A DNA stretch of 64,000 bases from Chloroflexota bacterium (GTDB lineage Bacteria; Chloroflexota; Limnocylindria; Limnocylindrales; CSP1-4). The position numbers were made by a program, and so were the translations under genes. The DNA lies in assembly GCA_003141455.1 (NCBI GenBank), contig PLMA01000044.1, forward strand, positions 179 to 64,178. The letters run 5' to 3'. Positions 1 through 64,000 of this stretch are shown here, piece by piece. The notes under the pieces are model-generated. The model was not told the DNA's origin. It saw only the letters and a list, made by a program, of their open reading frames with translations, and did no database searches. Every line of letters starts with the position of its first letter. The first letter of the stretch is position 1.

Positions 1-2267
1 GCGATCGCCTTGAGGCCCATCTTCCAGCCCTCGAGGTAGACCGTCTCGATCTCCTGCGGGGTGGCCGCCTCGGGCATGTTGACCGTCTTGCTGATCGCGC
101 CCGAGAGGAAGGGCTGGACCGCCGACATCATGCGGAGGTGGCCCAGGTAGTGGATGGAGCGCGTGCCGTTCATCGGCTTGAAGGCGCAGTCGAAGACCGA
201 AAGGTGCTCGGGCTTCAGCTCGGGAGCGCCCTCGATCGTCTCGCGCTCGTTGATGTAGGCGACGATGGCATCGACCTGCGCGGCCGTGTAGCCGAGCTTA
301 CGCAGGGCTGCCGGGACGGTCTGGTTGACGATCTTGAGGAAGCCTTCGCCGACGAGCTTCTTGTACTTGACCAGGGCGATGTCGGGCTCGATGCCGGTGG
401 TGTCGCAATCGAGCATAAAGCTGATAGTTCCAGTGGGCGCGAGCAAACTGGTTTGCGCGTTCCGGTATCCATGCTCGCGACCGAGCGCCAACGTTTCGTC
501 CCAAATATCGCGCGCAGCACGATGAAGATCGACCGGAAGGCCGGCCTTGTCGGGGATGCCGTGGGCGGCGTCGCGATGCTTCTCGATGACGCGCAAGAAC
601 GGCTCCTCGTTCTTGCGGTATTCGGCGAACGGGCCGCCGTGATCGCGGGCGATGATCGCGCTCTGGCGGTAGGCCTCGGCGGTCATGATCGAGGTGATTG
701 CGCCGGCGTAGGCCTGGCCCTCGGAGGAGTCGTAGGCGAGGCCGCGGCTCATCAGCAGGGCGCCCAGGTTGGCGTAGCCCAGGCCGAGGGGCCGGAAGAG
801 GTGCGAATTCTCGGTGATCTTGGGCGTGGGGTAGCTGGCGTTGTCGACCAGGATCTCCTGGGCGGTGATGGTCAGGCGGCTGGCGTACCGGAACGCCTCG
901 ACGTCGAACTCGCCGTCGTCGCGCACGAACTTCATCAGGTTGAGCGAGGCGAGGTTGCAGCTGGTGTCGTCGAGGAAGCTGAACTCGCTGCACGGGTTGG
1001 TGGCGTGCTGGCGGTCCGAGTTGGCGACCGGGTTCCAGTCGTTGATCGTGGTGTCGTACTGGATGCCGGGGTCGCCGCAGACCCAGGCCGCCTCGGCCAT
1101 CTCGTGGAAGAGGTCGTGGGCGCGGAAGGTGTCCATCGGGGCGCCGCCGACGACGGCGTGGGTGGTCCAGGAGCCGTCGGCCGCGACGGCGCGCATGAAG
1201 TCGTCCGTCACGCGGACTGAGTGGTTGGCGTTCTGGAAGGCGACCGAACCGTACGCCTCGCCGGTGAAGCTCGGGTCGTAGCCGGCCTCGATCAGGGCCC
1301 AGGCCTTCTTTTCTTCCCGCAGCTTGCAGTTGATGAATTCCCGAATGTCGGGGTGGGTGACGTCCAGGATCACCATCTTGGCGGCGCGGCGAGTCTTGCC
1401 GCCCGACTTGACCACGCCGGCGAACGCGTCGTAGCCGCGCATGAATGAGACGGGGCCCGAGGCGGTGCCGCCGCCCGACATCTTCTCCCTGCTCGATCGA
1501 ATGGTCGAAAGGTTCGAGCCGGCGCCGGAGCCGAACTTGAACAGCATCGCCTCGGTCTTGGCCAGGTCCATGATGCTGGACATAGTGTCTTGGACCGAGT
1601 TGATGAAGCAGGCCGAGCACTGGGGGTGCGCTTCGACGCCCACGTTGAACCAGACCGGCGAATTGAAGGCGAGCTTCTGGTGGACGAGGAGGTGGGTCAG
1701 CTCGGCCTGGAAGGCTCTGAGGTCCTCGTCGGTCGCGAAGTAGTGCTTGGTCTCGGCCCATGACGTGATGGTGTTGACGACGCGGTCGATCAGCTGGCGG
1801 ACGGAGGTTTCTCTCTCCGGCGTGCCGAGGTGGCCGCGGAAGTACTTGCTGACAACGACGTTGGTGGCCAGCTGGCTCCAGAACGCCGGGACTTCCACGT
1901 CCTTCTGCTCGAAGACGTTGACGCCCTTCTCGTTGCCGATGGCCGCGATCCGGGTCTCCCACTCGATCTCGTCGTAGGGGTGGACGCCGAGTCGGGTCCA
2001 GCGGCGCGGGAAAGTGAGGCCCTTGACGCCGATGCCGGTGAAGCGGCCGTCGGGGAGCATGGGGGCAGTGGCGGCGGGCGCGGGCGCGGCGGCGCTTGTG
2101 GCGGCGGCCGCGGCCGACTGGGCGGCGGCGGGCGTGCCGGCGACGCTTTCATCCATGACGGGGATCGCAGAGGTGAGGCCCTCGGAAGGGGCGCTCGCTG
2201 AGGGGACGTGCTCGGCGGCTCGGTGCATTTCCTGGACCTCTTGTACTAGCTCTGCTGGATCGTTCAT
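1..2267 (-). CDS. nrdJ: Vitamin B12-dependent (class II) ribonucleotide reductase, C-terminus cut by window edge
   Basis: It reduces ribonucleotides to deoxyribonucleotides in the cytoplasm with adenosylcobalamin as radical source, so it needs no oxygen or second subunit. Reading the minus strand from the ATG at 2267 gives about 755 codons without a stop up to the window edge. The family is usually longer than this, so the C-terminal part, including any zinc/Cys tail, is missing. Seen: an Ala/Pro-rich N-terminus (residues 35-75), a Cys-containing AHPQCSACFINSV stretch, the catalytic NPCSEF loop, and the phosphate-binding PTGTISFMLDCDTTGIEPD segment typical of NrdJ. An in-frame TGA directly abuts the ATG (TGAATG), which fixes the start. 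No strong Shine-Dalgarno is seen. The upstream promoter at 2677-2706 and NrdR-like boxes at 2716-2764 predict repression by NrdR; nrdR itself is not in the window. Confidence 0.95.
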   Translation of the reverse strand, partial: MNDPAELVQEVQEMHRAAEHVPSASAPSEGLTSAIPVMDESVAGTPAAAQSAAAAATSAAAPAPAATAPMLPDGRFTGIGVKGLTFPRRWTRLGVHPYDEIEWETRIAAIGNEKGVNVFEQKDVEVPAFWSQLATNVVVSKYFRGHLGTPERETSVRQLIDRVVNTITSWAETKHYFATDEDLRAFQAELTHLLVHQKLAFNSPVWFNVGVEAHPQCSACFINSVQDTMSSIMDLAKTEAMLFKFGSGAGSNLSTIRSSREKMSGGGTASGPVSFMRGYDAFAGVVKSGGKTRRAAKMVILDVTHPDIREFINCKLREEKKAWALIEAGYDPSFTGEAYGSVAFQNANHSVRVTDDFMRAVAADGSWTTHAVVGGAPMDTFRAHDLFHEMAEAAWVCGDPGIQYDTTINDWNPVANSDRQHATNPCSEFSFLDDTSCNLASLNLMKFVRDDGEFDVEAFRYASRLTITAQEILVDNASYPTPKITENSHLFRPLGLGYANLGALLMSRGLAYDSSEGQAYAGAITSIMTAEAYRQSAIIARDHGGPFAEYRKNEEPFLRVIEKHRDAAHGIPDKAGLPVDLHRAARDIWDETLALGREHGYRNAQTSLLAPTGTISFMLDCDTTGIEPDIALVKYKKLVGEGFLKIVNQTVPAALRKLGYTAAQVDAIVAYINERETIEGAPELKPEHLSVFDCAFKPMNGTRSIHYLGHLRMMSAVQPFLSGAISKTVNMPEAATPQEIETVYLEGWKMGLKAI

Positions 2268-2350
2268 TCATCTGGTGCTCTGGGGAGGGGGAGTGGCTTC
2301 GGCAACCGTTCGCCGACCGCTCATGGCGTGCCTGGGGCATTGGCGCCGGC

Positions 2351-2465
2351 GTTGTCGGCGTTTGTCGGCCGTTCGTGGCCGTTGCCGACCGTTGGTGGCC
2401 GTTGGTGGCCGCGTTGTCGGCCGTTCGTGGCCGCTTGTCGGCCGTTGGTGGCCGCGTTGTCGGCG
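2351..2465. repeat. Array of about eleven 10-bp units in the nrdJ leader
   Basis: The plus strand reads as consecutive decamers close to GTTSKYGGCC (for example GTTGTCGGCC, GTTCGTGGCC, GTTGGTGGCC), with two-base GC insertions at three places. A 10-bp period puts every unit on the same face of the helix. The unit length is not a multiple of three and the reading frame shifts through the array, so protein coding is unlikely. The array lies between the predicted nrdJ transcription start (about 2670) and its ATG. Its function is unknown. Confidence 0.75.
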
Positions 2466-2676
2466 ACCAGTAGTTCGTAACCCTTCGTGGCCGTTCCCCG
2501 GCGGCCCTTCGTGACCATTCGCCGGCGGAGAATGCCGGCTGCTGGCCACCCTGACGATAGCTGCGAGTGCTCGGCCGATCTTCCTCCCATCGGGCCGTCG
2601 GATCGCCGTTCCCGACCTTCCTTGATCAGTCCGTGCGGCGCCTTTGGGCGCCGTTGCGGACCCGGCCAACCGGCTG

Positions 2677-2706
2677 AATGTACGCCTGCCGCTCGGACCT
2701 AGTCAA
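2677..2706 (-). promoter_or_regulatory. Predicted sigma-70-type promoter of nrdJ
   Basis: On the minus strand TTGACT (2706-2701) is followed after 18 nt by TACATT (2682-2677). This is one of the best -35/-10 pairs in the window. Transcription would start near 2670, giving nrdJ an untranslated leader of roughly 400 nt that contains the decamer array. Confidence 0.65.
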
Positions 2707-2715
2707 TAGGCAAAA

Positions 2716-2764
2716 ACACAACATCTTGTGGTATCCTGCCCGGCGGAACCACCACATCTAGACA
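2716..2764. promoter_or_regulatory. Pair of NrdR-box-like sites upstream of nrdJ
   Basis: Positions 2716-2731 read ACACAACATCTTGTGG, close to the palindromic 16-bp NrdR box (acaCwATATaTwGtgt). A second, weaker copy with the same ACATCT core lies at 2749-2764. The cores are 33 bp apart, about three helical turns, as in known tandem NrdR boxes. They sit just upstream of the nrdJ -35, which fits control by the ATP/dATP-sensing repressor NrdR. Confidence 0.65.
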
Positions 2765-2916
2765 AACGGCGAGTTCGGTGGAGATCCGCCTCGTGGGCGT
2801 GGACGACCTGCGGATTGGCTGTGGACACGCTGTGGACGACTTGCCCGGGCTGCGGCCCAGGCCTTCGCGACGACCGTTCCACTGCGGCCCCGAACCCTGG
2901 CAATTCCGCCACTTAC

Positions 2917-2934
2917 GAACGGCCGTTCTATTAT
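2917..2934 (+). promoter_or_regulatory. 12-bp palindrome abutting a -10-like hexamer
   Basis: GAACGGCCGTTC (2917-2928) is a perfect palindrome followed directly by TATTAT (2929-2934). It could be promoter plus operator for the downstream XRE-type gene, possibly autoregulated. No convincing -35 is seen. The first in-frame ATG (2948) lies 13 nt past the hexamer. Confidence 0.4.
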
Positions 2935-3115
2935 AGCCGCTCGTCTGATGCGCGGGAAGAGCGATGACGCTCGCTGGTCGGCCACATCGGGCGCCGTCCG
3001 CCTCCGCTTGGGCTCCGTTCGCCCCGCCTCGGCCCCGTTCGGCCCCCACCGACCTCGCGCGCCGAGCTCGCGCGCCGAGTCGGAAGTAAGCCGGAGTAGA
3101 GCCGCCCGTTCGATC

Positions 3116-3961
3116 ATGGCGGCGATGGATCGGGCCCACATCGGCAACACGTTCCGGGCGATCCGCGTCGAACTGCGGCTGCGCCAGGCCGACGTCGGCC
3201 GCCGTGCCGGGGTTTCGCAGCAGACGGTCTCCAAGGTCGAGCGCGGGCGCTTCGGCGGACTATCGGTCGACGCCTACTCCCGGATCGCCGATGTTCTCGA
3301 TGCCGATGTTCAGCTGGTGCCGCGCTGGCGAGGTCCGAAGCTCGACCGACTGCTCGATCGCCGGCATGCTTTCCTGCAGAACCGAGTCGTCGAGACGTTG
3401 GTCGCGCTCAGCTGGGAGGTCCACACCGAGCAGTCTTTCAACCACTTCGGGGACCGGGGCTCGGTTGACGTGTTGGGCTGGCGACCCGACCTCGGAGCGC
3501 TGCTGATCGTGGAGATCAAGTCCGAGATCACGAGTCTCGAGGAGACGCTGCGCCGGATCGACGTGAAGGCGCGTGTGTGTCCGAAGGCCGCTCGGCAGGA
3601 ACGCGGCTGGGTGCCGCGTATGGTCGGTGTCGCCGTCGTCCTGCCCGACGCCGCCACGCATCGCAACCTTCTGCGGCGACACTCGGCGCTGGTATCCGCG
3701 TCTCTGCCGGCCCGGACGGTGGCCGTGCGCCGCTGGGTGACCGAACCGGCGGGCGATCTGCGTGGGGTGTGGTTTCTGCGCAATACCAGCGGAGGGAGTG
3801 CTATGCGGAGGGTTGAGCCGAGCCGGCGCGTCCGAGCCACTCACGGGAGGCGCCGAGGGGAGGTCGCGACTCCGAATCATCCCGGCGCGAGCGTGGACCG
3901 GCACATCTTGGTGGCCAAGCCGCCGCTCGAGGGCGGGCGCGAGGAGGTTGGCTCCGTTTAG
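3116..3961 (+). CDS. XRE-type helix-turn-helix protein with PD-(D/E)XK-like domain
   Basis: About 281 residues. Residues 5-60 form an XRE/Cro-type DNA-binding domain (GNTFRAIRVELRLRQADVGR, then GVSQQTVSKVERG). The middle part (around residues 80-175) resembles a PD-(D/E)XK nuclease fold: a conserved Glu in WEVHTEQ, then SVDVLGW, then LLIVEIKSE, giving the E...D...ExK pattern. The last 60 residues are Arg-rich and probably disordered. This architecture recurs as an uncharacterised regulator-like protein in high-GC bacteria. Whether it cuts DNA is unknown. The start was placed at the ATG next to the HTH domain. An in-frame ATG at 2948 would add 56 Pro/Arg/Ser-rich residues and would make the mRNA nearly leaderless from the -10 at 2929-2934. 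Confidence 0.75.
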   Translation: MAAMDRAHIGNTFRAIRVELRLRQADVGRRAGVSQQTVSKVERGRFGGLSVDAYSRIADVLDADVQLVPRWRGPKLDRLLDRRHAFLQNRVVETLVALSWEVHTEQSFNHFGDRGSVDVLGWRPDLGALLIVEIKSEITSLEETLRRIDVKARVCPKAARQERGWVPRMVGVAVVLPDAATHRNLLRRHSALVSASLPARTVAVRRWVTEPAGDLRGVWFLRNTSGGSAMRRVEPSRRVRATHGRRRGEVATPNHPGASVDRHILVAKPPLEGGREEVGSV

Positions 3962-3983
3962 TACTCCGTCCACTGGTACAACG

Positions 3984-4100
3984 CAGTTTCGGCGGGGTGC
4001 CGGGTAGGGGCAGTTTCGGCAGGGTGCCGGAACGAGCAGCCGCGGCAGGGTGCCGGAGCGAGCAGTCGCGGCAGGGTGCCGGGTAGGGGCAGCCGTCGGC
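3984..4100. repeat. Four tandem 26-27-bp repeats between convergent genes
   Basis: Copies begin at 3984, 4011, 4037 and 4063, with a partial fifth at 4090. The shared core is CGGCRGGGTGCCGG with variable flanks. They fill the gap between the convergent XRE-type gene and the NYN-domain gene. No open frame is specific to them. They could act as a transcription-termination or structural spacer, but this is not shown. Confidence 0.75.
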
Positions 4101-4114
4101 GGCCCGACGCTTGG

Positions 4115-4861
4115 CTAGCGCCCCGAGGCCGGTCTGCGGCGGCCGTTGCCGTGCTTGCGGGTGGCGCCGCGACCGGGAGACCAGCGGGGGCGGTCGTCAG
4201 CGGTGCTGTCGTCGGGAGCGGCGCCGGGTCCGGCGCCCCTGCCGGGTGGATTGGGCCGGCCGATGCTCGGCGGCGACCCGCTCGGGCCGCGCGGCGCGTT
4301 CGGTTGTCGCGTGCCGGGGCCGCTCGGCGGCTGGTTCGCCGCGTTCGGCTGCCGCGGGTTCGGTTGCCACGCACCGGGCTCGCGTGACTCGCGCGGCGGC
4401 TCGTTCGGTTTGTTCGGTCGCTGCGCCCTCGGTCGACCGATCGAAGGGGCCGAAAGGCGCTGCCGATCCAGCCGGTCGATGAGCCAGCCGTTGCGAGTCG
4501 TTCGACCACCGGATCGCCGGACGATGCCCGTGAGTTCGATGTCGTCGGTTACGACCAGGACTCCGGGCGAGCTGGCGGCGAACTCGTACTCGACCAGCCG
4601 AGCGATCACCTCGTCCGCGGTGAACCGGCCCGCGTATCGAATCTCCACGCCGGAGGCCACGTGGCGCGAGGCCATGCCATGCTCCGGTGAGCCGTCCAGG
4701 ACGAGGATGACCGAAACGCCCGGCGGAACGATGGCTCGGAGGCGTCCGATCAGGGCCGCTGCCGGAAGCGGTGTCGTGGACCGGCGGAGCGCGTGGAGGA
4801 CGTTCGTGCCGTCGACCACCAAACGCTCGACGCCTTCGAGGACGCGGCGATCGTCAGGCAC
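4115..4861 (-). CDS. NYN (YacP/PIN-like) domain RNA-binding or endoribonuclease-like protein
   Basis: 248 residues with GTG start and a GGAG about 7 nt upstream. Residues 10-140 form a NYN/YacP-type PIN-like fold: LVVDGTNVLHAL holds the first acidic residue, ILVLDGSPEH the next strand, a conserved TADEVIARL acidic helix follows, and LVVTDDIELTGIVRRSGG holds the metal-binding Asp pair. Relatives such as Rae1/YacP are ribosome-associated endoribonucleases, so an RNase role is reasonable but unproven. Residues 145-248 are a low-complexity Pro/Arg/Asn/Gly tail, likely disordered and possibly nucleic-acid binding. It is divergent from the HAD phosphatase gene, with a 125-bp shared upstream region. 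Confidence 0.75.
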   Translation of the reverse strand: MPDDRRVLEGVERLVVDGTNVLHALRRSTTPLPAAALIGRLRAIVPPGVSVILVLDGSPEHGMASRHVASGVEIRYAGRFTADEVIARLVEYEFAASSPGVLVVTDDIELTGIVRRSGGRTTRNGWLIDRLDRQRLSAPSIGRPRAQRPNKPNEPPRESREPGAWQPNPRQPNAANQPPSGPGTRQPNAPRGPSGSPPSIGRPNPPGRGAGPGAAPDDSTADDRPRWSPGRGATRKHGNGRRRPASGR

Positions 4862-4973
4862 GGGGACTCCGTGCCGGCGAGCCGGATGCGGACGATTCGA
4901 ATCGGGGCTGCGCGGAGCCGCCCGGCTGCCGCGGGCCGTCCGGCAGCGTCCGGCGCCAACTTCGCCGCTCCGG

Positions 4974-4979
4974 TAGCAT
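4974..4979 (+). promoter_or_regulatory. -10 box TAGCAT for a leaderless HAD-phosphatase mRNA
   Basis: TAGCAT ends 7 nt before the ATG at 4987 and no Shine-Dalgarno lies between, so the transcript should start at or next to the start codon. Confidence 0.55.
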
Positions 4980-4986
4980 CCTGGTC

Positions 4987-5841
4987 ATGCTTCTTCTCGT
5001 CGACCTCGATGGTGTCGTCTATCGCGGCGCCCAGCCGATCCCCGGCGTCGCTGCCGTGCTCGTCGCCCGCGCGGACGCCGGCGACGAGGTTGTGTACGTG
5101 ACCAACAACTCGATGTGGGACCGCGCCGACTACGTTACCCGCCTTTCGGGGATGGGTGCGCCGGTGGATCCGGATCGCATCGTCTCGTCGGCCCGGGCCA
5201 CCGCGCTCTACGTGCGCGACCTGCAGCCCCCGGTCCGGCGCGTGCTGGTGGTCGGCGGGGCGGGCCTGGTCAACGAACTGGTCGACGTTGGCGTCGAAGT
5301 GGTCTTCTCTGGCGATGCGGCCGAACGCTGGTCGGCCAACGGGCGAGATGCCGCGGCGGCCGTCGGGCCGGTGGACGCGGTGGTTGTCGGCCTCGACCTC
5401 GAATTCACCTATGCGCGACTGGCCTGCGCCGTCGAAGCAGTCCGAGCGGGGGCCAGGTTCGTCGCTACGAACCGCGACCCGGTCTATCCGTACGAGAAAG
5501 GGCTGATGCCCGGCGCAGGGTCCATCGTGGCGGCCATCGAAACGGCCTCCGGCGTGAAGCCGGTGTCGATCGGCAAGCCCGGGCCGCTGCTCCTCCAGAT
5601 CGCGGCTCATGCCGTGGGCCGGGACGCGGCCGACGCGGTGATGATCGGCGACAGCCTCGTCACCGACGTTGCGGCGGCCGTTGCCGTGGGGGCGCGGTCC
5701 GTGCTGATGCTGACCGGGATCAGCAAGCGGCAGCAGGTCGAAGCGCTGGCCGCGGTCGATCGACCGACGGAGATCGCAGCCGACGCGGCCGAACTGGCGG
5801 TCGTGCTCGACCGGCTGGCCGGAGGCGGCTCGCGGGGCTGA
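4987..5841 (+). CDS. HAD-superfamily IIA hydrolase (NagD / 4-nitrophenylphosphatase-like)
   Basis: 284 residues. All four HAD motifs are present: motif I DLDGVVY (D6 nucleophile, D8 acid/base), motif II TNNS (residues 39-42), the motif III Lys in SIGKP (about K197), and motif IV MIGDSLVTD (D222, D227). The long cap between motifs II and III is the C2a cap of the NagD/phosphoglycolate phosphatase group, which dephosphorylates small metabolites in the cytoplasm. The exact substrate cannot be read from sequence. Both start position and expression look leaderless. The 3' end of the gene, including the stop, is contained in a segment that is duplicated downstream (5791-6000). Confidence 0.9.
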   Translation: MLLLVDLDGVVYRGAQPIPGVAAVLVARADAGDEVVYVTNNSMWDRADYVTRLSGMGAPVDPDRIVSSARATALYVRDLQPPVRRVLVVGGAGLVNELVDVGVEVVFSGDAAERWSANGRDAAAAVGPVDAVVVGLDLEFTYARLACAVEAVRAGARFVATNRDPVYPYEKGLMPGAGSIVAAIETASGVKPVSIGKPGPLLLQIAAHAVGRDAADAVMIGDSLVTDVAAAVAVGARSVLMLTGISKRQQVEALAAVDRPTEIAADAAELAVVLDRLAGGGSRG

Positions 5842-6000
5842 GTTAGCGGGACCCGGCGGGTCGCACTCGACCGCTGGCCGGAGGCGGCTCACGGGGCTGA
5901 GTCGGCGCGGGCGAACTGGCAGTCGTGCTCGACCGGCTGGCCGGCGGCGGCTCACGAGGCTGAGTTAGCGGGACCCGGCGGGTCGCACTCGACCGCTGGC
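5791..6000. repeat. Direct duplication of the 3' end of the HAD gene
   Basis: An 88-bp block at 5791-5878 (last codons, stop and trailing sequence of the HAD gene) recurs at 5913-6000 with about four mismatches. A partial middle copy lies at about 5880-5905. The period is 122 bp. The second copy is not in an open frame with a start. It looks like a recent local tandem duplication filling the gap to the convergent c-di-GMP gene. Confidence 0.85.
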
Positions 6001-6006
6001 GCAGAG

Positions 6007-8790
6007 CTAGGCGGCGTCGGCCCGCGGCTGCACGACGTTGGCCCGGTCGCGAAGGAAGCTCGTCATCTGGTCACTCGGGAGCGGCCGCGAGAAGAGGTAG
6101 CCCTGGCCGATGTCGCACTGGAGGGCCCGCAGCCGGTCGGCCTGCTCGGGCCGCTCCACACCCTCGGCGACCGTCTCCAGCTTCAGTGTCTTCGCGATTC
6201 GGATCATGGCGTCGACCAGCGCGCCGGCGGTGGGCTCGGTCGCGACTCCATCGACGAACGACTTGTCGATCTTCAGGATGTCCACGGGGAAGCGGCGCAG
6301 ATAGGCCAGCGACGAGTAGCCGGTCCCGAAGTCGTCGATCGCCATCCTGACTCCCAGCGACCTCAGCTGGAAGAGGCGGTTGAGGGTCGCCGCCGTGTCG
6401 GTCATCAGGACGCTCTCCGTGATCTCCAGGATCAACCGGCTCGGCGGCAATCCGGAGTCCTCCAGAGCGTCGGCGACGTCCCGAAGGAGGTTGGTATGGC
6501 GCAGCTGCCGCCCCGAGAGGTTGACGCTGAGGGTGATCGGGTCGTCGAAGGGGAAATCGTTCTCCCACACCCTGACCTGACGGCACGCTTCGCGGAGGAC
6601 CCATTTCCCGAGCGGGACGATGAGACCGATCTCTTCGGCGAGCGGGATGAACTCCACCGGCCCCACGGTGCCTCGGCTCGGGTGCTGCCACCGAACCAGC
6701 GCCTCGACGCCGGTCAGGCGCCCGGTCGCGAGGTCGATCGTGGGCTGGTAATACACCAGAAACTGCGACTCCTCGAGCGCCGTCCTGAGTTCCGCCTCGA
6801 ACTCGATCCGCTGGACGGCGAGGGCATGCATTTCCGGGTCGAAGATCGCGAATCCGCCCTCGCAGGTGCGGGCATTGTGCAAGGCCACGGCACCGTTGCC
6901 CAGCATATCTTCGGCCGTCTCCTCACCGCCGGTGGAGATGGCGATGCCGATGTGGGGCTGCAACTCCACCTGAGTCCCCGGCAGGGAGACGGGCTGGCGG
7001 AGCGTGCTCATGATCCGTTCGATTGCCTGCAGGGCGTCGGCCGGAGAGGTGAGGTGCTCGAGCAGGATTCCGAATTCGTTTCCTCCGAGGCGGGCGACCG
7101 TGTCATGGCCCCGGACACATCCGCGCAGCCGATCCGCCACCGCCTTGAGGGTCGTGTCGCCGGCGCTGTGGCCCAGGCTCTCGTTTACGCGCTTCATACC
7201 GTCCACGTCGCAATAGAGAACAGCGACGATGCGTCCGTCTCGTGGGGCGGCGGCGAGGGCGTGCTCGATCATGGTCGAGAAGAGGGCGCGATTAGCCAGT
7301 CCGGTGAGCGCGTCGTGGAAGGCCTGGTGGCGTAGCTCGGCCTCCATTCCATGGTGCTCTGTCACGTCGCGGGTGTTGAGCACGATGCCGCTGACGGCCG
7401 GAACATCCAGCAGGTTCGTCGCCTGGGTCTCGGTGTGCCGCCACGATCCGTCGGCGTGCCGCAGGCGGCACTCGATGACGCGCCTCGAGCCGGCCTCCGC
7501 GGCGATCTGTCTGAGGTCGAGCGCGACTCTCCTTCTGTCGTCGGGGTGAATGATGCTGGCCAGGCTCGAGCCGATCAGATCCTCAGGCTCGCGGCCGAGG
7601 ATCTGGCGCGCCGAAGGCGAGAGGTAGGTGAGCAGGCGCTCCGAAGAGACGATGCCGATCATGTCGGTCGAGCTCTGGATCATGGCCTGGAACCGCTCGA
7701 CGCCATCCCGCTTCGCCATCGCCGACTGCAGATCCATGCGCGAGAGTGCCAGGGAGACCTGCGTCGCCAGGGCGCGAATCGCCCGCGGCAACTCCTCGCT
7801 GATGGGGCCCGGCGATTCGATCAACAGGACGCCCCGGGCCGTCCCGTTTGAGTCGACGCGCGTGACGAGAGTCTCTCCGGGAAGGAAGGATGGCTTGTGG
7901 GCAGGCTCGCTGACGGCCGTGTCATCGGCCGCGTCCGCAGCGGGGTCGGCCGCGTCCGACGCGCTCCCAGTCCGGAACAGGCGTTGATCCGCCAGCTCGT
8001 GACCGGCGGCGACGAGGCGTCGGACTTCGACGACGGCCGATTTCATCTCGGCGGCCCGCTGGCCGGCCGATTCGACAACCCGGAGCCGGCCCGGCGGCGC
8101 GTTCGAGCCTTCGATCATCGCCAGGCTGACCCGCACGGACGGCAGGTCCACGCACAGTGCCTGGGCTCCCTCGATCACGGAAGCGACGATGGCCGGAAGA
8201 TCGCCGGCGGAGACCAGATCGAGCCCGACGGCAGCCAGGATCTGCTCGCGGTGGGCCGTCCGCTCGTAGCGCGCCATGGACCTCGCCATCCCGTGCATCA
8301 GGCAGGCGACGAGGACGAATGAGACCGCCACGGCCGAGCCCATCGCCAGTGTCCCTGGAGCGCCGAACCCCGCGCTTACGGCCACGGCCGAAAGGAGGCC
8401 CGTTCTGAACAGCACCCTTGGTAGCGACCCATAGGCCGAGCCGAGCAAGACGGCCGATGCAAGCAACATCGCAATCGCGGGGAACCCGCGCTCGGAAACG
8501 GCCACGGTCAAGAGACAGATGCCGCCCATAGTCACGCCGTCGGCCAGGAGGTCGAATCGGCGGCGCCGGTAGGCCCAGATCCACACGAAGGCGAGGGCGG
8601 GCGGTGAGGCGACGCCCGCAACGTACAAGATGAAGGGCTGCGGGCTTGACGCCACCACGGCGACCAGGGCCCCGGCGGCATTGACGAGGGCGAACGCCAC
8701 AAGCAGCTGCTGAACTCGACCTACCATGTCGTGAGGTCGAGCACGAGCGCGAAAACCTGGGGCGATCTCCGCCACCTTGAGACTTGCCAA
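6007..8790 (-). CDS. Membrane-anchored GAF-PAS-GGDEF-EAL c-di-GMP signalling protein
   Basis: Up to 927 residues. The N-terminal region (about 22-185) is hydrophobic with several membrane segments, followed by a GAF-like region (about 195-350), a PAS domain (about 365-480), GGDEF (about 490-655) and EAL (about 665-915). The EAL domain looks active: EALVRW, LEITESVL, DDFGTGYSSLAYL, LKIDKSFV and AEGVE are all intact. The GGDEF signature reads RLGGNEF, with Asn replacing the acidic metal ligand. Diguanylate cyclase activity is therefore doubtful, and the domain may instead sense GTP or regulate the EAL part. The likely net role is c-di-GMP hydrolysis. The longest frame begins with TTG at 8790; a GTG at 8775 and an ATG at 8727 (start of the membrane region) are alternatives. 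Confidence 0.9.
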   Translation of the reverse strand: MASLKVAEIAPGFRARARPHDMVGRVQQLLVAFALVNAAGALVAVVASSPQPFILYVAGVASPPALAFVWIWAYRRRRFDLLADGVTMGGICLLTVAVSERGFPAIAMLLASAVLLGSAYGSLPRVLFRTGLLSAVAVSAGFGAPGTLAMGSAVAVSFVLVACLMHGMARSMARYERTAHREQILAAVGLDLVSAGDLPAIVASVIEGAQALCVDLPSVRVSLAMIEGSNAPPGRLRVVESAGQRAAEMKSAVVEVRRLVAAGHELADQRLFRTGSASDAADPAADAADDTAVSEPAHKPSFLPGETLVTRVDSNGTARGVLLIESPGPISEELPRAIRALATQVSLALSRMDLQSAMAKRDGVERFQAMIQSSTDMIGIVSSERLLTYLSPSARQILGREPEDLIGSSLASIIHPDDRRRVALDLRQIAAEAGSRRVIECRLRHADGSWRHTETQATNLLDVPAVSGIVLNTRDVTEHHGMEAELRHQAFHDALTGLANRALFSTMIEHALAAAPRDGRIVAVLYCDVDGMKRVNESLGHSAGDTTLKAVADRLRGCVRGHDTVARLGGNEFGILLEHLTSPADALQAIERIMSTLRQPVSLPGTQVELQPHIGIAISTGGEETAEDMLGNGAVALHNARTCEGGFAIFDPEMHALAVQRIEFEAELRTALEESQFLVYYQPTIDLATGRLTGVEALVRWQHPSRGTVGPVEFIPLAEEIGLIVPLGKWVLREACRQVRVWENDFPFDDPITLSVNLSGRQLRHTNLLRDVADALEDSGLPPSRLILEITESVLMTDTAATLNRLFQLRSLGVRMAIDDFGTGYSSLAYLRRFPVDILKIDKSFVDGVATEPTAGALVDAMIRIAKTLKLETVAEGVERPEQADRLRALQCDIGQGYLFSRPLPSDQMTSFLRDRANVVQPRADAA

Positions 8791-8929
8791 GAGGGGCCGG
8801 TGCCTCCGGAGAGTCGGAATTGCCGTAAACGGGTACCAGACGACCAGGACTGCAACCTTGTCTACTAGCGGCTTCGGCAGAGGTCGCCCGCTTGTGAGGG
8901 GTTGGCCCTACGTCGTATGCGCGATCTTC

Positions 8930-8965
8930 ACTGGCCACTCGTCCCAGACTGGCCACTCGTCCCAG
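8930..8965. repeat. Perfect 18-bp tandem duplication
   Basis: ACTGGCCACTCGTCCCAG occurs twice back to back at 8930-8947 and 8948-8965, in the 288-bp divergent region between the c-di-GMP gene and the unknown membrane protein. Nothing else is recognised in that region apart from a -10 box at 9063. Confidence 0.85.
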
Positions 8966-9062
8966 GTTCGGCCCGGCCCGGTTCAGGCCGGTCTCGCTGG
9001 TCCCTCTCGGTCCCGCCTTGTCCGGCCCCTGTCCGGCCAGGCCGGCGTGGGCTCCGGCGGTG

Positions 9063-9068
9063 TAGCAT
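9063..9068 (+). promoter_or_regulatory. -10 box TAGCAT close to the start codon
   Basis: TAGCAT ends 10 nt before the ATG at 9079 and no ribosome binding site lies between, which suggests a leaderless or near-leaderless transcript. Confidence 0.5.
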
Positions 9069-9078
9069 CGCCGAAACC

Positions 9079-10206
9079 ATGACGACCTCGAATCGGCCCG
9101 CCCAATCTGAAGGTTCCGCCCTCCGCCCGATCGAGCGGCGGGACCTGAACGGTCTCGAACCTGCCGCCGGCGATCCCGACTCGTCCGACCACGACTCCGA
9201 CCACCACGAGGAGGAGCGTGCCCTGGGCCCGGGCGATCGAATCAGGGGCAGGATCGGGCATCAACTCACTCGGGTGGGCTGGCTCGTGCTGGCCGCAGGC
9301 CTGGCCTTCGGTTCGGCAGGAGTAGTCGCGGCAACACAACCGACGCCGGCCGGCGGCCATCGGCAGGAGCTGACGTGGGCCGCCGATCAGGAGCTATCGG
9401 CGAAGCTTGATGCGGCGGTCCGAGACATGGTCCTCGTCAACGGCGACATCGACCTCCTCGGTCAGACGTCCCGCAAGACGCTCGCCAGCCTGGTTCAGAT
9501 CGACCAGGGCGCGCTCACGGACGCCTGGGGCAGCGGCTCGACCGCTGTGGATTCCATCTACGCTCGTGCGGGGGATCTGGACACCAGGCTGACCTGCGAT
9601 CCCTGGAGCGCGGCCCGCGAAGGCGAGCTGAGCAAGACCTACAGCCCCGCTCTGATCGATCGCTATCACCGCATCTGCCTGGCCCTTACCTCGGTAGGCC
9701 CGCTCCGCGACGACTGGGCGTCACTGGTGGCAGGCAGCCGGACGGCCATACAAGTGGCCCTGGACATCAACAGCCACGATCAGATCGGCACCAACGCGCT
9801 GCGACTGGCGACACAAGGCCGCTATCCCGAGGCTCTGGCGGAGCTCTCGCGCGCCTCGACTGCGATTGCAGATGCGACGTCGGTAACCGCCGATCTGGCG
9901 AAGGTCACCGACGTCTCCACCCTTCAGGACTGGCTGACTCGAACGACGCGTTGGGACAGTGCAGCTGGGGTCCTGTGGCAGACGGTGATCGATTCGAAGG
10001 GCGGCATCTCGCCCCAAGTCACGGCCGCGATCAAGGGCGAGAAGGATGCCAGGGCGCTCTTGCCCGACGACAACTCCGTTCTGCAAGTGGTAATGGACGA
10101 GCTGGCCGGCAACCTCATTCCGTACGGCATCTCGATCGAAACGTCCAGGGGTGCGTTCGCGGCCGCGATCAGCGATCTGGTGGGTGGCACGATCTTCGGC
10201 CACTAG
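9079..10206 (+). CDS. Hypothetical single-pass membrane protein
   Basis: 375 residues, not recognised. Residues 1-60 are polar and charged with a His/Asp/Glu cluster, ending in a basic stretch. Residues about 67-88 (VGWLVLAAGLAFGSAGVVAA) form one membrane helix. The remaining 285 residues are predicted outside the cytoplasm and mostly alpha-helical with few Cys (two, in LTCDP and HRICLAL). No catalytic motif is visible. The helical character and positioning resemble uncharacterised extracytoplasmic proteins with coiled or TPR-like helices. The start was chosen at the ATG downstream of the TAGCAT box; the frame is open further upstream but there is low-complexity. The gene stands alone, 130 bp before pepA. 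Confidence 0.65.
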   Translation: MTTSNRPAQSEGSALRPIERRDLNGLEPAAGDPDSSDHDSDHHEEERALGPGDRIRGRIGHQLTRVGWLVLAAGLAFGSAGVVAATQPTPAGGHRQELTWAADQELSAKLDAAVRDMVLVNGDIDLLGQTSRKTLASLVQIDQGALTDAWGSGSTAVDSIYARAGDLDTRLTCDPWSAAREGELSKTYSPALIDRYHRICLALTSVGPLRDDWASLVAGSRTAIQVALDINSHDQIGTNALRLATQGRYPEALAELSRASTAIADATSVTADLAKVTDVSTLQDWLTRTTRWDSAAGVLWQTVIDSKGGISPQVTAAIKGEKDARALLPDDNSVLQVVMDELAGNLIPYGISIETSRGAFAAAISDLVGGTIFGH

Positions 10207-10336
10207 GCGCTTCCTATCTCAGCGACGATGGCCGAGTCGATAGACTTGTGCAATCGTCACGTGCCGGCGCTACGGTGCCGACTCCATGGGTCAGCGGCGC
10301 CCCCGTGAGCCGTACACAGGCCGGAGGGTCCTGGTC

Positions 10337-11848
10337 ATGCAGTTGCGCGTAGTGAGCGATCAGCCCTGGGATGTGCAGGCGGACGCGATCGCCATCCCGT
10401 TCGTCGGCGAGCCCAGGTTCGAGGGACCGCTGGCCGAAGTCGACAGGCGCTCGGGTGGCGAACTTGCGGCCCTCACCGCGTTCGGTGAGCTGAAGGCCGA
10501 GCGGTACGGCACAGTCGTGGTGGCGCCCGGCGAGCTGAAGGCCGGACGGCTGCTGGCCCTGGCTGCGGGAGACGCGGAGACGATCACACGGCAGGTGGTC
10601 GTGCGGATCGGGTCGACAATCGAGCGACGATTGGCCGGCAGTTCGGTCAAGCGGCTGGCCATCTACCTCGGCGATCTGGGCTCGCGAATCCCCGGGGGCG
10701 CCGAGGTTGTCGCGGAGCTGCTGGCCCGCGGCGTGGTCGAGGGCAGCTTCGAGCCGGCCACGATCTACCGCGCCGACGTGAAGTCGGCCCCGCCCGAGTT
10801 GGACGAGCTGATCCTGGTAGCGCCCGGCGCGGAGACTGCCGCATTGAAGCGGGCCGCGGAGCGCGGCGTCGTGATGGGCGAGGGCGCCAACCTGTCCCGC
10901 CGCCTGGACAATCGCGCCGCCAACGACGTCACGCCCGAAGTGCTGGCCGGCGAAGCCCGAGCCATCGCCGAACGCCACGGCCTCTCGATCGACGTCATCG
11001 GGCCTGAGAAGGCCGCCGAGCTGGGCATGGGTATGTTCCTAGCCGTGGGGCGCGGGAGCGACAACCCGCCTCGGCTGATCGTTCTGCGGTCCGGCGAGAC
11101 GGGGGCGAAGGATGCCGCCGGCCGACGGCTGGCTCTCGTGGGCAAGGGCGTCTGTTTCGATTCGGGAGGCATCAGCATCAAGCCGGCCGACCGGATGGAA
11201 GAGATGAAGATGGACAAGTCCGGTGCCTGCACGGTCATAGCCGCCATCGCGACCGTCGCCCGGCTCGCACCCGGGACGCCGCTCATGGCGCTGGCTCCAG
11301 CCGTGGAGAACATGCCCGGGCCTCACTCCACCCGCCCGGGCGACGTGGTCAAGGCGATGAACGGCAAGACCGTGGACATCATCAACACGGATGCGGAGGG
11401 CCGGCTCATCCTGGGCGACGCGATGTGCTACGCGGAGAAGCTGGGCGCCACCCATCTCGTGGACATCGCCACCCTCACCGGCGCCGTGGCTCGAGCGCTC
11501 GGCGACCAGATGACCGGCGCCTTCGGCCAGCCTCAGGAGTGGTACGACGCCGTGGCCGCGGCCGGCGAACGGGCGGGAGAGCGGTACTGGCAGATGCCGA
11601 TGATCGAGGAGTACCGCAAGGATCTGGACAGCTGGTATGCGGACTTCACGAACACCGGATCGGCCGAGGGCGGCCTGGTGAAGAGCGCCCTCTTCCTGCG
11701 CGAGTTCGTGACCGTCCCATGGGTCCACCTCGACATCGCCGGCACCGGCTACTTCCGCAAGAAGACGCCGTACGCCCCGGCCGGCGCCACGGGCGTGGCT
11801 CATGCGACTCTCGTCGAACTGGCTCTCGCCGGCGCCGCAAAGGCGTAG
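10337..11848 (+). CDS. pepA: Leucyl aminopeptidase (M17 family)
   Basis: 503 residues, the normal M17 length. This cytoplasmic two-metal exopeptidase removes N-terminal residues, notably Leu, during peptide turnover. The N-terminal domain (1-165) is followed by the catalytic domain. VGKGVCFDSGGISIKP (about residues 268-283) provides the metal-binding Lys and Asp, MKMDKSGA holds the next Asp and the catalytic Lys region, and NTDAEGRLILGDA (about 350-362) carries the Asp/Glu ligands and catalytic Arg. The start ATG at 10337 follows GGAGG by about 9 nt and fits the family N-terminus. A TACGGT box at 10271-10276 lies just before an in-frame ATG at 10286, so a 17-residue-longer leaderless form is possible. 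The next gene begins 10 nt after the stop, suggesting co-transcription. Confidence 0.93.
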   Translation: MQLRVVSDQPWDVQADAIAIPFVGEPRFEGPLAEVDRRSGGELAALTAFGELKAERYGTVVVAPGELKAGRLLALAAGDAETITRQVVVRIGSTIERRLAGSSVKRLAIYLGDLGSRIPGGAEVVAELLARGVVEGSFEPATIYRADVKSAPPELDELILVAPGAETAALKRAAERGVVMGEGANLSRRLDNRAANDVTPEVLAGEARAIAERHGLSIDVIGPEKAAELGMGMFLAVGRGSDNPPRLIVLRSGETGAKDAAGRRLALVGKGVCFDSGGISIKPADRMEEMKMDKSGACTVIAAIATVARLAPGTPLMALAPAVENMPGPHSTRPGDVVKAMNGKTVDIINTDAEGRLILGDAMCYAEKLGATHLVDIATLTGAVARALGDQMTGAFGQPQEWYDAVAAAGERAGERYWQMPMIEEYRKDLDSWYADFTNTGSAEGGLVKSALFLREFVTVPWVHLDIAGTGYFRKKTPYAPAGATGVAHATLVELALAGAAKA

Positions 11849-11858
11849 GGGCGCAGGC

Positions 11859-12533
11859 GTGGCGGGACTCGGGTCCTTCTGGCAGGGTGGACCGGACGCG
11901 CTGGTCCTGCTGCTCGGCCTGGTCGGGCTGGCCTGGGGCGTTGCCGCCGACCGGATCGCTGCCCGGTGGCCCGCTCATGAGGACGGATCGGTCCGTGGCT
12001 TCGACTGGCGAACGCTGGTCGTGGCCTTCTTTGGGACGGTGGTGCTGGCCGCCTTGACGGTGCGTTTCGGCGATGTTGGCGAGCGGCTTCTGTTCGGCGT
12101 CTACTTCGCGGCCCTTGTGCTGCTGATGGCCACGGACCTCGATCAGAAGCTCCTGCCGGATGCGGTGACGCTGCCTCTCATCGTTCTAGGCGGGTTCGCT
12201 CTGGTGTGGGGCGGCGACACGCTCGTCTCGCGCTCGCCGGCCTGGACGGCGGTGGCCGGCGCGGTTGTCGTGCCGGCTCTGCTCTACGCTTCGTCTCTGC
12301 CATTCGGGGAGGGAGCGCTTGGGGGCGGCGACGTCAAGTTCATGGCCAGCGTCGGCCTCATGACCGGACTGATCAGGACCGTCCTGTCGCTCTTCGCCGG
12401 GGCGATGCTGGGCGGCGTGGTCATCTTCGTCCTGCTGATCTCACGGCGCATCACTCTCAAGAGCTTCGTTCCGTTCGGGCCGTTCCTGATCGCCGGCGCC
12501 GCCTGGGCCGCGCTGCTGCCGGCTTCGAGCTAG
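11859..12533 (+). CDS. Prepilin peptidase (A24 family), lacking the N-methylase domain
   Basis: About 224 residues with GTG start directly behind pepA. It is an integral membrane aspartyl protease of the type that cleaves type IV pilin leader peptides. Seven or so hydrophobic segments are visible. The two catalytic Asp motifs are present: one in LMATDLDQKLLPD (about residue 92) and the GxGD motif in GGGDVKFMASVG (about 155). Classical PilD/GspO enzymes have an N-terminal zinc/Cys domain that methylates the mature pilin; this protein lacks it, as do archaeal and some Gram-positive A24 enzymes. No pilin or pilus-assembly genes are in the window, so the substrate is unknown. Confidence 0.85.
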   Translation: MAGLGSFWQGGPDALVLLLGLVGLAWGVAADRIAARWPAHEDGSVRGFDWRTLVVAFFGTVVLAALTVRFGDVGERLLFGVYFAALVLLMATDLDQKLLPDAVTLPLIVLGGFALVWGGDTLVSRSPAWTAVAGAVVVPALLYASSLPFGEGALGGGDVKFMASVGLMTGLIRTVLSLFAGAMLGGVVIFVLLISRRITLKSFVPFGPFLIAGAAWAALLPASS

Positions 12534-12600
12534 GATCGGCCGGAACCGCGGGCCGGCCGGCGCGCCGGTGCGGACCTGGGATCCTCAGGATCGGGAGCGG

Positions 12601-14031
12601 TCAAGCCGCGAGGGAGGCCCGGCGAGTGCCGCAGCTCGGGCAGTAGTAGGTCGTGACGTTGCCCGAACTCTTCTCGAAGGCCAGGAGATCCGACATGAGC
12701 TCGTGGAGGCCGTCCTTGCGAATCCTGGCGGCCGGGTAGCCGCAGTCGCACCACGCGACTTCCTCTCCCGCGCGCCGGCTGAACTGGCGGTGCTCGGCCA
12801 GGAACGCTTCGAGGCTGCCGCGCTTGGTCTCGGCGTCGCCTTCGCCCTCGAGCAGGTCGAGGGCCTGCTGGACCAGATCCAGGCGAGCGCAGGGCGCGGC
12901 TCGGGTCTGTCCGAGAGTGGCGAGAGCCCCAGCGGCGGCGACGCGATCGCGCCACTTCGGGGAGCTGTGCAGGGCAACGTCCAGGGCTTCCACGGCGGGC
13001 TGGCCGATCTCGAGGCACTTGTCCCAGCGCTGCTGAGCCGCCCAGAAATGGGCGGCCATGGCGTCGTTCTCCGGCGGTTCCCACTTGAGCTGGATCAAAG
13101 CCGCGACTATGTCAGCCCTCTCGAGGGCATCGACGTGGTCGAAGGAGGCAACCAGCAGCGGAATGGCCGCCGGCCCGCACTCGCCGCAACGACGCCACTC
13201 GCGCAGCGCCGCCCAGTATCTTGCCCCGGTCTCGTCTGTCGGCGGCGTCCAATTCATCTCTTGAAGGCCACGCGCCGCCGCCCGCCGTATCGCCGGATCG
13301 TTGTCGTTCAGGGTGCCGGCGAGGGCGCCGACCACCTCCGGCGAACTCAGTCGGGCCAGCCTCCGGACCGCTATCTCGCGCACGTCGGCGTTGTCGTGCG
13401 CGAGCGCTTCCTTGAGCTTCCCGATCGATCTGGCGTCGCAGAGGGAGTCGAGGGCCTGCGAGGCGGCTCGCTCGACGACCAGGCTCGACCGTCCCGTCGA
13501 CTTTACGCGGGCCTGCTCCCGAGCCACCACGACGATGAGCGGCAAGACCGCCTCCTCGTCCCCGATCGCTTGGAGGGCCTTGACGGCTGCCGCGCGCACG
13601 CCTTCATCGGAGTCCATGACGGCCTTGATGAGCGGCTGCACCGCGCCCGCGGCATGGATCCGGCCCAATTCGCCTGCCGTAGCTCGCCGCGTATCCGCGT
13701 CCGGATCCGTCATCAGGCGCCGGTAGACGGCCGTGGCGGCGGCCAGCTGGATTGCGGGATCGCGATCGTCCATTGCGGCGACCAGCGGATCCACCACGCG
13801 GAAGCCGCCTCGGGCCGCCAGCGCGTCGACGGCGGCTCGGCGTACGCCAGAGTCCTGGTCCTTGAGAAGGGCTACCAGGGGTTCGACGGCGAGCGGATCC
13901 CTCAGAGGAGCCAGGGCCTCGGCCGCGGCCATGCGGATCGAAGCGTCTTTGTGGGCCAGTGCCTTGATCAAGCCCTGGGCATCTCTCTTGGCCTCCAACT
14001 GAGCGATGTTGGGGGGACCGAAGAGCGGCAT
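12601..14031 (-). CDS. HEAT-repeat protein with C-terminal zinc-ribbon-like Cys cluster
   Basis: 476 residues. Residues 10-250 are a series of about seven HEAT/PBS-lyase-type repeats (patterns such as IRMAAAEALAPLRDPLAVEPL and VRRAAVDALAARG). Two longer modules of about 60 residues follow, each with WxPP, an aromatic YW/FW and a Trp-x-x-Cys (about 262-380). The C-terminus carries CDCGYPAA and YYCPSCGTR, four Cys likely binding zinc. HEAT solenoids bind protein or nucleic acid; the partner is unknown. The start ATG at 14031 has an AGAGG about 10 nt upstream. The frame extends further upstream (to 14289), but that stretch looks non-coding. It converges with the prepilin peptidase gene. Confidence 0.8.
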   Translation of the reverse strand: MPLFGPPNIAQLEAKRDAQGLIKALAHKDASIRMAAAEALAPLRDPLAVEPLVALLKDQDSGVRRAAVDALAARGGFRVVDPLVAAMDDRDPAIQLAAATAVYRRLMTDPDADTRRATAGELGRIHAAGAVQPLIKAVMDSDEGVRAAAVKALQAIGDEEAVLPLIVVVAREQARVKSTGRSSLVVERAASQALDSLCDARSIGKLKEALAHDNADVREIAVRRLARLSSPEVVGALAGTLNDNDPAIRRAAARGLQEMNWTPPTDETGARYWAALREWRRCGECGPAAIPLLVASFDHVDALERADIVAALIQLKWEPPENDAMAAHFWAAQQRWDKCLEIGQPAVEALDVALHSSPKWRDRVAAAGALATLGQTRAAPCARLDLVQQALDLLEGEGDAETKRGSLEAFLAEHRQFSRRAGEEVAWCDCGYPAARIRKDGLHELMSDLLAFEKSSGNVTTYYCPSCGTRRASLAA

Positions 14032-14415
14032 TGTGAGGGCCTCTTTTCTCGCTTCGGGCGGCCTGGCGGTGGCGGCGTCGGAGAACGGAATGGCGGTCCG
14101 TCGGCCAGCTGCCAACGCGACCGGATGTGTGTGCGAATCAGAGGCTAGCACCCTTAGGTGCTGTATTGCGAGTGCCTCAGCTCCCATGTTGATGCCGCAT
14201 GCCCTGGTCCGCACCTCAGCCGACCGTACCTCACGGGAGTGGGACTTTCGGGTAGATAGCCCACTCAACCGGGCGAGACCGATCGTCATCGGCGATGTAT
14301 GATCCCGACCAGCCGGAGTCGTCCAGAGGCAGTGTCCTTCCGAAGGACGGCGTCAGACCGGCGGGCGTAGCCGCACAACGCGCTTTGGGCGCGTCCAACG
14401 GAGTTTGCTCGCACG
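14032..14415. other. Divergent intergenic region between HEAT-repeat and M23 genes
   Basis: 384 bp without a supported gene. TATGAT at 14298-14303 is a good -10 for the M23 gene (leader about 105 nt, no clear -35). The leader contains a 6-bp hairpin with a 3-nt loop at 14334-14348. No known riboswitch consensus was recognised. Confidence 0.4.
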
Positions 14416-15771
14416 ATGACCGCCTCGACCGACCGCCGCGTCACTCGCCGCCGCCCGCGTGGCTGGCGGACGTTGCGGTTGCTGCTCGCCATCGCGCTTC
14501 TTGCCCCGGCTTTCGCAGTCCAAGCGCCCGTGCCTGCCGTCAGGGCCGACGGGCTCTCCGACGCCATCGCCGAGCAGCAGCGCCTTGCCAAGCTCATCGC
14601 CGACCAGAAGGCTCAGCTGGCCAAATTGGCTACCAAGCAAACGAGTCTGGCCAGCGAGATCGCGAGCACCAAGCAGAACCTGACGGGTGTCCGCACCTCG
14701 ATCGACGAGATCCAAGCCGAGATCGACAACCTCGGTGGCCAGCTTGCCGACGTGACGGCAAAGTACAGTGCCCTGGTCGTCCAGCAGAACGGACTCAGGC
14801 TCCAGCTGACCGAGCTGACCGCGCAGGAGGCGGCCAAGCAACTCCAGCTCAACCAGCGGCAGGCGATCCTGGCGAGCAGGTTGATCGCCGCCTACGAGAC
14901 CGACCAGACGCCGCTGTTGCAGCAGCTGCTCACGGCACACTCGCTGACCGAGGCGCTCTCGGACGTCTCCTACTACTCGAACCTGGCCGACGCCGACAAG
15001 GCCCTGGCCGACCGGATCAGGCAAGACAGTCTGGTGGTGGCTCAGCTCCGCCAGAACGTCTCCACCGCCTCTGGCGAGACCGACCGGCTAACGGCCCAGG
15101 TCGGGGACCAGAAGAAGCAGCTGGACGACCAACAAGTCCAACTCTCGAGCGCTCAGACACAGCTGGCCGACCTGAAGACGCAACTCGAAGCCCAGCTCGC
15201 TGAGCAGCAGACTGCCGAGCAGACGCTGGCCAAGAACAAGACCAATCTCGCGGCCGCGATCAAGTCGAACGGTCAGTCGCTCGACCAGCTGGGCAGCCGG
15301 ATCGACCAGACCATTCGCGATCAGGGCGGCTCAGGCAAGATTCCGTCGCAGTACAGCGGCGCCTTCAAGTGGCCGATGGGCGGCATCGTGACGCAGGATT
15401 TCGGCTGTACCGGAGTTCTCTCGGAGCCGCGCGTAGGGAACTGCGCTCACTTCCACCAGGGGATCGACATCGCCGCGCCGTGTCTGACGCCGGTCTATTC
15501 GGCTGCCGCAGGAGTGGTGGTCTTTGCCGGCTACAACCCGTACGACGCTCCGCCTCGGGCGTGGCTGGTGATCGTCGCCCACTCGACGAGCATCGTGACG
15601 TGGTACGCCCACATGACCGGCAGGGCACCGGCCGGGATCTTCGTGGGTGCGCAGGTCGCCGCCGGCCAGCTCGTGGGCACGGAGAACACCACGGGCCACT
15701 CGTCGGGATGCCATCTCCACTGGGCCGTTCGCGTGAACGGCGTCTTCACGAACCCCCGCCTTTTCCTGTAG
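14416..15771 (+). CDS. Secreted coiled-coil M23 peptidase (EnvC/NlpD-like murein hydrolase)
   Basis: 451 residues. Residues 1-44 form a signal peptide with a basic Arg-rich n-region and hydrophobic core ending near AVRADG. Residues 48-300 are a long Gln/Ala/Leu-rich coiled coil, as in EnvC and PcsB-type proteins. The C-terminal domain (about 315-451) is M23: HFHQGIDIAAP supplies the first zinc His and Asp, and GCHLHWAVR carries the HxH catalytic/zinc pair (about 434-436). Such proteins cut peptidoglycan cross-links or activate amidases at division or growth sites. Both metal-binding motifs are intact, so it is probably enzymatically active rather than only an activator. A short stem-loop follows the stop at about 15779-15798. 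Confidence 0.9.
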   Translation: MTASTDRRVTRRRPRGWRTLRLLLAIALLAPAFAVQAPVPAVRADGLSDAIAEQQRLAKLIADQKAQLAKLATKQTSLASEIASTKQNLTGVRTSIDEIQAEIDNLGGQLADVTAKYSALVVQQNGLRLQLTELTAQEAAKQLQLNQRQAILASRLIAAYETDQTPLLQQLLTAHSLTEALSDVSYYSNLADADKALADRIRQDSLVVAQLRQNVSTASGETDRLTAQVGDQKKQLDDQQVQLSSAQTQLADLKTQLEAQLAEQQTAEQTLAKNKTNLAAAIKSNGQSLDQLGSRIDQTIRDQGGSGKIPSQYSGAFKWPMGGIVTQDFGCTGVLSEPRVGNCAHFHQGIDIAAPCLTPVYSAAAGVVVFAGYNPYDAPPRAWLVIVAHSTSIVTWYAHMTGRAPAGIFVGAQVAAGQLVGTENTTGHSSGCHLHWAVRVNGVFTNPRLFL

Positions 15772-15928
15772 GGCGCGTCTCCCCGAACGGATGGGGAGGC
15801 CGCGGTCCCCGTTCGTCTGCCGCGTCCTGGATCCGCGGGATACCGGCGCCACGCTCGGATCTGGCGGCGGGATGCTAGCATCGCCTTAGCTCTGGCAAGA
15901 CACACGGACAGGACCGAGAGGACGCCTC

Positions 15929-17347
15929 ATGAAGCGAACTCTGGCGGTGATACTCGCCGGCGGCGAGGGCGAGAGACTCTCGATTCTCTCTTCTATGCGC
16001 GCCAAGCCGGCCGTTCCGTTCGGTGGCAAGTACCGCATCATCGATTTCACGCTCTCCAACTGCGTGAACTCGGACATCGACAACGTCGTCGTCCTGACTC
16101 AGTACAACCCCCGCTCCCTGAACGACCACATCGGCATGGGCCGGCCGTGGGATCTGGACCGCAACTTCGGCGGGGTCCGGATGCTCCAGCCGTACATCGC
16201 CCGCGGCCGCGTGGCGGAGTGGTATCGCGGCACCGCGGACGCGGTTCTCCAGAATCTCAACGTCATCGCGCAGGCCCCCGGCGACGCGATCCTGGTCCTG
16301 GCCGGCGACCACATCTACAAGATGGACTACCAGCCGTTCGTGGCCGCCCACCGTCGCCATCGAGCCGACGTCACGATCGCGGTGCGGCGGGTCCCGCTCG
16401 CGGACGCCACGCGGATGGGCATCCTGGCCCTGGACGACAACGATCGCATCGTCGAGTGGCACGAGAAGCCGCGCCAGCCCAAGAGCGATCTGGCAAGCAT
16501 GGGCGTGTACGTCTTCTCCAAACGAGCCCTCACCCAGTGGCTTTCCGATTCGCGGCCGGACTTCGGCCGTGACGTGATCCCGGCCATGATCGATGGCGGG
16601 GCGCGCGTCTACGCCTATCGCTTCGACGGCTACTGGCAGGATGTCGGGACGGTTCAGAGCTACTGGGAGGCGAACCTGGCGCTTCTTTCCGATGCGCCGG
16701 AACTGGATCTCTACGACCGCGAGTGGGTCATCCACACTCGATCCGAGGAGCGCGCACCGGCCAAGATCGGAGCCACCGCCCAGGTCCACCGCAGCCTGAT
16801 CAGCCACGGCTGCGTCATCGACGGCTCGGTCGTGAACTCCGTGCTCTCGCCGGGCGTCGTAGTGGATGTGGGAGCTGTCGTTCGCGACTCGATCGTCCTG
16901 TTCGACTCGATCATCAGGACGGGCGCAGTGGTAGACCGGGCCATCCTGGACAAGGAAGTGGCCGTCGGTCCGGGTGCGACTGTCGGCGAGGGGACCGACT
17001 TCGACGTGGTGAACCGCCGCGAGCCCGGCCGACTCAATACCGGAATCACGGTCGTCGGCAAGCGGGCGGTCATTCCACGGGGTGTGCGGATCGGCCGCAA
17101 CGTCCTCATCGGCGAGGGGGTGCGGGCCGCCGACTTCGTCTCGCGCGTGGTCCGTAGCGGCTCCACCGTGGAGCGGCCTCACGAGCGCACGCAGCGAGCT
17201 TCCGCGAAGGCTCGAGCTGGCGCGCCCTCCGACATGCGGGACGCCGCGAGCGAGTCCGGCGATCGGGCTGCCGAGGTTGAGAGAGGCGGTCGATCGAGCG
17301 CCGTCGGCAAGCGCGCAGCCGGGGAGGCAAGGGACGCAGACCGATGA
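15929..17347 (+). CDS. glgC: Glucose-1-phosphate adenylyltransferase
   Basis: 472 residues. It makes ADP-glucose from glucose-1-phosphate and ATP, the committed step of glycogen synthesis. The N-terminal nucleotidyltransferase domain has the GGEGERL loop, [31 protein letters not shown], and [16 protein letters not shown]. The second half is a left-handed beta-helix (hexapeptide-like repeats, about 290-410). The last 60 residues are an Arg/Ala/Glu/Ser-rich extension beyond the usual end of about 410-425 residues and look disordered. The start has GAGAGGA about 9 nt upstream, and a TAGCAT box lies at about 15874. No other glg genes are adjacent. Confidence 0.92.
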
Positions 17348-17426
17348 CCACGTCGGACAGACTTCGACGCACAACGGCCCGAGGGCCCATGCGTTCCGTT
17401 CGGCCCGCCTGACCGGTCCGGTCGCC

Positions 17427-19901
17427 ATGCTCATCGGCAAGGGGGGTTCCGGCGTCAGGGTCCTGGCTGCGGCCGCGATCCTGTTTGCCGGCGCGTCGAC
17501 GCTCCAGGCCGCGGCCCCCGGCCGAGTGGCGGCCGCCCAGACCGACCTGAGCTTCATCTCCAGCACGACCTGGACGGCCGACCCGGCAGCCGCCCGGATC
17601 CACGTCCAGGTTTCCCTGGCGGCGACGTCGCACACCGTCGACACCGGCGGCCGGCGGTACTTCTACGACGAGATCCAGCTCGTCCTGCCGCCGTCCGCAA
17701 GCGCCAGCACAGCGACCTCCGCGACCGGCGAGGCCCTGCCGGTGACGGTGCAGAGCACATCGGGCGCAGGCGTGATCGTGGTGGTGGGCCTGGGGCAGCG
17801 GTTGTACTCGGGCCAGACCGGATCCGTGGAGCTCCAGTTCGACCTCGTCGACCCCGGTGGCTCGCCGGATCGAGACCTGCGCATCAGCCGCAACTTGTTC
17901 TCGTTCCCGGTCTGGGCGTTCGGCAGTCCGGGCACGCCCGGCAGCTCGGTGACGGTCGTCTTTCCGTCGGGCTTCACCGTTCAGGAGGAGTTCGGCGGGC
18001 TCACGCGGTCGGTCTTCGGTTCGGGCGAGGTCGTCTTTTCGTCGGGCACGCTGGACGATTCCACGGACCTAAGCGCGTGGTTCACGGCGGTCCAACCGGT
18101 ACCGCCGAGCGACTTCCGGTCGCGCTCGGTGATGATCGGGCCGTTGCACGTCGCGCTGCGCTACTGGGCGGACGATCCCGGCTGGGCCGATCGCGTAGAG
18201 CTCGTCCTGCGCGCGGGCTACCCGATTCTGGGCGATCTCATCGGCCTCGGCGATCCGATCACCACGACGATCACGGTCAATGAGGCATCCACGCAGGAGA
18301 TAGGAGGCTTCAGCGGCTCTTACGACCAGGCCACCGGCAACGTCCAGATCTCGTACTTCGCCGATCCGTTCGTCGTTCTGCACGAAGCCGCCCATATATG
18401 GTTCAACGGATCCCTGGCCGCCGACCGCTGGATCCAGGAGGCGTTTGCCTCCTACTACGCCGACCAGGCCGTGCGCGAGCTGGGCCTCGTCGATCACGCC
18501 CCGGTGCTGACCGCGCGCATCTCGCTGAACTCAGTTCCCTTGAACGACTGGGTGACCCCCGGTCAGCCAAGCTCCCCGACCGACGCGTACCTATACGGCG
18601 CGACACTCGAGGTGGCCAAGGAGATCGCTTCCACGGCAGGGCAGGACGGCTTGCACAAGGTGTGGTCGGCGGCGCGTTCCCACTCGGCTGCCTACCAGCC
18701 GGCCCACGGCCCCAACAGGGAGCTCGTGCTGAGCGGTGCGATCGGCTGGCGAGAGCTGCTCGACCTGCTGGAGCGGAACACCGGCCGGCAGTACGAGTCG
18801 ATCTGGAGCAAGTGGATCGTCAACCCCGAGCAGGCCCCGCTGCTCCAGCAGCGCGCCACGGCCCTGAGCGCATATGCCGACGCCCAGAGCGCGGCGGGCG
18901 CGTGGAACCTACCGCCCGAGATACGCCGCGCCATGGACGCCTGGCAGTTCGATTCCGCTCTGACGCTCATGTCCCAGGCCAGGACCGTCCTGGTCCAACG
19001 CGACGAGATCGCGTCGCTGGCCGCGGTCGAAGGGACCACCCCGCCCACGACGCTCAAGGCCTCGTTCGAAGTCTCGGGCGTGGCTGCGGCCTCCGCCGAG
19101 GCCACGGACGAGCTGGCGGCGCTGGACGCTCTGGCCGCGGCCCGACGGGCGGAGTCGGAGAGCACGGGCGGCGCGCGAGGCCTGGGTCTGCTCGGGGCGG
19201 ATCCGGCGGCCGACCTGGCCGCGGCCCGGAAGGCCTTCGCGAGCGGCGACACTGCCGACGCCACCTCTCTCGCCACCCGCGCCAAATCGGCCTGGGATCG
19301 AGCAAACGGAACCGGCCAGGCCCGCATCTTCGGCGCCCTTGCCGTCCTCGCCGGCCTGATCCTGTTGTTGGTCGTTTTCGCCTGGACATGGGGCAATCGG
19401 CGGCCGCGCATCTCGACCGCGGCGGCCGTGGCGGCCGTGGCGGCCGCGGCCCAGTCGCCCGATCCCGCCCCGCCCGCGGAGATCTCCGACTCGGCGCCGG
19501 CCGGCGAGCCTGCCGATCAGGGCGGCGGCGACGATCCCGAGGAGTCCGCCTACGATCTGCTCCAGCGCGGCCACCACCTGATGACGAACCGCCACAACGC
19601 TCAGGCTGCCGTGGTCCTGGAGCGGGCGGCGCGCACCGAGCCCGGAAAGGGCTCGATCTTCGAAGCGCTGGGTAGGGCCTACTTCAACAGCGGCCAGCAC
19701 GCTCGAGCGGTGGAAGCGTTCGAGGTGCTGCTCGAGATCGATCCCTCGGCCCACTACGGTCACTTCGCCCTGGGTCTCAGCCTCGCCCGGCTGGGGCGGA
19801 CCCAGGAGGCTCGAACGCACCTGAGGCTGGCCTCCGCTCTCGACCCCCAGAGCGACACATACCGTAGAGCCCTCGAGAAGCTGGAATCGGCGATCGTCTG
19901 A
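17427..19901 (+). CDS. Membrane-anchored gluzincin (M1-like) peptidase with C-terminal TPR domain
   Basis: About 824 residues. Residues 1-38 are a signal peptide. The following beta-rich region (40-210) resembles the N-terminal domain of M1/M61-type peptidases. The zinc motif is H319-E-A-A-H323, followed by Glu338 within WIQEAFASYYAD. The spacing (HExxH-x14-E) is shorter than the HExxH-x18-E of classical M1 enzymes. Residues about 631-655 form a membrane helix (GALAVLAGLILLLVVFAWTW). An Ala-rich linker then leads to three or so TPR repeats (about 700-820), predicted cytoplasmic. The protease domain would face outside and the TPR inside, an uncommon arrangement. The start was placed at the ATG before the signal peptide; upstream codons overlap glgC. 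Confidence 0.8.
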   Translation: MLIGKGGSGVRVLAAAAILFAGASTLQAAAPGRVAAAQTDLSFISSTTWTADPAAARIHVQVSLAATSHTVDTGGRRYFYDEIQLVLPPSASASTATSATGEALPVTVQSTSGAGVIVVVGLGQRLYSGQTGSVELQFDLVDPGGSPDRDLRISRNLFSFPVWAFGSPGTPGSSVTVVFPSGFTVQEEFGGLTRSVFGSGEVVFSSGTLDDSTDLSAWFTAVQPVPPSDFRSRSVMIGPLHVALRYWADDPGWADRVELVLRAGYPILGDLIGLGDPITTTITVNEASTQEIGGFSGSYDQATGNVQISYFADPFVVLHEAAHIWFNGSLAADRWIQEAFASYYADQAVRELGLVDHAPVLTARISLNSVPLNDWVTPGQPSSPTDAYLYGATLEVAKEIASTAGQDGLHKVWSAARSHSAAYQPAHGPNRELVLSGAIGWRELLDLLERNTGRQYESIWSKWIVNPEQAPLLQQRATALSAYADAQSAAGAWNLPPEIRRAMDAWQFDSALTLMSQARTVLVQRDEIASLAAVEGTTPPTTLKASFEVSGVAAASAEATDELAALDALAAARRAESESTGGARGLGLLGADPAADLAAARKAFASGDTADATSLATRAKSAWDRANGTGQARIFGALAVLAGLILLLVVFAWTWGNRRPRISTAAAVAAVAAAAQSPDPAPPAEISDSAPAGEPADQGGGDDPEESAYDLLQRGHHLMTNRHNAQAAVVLERAARTEPGKGSIFEALGRAYFNSGQHARAVEAFEVLLEIDPSAHYGHFALGLSLARLGRTQEARTHLRLASALDPQSDTYRRALEKLESAIV

Positions 19902-19931
19902 GGCGTCCCCCGTTGGCCGCGCGAACCCCGG

Positions 19932-20591
19932 CTACAGGCCCTCGGCTTCCAACCGGCGGGCAAGCCACAGGATGCCAGCGGTCGACTTCGCGTCCTCGAT
20001 GATTCCGTTCTCTACGGCCGCCACGGCGTCGCGCCAGGGGATGCGGGAGAGGCGGAGATTCTCGTCCTCGTCGGGGTCCAGGCGGTCGTCGCCGGCCGGA
20101 CGCAAGTCCGTGGCCAGGTAGAGCGTCAGATACTCGGTCGAGAAGCCCGGGGCGCTCCAGAATCCCCCGATCCGTTCCATGGACCCGGCGCGGTAGCCCG
20201 TCTCTTCCTCGAGCTCGCGGTGAGCGGCGGCGAGCGGATCTTCCAGCTGGCCGTCGTGGGTGTCGAGCGTGCCGGCGGGCAGCTCCAGGAGCGCGCCGCC
20301 GACCGCGAGGCGGTACTGAGTCACGAGGAGCAGGCGGCCCTCGGCGTCCAGCGGTGCCACGACCACGGCGCCAGGGTGGACGATGATGTCGCGCTCGGAC
20401 CGGCCGCCGTCGGACATGATGGCGACGTCCCGCTCCACGCTGAGGTACCGGCCCGTGTGCACGGTTCTGCGCTCGGCCACGCGCTGGCCAAGGGCGACGT
20501 CCGCGTCGCGCAGCTCATCCAGGAGCGCATCGAGGGTCGGGTTGCCGGTGGGCGCGCGGTTGGGGCGGTGACTGGCCGGGGAATCGGGCAT
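19932..20591 (-). CDS. NUDIX hydrolase, ADP-ribose pyrophosphatase-like
   Basis: 219 residues. The Nudix box is present as GTLDTHDGQLEDPLAAAHRE followed by LEEETGY, matching GX5EX7REUXEEXGU with an insertion after the first Gly. Upstream, HPGAVVVAPLD and LLLVTQYRLAVGGALLELPAG are typical of the ADP-ribose pyrophosphatase branch (NudF/YqkG), which hydrolyses ADP-ribose to AMP and ribose-5-phosphate. Downstream, a GGFWSAPGFSTEYLTLYLA segment is also typical of that branch. The ATG at 20591 is chosen because a TATAGT box ends 6 nt upstream, predicting a leaderless mRNA; the frame is open to 20672. It converges with the gluzincin-TPR gene. Confidence 0.9.
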   Translation of the reverse strand: MPDSPASHRPNRAPTGNPTLDALLDELRDADVALGQRVAERRTVHTGRYLSVERDVAIMSDGGRSERDIIVHPGAVVVAPLDAEGRLLLVTQYRLAVGGALLELPAGTLDTHDGQLEDPLAAAHRELEEETGYRAGSMERIGGFWSAPGFSTEYLTLYLATDLRPAGDDRLDPDEDENLRLSRIPWRDAVAAVENGIIEDAKSTAGILWLARRLEAEGL

Positions 20592-20597
20592 GTCCGA

Positions 20598-20603
20598 ACT
20601 ATA
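20598..20603 (-). promoter_or_regulatory. -10 box TATAGT for a leaderless NUDIX mRNA
   Basis: On the minus strand TATAGT (20603-20598) ends 6 nt before the ATG at 20591. No ribosome binding site fits between. It supports the internal start over the longer frame. Confidence 0.6.
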
Positions 20604-20715
20604 CGTGAGGCCGCAGCCGGGCTCCCCGGGTCGTCGGTCGCGGTTCCGATCGGCCGGGCTGGGCGGTCGCACACCCTCGGTCGGCCGGGCTTGGGGCCGG
20701 CCGACCGGAGACGCA

Positions 20716-20747
20716 CCGACGCCCCGGCCGGGGGGCCGGGGCGTCGG
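20716..20747 (-). terminator. Strong hairpin after the sugar-ABC ATPase gene
   Basis: A perfect 14-bp GC-rich stem (20716-20729 with 20734-20747) and a 4-nt G loop sits 19 nt past the stop of the ATPase gene. No U-tract follows on either strand, so it may be a transcript-stabilising stem or a weak terminator. Confidence 0.6.
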
Positions 20748-20765
20748 GTCCCTGGACCAAACAGC

Positions 20766-21869
20766 TCAGATGATGGGCCCGAAGGGGAGGGCGAAGTTGG
20801 TGTCCGGATCGAAGAGCTGGAGCCGATCGAGCGGAACCTTGAACTCGAGCATATCGCCGGGGCGAACCCTATAGGACGAGTCCACGATGGCCACGATGTC
20901 GCGGCCGGAGCCGGACGCGTGGATCAGCTCCTCGTTGCCGAGGTACTCCACGACTTCCGCCTTGGCGTTGACGACGGCCGCGGCGCCGGTGACGGGGGCG
21001 ATCTCGAGGTGCTCCGGGCGGAAGCCGACGATCAGCTGTCGACCGGCGGCGCCCATCGCCTCGCGGAACTGCGGCGGCTTGGGAATGGTGATGTTGGCGC
21101 CGACGAGCTGGACGTCGTCGCCGGTTCCCTGGACCTCGACGCTGGCGAAGTTCATCGCCGGGCTGCCGATGAAGCCGGCAACGAAGCGGTTGATCGGCCG
21201 GTCGTAGAGCTCCTGCGGAGTCCCGACCTGCTGCAGCCGGCCCTCGTTCATGACCGCGATGCGAGTGCCCATGGTCATGGCCTCGATCTGGTCGTGAGTC
21301 ACGTACACGAACGTGGTGTTGAGGCGCTGGTACAGGCGCAGGATGTTCGCTCGGGTCTCGACGCGCAGTTTGGCGTCGAGGTTGGAGAGGGGCTCGTCCA
21401 TGAGGAAGACCGCCGGCTCGCGCACGATGGCTCGCCCGAGAGCGACCCGCTGGCGCTGGCCGCCGGAAAGCTCACGCGGCTTCCGGTCCAGGTAGCGGCT
21501 GAGGTCGAGGATCGCCGCCGCTTCCTTGACTCGGGCCTCGATCTGCGCCTTTGGAACGTGGCGCAGCTTGAGCCCGAAGGCGAGGTTGTCACGGATCGAC
21601 ATGTGCGGATAAAGGGCGTAGCTCTGGAAGACCATGGCGATGTCGCGATCCTTCGGTGCGACGTCGTTGATGACCCTCTCGCCGATCCGCAGCGTACCGC
21701 TGGTGATCTCTTCGAGGCCGGCGACCATGCGCAGGCTGGTGGTCTTGCCGCAACCGGACGGCCCGACGAGGACCATGAACTCCGCGTCTCGGATGTCCAG
21801 GTTGAGGTCGTCGACGGCCACCACGTCGCCGAACCTCTTGCTGACGTTCTCGAACGTAACGGTTGCCAT
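20766..21869 (-). CDS. ugpC: Sugar ABC transporter ATP-binding protein (UgpC/MsmK/MsiK-like)
   Basis: 367 residues, the typical length for CUT1-family ATPases. Walker A GPSGCGKT (36-43), Q-loop Q82, signature LSGGQRQ (134-140), Walker B VFLMDEP (154-160) and H-loop H192 are all present. The C-terminal 130 residues form the OB/TOBE regulatory domain (GFRPEHLEI and later strands). No permease or binding-protein genes are nearby. In Streptomyces and some Firmicutes such an orphan (MsiK, MsmK) energises several sugar importers, and the same is inferred here. AGGAG precedes the ATG. An extended -10 (TGCTACGAT) and a LacI-type palindrome lie upstream (21908-21969). Confidence 0.92.
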   Translation of the reverse strand: MATVTFENVSKRFGDVVAVDDLNLDIRDAEFMVLVGPSGCGKTTSLRMVAGLEEITSGTLRIGERVINDVAPKDRDIAMVFQSYALYPHMSIRDNLAFGLKLRHVPKAQIEARVKEAAAILDLSRYLDRKPRELSGGQRQRVALGRAIVREPAVFLMDEPLSNLDAKLRVETRANILRLYQRLNTTFVYVTHDQIEAMTMGTRIAVMNEGRLQQVGTPQELYDRPINRFVAGFIGSPAMNFASVEVQGTGDDVQLVGANITIPKPPQFREAMGAAGRQLIVGFRPEHLEIAPVTGAAAVVNAKAEVVEYLGNEELIHASGSGRDIVAIVDSSYRVRPGDMLEFKVPLDRLQLFDPDTNFALPFGPII

Positions 21870-21907
21870 TGGGCAAAAACTCCTGATTCTGCGGTTGGTG
21901 TGGCGGC

Positions 21908-21969
21908 ATCGTAGCAGGCCACTTCGCGCCGGCAGCCACCGTCCAACTCGCCCGCACCTAAACGTTTAG
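21908..21969 (-). promoter_or_regulatory. Extended -10 promoter and LacI-family-type operator upstream of ugpC
   Basis: On the minus strand TGCTACGAT (TACGAT at 21913-21908) is an extended -10 giving a leader of about 30 nt. At 21958-21969 the perfect palindrome CTAAACGTTTAG has the central CG and AAACGTTT core of LacI/GalR/PurR-family operators. It suggests repression or activation of the shared sugar ATPase by a sugar-responsive LacI-family regulator encoded elsewhere. The palindrome lies in the divergent region and could also act on the protease gene. Confidence 0.55.
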
Positions 21970-22075
21970 CTGGCCAGAGCATGGCGGGCCCTGAACGGTC
22001 CCCGATGCCGGATGGCCCGTTGGGGGGGTACATTCAACGTCGGTCCACACGGCTGTCCCTCACGGGAGCGAAGAG

Positions 22076-22960
22076 ATGAGCGGGACGGAGCGGAATAGCG
22101 CAGGCGGCTCGGCCGAGGCGGTCGGCGATTGGACGACCGGCTCCGGCATTCCGGCCTCGTCCCCGACGGCCGGTCGGCGGCGGATCTGGCCGCTGGTTCT
22201 GGCCGCGGCGCTGCTGTCGGCTCTGCTATCCGCGGCCGGAACCTACGTCGTGGCCGCGCTCGCTCTGGAGTCCGCGGACGCGGGAGCGTCCAACGGCCAG
22301 CCGGCAAATGCTCAGCTGATCAGTGTTACCGAATCTGACGCGATCGTTCGTGTTGCGGCCGCCGTCAAGCCGTCCGTGGTCACCATCACGGCGAGCGGGG
22401 TCTCCACTTTGAGTCCCTTCTCGGTGCCTGAGACGGGGGTCGGCTCGGGGTTCATCGTCCGCGCCGACGGATTGATTCTCACGAACAACCACGTCGTCGC
22501 GGGAGCCCCATCGCTCGAGGTGACTCTCGACGACACCAGCCGGCTGGCGGCGACCGTGGTCGCGACCGATGCCACGCACGACCTTGCCCTGGTGAAGATC
22601 GAGGCCGGAGGTCTAGTTCCGGTCACCCTCGCCGATTCGAGCGCCGTCCGGGTGGGCGAGCTGGCCATCGCCATCGGCAGCCCGCTAGGGACGTTCACCG
22701 ACTCGGTCACGCGGGGGATCGTATCCGGAACCAACCGCACCATCACCGTGGGCGATCGAACGACGCGCAACCCGGAGAACCTGACCGGGCTTATCCAGAC
22801 AGACGCGGCCGTCAATCCCGGCAACAGCGGCGGCCCCCTGCTCGACGTGGGCGGTTCGGTCATCGGGATCATCACCGCTAGCGCCAGCAACTCTGAGGGA
22901 GTCGGATTCGCGATCCCGATCAACCAGGCTAAGAAGCTGATCGGCCAGGCCGCCACGTAG
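22076..22960 (+). CDS. HtrA/DegP-like trypsin-type serine protease without PDZ domain
   Basis: 294 residues. A polar N-terminus is followed by one membrane helix (about residues 40-65), so the protease domain is outside the cytoplasm. The catalytic triad is visible: H138 in TNNHVV, D169 in THDLALVK, and S251 in GNSGGPL. Family S1C (HtrA) members normally carry one or two PDZ domains. Here the protein ends about 40 residues after the active-site Ser, so no PDZ can be present. It would act in envelope protein quality control or signalling. A GGGAGCGA ribosome binding site precedes the ATG and a TACATT -10 lies at 22030-22035. A hairpin follows the stop. Confidence 0.9.
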   Translation: MSGTERNSAGGSAEAVGDWTTGSGIPASSPTAGRRRIWPLVLAAALLSALLSAAGTYVVAALALESADAGASNGQPANAQLISVTESDAIVRVAAAVKPSVVTITASGVSTLSPFSVPETGVGSGFIVRADGLILTNNHVVAGAPSLEVTLDDTSRLAATVVATDATHDLALVKIEAGGLVPVTLADSSAVRVGELAIAIGSPLGTFTDSVTRGIVSGTNRTITVGDRTTRNPENLTGLIQTDAAVNPGNSGGPLLDVGGSVIGIITASASNSEGVGFAIPINQAKKLIGQAAT

Positions 22961-22962
22961 CG

Positions 22963-22989
22963 GCGGGCTCCCGCGATCCGCGAGCCCGC
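22963..22989 (+). terminator. Terminator-like hairpin after the HtrA-like gene
   Basis: GCGGGCTC (22963-22970) pairs perfectly with GAGCCCGC (22982-22989) across an 11-nt loop, directly behind the stop codon. No T-tract is present. Confidence 0.45.
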
Positions 22990-23130
22990 GCGGCCGGCGG
23001 GCGGCCTTTCCTGAGGCCGTGAGCCTTCAGGATAGTTTCAGGCGTTTGGGCCATAACTCTCGACGCGTCCTTCCTGGTCCTGACCTCCCCACCGGTGGAG
23101 GCATCCGGCGAGTACGAGAGGCGTGGCTCT

Positions 23131-24660
23131 ATGAAGCTCAGATTGACAGCAATCGGGCTGATCCTGGTAGGCGTTGGGGCCGTGGCACTAGCTGTCGTGG
23201 GCCCCAGCTTCGCCGTATCGCCCAGTTCCAAGTACATCACCTCGACGGTGTCCACCGGATCGGTCAGCGTCACGGCCGTGGCTACGGGCACCGTTGCCGC
23301 CAGCACCGTCTACGGGCTCAAGTTCGGGGTGAATCCGGACATCGTCAGCTCGGCCAGCACCACCTCCGGCACCGGCGGCACGACGAGCGGCACGAACTCG
23401 AACTCCAGCGCCGCTCTCGTGTGGCCGGTCAAGACCGTGTCGGCGACAGTCGGGCAGAAGGTCACCCAAGGCCAGGTGCTTGCAACCGCCGAGTCCTCAA
23501 GCGCTCAGCTCCAGCTGGAGTCGGCTCAGGCGACCCTCGCAGCGGCCAAGAGCCAGCTGGCCAGTGATCAGGCCGGTCCCGATGCGCTGACGATCGCCCA
23601 GGCCAAGAACTCGCTCAGCCAGTCCTGGAACAGCTACACGCAGGCGGTCTCTAATCGCGACAACACCAACCAGCAAGGTGCCTTGACCCTGAGCCAAGGT
23701 CAGGCGTCGGTCACCTCCGCCCAGAACCAGCTCAACGCAGACACGGCGGCGAGCGCGCCCCAAGCGACACTCGACAAGGACACCGCCGCGCTCCAGCAAG
23801 CGCAGGCGAACCTGGCCTCGAGCCAGCTGAAGGTCGACCAGTCGAACCAGCAGGCGGCGCAGCAGGTCACCAACGCTTCTCTGAACTACCAGGCCGCCAA
23901 ACTCCAGTACCAGACGAAGACCGCAGCCACCTCGAGCACGACTATCCAGGCCGACCAGGCCAAGGTTGCCTCGGCCCAGGCCACCGTGGATGCCGACCAG
24001 GCTGCCGTTACCGGGGCCTCCATCGTGGCTCCGGCCGACGGGTTGATCATCGCTGTCAACATCCTGCCCGGAGTCAACGCTCCGTCGACCTACGCCATCG
24101 AGGAGTCGATCGGGCCGATGGTTGCCACGGCCAGCTTCACGGAGTCCGAGATCACGTCTCTCAAGGTGGGCCAGTCGGCCACCGTATCGGTCACCGCCAC
24201 CGGTGTCTCAGTGCCGGCAACGCTGACGCAGATCGTGCCGGCCGCCGCCGCCTCGACGGGAGGCACGAGCAGCGTCGTCACGTACGCGGTCACGGCGACG
24301 CTCACGAGCCCTCCGGAGACGGTCCTGGCCGGAATGAGCGCCACGGTCACGGTCACGACCGCGTCCGTAGACAACGCCGTACGCGTTCCGGCGACCGCCC
24401 TCAAGGGATCCGCGACTGCGGGCTACACGGTCCAGCTCGTCGGCGGTGATGGCAGCGTCTCCACCAGGGACGTCCAGGTCGGTCTCGTGACGACGTCCCT
24501 GGCGCAGATAACCAGCGGCCTCAGCAATGGCGACTCGGTGGTCGTCGGCTCCTCTACCACCCGGACCGGAACCACGACCACCGGCAACGGTGGCGTCAAC
24601 GTCAACTCCCTCACCGGCGGGGGCGGCTTCGGCGGTGGCTTCGTCGGGCCTGGGCGATGA
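23131..24660 (+). CDS. Efflux adaptor subunit, HlyD/MacA-like membrane fusion protein
   Basis: 509 residues. An N-terminal signal anchor (about 5-30) is followed by a beta-barrel/lipoyl half, then a long Gln/Ala/Ser-rich coiled-coil hairpin (about 125-295). The second lipoyl half follows, with GASIVAPADGLIIAVNILPG, and then barrel strands (about 300-480). The last 30 residues are Gly-rich. In Gram-negatives MacA links the MacB pump to an outer-membrane channel. In a monoderm-like cell it probably modulates the transporter outside the membrane. It is the first gene of a six-gene operon: its stop overlaps the ATPase start (ATGA), and exporter permease, DUF5666-like protein, response regulator and kinase follow. 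The start has GAGAGG about 9 nt upstream. Confidence 0.85.
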   Translation: MKLRLTAIGLILVGVGAVALAVVGPSFAVSPSSKYITSTVSTGSVSVTAVATGTVAASTVYGLKFGVNPDIVSSASTTSGTGGTTSGTNSNSSAALVWPVKTVSATVGQKVTQGQVLATAESSSAQLQLESAQATLAAAKSQLASDQAGPDALTIAQAKNSLSQSWNSYTQAVSNRDNTNQQGALTLSQGQASVTSAQNQLNADTAASAPQATLDKDTAALQQAQANLASSQLKVDQSNQQAAQQVTNASLNYQAAKLQYQTKTAATSSTTIQADQAKVASAQATVDADQAAVTGASIVAPADGLIIAVNILPGVNAPSTYAIEESIGPMVATASFTESEITSLKVGQSATVSVTATGVSVPATLTQIVPAAAASTGGTSSVVTYAVTATLTSPPETVLAGMSATVTVTTASVDNAVRVPATALKGSATAGYTVQLVGGDGSVSTRDVQVGLVTTSLAQITSGLSNGDSVVVGSSTTRTGTTTTGNGGVNVNSLTGGGGFGGGFVGPGR

Positions 24661-25355
24661 GCGGCGTAGCAAGCGAACCGATCATCAGGCTCGAGAACGT
24701 GAGCCGCGTCTACGACACAGGCAAGGTCCAGGTCCCCGCGCTGCTCGACGTGGACCTTGAGGTCGCCGACGGCGAGTTCCTGGCCATCGTTGGGCCGTCT
24801 GGGTCGGGCAAGTCGACGATGATGAACATCCTCGGCTGCCTGGATCGACCGACGTCCGGCCGGTACATCCTCGACAGCAACCCGGTCGACGAGCTGGATG
24901 ACGACGGCCTGGCCTATCTCCGCAGCCGCTCGATCGGCTTCGTGTTCCAGAGCTACAACCTGCTTCCTCGAACGAGCGCCCTGGAGAATGTGGCCGCGCC
25001 ACTTTTGTACCAGGGGGTTAGTCGCAAGGAGCGGTTGCGACGGGCCCAGGCTGCCCTGGAGCGGCTCGGCCTGGCAGACCGCGTCGGTCACGTGCCGTCC
25101 GAGCTCTCAGGCGGGCAGCAGCAGCGCGTCGGGATCGCCAGGGCGCTGGTGACCGAGCCGGCTCTCCTCCTGGCCGACGAACCCACCGGCAACCTCGATA
25201 GCCACTCCGGCGCCGAGGTCCTCGAGCTGTTCAAGGATCTCCATTCTCTTGGGCGAACCATCGTCCTGATCACGCACGACCTCGATGTGGCCCAAGCAGC
25301 CGACCGTGCCGTACACCTGAGGGACGGACGGCTCCAGGACGCGGTGCCGGCATGA
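24657..25355 (+). CDS. ABC exporter ATPase, MacB/LolD type
   Basis: 232 residues, one nucleotide-binding domain. Walker [10 protein letters not shown] (about 42-50), Q-loop in FVFQSYNLLP, signature LSGGQQQR, Walker [13 protein letters not shown] and the H-loop THD are intact. This is the MacB/LolD/FtsE class that drives mechanotransmission rather than substrate import. It overlaps the adaptor gene by four bases at its start and the permease gene by four bases at its end, so the three are translationally coupled. The transported compound is not identifiable; relatives move peptides, macrolides or lipoproteins. Confidence 0.92.
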   Translation: MSGVASEPIIRLENVSRVYDTGKVQVPALLDVDLEVADGEFLAIVGPSGSGKSTMMNILGCLDRPTSGRYILDSNPVDELDDDGLAYLRSRSIGFVFQSYNLLPRTSALENVAAPLLYQGVSRKERLRRAQAALERLGLADRVGHVPSELSGGQQQRVGIARALVTEPALLLADEPTGNLDSHSGAEVLELFKDLHSLGRTIVLITHDLDVAQAADRAVHLRDGRLQDAVPA

Positions 25356-26554
25356 AGATCACCGACCTGATCGGTCTGGCCTTCTCCAGGCTCGGAACTG
25401 GGAAGATGCGTGCGGCCCTGACCATGCTCGGCGTCATCATCGGCGTGGCATCGGTCGTGGCCCTGGTGAGCGTCGCCCAGGGAGCCACAAAGGGAATCAG
25501 CGACCGGCTCCAATCCCTCGGCACCAACCTCCTGACGGTGAGCCCGGGCTTCACCACCACTGGCGCAACCCGTGGGGGCTTCGGAACCGCGACCACACTT
25601 ACGGTCGACGACGCCACCGCGCTGGCCCAGCTGGACGGCGTGCAGGCAATCGCGCCGGAGCTCACGAGCAACAAGCTCGTGATCGCCGGGACGCAGAACG
25701 AAACCGCCCGCGTCGTCGGAACCACACCCGGCTACCTGTCCGTCTTCGCCTACGACATGTGGGTGGGCTCGTTCCTGAACCAGGCATCCGTCGACCACAA
25801 CCTGCGGGTCGCGGTGATCGGCGCAACCACTGCGGACAACCTCAGCCTTACCGAGACGTCGGTGGGGTCGACCATCTTCATCGGCGGCCTGCCGTTCAAT
25901 CTGATCGGGATTCTGCAGCCGAAAGGTGGTACGACGAGCACGGATGACCAGGTACTGATTCCGCTGTCAACAGCCCGCCAGCTGTTCGTCGGCAGCAACA
26001 GTGTCTCCGCGATCGGCGTGAGCGCGGCGAATCAAGACGTGATATCGACCGTCTCCGCTGAGATCACGGCGACGCTCGAGCAGCGCCACGGCATCACGAC
26101 CGGCGTCGACGACTTCTCCATCGCAACTCAGGCCCAGCTGCTGGGCACGGTCAGCGGGGTCAGCGACACGCTCACCTTGCTGCTGGCGGGGATCGCCTCG
26201 ATCTCGCTCCTGGTGGGCGGGATCGGGATCATGAACATCATGCTGGTCTCCGTCCGCGAGAGGACGCGCGAGATCGGCATTCGCAAGGCCATCGGGGCGC
26301 GAGGCAGGGACATCCTGTCGCAGTTCCTCGTCGAGGCCCTGGCCCTGTCCCTCGCCGGGGGCCTGATCGGCGTCGGGCTGGGCGTAGTCGCCTCCTATGG
26401 CATCGGCGTGTACGCCGGTTGGGGCTTCGTCTTCAACCCGGTGACGGTGGTGGTCGCAGTCTTGTTCAGTCTCATTGTCGGGATCGTCTTCGGCGTCTGG
26501 CCGGCCAGCCAGGCCGCCCGCCTCGATCCCGTTGTCGCACTTCGATACGAGTAG
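25352..26554 (+). CDS. ABC exporter permease, MacB/FtsX type
   Basis: 400 residues. One N-terminal membrane helix (about 20-45, LTMLGVIIGVASVVALVSVA) is followed by a large extracytoplasmic MacB periplasmic-core domain (about 50-270). The C-terminal FtsX domain has three helices (about 275-395). It includes the RTREIGIRKAIGAR coupling helix that contacts the ATPase. Together with the preceding ATPase it equals a split MacB. The reading frame is complete. Coupled start (ATGA overlap) to the ATPase. Confidence 0.92.
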   Translation: MKITDLIGLAFSRLGTGKMRAALTMLGVIIGVASVVALVSVAQGATKGISDRLQSLGTNLLTVSPGFTTTGATRGGFGTATTLTVDDATALAQLDGVQAIAPELTSNKLVIAGTQNETARVVGTTPGYLSVFAYDMWVGSFLNQASVDHNLRVAVIGATTADNLSLTETSVGSTIFIGGLPFNLIGILQPKGGTTSTDDQVLIPLSTARQLFVGSNSVSAIGVSAANQDVISTVSAEITATLEQRHGITTGVDDFSIATQAQLLGTVSGVSDTLTLLLAGIASISLLVGGIGIMNIMLVSVRERTREIGIRKAIGARGRDILSQFLVEALALSLAGGLIGVGLGVVASYGIGVYAGWGFVFNPVTVVVAVLFSLIVGIVFGVWPASQAARLDPVVALRYE

Positions 26555-26581
26555 GCAATGGAACGCGAAAGGGAGGAACAC

Positions 26582-27115
26582 GTGACAACAACGGTTCGGC
26601 CGGCCAAGCAAGATCGCACGACAATGATGCTCCTGCTAGTCGCCGCATTCGTGGCGGTGGGTGGGATCGGCTTCGCGATCGGCCACCTGACGGCCCCGGC
26701 CACCTCTGCCGCTGCCAACGCGACCCGTGCGCCTGGGGGCTTCGGGGCCGGCCGCGGCTTCCCCTCCCTGGCTCCGGGTCAGTCTTTCGATCCGAGCCAG
26801 TTCGGCGGCGGCGCCGGCGCGCGCACTGGTCTCGGCGGCGTGGCCGGCGGTGTAACCGGAACCGTCCAGTCGGTCAGCGCCTCCTCGATTACGATTCAGG
26901 AGGCGAACGGCACCAGCGTCACGATCGACCTGTCCGGCAACACCACCTATCACAATGAGACGTCGGCCCAGTCGAGCGACGTGAAGGTCGGAACCGGCGT
27001 CGTGGTCCAGATCGACACCAGCGCTCTCGCCAGCGAGGCACCGAATCCCAGCGCCAGTGGTGGCCTCGGCGGTCGGACATTGACAGCCAAAGACGTCCTG
27101 ATCACTACACCTTAG
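26582..27115 (+). CDS. Membrane-anchored DUF5666-like protein in the exporter operon
   Basis: About 177 residues. The N-terminal helix (MMLLLVAAFVAVGGIGFAIG) anchors it; a Gly/Ala/Phe-rich linker follows (50-95). The C-terminal domain (about 98-177) has VTGTVQSVSASSITIQEANG and TVTIDL-like strands resembling DUF5666, a small beta-barrel found in secreted proteins. The function is not known. Its position between exporter and two-component genes suggests a sensing or accessory role. GTG 26582 is preferred because GGAGGAACAC lies directly upstream; an in-frame ATG at 26558 would add eight residues. Confidence 0.65.
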   Translation: MTTTVRPAKQDRTTMMLLLVAAFVAVGGIGFAIGHLTAPATSAAANATRAPGGFGAGRGFPSLAPGQSFDPSQFGGGAGARTGLGGVAGGVTGTVQSVSASSITIQEANGTSVTIDLSGNTTYHNETSAQSSDVKVGTGVVVQIDTSALASEAPNPSASGGLGGRTLTAKDVLITTP

Positions 27116-27126
27116 GAGTCCGAACG

Positions 27127-27798
27127 GTGCACTTGCTCGTAGTCGAGGACGATGCCCGGCTGAGCCGTCTACTCAAGCGGCTTCTCAGCCAGGATCGCCA
27201 TGTCGTGGAGACGGCTCTGACGGCAGAGGAAGGGCTGGAAATAGCCACCTCGAACCTGGAGCTGGACGCGATCGTCCTGGATGTCGGGCTGCCCGATCGG
27301 TCGGGCTTCGACGTCGCTCGAACGCTCCGCAGGAAAGGCTCGCAGGTTCCCATCCTGATGCTCACGGCGCGAGATTCCGTGAGTGACAGGGTCGAGGGGC
27401 TCGACGCGGGCGCGGACGACTACCTTGTCAAGCCCTTTGCCTATGAAGAGCTGCTGGCTCGTCTCCGGGCCCTCGGCCGGAGACCGCCCACTCGGAAGTC
27501 GCCGGTGCTGAAGGCAGGCCCGATCGAGCTCGACGAGACGACCCGACGGGTTGCCGTCTCCGGCAAGCGGGTCGACCTGAGCCAGCGCGAGTTCTCGATC
27601 CTCGAATGCCTCCTGCGCAGGCCCGGCCAGGTCCTGTCCCGCGACCAGTTGCTCGACTACGCCTGGCCGTATGGCGTGGCCCTGACGCCGAACACCGTCG
27701 AGGCCTACATCCACCTTCTTCGCGAGAAGCTCGGCACCGACGGCGCCCTGCACGTCGAGACCGTTCGCGGCGTGGGCTACCGGCTCCGTGAGGGCTGA
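27127..27798 (+). CDS. OmpR/PhoB-family response regulator
   Basis: 223 residues, GTG start with AGGAGTCC upstream. The receiver domain has the acidic pocket D8-D9, the phosphoacceptor D52 (IVLDVGLPDRSG), T80 (MLTARDS) and K102 (VKPF). The C-terminal winged helix (about 128-220) has SQREFSILECLLRRPGQVLSR and the VEAYIHLLREKL recognition helix. It should activate or repress transcription when phosphorylated by the kinase encoded 4 nt downstream. The likely target is the operon it belongs to; no palindromic or direct-repeat site was found by eye. Confidence 0.93.
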   Translation: MHLLVVEDDARLSRLLKRLLSQDRHVVETALTAEEGLEIATSNLELDAIVLDVGLPDRSGFDVARTLRRKGSQVPILMLTARDSVSDRVEGLDAGADDYLVKPFAYEELLARLRALGRRPPTRKSPVLKAGPIELDETTRRVAVSGKRVDLSQREFSILECLLRRPGQVLSRDQLLDYAWPYGVALTPNTVEAYIHLLREKLGTDGALHVETVRGVGYRLREG

Positions 27799-27801
27799 GC
27801 G

Positions 27802-29349
27802 ATGAGGATTCCCGGGCGGCTGCGATTGCGGCTTCGGCCGAGCCGGCCGGAGGCCGGCATGGGCGGAGTAGCGGATTCGGCAATGACCGACGGAGGCCGT
27901 TCCGAAGACGACGCCCGGATCCTCCGCCGCACCCGCCTGCGGCTGATGGCCGTAAGCGGCCTGGTGACGCTCTTCATCCTGGTCGTGCTGGGCGGGGTGG
28001 TCTACAGCTTCACGGCCAACATCCTGTCCGCCGACAGCACCGGTCGCCTGAGTCACGTGGCCGACGAAATCGCCAACCCCGGCGCGGCTGGCCGTCCTTC
28101 CGTGTACGAGCTGACGTTCGGCGGCGAGCGAGCGGGTATGGTCGGCCTCGTCGTCGATACGACAGGAAAGGCCGTGTGGGGCCCTCGCACCGGCGTGCCG
28201 CCGGGCCTGCCCGACCAGCCAGGCGTAGCCGCCGCTCTGGCGGGCCGGACCGACGTCCGAACTACCGTCATCGCCGCCACTATCCCGGTCAGGGTGTACA
28301 CGATCCCCGTGTACAACTCGGGCGCCATCATCGGCGTGGTTCAGACGAGCGCCGACATGACCGAGGAGGTCAACCTCCTCCACACCCTTTTGTGGGTGCT
28401 GTTGGTGGGCGGTGCGGCCGCGTTGCTCGCTTCTCTTGCCGCGGGCTATCTCTATGCGGGCCGGGCACTGGTGCCGATTCGCGCCTCGATCGACCGCCGT
28501 CGGGCCGCCCTGCAGCGCCAGCGCGAGTTCGCCGCCAACGCCAGCCACGAGTTGCGAACGCCACTCACCGTCATCGGGGCGAGCGTCGAGGACCTCAAGC
28601 GCAACCGCAACAGCAGGGTCCACGAGGTCGGCGACGCTCTTGCCGACATTGATGCCGAGGTCCGGACCATGACCGCCCTGGTCGAGGACATGCTTCTCCT
28701 GGCTCGGACGGACTCCGGAGTGGTCGAGATCGAGCGCGTCCCGGTGGACCTGGGCGACATAGCCGCCGAGGCCACCTCGATGCTGACCACGCTCGGTCAG
28801 GAACAAAACGTGAAGGTGGTGCTGAATCCACTTCCGGCACCGTTGATTGGGGACCCGTTGCGTCTGCGCCAGCTGGTGACGATCCTGGTCGACAACGCCA
28901 TCCGCCACAGCCCGGCCGGTGCCACGGTCGATGTTCTCGTTGGGACGGAGCCGGGCGGCGCGGTGCTTCAGGTCGACGACCACGGATCCGGCATCAAGCC
29001 GGAGGATCTGCCGCGCCTCTTTGACAGGTTCTGGCGGGCGGACAACGCCCCAGCCGGCGGCACCGGCCTCGGCCTGGCCATCGCCCGCTGGATCGCGGAG
29101 CAGCATGGCGGCACGATCGGTGCCGCAAACCGGACCGAGGGTGGTGCCAGCTTCTGGGTACGCCTGCCGGCCGCAGAGGTTGCCACTGCAACGGCTCAGC
29201 CGGCCGGGGCCGGGCCCTGGCTTGGGGCACCGGGACCCGGGGTCGCGCCCGACGCCTCGGCGCCGGAGTCCGACGCAGGCTCTGGACCGGCAGCGGCCGG
29301 TGGATCACCCACATGGACTCCCGGCGAGGGCGGGGGCCCGTTCTCCTAG
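27802..29349 (+). CDS. Sensor histidine kinase
   Basis: 515 residues. Two membrane helices (about 50-75 and 195-220) bracket an extracytoplasmic sensor of about 120 residues. The HisKA box is FAANASHELRTPL with phospho-acceptor H249. The ATPase domain has the N box DNAIRHSP, DHGSGI, and GGTGLGLAIARW, all intact. A 50-residue Pro/Gly/Ala-rich tail ends the protein. It is paired with the upstream response regulator and closes the exporter operon. Signals for such exporter-linked kinases are often the exported compound or envelope damage; this is inference. Its last codon and stop overlap the convergent TSUP permease gene by four bases. Confidence 0.92.
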   Translation: MRIPGRLRLRLRPSRPEAGMGGVADSAMTDGGRSEDDARILRRTRLRLMAVSGLVTLFILVVLGGVVYSFTANILSADSTGRLSHVADEIANPGAAGRPSVYELTFGGERAGMVGLVVDTTGKAVWGPRTGVPPGLPDQPGVAAALAGRTDVRTTVIAATIPVRVYTIPVYNSGAIIGVVQTSADMTEEVNLLHTLLWVLLVGGAAALLASLAAGYLYAGRALVPIRASIDRRRAALQRQREFAANASHELRTPLTVIGASVEDLKRNRNSRVHEVGDALADIDAEVRTMTALVEDMLLLARTDSGVVEIERVPVDLGDIAAEATSMLTTLGQEQNVKVVLNPLPAPLIGDPLRLRQLVTILVDNAIRHSPAGATVDVLVGTEPGGAVLQVDDHGSGIKPEDLPRLFDRFWRADNAPAGGTGLGLAIARWIAEQHGGTIGAANRTEGGASFWVRLPAAEVATATAQPAGAGPWLGAPGPGVAPDASAPESDAGSGPAAAGGSPTWTPGEGGGPFS

Positions 29350-30095
29350 CCGAACAGCAGCTTCGCCTCGGCCAGGATCCCGACGGCCATGATCGCCAGA
29401 CGTAGCGCGGGAGCGGGCAATCGACGTCCGACCCGCGCCCCGACCTGGCCGCCAACGATGGAGCCGGCGGCGATGAGCAGGGCGATGTCCCAGTGAACCG
29501 GGGCGACCAGGATGAAGAGGATCGCGGCAACGCCGTTGATCAAGCCCCCCAGCACGTTCTTGAGGCCGTTGAGACGCTGGAGGTCGTCGGGCACGAAGAT
29601 GGTCAGCAGGGCGATCATGATGATCCCCATCCCCGCTCCAAAGTAGCCGCCGTAGATCGCCGTGGCGAAGAACAGCAGCCCGAGCGGCCAGGATCGATGC
29701 GCCTCGGCGTGACGGTGCTCCGCCAGGGTCTCCGATAGACGCGGCCCGATCACTACCAGGACCAGCGCAACCAGGATCAACACCGGCACCACGGCCTCGA
29801 ACGCGCCCGGGAAGGCCAGGAGCAGGACCGCCCCCGTCAGGCCTCCGGCGCCGGAGACGATGCCAAGCCGGACCGCCCGCTCTCCCTGACCGGCGAGCTC
29901 GCGACGGTAGCCGATAGCGCCGCTGATCGAGCCGGGCACCAGGCCTACCGTGTTCGAGACGTTGGCGTGGAGTGGCGAGAAGCCGAAGGCAAGCAGGGTC
30001 GGGAAGGTGATCAGCGATCCTGAGCCCACGATCGTGTTGATCGTCCCGGCAGCCAGACCGGCGGCAAGAATGGCGGCCGCTTCGAACGGCGTCAT
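29346..30095 (-). CDS. TauE/SafE (TSUP) family membrane permease
   Basis: 249 residues, with about eight hydrophobic segments arranged as two similar halves: GLAAGTINTIVGSGSLITFP near the N-terminus and an YGGYFGAGMGIIMIALL segment in the second half. These are the hallmark Gly-rich re-entrant motifs of TSUP proteins, which export or import sulfite, sulfoacetate, sulfonates or related anions. The substrate cannot be assigned. A TACGAT -10 lies at 30151-30146 on the minus strand (leader about 50 nt). It converges with the kinase gene with a 4-bp overlap. Confidence 0.9.
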   Translation of the reverse strand: MTPFEAAAILAAGLAAGTINTIVGSGSLITFPTLLAFGFSPLHANVSNTVGLVPGSISGAIGYRRELAGQGERAVRLGIVSGAGGLTGAVLLLAFPGAFEAVVPVLILVALVLVVIGPRLSETLAEHRHAEAHRSWPLGLLFFATAIYGGYFGAGMGIIMIALLTIFVPDDLQRLNGLKNVLGGLINGVAAILFILVAPVHWDIALLIAAGSIVGGQVGARVGRRLPAPALRLAIMAVGILAEAKLLFG

Positions 30096-30394
30096 CCGAC
30101 GACCTGCGATCGGGGAGCGACGGGGCTTGGGTTCCTCACAACCGGATCGTAGCCGACGGCTCGGCTAGCGGCGTCTGGGCCGCGCGCCGAGGGCCGAGCG
30201 CCGGGGGTCGAGTGCGGGCGCCGGGCGCCGACTCCCGAGTGCCTGGGTGCCTTGTGCGGGTGCCGAGTGCCGGACACCGGGCGCGAGTCGGCTGCGCCCT
30301 CGCTCGCCGGGCCCGCTGGTCATCGATCCTTCGGCCGGGTAGTCTGGACCGAGCGCTTCCGCCGGGGGAAGTGGACATCTGGGAGGACACTCGG
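30096..30394. other. Divergent spacer with degenerate GCCGAG-type low-complexity sequence
   Basis: 299 bp. About 30170-30295 consists of irregular repeats of GTGCCGAG/GCGCCGGG-like words. TACGAT at 30151-30146 (minus) is the likely -10 of the TSUP gene. No gene is supported. Confidence 0.4.
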
Positions 30395-31138
30395 ATGCGC
30401 ACGCGACACCTGTCGACTCGCTTGTTGGAGTTTCTGCTCGCGGCTGGCCTGCTGGCCGGGTGCGGCCCAGGGGCGGCAACGCCAACGCCCACGGCGACGC
30501 CAACGCCCACGCCTAGCGTCACCGCCTCACCCGCCATTACCGCTTCGCCCACCAGTGCGTCGACGGCTTCGCCTGGCGACACTTCCGGCGCCGTCATCGG
30601 CGACACGGGCGACTCGGACGATGAGCCGGCGGCCAGCGAGACCCCGGCGATCGGTTTCACCCCCGGCCCCAGCGGCATTCCCGCGCCGACTCCGTCGGCC
30701 TCGATGGCCAGGCTCGCGGGCGAGCCCGATCCGGCCCTGACCCCCGGAGCGCTCAATCCCGCCGTAACCCAGGCCACCATCGGCTCGACCGTCTGCGTGT
30801 CAGGTTGGACTGACACGATTCGCCCGCCGACCTCGTACACGAACGCCTTGAAGGTGCAGCAGATCGCCGAGTACGGCTATGCGGACAAGGCACTGGCCTC
30901 GTACGAGGAAGATCATCTGATCTCGCTGCAGCTGGGCGGCAACCCGACCGACCCCAAGAACCTTTGGCCGGAGCCCTACACGATCGGCCTGCCGGACGGA
31001 CGCTCGGTGGGGGCGCGCGTCAAGGATGTCTTCGAGACCAAGCTCAAGAAACAGGTGTGCGCCAGGACGATCACGCTGGCCCAGGCCCAGACGGAGATCG
31101 GCATCCACTGGGTCCACTTCGCCTTCTCGATCCCCTAA
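30395..31138 (+). CDS. Lipoprotein with Pro/Thr-rich linker and HNH-like C-terminal motif
   Basis: 247 residues. The N-terminus is a lipoprotein signal with lipobox LLAGC (Cys23). Residues 27-110 are a Pro/Thr/Ser/Ala-rich linker. The C-terminal domain (about 125-247) contains YEEDHLISLQLGGNPTDPKN followed by LWPEPY. This D-H-L-x-x-L-x-L-G-G-x(4-5)-N-L-W-P pattern matches the DH and N positions of HNH/beta-beta-alpha-metal nucleases, but no further conserved His is evident. It may be an extracellular nuclease-fold protein or a relic that binds something else. Two Cys (VCVSGW, VCARTI) could form a disulfide. GGGAGGACA lies 7 nt before the ATG. Confidence 0.7.
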   Translation: MRTRHLSTRLLEFLLAAGLLAGCGPGAATPTPTATPTPTPSVTASPAITASPTSASTASPGDTSGAVIGDTGDSDDEPAASETPAIGFTPGPSGIPAPTPSASMARLAGEPDPALTPGALNPAVTQATIGSTVCVSGWTDTIRPPTSYTNALKVQQIAEYGYADKALASYEEDHLISLQLGGNPTDPKNLWPEPYTIGLPDGRSVGARVKDVFETKLKKQVCARTITLAQAQTEIGIHWVHFAFSIP

Positions 31139-31195
31139 TGCGGGGATCCGGGCCCTCTCGCGAGCGGCGCCGCTCCGGGAAGTGCGCTCAGTTGT

Positions 31196-31272
31196 TGGGG
31201 TGGCCTACGGGGGTCGAACCCGTAACCTGCGGATCCACAGTCCGCTGCTCTGCCGGTTGAGCTAAGGCCACC
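31196..31272 (-). tRNA. tRNA-His (anticodon GTG)
   Basis: The minus strand folds into a complete cloverleaf of 77 nt. It has the extra G-1 typical of tRNA-His opposite C73, acceptor GTGGCCT/AGGCCAC, anticodon stem GCGGA/TCCGC with loop CTGTGGA (anticodon GTG), T-arm ACGGG-TTCGACC-CCCGT, and an encoded CCA end. Confidence 0.97.
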
Positions 31273-31598
31273 ATCGCGGTCCCAAGGGGGCGCAGCGTCC
31301 TTGCGGGTCGCGCCACAGCGATGGGGCGACGGGGAGTATAGCGGCTGTGCGACGGCACGGGTAAGGAGCCACCGGCGCCGGGCTCGCCGCGCATCGGCGC
31401 CCGATCGGCGTTCGGCCGGACGCGGTCAACGGACAGTGCTCGGGACCTACCCGGTGCGTGCGTGCACCCATCCATCGGCCGCAGACCGGCTTGGTACGAC
31501 GTCATCGCGTCCGGATGACGAGCGAGCGGGTCCCGCAGCCAGCCTCGGAACCTACCGTTGAACCTGTCAAGCGCTAGCCGAGATCGGATCGCCACATC
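31273..31598. other. Intergenic region upstream of tRNA-His and CAP gene
   Basis: 326 bp. On the minus strand TATACT (31340-31335) with a weak TTACCC (31364-31359) 18 nt upstream is the likely tRNA promoter. Nothing else is supported. Confidence 0.5.
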
Positions 31599-32540
31599 GT
31601 GTCGGGCTTCATCACCCTATCTGCCTCCGCCGTTCACGCAACGGTGCGAAGAGTCTGCATCGCCGGTCTGGCGCTCATGCTCGCCGGACTCGGGACCGTC
31701 GCGACCGCGGGCCCAGCGTTCGCCTGGGATGGGGGGGTTTTCAGCCCCGGTGATGAGCAACTGCTCTTCTCCCTGACCAACCAGGATCGAGCCTCCGCCG
31801 GCCTCAACGCGCTTGTGAACGACTCCTATCTGCACACCAAGGCCGAATGGCGAGCCCAGGATATGGGTGACCGGAACTACTTCTCCCACGAGATCCCGCC
31901 GGACAACGCCATGGTCTTCGCCTCCATGCAGTCCGACGGGTACTGCTTCTCGGTCGCCGGCGAGAACATCGGCCTGAGCACGTACGGCGACGACGTCGCT
32001 ACGAACCGCATCGAAGCCGCCTTCATGGGATCCACCGGCCACCGCGCCAACATCCTGGGGACGTGGGCACACATGGGAGTCGGCGCGTACAAGGCCGCCG
32101 ACGGCCGCAAGCTCTATACGGTGCTCTTCTCGGTCCCTTGCGGCGCGACCGTTCCAACCCCGCCGCCGGTGGCGACGCCTCAGCCGCCCGACCCGACCCC
32201 CGCCCCGACTCCTCGCCCGACGCCCAAGCCGACGCCCAAGCCGACGCCCAAGCCGATCCCGACCGTGGCCCCGACCCCGACCCTCACCCCGACGCCGACC
32301 CCGACCGCGACGCCCACCCGGACCCCGACCGCAACCTCGACCCCGACCGACCCGCCAACGCCGAGTCCGTCGGCTGTAGCCCCGGCGACGCCCCTGGTTA
32401 CGCCGCTGTCGAGCAACTCGGCCGCCCCGTCGCCCGCAACCGACACGACCTCGAGCCTTCGGGTTCGAGAGAAGCCGGCACCGACGGGACCGCTCGACTC
32501 CGTTCTCCACTGGCTCTTCGGCGGCATCCTCGGCTTGTAG
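31599..32540 (+). CDS. Secreted CAP (SCP/PR1) domain protein with Pro/Thr-rich tail
   Basis: 313 residues, GTG start. Residues 1-43 are a signal peptide (hydrophobic core IAGLALMLAGLGTVATAGPAFA, cleavage after AFA). The CAP domain (about 50-187) has NQDRASAGLNAL, YFSHEIP, GENIGLS and GSTGHRANILG; His residues in FSHE and TGHR line the usual cavity. Residues 190-270 are a run of PTP/KPTPKPT-type repeats, likely a cell-wall-spanning, disordered linker. The C-terminal 18 residues (LDSVLHWLFGGILGL) are hydrophobic and may anchor the protein. Bacterial CAP proteins are secreted with various binding functions; the role here is unknown. Confidence 0.88.
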   Translation: MSGFITLSASAVHATVRRVCIAGLALMLAGLGTVATAGPAFAWDGGVFSPGDEQLLFSLTNQDRASAGLNALVNDSYLHTKAEWRAQDMGDRNYFSHEIPPDNAMVFASMQSDGYCFSVAGENIGLSTYGDDVATNRIEAAFMGSTGHRANILGTWAHMGVGAYKAADGRKLYTVLFSVPCGATVPTPPPVATPQPPDPTPAPTPRPTPKPTPKPTPKPIPTVAPTPTLTPTPTPTATPTRTPTATSTPTDPPTPSPSAVAPATPLVTPLSSNSAAPSPATDTTSSLRVREKPAPTGPLDSVLHWLFGGILGL

Positions 32541-32588
32541 AGCAGGTCCCGCCGCATGGCGCGCCTCTACTCGTATCCCACGATTGAC

Positions 32589-32594
32589 TACACT
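32589..32594 (+). promoter_or_regulatory. -10 box TACACT for a leaderless ABC ATPase mRNA
   Basis: TACACT ends 7 nt before the GTG at 32602, the start chosen for the ATPase. The TTG at 32584 would lie upstream of this box. Confidence 0.55.
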
Positions 32595-32601
32595 GCGGGG
32601 C

Positions 32602-33429
32602 GTGACTAGCCAACCGCCGGTTCGGTCTCAGTCCGAAGCCCAGCCTCTCGAAGAGAGTCAGGTCTCATTGGGATCGGACGGCACGATCCTCGAGGCCCGT
32701 AACCTGACCAAGAGCTATCGCTTGGGCAACCGCGAGGTCGAGGCCCTCCGAGGGGTGTCGCTCAGGGTTCGCCGCGGTGAGTTTGTGGCCCTGATGGGGC
32801 CCTCCGGGTCCGGCAAGAGCACGTTGCTCCAGCTGCTCGGCGGACTCGACAGACCGACTAGCGGCGAAGTCGTGCTCGACGGTCAGGTCATCAGCCGCCT
32901 GGGCGACGCGCAGGCGACCCGCCTTCGACGCGAGAAGACGGGCTTCGTCTTCCAGTTCTTCAACCTGATTCCACTTCTCGATGTCTACGAGAACGTGGCC
33001 CTGCCCTTTACGATCGCCGGCGTCGATCCTCGGCACGGGGACGCGGCGGCCCGGATCCACGCGGTCCTTGCGCTCGTGGATCTCCTCGGCCGCGAGCGCA
33101 ACCGGCCCGACCAGCTCTCGGCCGGCGAGCAGCAGCGAGTTGCTCTGGCCAGGGCCCTGGTTTCGCGGCCGGCGATCCTGCTGGCCGACGAACCGACGGG
33201 CAACCTGGACTACGCCAGTGGCGGCGAGATCCTGGACGAGCTGTGGCGTTCCTGCGACGAGCTGGGCCAGACGATCGTCCTCGTCACCCACGATGCTCGA
33301 GCTGCCGCGCATGCCGATCGCGTCCTGGTCGTTGGTGACGGCAAGATCCGGGACGAGATCGAGCTGGGTCGCCGGGCCGATCGACGCGCCGGACCGCTGA
33401 TCGCTCGCCTCGCCCAACTGGGCCTGTAA
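32602..33429 (+). CDS. ABC exporter ATPase, LolD/MacB type
   Basis: About 275 residues with a GTG start supported by the -10 spacing. Residues 30-250 form the nucleotide-binding domain: Walker [11 protein letters not shown]-loop [13 protein letters not shown], and Walker [15 protein letters not shown]. The signature reads LSAGEQQRV: Ala replaces the second Gly-equivalent of the usual LSGGQ, a mild deviation seen in some LolD-type proteins. It pairs with the large FtsX permease that starts 3 nt after its stop. The exported substrate is not evident; such pairs often move lipids, lipoproteins or peptides. Confidence 0.9.
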
Positions 33430-33432
33430 CCC

Positions 33433-36000
33433 GTGAGGCGCCTCTCGTCGCTGGCGTGGCGGAGCCTGGGCGCTCGGTCGGCGCGCAGCTTCCTGACCAT
33501 CGCCGGCGTGGCCCTGGGCGTGGCCGTGCTGTTCGCCTCGCTCTCGGCCGGGTCGACGATGGATGCGGCCGTGGACCGAGCTGCCGCGGACGAGATGGGC
33601 CGGGCAGTCCTGCGGGTCCAGGCCCTCGAAGAGCGCGGCTTTAGTTCGGCCGCGGTCCACGCCGCGGAGCAGGCCGTGGGAGTCTCGGTCGCCGCGCCGG
33701 CGCTGGAGCGCCAGACCTATCTGGCCGTGAGCCCGAGCCAGACCGCTTCAGCGAAGCTGCCGGCTCCGGTGACCGTGCTCGGAATCGACCCCGTGCGCGA
33801 GATTGCTCTCCACGACATGCCGCTGGCCTCGGGCCGGCTTCTCACCGCTACCGACGGCCAGTCCGCGTTGATCAGCGAAACCATGGCGTCCCAGGAGCGG
33901 CTCGGGGTGGGGGACTCGATCTCGCTCAACGGCACGGTTGCCGCGGGCCCTCAGCCCTTCCGGATAGTCGGCATCGTGCAGGGTGACGCGCCCGTCCCGG
34001 ATGCCGGAGGCCGACTGATCTTCGTGCCGCTCGCATCGGCCCAGACCCTCTTCGGCACCACGGGCGTCACTCGAGTGGACCTGGGTGTCCAGGCGGGCAC
34101 ATCTGTGAACTCGTTGACCAACCAGCTCGAAAGGACGATCAACAGCGAGCCGTACCTGCTGTCCAGGCAGGCCGACCTGGCCGGCTCGCTCCGGACCGAG
34201 ATGGCCGATTTCCGAAGTGCCCTGCTGCTGGTTGCCGCCGTGGTCCTCTTCGCAGGAGCGTTCCTGATCTTCAATACGCTCTCGATGACGGTTTCAGAGC
34301 GAGCTCGGGAGGTTGGCCTGCTGCGCGCCGCCGGGACCACTCGCTCGCAGGTCATGAGCTTCGTCCTGCTGCAGGCCCTATTGCTGGGCGTCGCAGGCTC
34401 GGTGCTGGGCGTCCTGGGCGGAGTGTGTCTGGCCGGGCTGAGCCTGTCCTGGGTGCAATCCGCCGGCCCGATCGCCCTGGCCGCGCCCGCCATCTCGGCC
34501 GCTTCCATCGGCATTGCGATCGTCGTCGGCCTGTTGGTCACTCTGGCCGCCGCGCTGGAGCCCGCCTGGCGAGCGAGCCGAATCCCGCCCGTCGAGGCGC
34601 TTCGCCGCGGTCCGGCCGCTGGGGTGGCTGGGCCGGCCCGGCTACGCTGGCTCTTCCTGATCTTCGGTGTCCTGGGGGTGGCGGCCCTGGCGATCTGGCC
34701 GGGGAGCAGCGGCGGAGCGGTCGGCACGGGCGGCGTCGCGGCGGGCGGATCGGCAATGTGGGGTCCGCTCGCGGTCTACGGCCTCTTCTTCCTTGCGGTG
34801 CTGCTCGTGCCTCTGCTGCTGGGACCATTGCTCCGAGTGGCGGGCATTCCGTTCCGGGTCTTCCGGAACGAAGAGCGTCTGGCGCGCAGCTCCCTTGCCC
34901 GCGACCCGAGTCGCACGGCGCTCACGGCCGGCGCGCTCGTCGTTGGTCTGGCCATGGTTGTGGCCCTCGGAACCGCAGCGGAGAACGTGCCCAAGATCGG
35001 CACCGCCTGGCTTGCCGAGACGATACCGGGGAGTGAGGTGTTGACCTCGATACGCCCGGTCTCCACCACGGATCCGATTCGCGCCGAGCTGGCGGCGATG
35101 CCCGGGGTGAGGTCGGTTTCCCCGATAGGCTTGTTCGGAGTCCCGTATCAAGGTGTCCGCCAGGAAGCGGCAGCGATCGTGGGTCGCGACTACCTGGCCG
35201 ACGGAAGGCTGGTATTCGTCTCGGACGGGGGCGATCGCACGGCTGCCCTGACCGCGCTGGATGCCGGCGGTTCGGTCGTTCTTCCGGAATCGCTGGCGGA
35301 TCAGGGCGGGATTCACGTGGGCGACGAGCTGACCTTCGCCACGGGCCCCTCGTCGGCTCGGCTGCGAGTGGCGGGCATCGTGGCCCACTCGATACCGGCC
35401 GGGTCCCAGGAGGCGATCCTCATCGGCTGGTCGGACGCCACGGACCTGTTCGGCGTCGCCGGGGCCGATTTCTACGCAGTTCGGTACGCGTCCGGACAGG
35501 AGTCTTCCTCGAGAGCCGCGCTCGACGCGGCGGCGATCCAGTACGCCTTCGAGCCCAGTTCCCTGGACCGCGTGCAGGGAGCCGTCGGCGATGCCCTAGA
35601 CCGCATCTTCCGTCTTCTCGACGCCCTTGCCCTGATCGCGGTCCTGGTGGCCGGATTGGGCCTGGCGAACACTTACTCGATGAGTGTGCTTGAGCGAGTT
35701 CGCGAGATCGGCGTCCTTCGCGCTACCGGGATGAGCAGCCGTCAGGTCTGGGGCATGGTGGTCGTGGAAGCGGGCCTTCTCGGTGTATTCGGGGCCATCG
35801 TCGGGGCCGTGGTCGGGCTGATCGCCGGGGCACTACTGGTGGCCTGGTCCAGCGGAGGATTCGGGCTTGCCTTCGAGCCGCCATGGGTGTCGATCGCCGT
35901 CGCCGTGGTTTTCGGCGTGCTGGTCAGTATTGCGGCGTCGATCTACCCGGCCGGACTGGCGAGCCGCTTTTCGATCGTCCGGGCCTTGCAGCACGAGTAG
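33433..36000 (+). CDS. Large FtsX-type ABC exporter permease (two FtsX domains)
   Basis: 855 residues, GTG start 3 nt after the ATPase gene. The layout is helix 1 (about 18-40), a first extracytoplasmic domain (45-260), three helices of FtsX domain 1 (about 262-385), two middle helices (about 408-425 and 440-470), a second extracytoplasmic domain (about 500-715), and FtsX domain 2 (about 720-850). Coupling-helix sequences ERAREVGLLRAAGT and ERVREIGVLRATGM occur in each half. This ten-helix DUF214-like form acts as a single polypeptide replacing two FtsX subunits. The substrate is unknown. Confidence 0.9.
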   Translation: MRRLSSLAWRSLGARSARSFLTIAGVALGVAVLFASLSAGSTMDAAVDRAAADEMGRAVLRVQALEERGFSSAAVHAAEQAVGVSVAAPALERQTYLAVSPSQTASAKLPAPVTVLGIDPVREIALHDMPLASGRLLTATDGQSALISETMASQERLGVGDSISLNGTVAAGPQPFRIVGIVQGDAPVPDAGGRLIFVPLASAQTLFGTTGVTRVDLGVQAGTSVNSLTNQLERTINSEPYLLSRQADLAGSLRTEMADFRSALLLVAAVVLFAGAFLIFNTLSMTVSERAREVGLLRAAGTTRSQVMSFVLLQALLLGVAGSVLGVLGGVCLAGLSLSWVQSAGPIALAAPAISAASIGIAIVVGLLVTLAAALEPAWRASRIPPVEALRRGPAAGVAGPARLRWLFLIFGVLGVAALAIWPGSSGGAVGTGGVAAGGSAMWGPLAVYGLFFLAVLLVPLLLGPLLRVAGIPFRVFRNEERLARSSLARDPSRTALTAGALVVGLAMVVALGTAAENVPKIGTAWLAETIPGSEVLTSIRPVSTTDPIRAELAAMPGVRSVSPIGLFGVPYQGVRQEAAAIVGRDYLADGRLVFVSDGGDRTAALTALDAGGSVVLPESLADQGGIHVGDELTFATGPSSARLRVAGIVAHSIPAGSQEAILIGWSDATDLFGVAGADFYAVRYASGQESSSRAALDAAAIQYAFEPSSLDRVQGAVGDALDRIFRLLDALALIAVLVAGLGLANTYSMSVLERVREIGVLRATGMSSRQVWGMVVVEAGLLGVFGAIVGAVVGLIAGALLVAWSSGGFGLAFEPPWVSIAVAVVFGVLVSIAASIYPAGLASRFSIVRALQHE

Positions 36001-36081
36001 GTCGGGTCGTTCGGCGTTCGACGGCGCCCATTGAGGAGCACATGCGGACAGGCCCGCTTTTCTCCCGCGAGCCGTTTGGTT

Positions 36082-36090
36082 TGCTACACT
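36082..36090 (+). promoter_or_regulatory. Extended -10 TGCTACACT upstream of bioY
   Basis: TG-C-TACACT (36082-36090) matches the extended -10 pattern. It lies about 65 nt before the BioY ATG, and no -35 is evident. Confidence 0.45.
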
Positions 36091-36155
36091 CCTGCCACCT
36101 GATCCGAAGGACCGTCCAGGTCACGGCCGTGCCGTCACTATGAGGAACTCGACGC

Positions 36156-36821
36156 ATGCTCGCGACCCCGCAGTTGCACCGGCTCCCAGCCACTGAGCGC
36201 GGTATCACTCTGGGCGACTTCCTGGTGCCGATTCGGATCGGCGAGCGCATGAGTGCGCGGATCCGCCACATCGCCCTGATCTGCGCGGGTGCGGCCTTCA
36301 TCGCCGTGACCGCCAACGTCGCCTTCCGCCTGCCCGACAGCCCGGTTCCGGTCACCGGCCAGACCCTCTCAGTGCTGGTCGTCGGCGGCGCCCTGGGTCT
36401 TCGCCGCGGGGTGCTCTCGGTTGGGCTGTACCTGGCCCTTGGCCTCTTTCTACCCGTCTACGCGAATCAGGGACACGGCTTCGGCACGATCGCCAGTATC
36501 GGCTCGAGCGGCGTGGCCATTGCGCCCGTCGGCGGCTACCTGATCGGCTTTCTCTTCGCCGCGGCCCTGGTGGGATGGCTGGCGGAGAACGGCTGGGACC
36601 GCCACATCGGCGGCGCCATTGGGGCCATGATCCTGGGCGAGGTCGTGATTTACGTGATCGGCGTGCCGTGGTTGGCCGTTTCGCTGCACGTCTCGCCGCA
36701 GGTCGCGATCGAGAAGGGCCTGACGCCCTTCCTGATCGGGGACACGATCAAGCTCGCGATCGCGGCCGGGATCTTCCCGTTCGCGTGGTGGATCGTGGGG
36801 CGACGAGTCGGCGATCGGTAG
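36156..36821 (+). CDS. bioY: BioY family biotin transporter (ECF S component)
   Basis: 221 residues. After a polar N-terminus of about 40 residues, six membrane segments follow. The signature VPVTGQTLSVLVVGGALG and the LYLALGLFLPVYA segment are characteristic of BioY, which binds and imports biotin, alone or with the ECF energising ATPases. The N-terminus could begin at the internal ATG (MSARIRHIALI, at 36249), which would give the usual length of about 190. No biotin synthesis genes or ECF ATPases are adjacent. Downstream, a GC hairpin (36839-36860, 8-bp stem, loop CTTGGT) may terminate transcription. Confidence 0.9.
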   Translation: MLATPQLHRLPATERGITLGDFLVPIRIGERMSARIRHIALICAGAAFIAVTANVAFRLPDSPVPVTGQTLSVLVVGGALGLRRGVLSVGLYLALGLFLPVYANQGHGFGTIASIGSSGVAIAPVGGYLIGFLFAAALVGWLAENGWDRHIGGAIGAMILGEVVIYVIGVPWLAVSLHVSPQVAIEKGLTPFLIGDTIKLAIAAGIFPFAWWIVGRRVGDR

Positions 36822-36992
36822 GGCAGCGCGGCAATGCGGCGCGGCGCTTGGTCGCCGCGCAACCAGAGCCGGCACGGCGCTTGCTCGCCGTCGCCCGTCG
36901 CTCCGCGCAAAGCCGCAAGCGGCTCGAGCGCTCCGCGAGCGGTCGCGGCTCCCGTCGCCGCCGCCCAGGAGTCGGCTCGTCCGGTACTCAGA
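36822..36992. other. Hairpin-rich intergenic sequence downstream of bioY
   Basis: Non-coding. Perfect stem-loops are seen at 36839-36860 (8 bp, loop CTTGGT) and again shortly after (ACGGCG/CGCCGT with loop CTTGCT). The first may be the bioY terminator. No T-tract follows. Confidence 0.45.
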
Positions 36993-37234
36993 CGAAGCTG
37001 CTCATTTCCAGTGGAGGTAGTACTAGGTGGGGCCACCCCACCAAGTGCGCCTGGCGCAAGCGCCAGCCCCTTCGTCGGGCAGCTTCTCGGCCGCCAACTT
37101 GTCCCGGGCCACGCTCACGCCGGGACGATTCGGACTCGCGATCCCGGAGAGCGCCTACCGATCGAGGGCTCGGGACCCCGCTGTCCGTCTCGCTCTTCGC
37201 GTAGCTCTACCTCAACTGGAAATGAGCAGATTCG
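36993..37234. repeat. 242-bp inverted-repeat element with internal hairpins (MITE-like or structured RNA)
   Basis: Left arm 36993-37020 and right arm 37207-37234 are inverted copies matching at 26 of 28 positions. The shared core is CTGCTCATTTCCAGT. Between them are three perfect hairpins: 37026-37042 (7 bp, loop CCA), 37051-37066 (6 bp, loop CAAG), and 37101-37126 (7 bp). No transposase or ORF fits inside, and no obvious target-site duplication is seen. It lies between bioY and the convergent ku gene. It could be a miniature inverted-repeat element or a non-coding RNA whose ends form a long closing stem. Confidence 0.7.
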
Positions 37235-37319
37235 GACCCGAGGGCCCCAGGGGCTCGGTACCTACTGGCCCGTCTACGGGATCGCCTCGAGCAAGCGCCG
37301 GTCGCGTACAGCCCCGACT

Positions 37320-38243
37320 TCAGGCGGACTTGCGGCGGCGAACCGGCGCGACCTCGGCCTCGCTCTCGGAGGCAGCAATCCGAGCTGCGGCAGTGGCGGC
37401 CGCCATGCGGGAGCGCTTCTTGCCGGCCGCAACCACCATCGGCTCGGGCGCGTTCGCCTGGCGCGCGGCCTTGGCAGCGGCGACGCTCGCTTCCAGGGCG
37501 GCCATCAGGTCCGTCAGCCCGGCCGCCGGCGTCGCGGCAGGCTCGGCGATCTCCGCGCCTGTGGCCTTGGCCTCGATGACTGCCATCAGGGCTTCGCGGT
37601 ACTCGTCGTGGAAGCCGGCGGGATCGAACTCGGCCGTCATGGTCGCGACGAGCTGCTCGGCCATGGCCAGCTCGCCCGGTTTGATCTCGACCTCGTCTTC
37701 GGGGAGCGCCAACTGGCCGGTCGATCGGACTTCGTCGGGCCAGTAGAGCGTCGACAGGAGCATCGTCGAGGAGAACGGGTCGAGGGCGACCAGCTGCTCG
37801 CGATCGCGAAGCACGATCTTGCCGATCGCGCGCAAGCCTCGATCGGCGAGGACCCGCTTCAGCAGGTAGAAGGCCTTACGCGCGATCGGATCGGGCTCCA
37901 GGTAATACGCCTGCTTGACGAAGCTGATGGCCTGGCCTGCGGAGTCGACCGGCACGAACTGCTCTATCTCGATGGACCGGACCGTCTTGAGCGGCACCGA
38001 GGCCAGGTCGTCGTCGGTAACGACCACGTACCGGCCGGGCGCGATCTCGTAGCCGCGGACCGTGTCGCTGCGCTCGATGTAAGCGTCGTCGGTGGGGCAG
38101 TACGTCTTCATCTGGATCCGGCCGTGGCATTGCGCGTGGAGCATGTTGAAGCTCACGCCCTTCGATTCCGTCGCCAGGTAGAGCTTGACCGGTATCGTCA
38201 CCAGTCCGAACTGGATGGCCCCCTTCCACATCGAACGCGCCAC
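37320..38243 (-). CDS. ku: Non-homologous end-joining protein Ku
   Basis: 307 residues, GTG start with GAGG 8 nt upstream. The N-terminus (MWKGAIQFGLVTIPVKLYLAT) and the following HAQCHGRIQMKTYCP segment are the bacterial Ku signature. The beta-barrel and bridge that encircle DNA ends span about residues 1-230. The C-terminal tail (about 240-307) is Ala/Lys/Arg-rich and resembles DNA-binding extended tails. Ku recruits LigD in bacterial NHEJ, but ligD is not in this window. TATGCT at about 38297-38292 (minus) could be the -10. Confidence 0.95.
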   Translation of the reverse strand: MARSMWKGAIQFGLVTIPVKLYLATESKGVSFNMLHAQCHGRIQMKTYCPTDDAYIERSDTVRGYEIAPGRYVVVTDDDLASVPLKTVRSIEIEQFVPVDSAGQAISFVKQAYYLEPDPIARKAFYLLKRVLADRGLRAIGKIVLRDREQLVALDPFSSTMLLSTLYWPDEVRSTGQLALPEDEVEIKPGELAMAEQLVATMTAEFDPAGFHDEYREALMAVIEAKATGAEIAEPAATPAAGLTDLMAALEASVAAAKAARQANAPEPMVVAAGKKRSRMAAATAAARIAASESEAEVAPVRRRKSA

Positions 38244-38426
38244 GGCAGCACCTCACGAGCGCAGGCCCTTCTCGGCGGGCCCGCGAAGGCGAGCATAGCG
38301 CGGCGCTGGGCCGTGTCCAGGTTGGCTCGCCTGGTGTCCCACGCTACCGGTCCGCCGGCGGCGAGCGAACGCCGGCTAAGCCACCGAAACGCCGGTCGCT
38401 ACCTCGGATCGGGGCGAGGAGCGAAC

Positions 38427-40019
38427 CTAGGACTCGAGGATCGCCGCGACTTCCTTCTCGTACGCGTTCATCACGTACGAGATGCCGGTCACTTTGGCGC
38501 ACTCCTCGGTCAGCGACATCAGGTCGTTGCGGCCTATCGTCGCCAGCCGGAAGTTGCGGCTGCCGGCCATGAGCTGCTGCAGGCCGATCTGCAGCTTCTG
38601 AACGAAGGTGAAGATGCCGATCGCGCCGAGCGGGATCTCGTGGATCGCGTCGCCGTAGGTCGCCTTCAGCTCCTCCCAGCAGATGAAGACTTCCTCGACC
38701 CGCGTGCCGTACTTCTGGACCAGCCGCGGCACCTTCTCCTCTTCGAACCAGAGGCCGACGTTCTTGCCGACCATACCCGGGATCATCAGCGCTCGACCCA
38801 TGCAGACCGCCTTCACGTAGGGGCTGCCCATGGCCAGGGCCTTGAAGATGCCGTCCTCGGTCGAGAAGCCTCCGGCGAAGGCGAGGTCTGGCGGTCGGAT
38901 ACCGCGCGACTCGAGCTGCTTGCAGTACTGGTAAGCGAGCGAGTGGAGGTATATCGAGGGAACGCCCCACTCGTTCATCATCGGCCACGGGCTCATGCCG
39001 GTGCCGCCGGGAGCGCCGTCGATGGTCAGCAGGTCGATCTTGGCCTCGGCTCCGTAGCGTATCGCCATGGCCAGCTCGACCGGCGAGTAGGCTCCCGTCT
39101 TGAGGGTGATTCGTTCGAAGCCGAGCTTGCGGAGCCGCTCGCACTCCGCCAGGAAGCCTTCGCGAGTGACGAAACCGAGCCGCGAGTGGCGCTCGAACTC
39201 CCGGATCGCCCCGTCCTGATACGAGAGTTGGACGTCCGGGATCGTCGGATCGGGCAGGACGACATAGCCGCGTCGCGCCAGCTCGAGGGCCCGATCGAGA
39301 GTCTTGACCTTGATCTCGCCGCCGATGCACTTGGCGCCCTGGCCCCACTTGAGCTCGATCGTCTTGAGGCCATGCTTCTCGAGGACGTACTCGGCCACGC
39401 CCAGGCGCGTGTCCTCGACGTTCATCTGGACGAGGATCTCGCCGTAGTCGCTCTGGTAGCGCCGATAGGTTTCGATGCGACGGTCCATCTCGGGCGACTT
39501 GGCGATTCTGCCCTTGGGCGTCAGCTCCAGGTCGGTGTCGATGCCGCAGACGTTCTCGCCGCAGACCAGAGTCACCCCGGCCAGGGCGGCGCCCACGGCA
39601 AAGTGCTCCCAGTTGCGCCGGGCGATCTCGGTCGAGCCCAACGCGCCGGTGAAGACTGGCATCTTCATCTTCACCTTCTTGTCCCAGCCGTACTCGGTCT
39701 CGGTGTCCACCCGCGGGAAGAGGGCCGTGTCAGGGCCGGGCACCTCGCCTTCGGGCAGCCCCTGGGCGCCGACGGCGTAACCCTGGATGTTCAGGTGCGA
39801 GTAGTCGATCGGGTAGTTCTTGTCTGCCCCGGCGGTGACCTCGCCGAAGTTCTGCGGATAGAGCAGCTCGCGGCCGCGCATCGTTGCCAGGAAGATCTCG
39901 CAGCCACCCGTGCAACCGTCGTGGCAGGCGGTGCACAGGCCCGACATCGGGACGACGCTGCGCGACCGGTTGACGGAGCCCGTTACCTCGTTCGCGTTGG
40001 GCCTTCGCAGGTTCCCCAT
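38427..40019 (-). CDS. FMN-binding glutamate synthase-family protein
   Basis: About 530 residues. The main domain (about 100-500) is the FMN-binding (beta/alpha)8 barrel of the glutamate synthase large subunit. Motifs include LKWGQGAKCIGG, LLTIDGAPGGTGMSPWPMMN, and FAGGFSTEDGIFKALAMG. There is no N-terminal glutaminase domain, so it resembles archaeal-type or stand-alone GltB cores. The first 45 residues hold four Cys in CTACHDGCTGGC (C29, C32, C36, C40), suggesting a small metal or Fe-S site. Free ammonia or a partner subunit would supply nitrogen; this is inferred. GGAGG precedes the ATG at 40019 by 7 nt, which favours this start over the longer open frame. A long structured leader lies upstream. 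Confidence 0.88.
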   Translation of the reverse strand: MGNLRRPNANEVTGSVNRSRSVVPMSGLCTACHDGCTGGCEIFLATMRGRELLYPQNFGEVTAGADKNYPIDYSHLNIQGYAVGAQGLPEGEVPGPDTALFPRVDTETEYGWDKKVKMKMPVFTGALGSTEIARRNWEHFAVGAALAGVTLVCGENVCGIDTDLELTPKGRIAKSPEMDRRIETYRRYQSDYGEILVQMNVEDTRLGVAEYVLEKHGLKTIELKWGQGAKCIGGEIKVKTLDRALELARRGYVVLPDPTIPDVQLSYQDGAIREFERHSRLGFVTREGFLAECERLRKLGFERITLKTGAYSPVELAMAIRYGAEAKIDLLTIDGAPGGTGMSPWPMMNEWGVPSIYLHSLAYQYCKQLESRGIRPPDLAFAGGFSTEDGIFKALAMGSPYVKAVCMGRALMIPGMVGKNVGLWFEEEKVPRLVQKYGTRVEEVFICWEELKATYGDAIHEIPLGAIGIFTFVQKLQIGLQQLMAGSRNFRLATIGRNDLMSLTEECAKVTGISYVMNAYEKEVAAILES

Positions 40020-40318
40020 TTCGATCCCTCCAAGTGTGACGGTCGGATTGGATCGCCGAACTGGCGCCTCCTGGCTGCTGGGGACGGGACGCCATGAGCC
40101 GGCCTGGGCCGGGATGGACGGAACAGCAGGAATACGCCCCGTCGAGGAGAGAGCGCATGAGGACCCCGACGGCCCACACCTACTGAGCTGCGGGCAGTGA
40201 CGTGGTGGGTTGTGGCCGCTCGCAGGTGCACCAGCCTGCACCTGCCGGCCACGACGCCGCGCGGCTTCCTTCTCGACCAGACGCCCGGGCACCTCCTCGT
40301 GCCCGAAGCCAGATCATA
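40020..40318 (-). promoter_or_regulatory. Structured leader and promoter of the glutamate synthase gene
   Basis: On the minus strand TATGAT (40318-40313) is a good -10. The resulting leader of about 285 nt starts with a hairpin (40287-40304, 6-bp stem). It then carries a long stem (40212-40252) of 16 pairs with a 3-nt bulge and 6-nt loop. The remaining 190 nt to the ATG show more short pairings. It does not match the cobalamin, FMN or glutamine RNA consensus that I can recall. Candidate cis-regulatory RNA. Confidence 0.45.
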
Positions 40319-40485
40319 GCGGGCGCGGAATCGGCGCGAGCGGCCCCCGCGCAGCCACGTCGAACGACGCGCGGCACGGCGGGGCGCCGACCGGCGCCGG
40401 CGTCTCGCTAGGATCGAGCTCCGTCCCCGTCAGGCCGTCAGGCGATCACTCAGATCTCTTGTCTTGCGGGCCCACATGGCCCTGC
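40319..40485. other. Spacer between anti-sigma-like gene and glutamate synthase promoter
   Basis: 167 bp of GC-rich sequence in which no gene or clear signal is seen. Confidence 0.4.
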
Positions 40486-41190
40486 TCAGGGAGCGTCGGG
40501 TCGGACCGTCGCGCTCGCTGGGCCCGGGTTGAACGGAGCCGTGAGCGGCACGTCGAAGGTGAAAGTCCAATGGCCCGGCGTCTCGATCTCGCCCGCGTCC
40601 GTCGTCACGCTCGTCACCTCGAGGGTGTAAGGACCGTGGGGCGTGATTCCGGCCGGGACATTGCAGCCGCAGAGAGCGGCCGAAACGCCCTGGAAGACGT
40701 CGCCCGTGCCCGCGCAGGTGCCGGGCCTGATGACAACTCCGTTGGCATCGATGACCCGCATCCGCCCCGTACTTGCCTCAGTTCCCGACGCCGCGGTCAC
40801 CGACACGATGACCCAGACGTGCTCCCGATCGGCTGCGGCCCGTTCGAGGTGGATCGTGTAGCCGGCATCGGTGCTCGACTGATCGATCTCCGTGGCCCGA
40901 TCCCAGACGTTCTCCATGAGCGGCGCGCCGCCGATCAGCCGGCTGAAGATCGTCCCTCCGGCTGCCACCGTGCCGGTGAGGAGGGCCGCGGCGGCAACGC
41001 CGAGCAGCAGCCGGCGAGCCGGCGTCGGGAAGCGGAAGCCGCGCACTTGCCTTGCGCGGCGTTCTGTGTGGGAGGCGATTGCCGACTCGACCCGTCGGTC
41101 GATGTCATCACGGCTGCGGACAGGTATTGGAAGAGAGAAGCTCCGTCCGAGAAGGGTTTCGACGTCGGAGCCAGAGGTGTCAGGCGTCAT
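40486..41190 (-). CDS. Membrane anti-sigma-like protein (DUF4179-type)
   Basis: 234 residues. Residues 1-55 are cytoplasmic and polar, residues about 58-82 (LLLGVAAAALLTGTVAAGG) form one membrane helix, and the rest is extracytoplasmic and beta-rich with three Cys. This matches single-pass proteins encoded directly behind ECF sigma genes, several of which carry DUF4179. It overlaps the sigma gene by 11 bp, so the two are coupled. The cytoplasmic part would sequester the sigma factor. No zinc-binding HxxxCxxC motif is visible, so it is not of the ZAS type. Confidence 0.7.
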   Translation of the reverse strand: MTPDTSGSDVETLLGRSFSLPIPVRSRDDIDRRVESAIASHTERRARQVRGFRFPTPARRLLLGVAAAALLTGTVAAGGTIFSRLIGGAPLMENVWDRATEIDQSSTDAGYTIHLERAAADREHVWVIVSVTAASGTEASTGRMRVIDANGVVIRPGTCAGTGDVFQGVSAALCGCNVPAGITPHGPYTLEVTSVTTDAGEIETPGHWTFTFDVPLTAPFNPGPASATVRPDAP

Positions 41191-41761
41191 TTCGCATTGC
41201 CTCCTTCAGGGTGGCGAGCGATCGGGTAAGGAGCTTCTTGGTCGCGGCCTCGCTCTTGCCGATCACCGGCGCGATCTCGCGGCTTGAAAGACCGCCAGCG
41301 AATCGAAGCGCGAGCGCGTCGCGCTGGACGTCAGGAAGCTGGGCGACAAAGGAGAGAATCCGGCGACGTTCCTCGGCTCCGATCGCCGTCTCCTCGGGCG
41401 ATCGGCCTGGAGCAGCCAGTCCGGTGACCTCGTCAAGGTCCAGCGAACGATTGCCCCGTCTTCGGCCGGCGTCGACGAATGCGTTGCGGGCGATCCGGAG
41501 GAGCCACGGGCCGAAGCCGGACCCGCCTGGCCGATAGCGGTCGATATGGCTGAGCGCGCGCTCGAACGTCAGTGCCGCCAGCTCGGCCGCACCGTCCTCG
41601 TTTGCGCCCCGAGCCCGGAGATACCGATACACCCGCTCGACGTGTCGCTCGTAGAGGGGCGCGAACGCCTTGGGATCCGTCCGAGCCTCGGCGGCGAGCC
41701 TGTCGTCGAGTGGTGCGTCGGCAAGAGCGAGAGGCTCGGCGATCCGCTGAGTGAGCTCCAT
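41180..41761 (-). CDS. ECF-type RNA polymerase sigma factor
   Basis: About 193 residues. Region 2 (about 28-95) includes LYERHVERVYRYLRARG and PWLLRIARNAFVDAGRRR, which recognises the -10. Region 4 (about 125-185) includes LPDVQRDALALRFAGGLS then IGKSEAATKKLLTRSL, which recognises the -35. No anti-sigma-like domain is fused. ATG 41761 is preceded by GGAGG 4 nt upstream; an ATG at 41797 in the same frame would add 12 residues. It forms an operon with the overlapping membrane protein, its probable anti-sigma factor. Confidence 0.9.
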   Translation of the reverse strand: MELTQRIAEPLALADAPLDDRLAAEARTDPKAFAPLYERHVERVYRYLRARGANEDGAAELAALTFERALSHIDRYRPGGSGFGPWLLRIARNAFVDAGRRRGNRSLDLDEVTGLAAPGRSPEETAIGAEERRRILSFVAQLPDVQRDALALRFAGGLSSREIAPVIGKSEAATKKLLTRSLATLKEAMRNDA

Positions 41762-41887
41762 CTGACCTCCAGCATGGCGGGTTTGCGCGACCGTCATGTG
41801 GAATACGCGCGAGCGGGTCGATCGGGGACATCGGTGTCCATCGTGCGAGGAGGGCCGCTGCCCCGAGAACTGCTCCCGACCCCAACT

Positions 41888-41923
41888 TTCACGTGAACGG
41901 TAAGGTTGCGATAGGATGCAACC
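41888..41923 (+). promoter_or_regulatory. Promoter-operator of the merR-MFS pair, predicted leaderless
   Basis: TTCACGTGAA (41888-41897) is a perfect palindrome whose first half can serve as -35. TAGGAT (41912-41917) is an 18-nt-spaced -10 that ends 6 nt before the ATG. The -10 sits inside the inverted repeat GGTTGC...GCAACC (41904-41909 and 41918-41923). This fits autoregulation by the MerR-family protein. Confidence 0.55.
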
Positions 41924-42418
41924 ATGACTGACACGAAAACCGGCTCGGTCGATGCGGCCGGGCTGCTGCGGATTCAGGAGGCCGCGGCCGAGGCCGGCCT
42001 GACCTCCCGATCCGTGCGCTACTACGAAGAAGTCGGCCTGCTCCGGCCGGCGGCCCGATCGGAGGGTGACTACCGGCTTTACGACGCCACGGACGTAGAG
42101 CGGCTGCGCTTCATCAAGGGCCTGCGCGACGACGCCGGCTTCTCACTGGCCGAGATAGCCCAGCTCCTCGAGGACGAGGATGCCCGGGAGCGCGGGCACG
42201 AGGCATACCACGCCACAACCGATCCCGCGGAACGGCTCCGGATCCTGCGCGACCGCGTCTCCCGGTACGAGCACCAGATCGAGATGCTGCGGTCGAAGGT
42301 CGGCCGACTCCAGGCGATGGTCGACGAGACAGACGCTCGACTGACCCGAACGAAGGGGAAGGTCCGCGCGCTGACGGAGGAAATGGCGGCCTCGATCGAA
42401 GTCGGAACGGCTCGATGA
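41924..42418 (+). CDS. MerR-family transcriptional regulator
   Basis: 164 residues. The winged-helix domain (about 14-82) has LRIQEAAAEAGLTSRSVRYYEE then VGLLRPAARSEGDYRLYDATDV, the classic MerR signature. Residues 90-160 form the long dimerisation helix (coiled coil). No Cys metal-binding C-terminus is present, so a metal sensor is unlikely; a drug or small-molecule sensor is more plausible. The stop overlaps the start of the MFS transporter gene (ATGA), so it probably controls that transporter. Confidence 0.92.
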   Translation: MTDTKTGSVDAAGLLRIQEAAAEAGLTSRSVRYYEEVGLLRPAARSEGDYRLYDATDVERLRFIKGLRDDAGFSLAEIAQLLEDEDARERGHEAYHATTDPAERLRILRDRVSRYEHQIEMLRSKVGRLQAMVDETDARLTRTKGKVRALTEEMAASIEVGTAR

Positions 42419-43743
42419 TGGTCGGCGGGCGGGTCCGCTTCATGGCTGCCGGACGGGCTCTCAAGCATCGCAACTTCCGGCTCTTCTTCTTCGGCCAGCT
42501 GATCTCCGTCACCGGGACCTGGATGCAGTCGGTGGCCCTGGGCTGGCTTCTCGTGACGATGGTCGGGTCGAACCAGGCCATTTTGCTGCTCGGCTTGCTG
42601 GGCGTCGTCCAGTTCCTGCCCGTTCTGGCGTTCGGTCTCTTCGGCGGGATCATCGCCGACATATGGCCAAAGAGATACACGGTCATCGGCACGCAGACCG
42701 CGGCCGGGATCCTGGCTCTGACTCTGGGCGCCCTCGTGTACCTCAACGAGATAACGATCTGGCAGATCTTCCTGCTGGCCTTCCTGCTGGGCCTGGTGAA
42801 TGCCGCCGATATGCCGGCTCGCCAGTCGTTCGTCGTCGAAATGGTTGGGCCGGAAGACATCACCAATGCGATTGCCCTCAACTCGGCCGTCTTCAACGGC
42901 GCCAGGGTCGTGGGACCGGCCGTTGCCGGGATCCTCATCGCCCTCGTGGGCACGGCATCGTGCTTCATCCTCAACGGCTTGAGCTACGCCGCCGTGGTCG
43001 TTGGACTGGTGGCCATGCGCGATGCTGAGTTGCGGCCGGCCGATCGGCTGGCGATGCCCAGGAGCGTGGGGGCGATCCGCGAGAACCTCGGCGAAGGGCT
43101 CCGCTACGTCTGGCACACGCCGATCGTGCTGCTCGCTATCAGCGTGATCGGCTGCGTTTCAACGTTCGGGATGAACTTCAACGTAGTCCTGCCGGTACTC
43201 GCCGCCGGAGTCTTGAAGGTGGGGCCTAACGGGCTCGGGTGGCTGTACTCCGCGATGGGGGCGGGAGCGCTGATCGCGGCTCTGGGCGTGGCCACGTTGC
43301 AGCGTCCGCGGGTGCGCGTCCTGGTCGGCGGGGGGATGGTGCTGGGCGTTGCCGAGCTGGTCCTGGCCGGCACGACCTCCTACCCAATCGCGCTGGCGGC
43401 GGTCTTCTTCTCCGGAGTAGGCGCGATCGCCACTGCCGCGAGCGCCAATTCCCTTGTCCAGGTTACGGTCCCGGGCCCGCTTCGCGGTCGGGTCATGAGC
43501 GTGTACACGACAGTATTTGCCGGCTCGACACCGATCGGGAGCGGTCTCACCGGCAGCTTCGGCGGCCTGTGGGGCACGCCGGTGGCGATCGCGATGAACG
43601 GCGTTGTCACGCTTTGCGCCGTGGGAGTCGCGGCGATCGCGGTGCTGCGCGGGGCGGTCCCGCGGGTCGGTCAGGGCCGGCCCAGCGGTGTGGTCCCGGT
43701 TCAGGCGTCCGCGAGGCCAAGCGGCGCTCCTTCGGTCGAATAG
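42415..43743 (+). CDS. MFS transporter (enterobactin exporter/MFS_3-like)
   Basis: 442 residues with about twelve membrane helices. The N-terminal segment FRLFFFGQLISVTGTWMQSV then ALGWLL is typical of the MFS_3/EntS-like exporter group. An aromatic/basic loop between helices 2 and 3 reads GGIIADIWPKR. A Gly/Ala-rich helix pair lies in the second half. Likely a proton-driven efflux pump for a small hydrophobic compound or siderophore. Translationally coupled to the MerR regulator. Confidence 0.9.
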   Translation: MMVGGRVRFMAAGRALKHRNFRLFFFGQLISVTGTWMQSVALGWLLVTMVGSNQAILLLGLLGVVQFLPVLAFGLFGGIIADIWPKRYTVIGTQTAAGILALTLGALVYLNEITIWQIFLLAFLLGLVNAADMPARQSFVVEMVGPEDITNAIALNSAVFNGARVVGPAVAGILIALVGTASCFILNGLSYAAVVVGLVAMRDAELRPADRLAMPRSVGAIRENLGEGLRYVWHTPIVLLAISVIGCVSTFGMNFNVVLPVLAAGVLKVGPNGLGWLYSAMGAGALIAALGVATLQRPRVRVLVGGGMVLGVAELVLAGTTSYPIALAAVFFSGVGAIATAASANSLVQVTVPGPLRGRVMSVYTTVFAGSTPIGSGLTGSFGGLWGTPVAIAMNGVVTLCAVGVAAIAVLRGAVPRVGQGRPSGVVPVQASARPSGAPSVE

Positions 43744-43747
43744 CCGG

Positions 43748-44278
43748 TCACGAGCCGGGCCGGCTGCCGAGGTCGAAGGCGTAGGCGATCAGGTCGATCC
43801 CCGGCGCCGGCGAGAAGTCGAGATCGGGCAGGCGCTCGAATCCCATTCGTTCGTAGAGGTGAACGGCGGCCGGCATGAACGCGCCCGTGTGCAGAACCAG
43901 GCGGACGCGGCCGTCGGCGCGGGCACGCTCCAGACACCATTCGGTCAGCCCGCGTCCAATGCCCCGGCCCTGGCGGGCAGGATCGACGGCCAGCATCCGA
44001 ATGCCGGCCTCACCTTCGCGCAGCTCCTCGGAGTACGGGTCGTCCGGGCCGGACACGTACGTCACGCCACCGAGCAGCTCGCCGGCCGGGCCCACGGCAA
44101 CGAGCACGCACGACTTCCGCGCCCGTCCGGCTACGTCCCGCAGCTGGAGGTCGTAGATCTCCTGGTGAGGCATCTCGGCAGGGATGGAGTGGTACGCGGC
44201 CACGGTCAGGTCGGCCAGGGCCTCGTACTCATCGGGGCGGATGGGGCGGATCAGGAACGAGGTCTCGGGCTCGGCCAT
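43748..44278 (-). CDS. GNAT family N-acetyltransferase
   Basis: 176 residues. The acetyl-CoA-binding motif is IRMLAVDPARQGRGIGRGLTEWC, containing the Q/RxxGxG loop (RQGRGIG). It is followed by VRLVLHTGAFMPAAVHLYERMGF, the typical end of the fold. The substrate is unknown. The ATG at 44278 follows a TACGCT box with 6-nt spacing (44290-44285, minus), predicting a leaderless mRNA. It is divergent from a gene that fuses a deacetylase to another GNAT domain. Confidence 0.9.
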   Translation of the reverse strand: MAEPETSFLIRPIRPDEYEALADLTVAAYHSIPAEMPHQEIYDLQLRDVAGRARKSCVLVAVGPAGELLGGVTYVSGPDDPYSEELREGEAGIRMLAVDPARQGRGIGRGLTEWCLERARADGRVRLVLHTGAFMPAAVHLYERMGFERLPDLDFSPAPGIDLIAYAFDLGSRPGS

Positions 44279-44284
44279 GACGGC

Positions 44285-44290
44285 AGCGTA
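44285..44290 (-). promoter_or_regulatory. -10 box TACGCT for the leaderless GNAT mRNA
   Basis: On the minus strand TACGCT ends 6 nt before the ATG at 44278. No ribosome binding site fits between. Confidence 0.5.
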
Positions 44291-44368
44291 ACCGCTGGCC
44301 GAGCCTCTCCGCCGAACGTCCGGGCGTTCTGCCTGGCGTCCATCGGCCCGGCGCGCCATCATTCGACC

Positions 44369-46138
44369 ATGGCGGATCGGATCGACAGTGACCCGCTCCT
44401 GGTCTTTGGGCCGCGCTCTCTCACCTACGACTTCGGGTCCGGCCACCCGCTGAGCCCGCGGCGTTTTGGGCCGGGGATAGACCTGCTGCGAGCGGTGGGC
44501 GCCGAGCCGGGGCTGGCCCCCGAACCAGCGGCGGACGGCGAGCTCGAATGGCTGCACGCGGCCGAATACGTCGCGGCCGTACGACGGTTCGCGACCGATC
44601 CGGGCGGGCCTCCGCGGGCAGGCATCGGGCCGGGAGACGATCCGGCGTTCGCTGGGATGCACGACGCGGCGGCGGCCGTAGCCGGCGGCTCGATCCGGGC
44701 CATGGAGGCGATCCTGCGCGGCGAAGTGGAGCACGCGTACCACCCCGGCGGTGGGCTCCACCACGCGATGAGGGCGCGGGCCAGCGGCTTCTGCATCTAC
44801 AACGACGTCGCTCTGGCGATCGCCCGAGCCCGCCGCGACGGCCTGCGCGTCATGTACGTGGACCTGGACGTCCACCACGGCGACGGCGTCCAGGCGCTGC
44901 ACGCCGCCGATCCCGGCGTGCTGACCGTCTCCTTCCACGAGTCGGGCCGCTCGCTCTTCCCGGGGACGGGCTTCGTCGACGAGCTGGGGGAGGGGACCGC
45001 CGCGGGGACCTGCGTGAACGTGCCCCTCGAGCCGCTCTCAGGTCCGGAGGCGTGGCTGGCCGCGGTGCGGGCCGTGGTGCCGGCCCTGGCCGCGGCGTTC
45101 GGTCCGGATGTGGTAGTCAGCCAGCACGGCGCCGACGGCCACGTCTGGGATCCGCTGGCGCACCTCTCCCTGACGACGACGGCGATGGGCGAGGCCGCGC
45201 GGCTCGTCGACCGGATCGCTCACCGGTATGCCGGCGGCCGGTGGCTTTCGACCGGAGGCGGCGGGTACTCCGTGTACCGGGTCGTGCCGCGGGCATGGGC
45301 CCTGACCTGGCTCGCGGCCGCGCACCGGGAGGCGCCTCGGCTGCTCCCCGAGGACTGGCGGGCGCGATGGGCCGGCGACGCTGCGCGTTGGGGCGACTCC
45401 CCATTGCCGACCGGCTTCGAGGACGACCCGGGCCTCCCGGCCGAGCGGGCGGTCAATCCGGCTGCGGCCGAAAGAGACGAGCGAACGGTATTGCTCGTTC
45501 GAACGGTCATGGTGCCGGCCCTGCTGCGGGTTGCCGAGCGCGAGGGTTGGTGGCGGTTCGACGAGCAGGGGCGAAGGTCGTCGACGAGCGCCGTGCCGGC
45601 GGCAGAAGCGCCGCCGGCCGTGGCCGGAGCGGATCCGGCGATCGTCACGCTCACGTCCCAGCTGCTGGATCGAGTGACGCTCGCCCCGCGAACGATTGCC
45701 CCCGCCGACGCGGGCGATGGGCTGGCCCTCTTGCGGGCAGCTGTACGTGGCGGTGCCATCGCCACCGGCGCCGTCACCGGGGAGTGGCTCGTCGGTGTGG
45801 CGCTCGCGAGGCCGCGTCCGCCCCACGGCGAGGATGAGCTGGTGGCCCTGGGCGTGGCCCCGGGCTGGCGGCGCCGCGGCCTTGCCGCGGCCTTGTTACG
45901 GGCCATCGTGGAGGAACAGGACCGCCGTGGCCGGGCACTCGCAGTTCTCCACACGGCCGCGGACCGTGACCCCTTCGAACCACTCTCAAGGGAGCTGCGC
46001 CGGGACGTGGCCGCGCGCCTCCTTCGTTCCGGCGGCTTCAGCACTCGGCCGGCGCCGCCGGACGTGGCCGCCGCGGATCCGTACTCTCTGTCGGCCGTCC
46101 ACCGCCCGGGGCCTCTGCCGGCCCCGCACGACAGGTAG
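44369..46138 (+). CDS. Fusion of class I/II-type histone deacetylase (AcuC-like) and GNAT acetyltransferase
   Basis: 589 residues. The first part (about 1-370) is an arginase-fold, zinc-dependent deacetylase. It has the catalytic His pair in GGGLHHAM (about 128-133), zinc ligands in YVDLDVHHGDGVQ (about 162-174), SQHGADGHVWDPLAHLSLT with the second zinc Asp, and GGGGYS with the transition-state Tyr. A linker of about 60 residues follows. The C-terminal part (about 430-565) is a GNAT domain with VALGVAPGWRRRGLAAALL (acetyl-CoA loop RRRGLA). In Bacillus, AcuC deacetylates and AcuA (GNAT) acetylates acetyl-CoA synthetase; here both activities would sit on one chain. No acsA gene is adjacent. The start has a weak CATCAT -10-like word 6 nt upstream. 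Confidence 0.85.
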   Translation: MADRIDSDPLLVFGPRSLTYDFGSGHPLSPRRFGPGIDLLRAVGAEPGLAPEPAADGELEWLHAAEYVAAVRRFATDPGGPPRAGIGPGDDPAFAGMHDAAAAVAGGSIRAMEAILRGEVEHAYHPGGGLHHAMRARASGFCIYNDVALAIARARRDGLRVMYVDLDVHHGDGVQALHAADPGVLTVSFHESGRSLFPGTGFVDELGEGTAAGTCVNVPLEPLSGPEAWLAAVRAVVPALAAAFGPDVVVSQHGADGHVWDPLAHLSLTTTAMGEAARLVDRIAHRYAGGRWLSTGGGGYSVYRVVPRAWALTWLAAAHREAPRLLPEDWRARWAGDAARWGDSPLPTGFEDDPGLPAERAVNPAAAERDERTVLLVRTVMVPALLRVAEREGWWRFDEQGRRSSTSAVPAAEAPPAVAGADPAIVTLTSQLLDRVTLAPRTIAPADAGDGLALLRAAVRGGAIATGAVTGEWLVGVALARPRPPHGEDELVALGVAPGWRRRGLAAALLRAIVEEQDRRGRALAVLHTAADRDPFEPLSRELRRDVAARLLRSGGFSTRPAPPDVAAADPYSLSAVHRPGPLPAPHDR

Positions 46139-46141
46139 ATC

Positions 46142-46179
46142 CGCTCGGCCGTTGTCGTGCCGCTCGGCCGTCGTCGTGC
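46142..46179. repeat. 19-bp tandem duplication
   Basis: CGCTCGGCCGTTGTCGTGC at 46142-46160 is followed directly by a copy with one mismatch at 46161-46179, just behind the deacetylase-GNAT stop. Confidence 0.8.
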
Positions 46180-46357
46180 CCCCAATCCAACACTGACTTC
46201 GGTGCTGTTCTAAAGGGTCCGACCGGACTGGGCCGTTAGGGACCAACGGCACGGCGACTGAACAGTTAGTACCTCTACATTCAATCCATCGAGATTACAG
46301 GCCTGAGGCCTCGAGAGTCGGGGATCACAGGCCGGCAATGGAAAGGTGTAGGGATAG

Positions 46358-46870
46358 ATGGAACGCAGGGATCGCGGGATTTTCGTTCTTCGGGCAGTAG
46401 TCGGGCTGGGCTTCCTCTTTGCCGGCCTCGACAAGTTCTTCATGTGGGCCAGCGGTACGCCGTTCACGGCCGCCGGCTTCCTGAAGTTCGCCACGGGTGG
46501 TGCGTGGCTGGGCAGCGACCCCAAGGCCATCGTCAACCCGACGCACTCCTTCTGGGTCACGCTGGCTGGTAACGCCTCACTGATGGGCGCCATCGACACA
46601 CTCGTCGTCTTCGGTGAGTGCGCGATCGGCATCGCTCTCATCCTCGGCCTGGCAACCCGCTTCGCGGGCGTTGCCGGCGCCACGATGATGGGTCTCTTCT
46701 TCGTCGCCAACTGGAGCTTCGCGAACGGTCCGTTCAACGAGCAGCTCATGTACGGCCTGATCGCCGGAGTGGTCGCCTACGTCGGCGCAGGCGCCTACGC
46801 TCTGGACTCCGTCATCGAGAAGCTGGCCATCACGCAGAGGGTCCCGGTCGCCAAGTACGTACTCGGATAG
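46358..46870 (+). CDS. DoxX/DoxD-family membrane protein
   Basis: 170 residues, four membrane helices (about 8-28, 70-95, 95-120, 130-155). The N-terminal LRAVVGLGFLFAGLDKFF is the DoxX-type signature. A hydrophilic loop of about 45 residues between helices 1 and 2 includes GTPFTAAGFLKFATGG, as in longer DoxX-like proteins. Family members are linked to thiosulfate:quinone reduction (DoxD) or to membrane redox stress complexes. No partner genes are nearby. TACATT at 46276-46281 is a possible -10. A good intrinsic terminator follows. Confidence 0.85.
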   Translation: MERRDRGIFVLRAVVGLGFLFAGLDKFFMWASGTPFTAAGFLKFATGGAWLGSDPKAIVNPTHSFWVTLAGNASLMGAIDTLVVFGECAIGIALILGLATRFAGVAGATMMGLFFVANWSFANGPFNEQLMYGLIAGVVAYVGAGAYALDSVIEKLAITQRVPVAKYVLG

Positions 46871-46923
46871 CTCAGGTCGTCAGACGCAGGGAGCCTCCGT
46901 CCCAATCCTCTCCCTGCACCCGG

Positions 46924-46958
46924 AAACGGCGGACCCCGCGGTCCGCCGTTTCTGTTTG
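46924..46958 (+). terminator. Intrinsic terminator after doxX-like gene
   Basis: AAACGGCGGACC (46924-46935) pairs perfectly with GGTCCGCCGTTT (46940-46951) around a 4-nt loop, followed by CTGTTTG. The best terminator in the window. Confidence 0.8.
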
Positions 46959-47100
46959 TGCATGCACCGCGAATATGCGGACGGACCTCGTCATTCCCTC
47001 GGTCGAACCGACGACTATCATGTCCCACGTCCATGGCGCAGGTGGGGCGTCATCGTCTGTCGCTCCCGACGCGAGCGCTACAACCTGACTGGACAATCGA

Positions 47101-48279
47101 ATGATCGACTCGGCACCGCCAAGAGTCCGCGCGGGCACCGGCATGAGTGGACTGAAGGACGCGTTCGAGGCGGGGAAGGCGGCAGCTACCGGGGCGATTG
47201 TTCCGCTCACCGGCGACCCCCCCGCGTTGGTCATGGTATTCGCGACCCCCAGGTACGATCTCCCCGAGCTCCTCGCCGGAATCCGCTCCGTGACCGGCAC
47301 GGCGCTCCTCGTCGGTTCGACCGGCTCCGGTGAGATCGTCAGGGGGGAATACCTGGGCTTCGGAGGCGGCGTCGGCGTCCTTGCCATGACCGCTGGACCG
47401 TACCGGTTCGCGGCCGCATCGGCCAGCGAAATCAGTGGAGACCTCGATCAGGCTGGCCAGGCCCTCGCGCGAGCTAGTCGTGCCAAGGCCGGCAGCAGTC
47501 CATACGCCGCGGCGATGCTGATCACCGACTCGCTTCTCGGCGACCTTCAGCAGTTCGTGCAGGGTGTTTATAGGATCACCGGTCCCAAGGTGGCCATCGT
47601 CGGCGGGGCCGCAGGCGACGAGCAGCGGTTCGTCCAGTCCTCCGTCTTCCACGATGACGCGGTGCTCGACAAGGGCGCCCTGGTCCTTTGGATCGCGAGC
47701 GACCGGCCGCTGCGGGTCGTCACCCGCCATGGCTGGGATCCGATCGGCGCGCCGTTGCTCGTGACCCGCGCCGAGGGCACGGAGATCGCCGAGCTCGGCG
47801 GACGCCCGGCGGCCTCGGTTTACGAGGAGCAGCTGGGCCTGACTTCCACGCTGGCGCCCGAGGCCTTCTGGGCTACGTCCATCCTGCATCCCTTCGGACT
47901 CCTGCAGCCAGATGGCAGGCACGTCATTCGGGTCGCGCGCTCGAAGACAGAGCGCGGAACCCTGATGATCCATGGCTGCGTCCCACCGGTGGGAAGCGCG
48001 GTCCAGGTCATGGGTGGATCGGTCGACAGCCTGCTCAGCGTCACGGACGAGGTTGTTGATGACGCCCTCGACTCACAACCCGACGCCGCGGTCCTGCTGA
48101 CGTTCAGTTGCGCGGCACGGGCAATGATCTTCGGCGAGCGCGCGCCCGAAGAGGCGCGGCGGCTCCAAGCCTCGGCGGGTGCAGTGCCGACGTTCGGGTT
48201 CTACTGCTGCGCGGAGTTCGCACGTACAGCGGGCGTTCTTGGGACCCACAACGCCACTCTGACTGCCGTGGCCCTGTGA
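47101..48279 (+). CDS. FIST-domain sensory protein
   Basis: 392 residues. FIST_N spans about 40-215 (LVMVFATPRYDLPELLAGIR, then LLVGSTGSGEIV). FIST_C spans about 225-375 and ends in VPTFGFYCCAEFARTAGVLG with HNATLTAVAL, the conserved family C-terminus. FIST modules are proposed ligand-binding (amino-acid-like) sensors that work with signalling enzymes. There is no membrane segment, so it is cytoplasmic. The next gene, 22 nt downstream, encodes a cytoplasmic histidine kinase, the expected partner. TATCAT at 47014-47019 is a candidate -10. Confidence 0.9.
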   Translation: MIDSAPPRVRAGTGMSGLKDAFEAGKAAATGAIVPLTGDPPALVMVFATPRYDLPELLAGIRSVTGTALLVGSTGSGEIVRGEYLGFGGGVGVLAMTAGPYRFAAASASEISGDLDQAGQALARASRAKAGSSPYAAAMLITDSLLGDLQQFVQGVYRITGPKVAIVGGAAGDEQRFVQSSVFHDDAVLDKGALVLWIASDRPLRVVTRHGWDPIGAPLLVTRAEGTEIAELGGRPAASVYEEQLGLTSTLAPEAFWATSILHPFGLLQPDGRHVIRVARSKTERGTLMIHGCVPPVGSAVQVMGGSVDSLLSVTDEVVDDALDSQPDAAVLLTFSCAARAMIFGERAPEEARRLQASAGAVPTFGFYCCAEFARTAGVLGTHNATLTAVAL

Positions 48280-48301
48280 TCCGCCGTAGGGCGACGGTGG
48301 G

Positions 48302-49624
48302 ATGATCTACGACGGACCTGAGCGGCGCGTCGCACGCGACGCGGCCCTCGCGGAGTACCGGGCTGCGATCCGCGACACGACCCGTCTCAATCGGCTATTT
48401 GCCATCCTGGGCGAGCCGGCGCCACTGGCAATCCTGGTAGACCGTGTCCTCCTTGCCCTGTCGGAGATGTTCGCGGCAGACGTCGTGGCCCTCCTGCAGC
48501 CGGCCGGCCCGGATGATCTCCTGCCGCTCGGCGCGATCGGGTTGCCCGAGGAGCTGATCCGGCGGCCTTTCTCCGGACTCGAGGGTAGCCACGCGGCCGT
48601 CGCGATCAACGATCGAGCCCCGGTCCTGGTCGAGAACGCGCTCGGCGACCCGACGATGGACTTGCAGTTGGCCGAGCTGGGGGTCGAGACCGCGGCCTGG
48701 CTACCGGTCCTGGGGAGCCAGGAGGTGCTCGGAGTGCTGGTCCTGGGCCGCTGTCAGCCAGTCCCGTTCACCCGCTCGGACGCCGACATGCTGATGGCGA
48801 TGACGTACCGAATCGGACTCGTCGTGGAGCGCGCCCGGGCCGACGAGGCAGGCAAGCGGCTGGATTCCAGGCTGCGCCAGGCAGAGAAGGTGGAGAGTCT
48901 GGGCCGGATGGCGGCGGCCATCGCCCACCATTTCAACAACAAACTCACCGCGGTCATGGGATCCCTCGAGCTCGCGCTCGACGACCTGGCCGTGGGACGG
49001 GACGCCAGGATCGAGATCGCCAACGCACAGGAGGCCGCGCGCCAGGCGTCGGTCGTCAGCCTGATGATGCTCTCTTACCTGGGCCAGAGCTTCCACGCTC
49101 GCGAGGCGCTGGACCTCGTCGCTACTTGCCGCGAAGCGCTCCCGGAGCTGATCTGCTCCTTGCCGCCGAAGGTCCAACTCCGGACCGAGTTCCCTGAAGC
49201 GGCCCTGACAGTCCGAGCCAGCGAGGTGGAGATCCGACAGGTGCTCGCCAATCTCGTGCTCAACGCCGGAGAGGCGATGGCTACCGGGGAGGGAGAGATC
49301 GTCGTTGCCATCCGCGAGGTGCCGGCGAGTCAGGTCGTGCCTTCACCACTCCTTTCGCCCGGCTGGACGCCAGGAGCGGGGCCCTACGCCTGCCTGGAGG
49401 TATTCGATAACGGATCCGGGATGGATCCCAAACTCCTGGGGAATGCGTTCGACCCGTTCTTCACGACGAAGTTCACCGGCCGGGGGCTGGGACTGCCGGT
49501 GGTCCTGGGCGTGGTGCGGGCACACCACGGAACCGTCACCGTGGACAGCGAGCCGGGACGAGGGAGCACTTTCCGCGTCTTCCTGCCGTTGACGGTCCCA
49601 ACGCAGGATCGCAAGCGGGAATAG
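48302..49624 (+). CDS. Cytoplasmic GAF-domain histidine kinase
   Basis: 440 residues. A GAF-like domain spans about 25-180. The HisKA box is MAAAIAHHFNNKLTAVMGSL; the usual HDFNN reads HHFNN. The first His is the candidate phospho-acceptor. The ATPase part has LVLNAGEAM, DNGSGMD, and FFTTKFTGRGLGLPVVLGVV; all nucleotide-binding boxes are intact. No membrane helices are present. It probably receives its signal from the FIST protein encoded just upstream. No response regulator is in this operon. Confidence 0.9.
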   Translation: MIYDGPERRVARDAALAEYRAAIRDTTRLNRLFAILGEPAPLAILVDRVLLALSEMFAADVVALLQPAGPDDLLPLGAIGLPEELIRRPFSGLEGSHAAVAINDRAPVLVENALGDPTMDLQLAELGVETAAWLPVLGSQEVLGVLVLGRCQPVPFTRSDADMLMAMTYRIGLVVERARADEAGKRLDSRLRQAEKVESLGRMAAAIAHHFNNKLTAVMGSLELALDDLAVGRDARIEIANAQEAARQASVVSLMMLSYLGQSFHAREALDLVATCREALPELICSLPPKVQLRTEFPEAALTVRASEVEIRQVLANLVLNAGEAMATGEGEIVVAIREVPASQVVPSPLLSPGWTPGAGPYACLEVFDNGSGMDPKLLGNAFDPFFTTKFTGRGLGLPVVLGVVRAHHGTVTVDSEPGRGSTFRVFLPLTVPTQDRKRE

Positions 49625-49665
49625 GCCGAGATATCGAACGCCTGGTCTATTACGGGTGAGCCGCA

Positions 49666-49671
49666 TATACT
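49666..49671 (+). promoter_or_regulatory. -10 box TATACT upstream of lhr
   Basis: TATACT ends 9 nt before the GTG at 49681 with no ribosome binding site between, suggesting a leaderless mRNA. Confidence 0.55.
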
Positions 49672-49680
49672 CTGCCCCTG

Positions 49681-54389
<4,709 letters not shown>

Positions 54390-54393
<4 letters not shown>

Positions 54394-54671
54394 GCAAGAT
54401 CGCGGTCGAAACCTCTCCGGTGGAGGGTGGCTGGCTCGCCCGCGTGACCGTCACCGACCACGGCGGCAGCCGCGAGTTCGAGGTCGGCGTAACGCGAATC
54501 GAGCTGGCCCGGTTCGCCCCCGGCGCGACCGACCCGACCGACCTGGTCGGGCGCTCCTTCATCTTCCTGCTGGCCCGCGAGCCAAAGGAGTCGATCCTGA
54601 GTTAGTTCGGCCTGTCGGTGATCGTCCGCTACTTCCCCGAGTACGAACGCGAGATCCGCGGCGCCGGCTGA
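54390..54671 (+). pseudogene. Small ORF interrupted by in-frame TAG
   Basis: The ATG overlaps the lhr stop (ATGA). The frame reads 71 codons (MSKIAVETSPVEGGWLARVT... ending FLLAREPKESILS) to a TAG at 54603-54605. It then continues in the same frame for 21 more codons (FGLSVIVRYFPEYEREIRGA then G) to TGA at 54671. The text across the TAG (ESILS-stop-FGLSVIVRYFPEYE) looks like one domain. The intact protein would have about 93 residues. Either a nonsense mutation or a sequencing error is likely; most genes here end in TAG as a normal stop, so recoding is improbable. The function is unknown. Confidence 0.65.
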
Positions 54672-54771
54672 GTCTCGCGTCGGCCGGGCCCTCGCCGCCC
54701 GGGCTCCCCGCCGCCCGGGCTCCCGTCGCCGGCCCGCGCCGGGCTGAGCCACGGAGCGGCGGCTTTCCTGA

Positions 54772-55827
54772 TCAGGCTCCCAGGCCGAAGAACGCTCGGA
54801 AACGAGCGCGAGCTACACGACGTATCGTCAGCGCCGTTCGCTCCGGACTGCGCCGCCAGTGAAGGCGCCACAGCCGGGCTGCCGCCGCTCCCGCCTGGGC
54901 GGCCCCCGGCCAGGTCGACGGGGTCAGCCAGCGGAAGGCCCCGGGGTGGGTCCACGCCCACGGCACGATGGCCCAGACGAAGACCAGGTAATCCACTCGG
55001 ATCGGGCGCTGGAACGAGAAGAGCACCTGCAGCTGGACGAGAGTCGCGGGCAAGGTCAGTGCCGTCAACGCCAGCGCCAGCAGGAACCAGCCCACTCCCC
55101 ACAGCCGGCCTCGTGGCGAAAGGAACGGCCAGAAGATGACGGGCACCCACTTCATCGTGGTCGCGACCATCCACAGCAGGCCGGCCAGCGCCGGGCGGGA
55201 GAACTGCGCCCCGAAGAGCAGTAGCGTCAGCGGCAGGTTGATGTTGCCCGTGTCCAGGTTGGCCGCCATCGGGAACATCAGCACGAGGAGCAACACCGCG
55301 GTGGTCATCGGCCGGCGCTGGTACGCCCAATGGACACTCCACAGGAGACCTATGACCGTGGCGCCGCGCCAGACGAACCAGGCCACATCCCAGGGCAGGA
55401 TCGACCACGGCACGAAGAGTGGCAGCATCCATGGCGAGTAGACGTACGGCATGAAGGGCCCGGTCGGGTGATACGGGTCGCCGCCGTTGAGCCACAGGCG
55501 TCCCGCGGCCCAGTACGCCCGCGTGTCGGCGCCCGCGGCCTCGCCTCGGGCGATCAGGCCGGCCAGCACGAACCCGGCCACGAAGCCCAGGATGACCATC
55601 ATCGCCAGGCGGCGCGGGTCTCGGATGCGGTTGATCTCGTGGCGGATGGCGCGCCGGAAGACTCCCGCCCGCCGCCGCGTCGGCCGATCCAATCTGGCCA
55701 CGGCCGGCAACGCGACCGCCCGCCCGGAGATGCGGTCCGACACCCGTTGAGAGCGGGAGGGCTTCGCCAGCGGGGAGTTGCCCGGGGGCGGGTCGGCGCT
55801 GTCGGACCTTGGGTTTCGGGTGCTCAT
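54772..55827 (-). CDS. GT87 (DUF2029) family polyprenol-phosphate-mannosyltransferase-like membrane protein
   Basis: 351 residues. A basic, polar N-terminus of about 70 residues precedes about eight membrane helices. The first extracytoplasmic loop carries ADTRAYWAAGRLWLNGGDPY then PFMPYVYSPW. This pattern (acidic residues after the first helix, then YxYxP) is the GT87 signature of C-type glycosyltransferases using lipid-linked sugars. The sugar and acceptor are unknown. The C-terminus is Arg/Ala-rich. No other glycosylation genes are adjacent. Confidence 0.85.
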   Translation of the reverse strand: MSTRNPRSDSADPPPGNSPLAKPSRSQRVSDRISGRAVALPAVARLDRPTRRRAGVFRRAIRHEINRIRDPRRLAMMVILGFVAGFVLAGLIARGEAAGADTRAYWAAGRLWLNGGDPYHPTGPFMPYVYSPWMLPLFVPWSILPWDVAWFVWRGATVIGLLWSVHWAYQRRPMTTAVLLLVLMFPMAANLDTGNINLPLTLLLFGAQFSRPALAGLLWMVATTMKWVPVIFWPFLSPRGRLWGVGWFLLALALTALTLPATLVQLQVLFSFQRPIRVDYLVFVWAIVPWAWTHPGAFRWLTPSTWPGAAQAGAAAARLWRLHWRRSPERTALTIRRVARARFRAFFGLGA

Positions 55828-56074
55828 GAACGCAGGGTCACTCCGCGGGAGGGCGATGCGGGCAGCTCCGGCGATCGGGCTGCGAGGCTGGGAGGCCCGA
55901 CTCGTGATGGGATGATCGCCTCCTCCATGAGGTTCGTCGAAGGGATGATGCGAGCACCGGGCCCGGGGTGCAAGCCCCGACCCATTGGCGGACCGCCTCC
56001 CGATGCGGTCGCGCCGTCACGGTCTCGATGGCGCCTCCGAGGTCGCGGCCCGGAGGCTCGATGCTGCCGCGGGG

Positions 56075-56344
56075 TCAGCGCAGGTAGGTCTTGCCGCAGG
56101 TGTCGCACACGGTGTAGACGGCGCGAGCGTTGCGGGCATATCCCGCCGAATGGAGCAGCCCGGAGCAGCCAGTCGTGGGGCACTTCCAGACCCACCACCG
56201 CCCCTCTTGCTGGAGGGCGATCGCCTCCGACCTGACCTTGTCTGCCAGGCCCGCGTTGGCGGCAAAGGCCCGGGCGATCTGCGAAGCCCGCTCCTGCTCG
56301 CTCTCGCTGGAGTACGGGTAGTTCTGACTGATGTTCGATGACAC
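56075..56344 (-). CDS. Small zinc-ribbon protein
   Basis: 89 residues. The N-terminal half is helical and charged (SESEQERASQIARAFAAN then ALADKVRSEAIAL-like). The C-terminal half has CPTTGC (residues about 55-60) and CDTCGK (about 80-85), a four-Cys zinc ribbon, around WWVWKCPTT. The function is not known. TATACT at 56438-56433 (minus) is a likely -10, giving a leader of about 88 nt. Confidence 0.7.
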   Translation of the reverse strand: MSSNISQNYPYSSESEQERASQIARAFAANAGLADKVRSEAIALQQEGRWWVWKCPTTGCSGLLHSAGYARNARAVYTVCDTCGKTYLR

Positions 56345-56519
56345 GGTCTACTCCGTGCTGCGCGCTCGAGGTCTCCGCCGGGGCCGAACCGGTGGCAGGG
56401 CGGTGTGAGCGCGGCGAGCCACCGGCAGCGGGAGTATAGACCGGCTCCTGGGGTCCTCCGAACGGAACACCCGGCCCGAATCCGCCCGAGTCGTCCCGCC
56501 GGCGATCGGGCCCACCCGC

Positions 56520-56525
56520 TAGGCT
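56520..56525 (+). promoter_or_regulatory. -10 box TAGGCT for the leaderless MFS-degV mRNA
   Basis: TAGGCT ends 7 nt before the GTG at 56533, with no ribosome binding site between. Confidence 0.5.
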
Positions 56526-56532
56526 ACGCACC

Positions 56533-57903
56533 GTGAATCGCTCTATCGCATCAATGCTCGTGGCCACGTTCGTGCTGCGCGTCAGCACGGCCATGACGGG
56601 CGGGATGCTCGTGTACTACGTGGACGAATTGACCAGGAACCACGGGACCGGGCCCGGGGTGATCTCTCTGCTGACCGGCGGGTTCTACACGACCGAGTTG
56701 ACGGGGGCGATCGTCTTCGGCGTACTGGCCGATCGCTATGGCCGCAAGGTCATCATGTTGCTCGGCCCGCTCTTCGGCTCGGTGGCCGTGTTCATGACGG
56801 GTCTCACGACCCACATCCCGGTGCTGTTCGTGACCCGGCTTCTGGAAGGTAGCTCGACGGCTGCCTCGATCCCATCGACGCTCGGTTTCATCGCGGCCGA
56901 AACGGCCCACGACGAGAAGCTGCGCGGCAGGGTCGTCTCGCTCTTCGAGTTCGTCTCCCTCGGCGGGATGCTGGCTGTAGGTCCGGCGCTGTCCGGGCTG
57001 CTCTGGGACGCCGTCGGCCGGCCGGCCTTCTTCTTCAACTGCGTCCTCTATCTGGTGGCCCTGGGCCTGTATGCCTACGGTGTCGCGGAGGTTCCGCGCG
57101 ATCGACAAGGGGATCTCTCGGGCAGCACCGGGACCGGCCAGACCGCGGTGTCGAGGTATTGGCAGATCGCCACGAGCCGCAAGGTCTTGCTCTTCGCCCC
57201 GACCTGGCTGGCCATCAACGCCATTCTTGGGCTTTGGGCCCTGCAGGCGCCGCTGCTGATCAAGGGCAACATGCAGGACTCGAGCCAGTTCCTCATGCGG
57301 GGCATCTCGGCATCCGCCATCGGCTTGGGCGAAGCCGTGCTGGCGGTCATCTTCGGAGCCGGAATACTCTTCTGGGGAACCGTCTACGCCCGTTTCCGCC
57401 GGACGACCCTTCTGCTCCTGGGCGTCGGTGCGTTCGTCGCCATGACGATCGACGTCCTGGCGGTGAACCATCTCGGGGGGTCGTCGGACGTGCTCTTGGT
57501 AGCGTTCGGGCTGGTCGCCGCGGTTGCCCTGTTCGTGATGTCCGGTGCAACGCCGGCAGCCCTGGGCCTGCTGGCCGACGTCAGCGAAGGTTTCGAGGAG
57601 GATCGGAGCGCTCTCATGGGCCTCTACTCCGTCTTCCTGGGCCTCGGCCAGGTCATGGGCGCCGTGATCGGCGGCATCGCCGCCTCCTGGAAGGGCATCG
57701 ACGGGCTGGTCGTGGCTACGGTTGGATTGCTTGCCGTCGGGATTGCCGCCCTGGTGAACCTGCGGGGGCACGAGTCTGTGATGCTGGACGGCCCGGACGC
57801 CGGGCTCCAATTCGCCCTCGGCGTCGAATCCCTCCGCGATCCGATTCCCGCTCCCACTGCAAACAGGCGGCAGCCCGAGGCAGCAGCCAAGGAGGACCGA
57901 TGA
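56533..57903 (+). CDS. MFS transporter
   Basis: 456 residues, GTG start, about twelve membrane helices. The loop after helix 2 has VLADRYGRKVIMLLGPLFG, a clear MFS signature A (G-x3-D-R-x-G-R-[RK]). The middle loop (about 195-215) is polar. The last 45 residues are hydrophilic. The substrate is unknown. Its stop overlaps the degV start (ATGA), so the two are coupled. That pairing may hint at a lipid or fatty-acid-linked compound, but this is only inference. Confidence 0.9.
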   Translation: MNRSIASMLVATFVLRVSTAMTGGMLVYYVDELTRNHGTGPGVISLLTGGFYTTELTGAIVFGVLADRYGRKVIMLLGPLFGSVAVFMTGLTTHIPVLFVTRLLEGSSTAASIPSTLGFIAAETAHDEKLRGRVVSLFEFVSLGGMLAVGPALSGLLWDAVGRPAFFFNCVLYLVALGLYAYGVAEVPRDRQGDLSGSTGTGQTAVSRYWQIATSRKVLLFAPTWLAINAILGLWALQAPLLIKGNMQDSSQFLMRGISASAIGLGEAVLAVIFGAGILFWGTVYARFRRTTLLLLGVGAFVAMTIDVLAVNHLGGSSDVLLVAFGLVAAVALFVMSGATPAALGLLADVSEGFEEDRSALMGLYSVFLGLGQVMGAVIGGIAASWKGIDGLVVATVGLLAVGIAALVNLRGHESVMLDGPDAGLQFALGVESLRDPIPAPTANRRQPEAAAKEDR

Positions 57904-58763
57904 CCGTCGCCATCGTCACCGATTCCGGCTCGGACCTGACCCCGAATCGGCTTCGCGAGAATGGCATCCGGCAGGTTCCGCTATCGGTGTCGATCGGGGA
58001 GCGCAGCTACCTTTCGCCGGACGAGCTTACGGCCGAGGAATTCTGGCGTCTGATGCGTGCCCCTGGCTGCCCGTTCCCCCATACAGCCGCCCCGAGCGCC
58101 GGCCAGTTCAAGCAGGTCTTTGAGCAGGTCTTCGAAGAGGGTGCGGACGCCATCGTCTGTGTCTGCCTGAGCGAAACTCTCTCGAGCACCATCGGGAGCG
58201 CCCGAATGGCGATGGAGATGCTGCCCGGTCGGGAGATCCATCTGGTCGACTCGCGCTCGGCGTCAATGGCCACCGGGGCGCTGGCACTGCGGGGGGCGAC
58301 CATGGCGGCCCATGGGGCACAGGCCGTCGAGATAGCCGCCGAGATGAACAGGCTCCGCGGGGAGATCACCCTCTTCGTGGCCCTGGACACGCTCGAGTAC
58401 CTTCGCAAAGGGGGACGGATCAGCGCCGCCAGGGCTGCCGTCGGCGGACTCCTCTCGGTCAAGCCCATCATCACCGTCGAGGAGGGAATAGTCGTCACGG
58501 CGGATCAGCCGAGGACCCGGACCAAGGCCCTGGTGAGGGTCCTCGAGCTGCTGACGGACCAGCCGGCGACCGAAGTCCACATCATGTACTCGCCGCCGGC
58601 CGACGTGGAAGCCTTCCGCGAGGCCGTGCTCGCGCGCATGGCCGAGCCAGCCCCGAAGCTGGTCACGGTGCAGACCCTCGGGCCGGTGATCGGAGCTCAC
58701 ATCGGCCCGGGCGCGTACGGCGCCGTGCTGGTTCTTGAAGGCCGGAAGGTAGAAGGCCACTAG
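57900..58763 (+). CDS. DegV family fatty-acid-binding protein (FakB-like)
   Basis: 287 residues. The N-terminal MTVAIVTDSGSDLT contains the Thr/Ser residues that hold the fatty acid carboxylate in DegV/FakB. The second conserved region is HTAAPSAGQFKQVFEQVF, and VDSRSASMATGALAL and LEYLRKGGRISAARA are also family signatures. FakB proteins hand fatty acids to the kinase FakA for phosphorylation. A DhaK-like fakA partner is not in the window. Start AAGGAGG is 5 nt upstream. A hairpin with CGATTCG/CGAATCG lies about 15 nt past the stop. Confidence 0.92.
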   Translation: MTVAIVTDSGSDLTPNRLRENGIRQVPLSVSIGERSYLSPDELTAEEFWRLMRAPGCPFPHTAAPSAGQFKQVFEQVFEEGADAIVCVCLSETLSSTIGSARMAMEMLPGREIHLVDSRSASMATGALALRGATMAAHGAQAVEIAAEMNRLRGEITLFVALDTLEYLRKGGRISAARAAVGGLLSVKPIITVEEGIVVTADQPRTRTKALVRVLELLTDQPATEVHIMYSPPADVEAFREAVLARMAEPAPKLVTVQTLGPVIGAHIGPGAYGAVLVLEGRKVEGH

Positions 58764-58876
58764 CCGCGATTACCAGCGATTCGTTCGGCGAATCGAGGGC
58801 AACGCTGGCGGAACGTTAGGCCGATCGGCGGTGCTGCCGGTGACTTCGTGCAATAGGCCAACTTGGTCCCCAGGTC

Positions 58877-58882
58877 TATACT
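58877..58882 (+). promoter_or_regulatory. -10 box TATACT upstream of glutamate dehydrogenase gene
   Basis: TATACT lies about 165 nt before the ATG at 59048. It is flanked by the inverted words ACTTGG (58861-58866) and CCAAGT (58888-58893), a possible operator. Confidence 0.4.
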
Positions 58883-59047
58883 CGGCGCCAAGTGGAACCT
58901 GCGGCGCTGCTGTCCGGGACAAGCGGAAGGCCGCCGCTACATAGTCGGGATCGTCGGGGGATTGGCTGTTGCCCGCCGTGCGAATCCAGCCGGCCGGGCG
59001 AGCCGACCCCAGACAGACGCCTCCGGCTCTGGAAGGGTATCCCGCCG

Positions 59048-60313
59048 ATGGCGACACAGACGATCGCCGCCGCGATCAATCCTTGGCACGTCGCGCAGCA
59101 GCAGTTCGACCTGGCTGCCGTGCACCTCAACCTTTCCCCCGGCCTCCGAAAGGTCCTGCGCGAGCCCAAACGCGAACTGACCGTGCACTTCCCGGTAAAG
59201 ATGGACGACGGCACGGTGGAGGTCTTCACCGGCTATCGGGTCCAACACAACCTGTCCCGCGGGCCGGCCAAGGGTGGCATCCGCTACCACCAGGACGTGA
59301 CGCTCGATGAGGTCAAGGCCCTGGCCATGTGGATGACGTGGAAATGCGCCGTCGTGGGGATCCCCTTCGGCGGCGGTAAGGGAGGCGTGAGAGTCGATCC
59401 CAAGAAGCTGAGCCTGCGCGAAGTGGAGGGGCTGACCCGCCGCTTCACGACCGAGATCAGCATTCTGATCGCCCCCGACCGCGACATTCCCGCCCCGGAC
59501 GTCAACACGAACGCCCAGACGATGGCCTGGATGATGGACACCTACTCCATGAACGTGGGGTATACGGCGCCGGCCGTCGTGACTGGCAAGCCGGTTGCGC
59601 TGGGCGGCTCCGAGGGTCGCACGGAAGCGACGGGCCGAGGTGTTGTCTACTCGATCGTCGAAGCCGCTCGCCATCTCGACATGGACCTCGGCAAATGCCG
59701 TGTCGCCGTTCAGGGCTTCGGCAACGTGGGTGGAGTCTCCGCTCGGCTGATCGCTGCCGAGGGAGCCACCGTTGTCGGCCTGAGCGACTGGATGGGCGCC
59801 ATCTACCGACCCCAGGGACTCGATGTCGACGCCGTGCTGGCCTGGGTGCAGGAGCATCGCACGGTTATGGGTTTCCCCGGTGCCAGGGAAATCACGAACG
59901 GGGAGCTGCTCGAGCTCGACTGCGACATCCTCATCCCTGCTGCCCTCGAGACTCAGATCACTGCCGCCAACGCCGGCAAGATCCGCGCCCGCATGATTGC
60001 CGAGGCGGCCAACGGTCCTACCACTCCGGAAGCGGACGAGATCCTCCACAAGAACGGCCGGTTCGTGATTCCCGACATCCTCTGCAACGCGGGCGGGGTC
60101 ACGGTCAGCTATTTCGAATGGGTCCAGGACCTGGAGCGCGATTTCTGGAACATCGGACACGTCAACGAGAAGCTGCGGGAGGTCATGACCAAGGCCTTCG
60201 CCAGCACGCTCGAGATGAGCCTCAAGCAAGAGGTGAGCATGCGGACCGCAGCCTACATGTTGGCCGTTCAACGCGTTGCCGACGCCACATCCGTTCGAGG
60301 TCTGTACCCGTAA
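59048..60313 (+). CDS. gdhA: Glu/Leu/Phe/Val dehydrogenase (glutamate dehydrogenase)
   Basis: 421 residues, the normal hexameric size. It interconverts glutamate and 2-oxoglutarate plus ammonia with NAD(P). The N-terminal substrate domain has YRVQHNLSRGPAKGGIRYHQ and IPFGGGKGGVRVDP, with the catalytic Lys in GGGKGGV. The Rossmann domain has VAVQGFGNVGG (about 220-230). Also seen is the IPAALETQIT and AEAANGPTTPEADE pair. GGAAGGG lies upstream of the ATG. Coenzyme specificity cannot be decided by eye. A terminator-like stem follows. Confidence 0.95.
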   Translation: MATQTIAAAINPWHVAQQQFDLAAVHLNLSPGLRKVLREPKRELTVHFPVKMDDGTVEVFTGYRVQHNLSRGPAKGGIRYHQDVTLDEVKALAMWMTWKCAVVGIPFGGGKGGVRVDPKKLSLREVEGLTRRFTTEISILIAPDRDIPAPDVNTNAQTMAWMMDTYSMNVGYTAPAVVTGKPVALGGSEGRTEATGRGVVYSIVEAARHLDMDLGKCRVAVQGFGNVGGVSARLIAAEGATVVGLSDWMGAIYRPQGLDVDAVLAWVQEHRTVMGFPGAREITNGELLELDCDILIPAALETQITAANAGKIRARMIAEAANGPTTPEADEILHKNGRFVIPDILCNAGGVTVSYFEWVQDLERDFWNIGHVNEKLREVMTKAFASTLEMSLKQEVSMRTAAYMLAVQRVADATSVRGLYP

Positions 60314-60336
60314 ACTGGGGACTTGGCAAGCTCCCT

Positions 60337-60370
60337 GCGGCCCCGACGTACCCCCTCGCGTCGGGGCCGC
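60337..60370 (+). terminator. Terminator-like hairpin after gdhA
   Basis: GCGGCCCCGACG (60337-60348) pairs with CGTCGGGGCCGC (60359-60370) in a perfect 12-bp stem with a 10-nt loop, followed by TCTCTG. Confidence 0.6.
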
Positions 60371-60432
60371 TCTCTGCGTGGGCGACGACGAAGGCTCGGG
60401 CGGGGAGAGTCGTCCGAGTGGCGTCTCGGTGC

Positions 60433-60438
60433 TACGAT
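60433..60438 (+). promoter_or_regulatory. Extended -10 TGCTACGAT before the unknown gene at 60514
   Basis: TG at 60430-60431 and TACGAT at 60433-60438 match the extended -10 also seen before ugpC. Leader about 70 nt; TAGGAG serves as ribosome binding site. Confidence 0.45.
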
Positions 60439-60513
60439 CCCTCGACTGACCTTGCCGCTAGCCACCCGAGCGACCGGCATCGCGGACCGGAGCCGCTCGG
60501 GATAGGAGCATCC

Positions 60514-61119
60514 ATGCTCGACCACGAAGAGAAGTTCCTATTCAAGGAGGAGACCCTCCACCTGGCCAACGCCCTGGCCGAGCCCGGAGTGCTGGACAAC
60601 GTCGAGGACCTCCTGACCGACGTCATCACCAGCCCGCGCTTCGACTCCGAGGTCTTCACCCTCGAACGGTCGCTCCAGGTGATGCTTGGGGCGCGGGCGG
60701 GCGCAACGCTGGTCGGACTCCTGACGGTCACCCCCGAGGTCTTCGACGAAACGGCCGAAGTGCGAGTCCCGCCGGAGGTCCAGGAGCGGATGATCGCCTG
60801 GCGGGCGCGCTTCGGGCTGGCGATCGACAACGCTCTCAACTATCTGAACAATCCCGACGGTATCCAGGGTCACAACTTCTCGACCCAGATCGCCCACGCC
60901 GACGAGCGCCAAGTGCTTCAAGGCCGGCTGACCCTGGTCCGCTACAACAACGAGCCGCAGTTCTTCCTGGCAGACGCGAGCGTCTTCTTTGGCCTGGTGG
61001 TCGACATACTCGAGCGGCTCGGGCCCTACCTCGGACCGGACACGGTGGATACCGAGACCGTAGGGCGGCTCCGGGACGCGATCCAGCTCGTGGAGCGCAA
61101 GACGATCAGCCGGGGCTAG
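60514..61119 (+). CDS. Conserved hypothetical cytoplasmic protein
   Basis: 201 residues, not recognised. It is soluble and alpha-helical, rich in Leu, Glu and Asp. There are no membrane segments, Cys pairs or nucleotide-binding motifs. Segments such as FDSEVFTLERSLQVMLGARAG and HNFSTQIAHADERQVLQGRL are well-formed and look like a real, compact fold. Near the C-terminus is a hydrophobic ASVFFGLVVDILERLGPYLG. The gene stands alone between two strong hairpins, 200 bp after gdhA. A good intrinsic terminator follows. Confidence 0.7.
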   Translation: MLDHEEKFLFKEETLHLANALAEPGVLDNVEDLLTDVITSPRFDSEVFTLERSLQVMLGARAGATLVGLLTVTPEVFDETAEVRVPPEVQERMIAWRARFGLAIDNALNYLNNPDGIQGHNFSTQIAHADERQVLQGRLTLVRYNNEPQFFLADASVFFGLVVDILERLGPYLGPDTVDTETVGRLRDAIQLVERKTISRG

Positions 61120-61147
61120 GTCCCACTCCACAGAGTCCGCGTAGCAG

Positions 61148-61182
61148 AAGGACGGCCGCCGGAAGGCGGCCGTCCTTATCTT
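61148..61182 (+). terminator. Intrinsic terminator
   Basis: AAGGACGGCCGCC (61148-61160) pairs perfectly with GGCGGCCGTCCTT (61165-61177) around a GGAA loop, then ATCTT. It may serve both the plus-strand gene at 60514 and the convergent DUF4349 gene. Confidence 0.8.
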
Positions 61183-61194
61183 GTGGCGAGGGTG

Positions 61195-62337
61195 TCAGGG
61201 CTGGGGCTTGTTGGGATCGGTACCGGGGGCTACGGACCCGGGTTGGTCAGGAGGCGGCACGGCCGACCCCGGAGCCGGCCAGGTCGCCGGTGACGGCGGC
61301 AGCGGTGCCCCTGCCGAATAGGGTGAACCCCAGCCGGGCTGGCGGTGCTGGACCGGCTGAGCGACCGTGAACGGCAGCCAGCGGCGCCGGATCGGGTCGA
61401 GGATCTTCGCGATGAGGGTCAGTGCGAGCAGCAGCAGCACGAGTGCCAGGGTCACGGGCAGAATCAGGACAATGACCCAGATCGCCGCGGTGGCCGCGTT
61501 CTGGCCCACGCCGCCGAGCTCGGCCGCCGCCTGATTGAACTGCTCGCCCGCGCTCCACGGACCCGGCGTGGCCGACGGCTGCGGAGTCGGGGTTGGGCTT
61601 GCGCCGGGTGCCGGCACTTCGAAGATGACCGTCAGGGTGCTGTAGGCCGACTTGTCGGTCAGGCCTGCCAGCTGCGCCGTTAGCTGCTCGATCTGACCCT
61701 GGACGTCGGACAGGCGCTGCTGAACGGTGAGGACATCCGCAATGGTCGTGGCTTTGTCCATGATCGCCTGGACGGCCTTCTCCGAGGCCTTCAAGTTGTC
61801 GATGCGGGCCTGCAGGTCGACGATCTGGCCCCCGACCGACTGGGAGTCGCTGTGCTCGGCGATGATCTTCTTGCCGAGCTTGCGCATCAGGCCGACCGCA
61901 TCTTCGAAGCGATCGACCGGGACGCGGTAGGTCACCGAGGCCACGCTGCCGCTGCCGGAGGATGAGGTGCGGTCCGAGCCGGCCATCCAGCCGCCCAGGC
62001 CGTGCATCTGGTCTGTGGCCAGGGCGACGGAGATGTCGATGTCGGCCACTTCGATGGTGATGGAGCCGGTCTTGATGATCCGGTCTTCGGGGGCCGGGGC
62101 GCCCGGAGCGCCGGTCTGCAGGGTAATGCCGCCGGTCGTGTCGGTCTCACTCACGGGGGTGGGCGCCGGCGTGGCCCCGGCGAAACCCTTGTCGGGCAGA
62201 CCGGCCGGGGTGGCCGCGGCTCCGGGCAAGGGATAGCCGGGGTTGGGTGGTGTTGGGAGGGCGCTGCTGCTGCTGCAGCCGATCGCCGCGAGCGCCACGA
62301 GGATGAGTGCCGCGGTAAGGAATCCTTTGCTTCGCAT
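61195..62337 (-). CDS. DUF4349 lipoprotein
   Basis: 380 residues. The signal peptide ends in lipobox AAIGC (Cys21). A Pro/Thr-rich linker (25-90) precedes the DUF4349 domain (about 92-315): IIKTGSITIEVADID, VTYRVPVDRFEDAVGLMRKLG, then a coiled-coil hairpin (about 165-235). It ends with a membrane helix pair, including WVIVLILPVTLALVLLLLALTLIAKI (about 290-320), and a Pro-rich cytoplasmic tail. Members are uncharacterised; the coiled-coil pattern resembles membrane-stress or secretion proteins. GAGAGGG is upstream of the ATG. It is similar to the gene at 62636-63736 over the whole domain, so the two are paralogues. Confidence 0.88.
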   Translation of the reverse strand: MRSKGFLTAALILVALAAIGCSSSSALPTPPNPGYPLPGAAATPAGLPDKGFAGATPAPTPVSETDTTGGITLQTGAPGAPAPEDRIIKTGSITIEVADIDISVALATDQMHGLGGWMAGSDRTSSSGSGSVASVTYRVPVDRFEDAVGLMRKLGKKIIAEHSDSQSVGGQIVDLQARIDNLKASEKAVQAIMDKATTIADVLTVQQRLSDVQGQIEQLTAQLAGLTDKSAYSTLTVIFEVPAPGASPTPTPQPSATPGPWSAGEQFNQAAAELGGVGQNAATAAIWVIVLILPVTLALVLLLLALTLIAKILDPIRRRWLPFTVAQPVQHRQPGWGSPYSAGAPLPPSPATWPAPGSAVPPPDQPGSVAPGTDPNKPQP

Positions 62338-62447
62338 CGTGTCCCTCTCGTTACTCCCCTGGATCCGCCGGCAGGTCCGCGCGGGATCCTATCTATGATT
62401 GCGTTTCGGAGGCGTTCCCGGTTCACCGAATGCCCCGGCCGCCGCCG

Positions 62448-62639
62448 CTAGCAGGGCCCACGGGCTTCTGTGGCTGCCGCGCAGATCCACCACGATGGCT
62501 CCGGAACCCGTTGGTGCGTCGCGACTGGGCCTTGGCCGGCCTGGAAGCGGTGAGAGTGGGCGCCTCCACCGAAAGAGCCGACCAGGACGGCCGCCGCCAG
62601 GAGGGCAGCGGCCGTGAGGACTGCGGACCGGCGTCTCAT
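62448..62639 (-). CDS. Small signal-peptide ORF between the two DUF4349 genes
   Basis: 63 residues (MRRRSAVLTAAALLAAAVLV, then GSFGGGAHSHRF...). A basic start and a 17-residue hydrophobic core form a good signal peptide or anchor, followed by a short polar tail with two Cys and paired Trp. Its ATG overlaps the stop of the upstream DUF4349 gene (ATGA), so it would be translationally coupled. It may be a real small membrane or secreted peptide, or an accidental frame. No homolog recognised. Confidence 0.5.
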   Translation of the reverse strand: MRRRSAVLTAAALLAAAVLVGSFGGGAHSHRFQAGQGPVATHQRVPEPSWWICAAATEARGPC

Positions 62640-63736
62640 GCCGGCGTCGCCGCGCTCCGGTTCCGTCCCCGGCCCAGGATGCGGCGAACCAGGGTGAGGA
62701 AAGCGAGCAGGATCAGGAGGCCAAATCCGATCGGCAGGACCACGACGAGGGCCCAAACGCCCATCGTCGCCAGGCCCTGGCCGATACGGACGAGAGCTGC
62801 CGCGGCCTCGTCGACCTGGCTGCCCAGAGTCCAATCCTGCGTTGCCTGTGACGTCACGGTCTTGGCCGGAAGCTGGAAGGTGACGGTGAGCGTGCTCATG
62901 GCCGCCTGGTCCTTGAGATGGTCGCGCTGCGCCGTGAGCTGTTCGATCTGACCCTGGGTCTGGCTGAGCTGGCTCTCGACGGCGATTACGTCCGCAATGG
63001 CGACTGCCTTGGCCATGATCGCCTGGAGTGCGCTCTCGGTCGTCTTCAGGTTGGAGAGCCGGGCTTCGAGGTCGACGACCTGGGAGGAGACATCGCTCGC
63101 GTCGGTCTGCTCCGCCAGGGTCTTCGACCCGATCTTGCGCAGGGCATCGAGGGCGTCATCCCAGCGGCCCGCCGGCACGCGGTAGGTGACGGATGCCGCG
63201 GCGTAGTCGCCGGTGCCGGACCGGTTGGACGAGCTGACGGTACCTCCCAATGCGGCGATCGCCGACCGGCCCTGCGTCACGGACTTGTCCAGGTCGGTGA
63301 CCTCGAGGGAGAGCTGGCCCGTCTTGACGATGAAAGTCGAGTCGAGTGGGGCGAGCAACTGATTCGGCTGGCCGGGCTCAGTGGCCGGGAGCTGCTTCGC
63401 CGTCTGGTCGACACCTCCTGCCGCCGGGGCGGGTGCGGCGGTCGCGGCGGCGAACGGCACAGCGCCGTTGGCGGCGTACCCCTGGCTTTCGGCCATGGAC
63501 AGGCGTTGTGCGCTGAGAGTTATTGCGGATCCTGCCGGACTGCCCAGGATGTAGGCTCCGGCGATCACGGCCGCCACGGCCGCCAGCGCGAGGGTCCTGA
63601 CGAGAGCGCGCCGGCTCAAGAGGCGGGAAAGGATGCTGCCGCTCGCCGAGTGGGCGCCCTGCGAGGACGTCTCCGCGCCCGCGCTGGGCTGGGGCTCAGG
63701 GCCGCCTTCGAGGGGTCTGATCTCGTTCATGGTCAC
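62636..63736 (-). CDS. DUF4349 membrane protein
   Basis: 366 residues. GTG start at 63736 (or ATG 63730) with GGAGGGCGG upstream. It has a cytoplasmic N-terminus of about 45 residues and one membrane helix (about 46-70, TLALAAVAAVIAGAYILG), so it is an anchored protein rather than a lipoprotein. The DUF4349 domain (about 135-320) has FIVKTGQLSLEVTDLD, VTYRVPAGRWDDALDALRKIG, and a coiled-coil hairpin with GQIEQLTAQ. A second helix (about 330-350) then leads to a basic tail. Paralogue of 61195-62337. It lies 146 bp downstream of panC. Confidence 0.88.
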   Translation of the reverse strand: MTMNEIRPLEGGPEPQPSAGAETSSQGAHSASGSILSRLLSRRALVRTLALAAVAAVIAGAYILGSPAGSAITLSAQRLSMAESQGYAANGAVPFAAATAAPAPAAGGVDQTAKQLPATEPGQPNQLLAPLDSTFIVKTGQLSLEVTDLDKSVTQGRSAIAALGGTVSSSNRSGTGDYAAASVTYRVPAGRWDDALDALRKIGSKTLAEQTDASDVSSQVVDLEARLSNLKTTESALQAIMAKAVAIADVIAVESQLSQTQGQIEQLTAQRDHLKDQAAMSTLTVTFQLPAKTVTSQATQDWTLGSQVDEAAAALVRIGQGLATMGVWALVVVLPIGFGLLILLAFLTLVRRILGRGRNRSAATPA

Positions 63737-63882
63737 GGGTCCGCCCTCCGGTATTCGTCAAGGCCGAGAGATCGGCCGTTTGAGGGGCAGACGTCTGGGA
63801 GGGTTTGGCGGTTCCCTGGGAGTTGCGCGGCCGGGAACGGTGCGGCCGGCTAGCGGCGCGGCCCCAGGCCGGGGAGTGGCAG

Positions 63883-64000
63883 CTACGGCAGAGGATCGTT
63901 GTCGATGAGGCGGATGCTGCCGAAGCGCACGGCGAGCGACAGGAGGGCCGGGCCATCGACTCGCGCCAGCTCCCGAAGAGTGGCCGGATCCGCACAGCTC
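63883..64000 (-). CDS. panC: Pantothenate synthetase, C-terminal fragment (5' part outside window)
   Basis: The last 38 codons on the minus strand read ADPATLRELARVDGPALLSL, then AVRFGSIRLIDN and a short tail to a TAG at 63885-63883. ETL-x-x-L and the ending RLIDN are the conserved C-terminus of PanC, which joins pantoate and beta-alanine using ATP. Only the end is present, so the active site cannot be checked. Confidence 0.8.
   Translation of the reverse strand, partial: SCADPATLRELARVDGPALLSLAVRFGSIRLIDNDPLP

Follow-up and report, generated by a model that had tools for sequence, protein, structure and literature searches.

The gene described here lies at positions 44369-46138 on the plus strand of a 64,000-nt window, the whole stretch of DNA from an uncultured Chloroflexota bacterium that was analysed. 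It comprises 589 codons, with an ATG at 44369, a stop codon ending at 46138 and no internal stops, so that the single uninterrupted frame of the original prediction stands. The product, P0001, is one chain that joins an enzyme removing acetyl groups from proteins to a probable adder of such groups. An NCBIfam search with P0001 gave no match over the curated cut-offs; Pfam recognized both of the domains that a profile search had been expected to find, Hist_deacetyl at residues 26-314 (E=1.2e-74) and Acetyltransf_1 at residues 468-532 (E=8.6e-7; 29.7 bits versus a cut-off of 20.7).

From the N-terminus onwards, the protein is made up of an AcuC-type, Zn-dependent deacylase domain (residues ~8-345; 44390-45403), the helical C-terminal tail of AcuC (residues 346-394; 45404-45550; placed by alignment and by a model helix at 364-391), a variable linker (residues 395-424; 45551-45640) and a GNAT domain (residues ~427-565; 45647-46063), all on the plus strand. 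The AlphaFold model has most of the deacylase above a pLDDT of 85 and is also confident for the AcuC tail, while residues 395-420 are disordered (pLDDT <50) and the GNAT is weakly modelled. The HDAC motifs had originally been assigned to the N-terminal 370 residues, and all of these motifs are indeed intact, but the domain itself ends at about residue 345, and residues 346-424 belong to the AcuC tail and the low-confidence linker.

A second, stand-alone GNAT gene of ordinary type (43748-44279, minus strand; Acetyltransf_1, E=9.5e-15) is divergent and adjacent, as had been noted from the outset, and is kept beside the fusion in the source genus and at some other fused loci. Downstream follow a DoxX-like gene (46358-46870, plus strand), which is syntenic in the genus, and an Lhr-type helicase gene (49681-54393, plus strand), a conserved neighbour of both fused and several unfused orthologues that served as synteny anchor; both are named from the appearance of their sequences. 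Neither acs nor a gene for its acetyltransferase is linked to the fused gene within the window.

The catalytic residues of the deacylase are H131/H132 and Y300 and its zinc ligands D167/H169/D256. Across our alignment, H131, H132, D165, D167, H169, D256 and Y300 never vary among the 34 distinct full-length fused sequences. GGGLHH at residues 127-132 and GGGY at residues 297-300 correspond to the foot-pocket motifs XGGLHH and (G/A)GGY, which in a 2024 survey define cluster 2 of the classical deacylases, the AcuC cluster (PMC11532494). By these motifs, which bear out the earlier designation as AcuC-like, the P0001 deacylase is predicted to be of the AcuC type (cluster 2).

A GNAT domain that resembles AcuA

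The original prediction of an intact acetyl-CoA loop in the GNAT half proved correct. The loop, R501-x-x-G504-x-A506 (consensus [RQ]-x-x-G-x-[GA]), is kept in 32 of 33 fused relatives; by position, R501 is found in 34/34 fused rows of the alignment, G504 in 33/34 and A or G at 506 in 34/34. The sequence at L107:1536-1979 is a fused relative without the loop glycine (RRSRLA). The domain furthermore has a motif of its own, [ED]532-R533-D534-P, accompanied by P538 and R544; [AG][ED]RD is present in 33/33 fused relatives, and the [ED]RD motif differs from AcuA and from the other GNATs aligned. Retention of loop and motif is near-perfect among fused relatives down to 33% identity. In pairwise comparisons of fused relatives, which give rough values since several pairs are near silent-site saturation, dN/dS is 0.08-0.19 for the deacylase, 0.12-0.57 for the GNAT and 0.37-1.6 for the linker (residues 395-426), the GNAT being lower than the linker in 10/10 pairs. 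Judged by these rates, the P0001-type GNAT appears to be under purifying selection, and is therefore selectively maintained, though less tightly than the deacylase.

Is the GNAT an AcuA? The isolated model of the domain is weak (pLDDT 58.5), yet has its strands and helices in the usual GNAT order. A Foldseek search with this weak model ranked AcuA (2q04) first, with the whole domain covered at E=7e-3; the top eight also included SsPat, the S. lividans Pat bound to Acs and MtPat, all matches having E>0.001. An alignment of the P0001-type GNAT, represented by 11 rows, to the AcuA domains of AcuC-AcuA fusions (see below) with hhalign extended over 146/157 columns (score 51.7, Prob 94, E=1.4e-7), but an unrelated, ordinary GNAT family used as a control scored 47.2 over 81 columns, little below the value for AcuA. 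In a PDB profile search with the GNAT, the top sequence matches were assorted GNATs, and AcuA came 20th. The AcuA sequences that we compared have in common a WHWD motif after strand 5 and a near-terminal PANxLxxRIG. P0001 lacks this combination: WHWD is replaced by [AG][ED]RDP, and the protein ends in ...GPLPAPHDR, without the C-terminal tail of AcuA, which ends in YMY in two of the AcuA sequences compared. In Bacillus, this tail enters the CoA site of AcsA (PMC11910552). The GNAT half may be called AcuA-like, but it lacks this motif and tail and is not demonstrably an AcuA.

A derivation from the GNAT of Pat was considered as well and is unsupported (hhalign score 36.7). The Pat/PatZ architecture, i.e., a GNAT together with the domains of an ADP-forming acyl-CoA synthetase, is not what Pfam finds in P0001. 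A search for stand-alone copies of the P0001-type GNAT elsewhere in the phylum found none, and matches outside the family belonged to the general GNAT background (E of at least 3e-9).

Recurrence and history of the fusion

The search covered 177 genomes of the class, combined with the locus sequences, and counts were compiled by hand. Among the 107 genomes of the family, 46 have the fused gene, 35 have the deacylase alone, in 5 the gene is cut at contig ends, and 21 are without this orthologue. The presence of the same one-frame fusion in 46 family genomes rules out a chance joining or an assembly artefact, and answers the earlier call to look for the fusion in related genomes. No separate P0001-type GNAT gene adjoins an unfused acuC at the family loci.

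In the deacylase tree, most fused proteins form a group with 100/99 support in which three GNAT-less groups are nested, and one fused protein (L145) is placed near the base of the tree. A topology uniting all of the family's fused proteins in a clade of their own on the AcuC tree was rejected (AU p=0.004). An early gain of the GNAT followed by repeated loss would fit this tree best, with three losses of the GNAT from lineages that kept the deacylase. Ten of the unfused genomes are descendants of the fused clade that have given up the GNAT, and none of them has a Pat, so that a paired writer is not always needed.

In further Chloroflexota families, a search of the phylum turned up AcuC frames that are 650-720 codons long, and 17 such loci were placed on the tree (L030, L039/L191, L175-L188 and L190; L039 and L191 are identical across the aligned part). 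They include two cultured Ktedonobacteria, Ktedonospora formicarum (L030) and Thermosporothrix hazakensis (L039). Their C-terminal domain carries WHWD and PAN-x-L-x-x-R-[IV]-G, in common with the AcuA of the Bacillus type, and these frames can be read as AcuC fused to a recognisable AcuA. They resemble P0001 in being single chains with the deacylase first and the GNAT second, and differ from it in that their GNAT is recognisably AcuA. A test on the tree neither establishes nor rejects a single origin for both kinds (AU p=0.37).

A description of a bacterial deacetylase-GNAT fusion was not found in the open-access literature, although it may already stand in domain-architecture lists, and no mention of fused or multi-domain architectures was found in a survey of bacterial deacylases.

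The acetylation system and the proposed role of the fused protein

The suggested look for acsA elsewhere in the source genome found the gene; its product carries PKTRSGKIMRR, with the same acetylation lysine as Bacillus AcsA. No SIR2/sirtuin gene was found in this genome. Across the family, one sirtuin-bearing genome was counted among the 86 that have this AcuC and five among the 21 that lack it (Fisher p=0.001, uncorrected for phylogeny), and this scarcity fits AcuC being the main deacylase. The source genome also has, on another contig than acuC (L174:1002-3806, contig C32 of G000), a frame of 935 codons that encodes a PatZ-like protein with an N-terminal GNAT followed by CoA-binding, Succ_CoA_lig and ATP-grasp domains.

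A gene for such a PatZ-like GNAT-ACD protein adjoins acuC divergently in 17 of the 35 unfused genomes, but in 0 of the 46 fused ones. At many of the unfused loci with a divergent Pat, acs lies on the other side of acuC. The gene acs adjoins the unfused acuC at ten loci (L014, L018, L020, L122, L124, L125, L126, L133, L137 and L140), and most of these genomes have the PatZ-like gene divergent on the opposite side. The divergent Pat-AcuC pair is also seen in Bacillota (L036, L040, L047), and L031 and L041 show an acuA-acuC or acuA-acuB-acuC arrangement. Since the unfused acuC is often flanked by Pat and acs, the deacylase lineage belongs to the Acs acetylation system. The PatZ-like protein resembles the GNAT half of P0001 in that its GNAT is tied to AcuC, in this case through a divergent gene next to acuC, with acs across from it; it differs in being a separate protein, in that its GNAT precedes the domains of an ADP-forming acyl-CoA synthetase, and in belonging to another GNAT family.

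With respect to the genomes that carry the fusion, those outside the source genus all have Acs (30/30) but hardly ever Pat (1/30), a pattern that points to the fused GNAT as a substitute for Pat. Within the source genus, 10 of 16 fused genomes have an unlinked Pat, and AcsA is missing from 10 of 16 (G036, G038, G039, G042-G044, G046 and G048-G050), absence here meaning no match at E<=1e-150 in incomplete genomes; the Acs and Pat counts are not phylogenetically independent. Given these AcsA-less congeners, AcsA cannot be the sole target.

The closest known parallel is the AcuA/AcuC system (with AcuB) of Bacillus subtilis, which controls AcsA. P0001 resembles it in its GGGLHH/GGGY deacylase, in the GNAT partner and in the RSGKIMR AcsA encoded in the genome. 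In Bacillus, however, the two activities reside on two genes rather than on one polypeptide, AcuA has the WHWD motif and the C-terminal tail that are both missing from the P0001 GNAT, and the window contains neither an acu operon nor a nearby acs.

Taken together, we give an even chance to P0001 being a bifunctional, single-chain lysine-acetylation switch that acts on shared substrates. The N-terminal, zinc-dependent domain would strip acetyl (or short acyl) groups off lysines, and the C-terminal GNAT, held on a flexible linker, would bind acetyl-CoA and acetylate lysines, with the level of acetyl-CoA setting the balance between writing and erasing. The likeliest shared substrates would be acyl-CoA synthetases of the ANL family, with AcsA (at the PKTRSGK lysine) where it is present, and perhaps further proteins; in the family of P0001, the GNAT would probably have replaced the separate Pat that adjoins the unfused AcuC and Acs. 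We thus infer an active GNAT, a lysine acceptor, a substrate shared with the deacylase and the replacement of Pat. The original idea of a single-chain writer/eraser of lysine acetylation is therefore upheld in part: the motifs, the selection, acsA, the scarcity of sirtuins, the genomic surroundings of the unfused orthologues, the recurrence of the fusion and the AcuC-AcuA proteins of other Chloroflexota speak for it, and the missing AcuA motif and tail, the profile score barely above that of the control, the weak GNAT model, the separate PatZ-like protein, the congeners without AcsA and the GNAT-less descendants without Pat speak against it.

The main rival is that the GNAT is a sensor of acetyl-CoA (or CoA) and not an enzyme, and that it modulates or recruits the deacylase. 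Control of AcuC through a partner that binds a nucleotide has a precedent in Bacillus, where AcuB, which binds Ap4A, regulates AcuC (PMC13039410). A sensor would also be in keeping with the lack of a conserved strand-4 glutamate in the GNAT alignment, with the faster evolution of the GNAT as compared to the deacylase, and with its three losses from proteins that retained the deacylase. Against this stand the conservation of loop (32/33) and [ED]RD motif (33/33) among the relatives and the fact that the same position in other Chloroflexota is occupied by a recognisable AcuA, a known acetyltransferase, such that we regard this explanation as rather unlikely. We also see a low probability for both domains being active on different or small-molecule substrates, for instance a polyamine or another acyl-lysine protein, with the fusion merely holding a metabolite cycle together. 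The retention of the fusion in congeners without AcsA, an [ED]RD motif unlike AcuA and other aligned GNATs, and the assorted GNATs that precede AcuA among the PDB matches would agree with this; the deacylase motifs, however, are those of AcuC cluster 2 and not of cluster 4, the polyamine cluster (PMC11532494), and the unfused orthologues adjoin acs and pat.

A variant of the bifunctional reading looks to the deeper past: an old AcuC-AcuA writer/eraser in Chloroflexota may, in the family of P0001, have acquired the new [ED]RDP signature and wider or different targets, survived the loss of AcsA and displaced Pat, which we offer as a tentative scenario, possible but less than probable. Far less credible is that the GNAT is a decaying, functionless remnant of an ancestral AcuC-AcuA fusion, with the separate Pat as the real writer. 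The unlinked Pat in 10 of the 16 fused genomes of the genus and the repeated losses of the GNAT would be in line with decay, but purifying selection on the GNAT, the near-perfect retention of its motifs at identities down to 33% and the absence of any Pat from most other fused genera make this a very improbable outcome.

Reversible lysine acetylation is normally carried out by separate enzymes, and the balance between them is hard to study. A conserved writer and eraser on one chain would come in a fixed 1:1 ratio and would allow direct tests of how the level of acetyl-CoA decides between addition and removal, and such tests become practical in those cultured Ktedonobacteria whose AcuC-AcuA fusion is clear. 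The contrast within the family, with Pat and Acs beside the unfused AcuC versus a fused GNAT with Pat gone, would amount to a natural experiment on the replacement of a writer.

One genome of the source genus (G041; L133 on contig C145) has an unfused acuC flanked by Pat and Acs and, in addition, another Pat, this one of the genus type. This arrangement may stem from horizontal transfer or from contamination, which is estimated at 4% for this genome.
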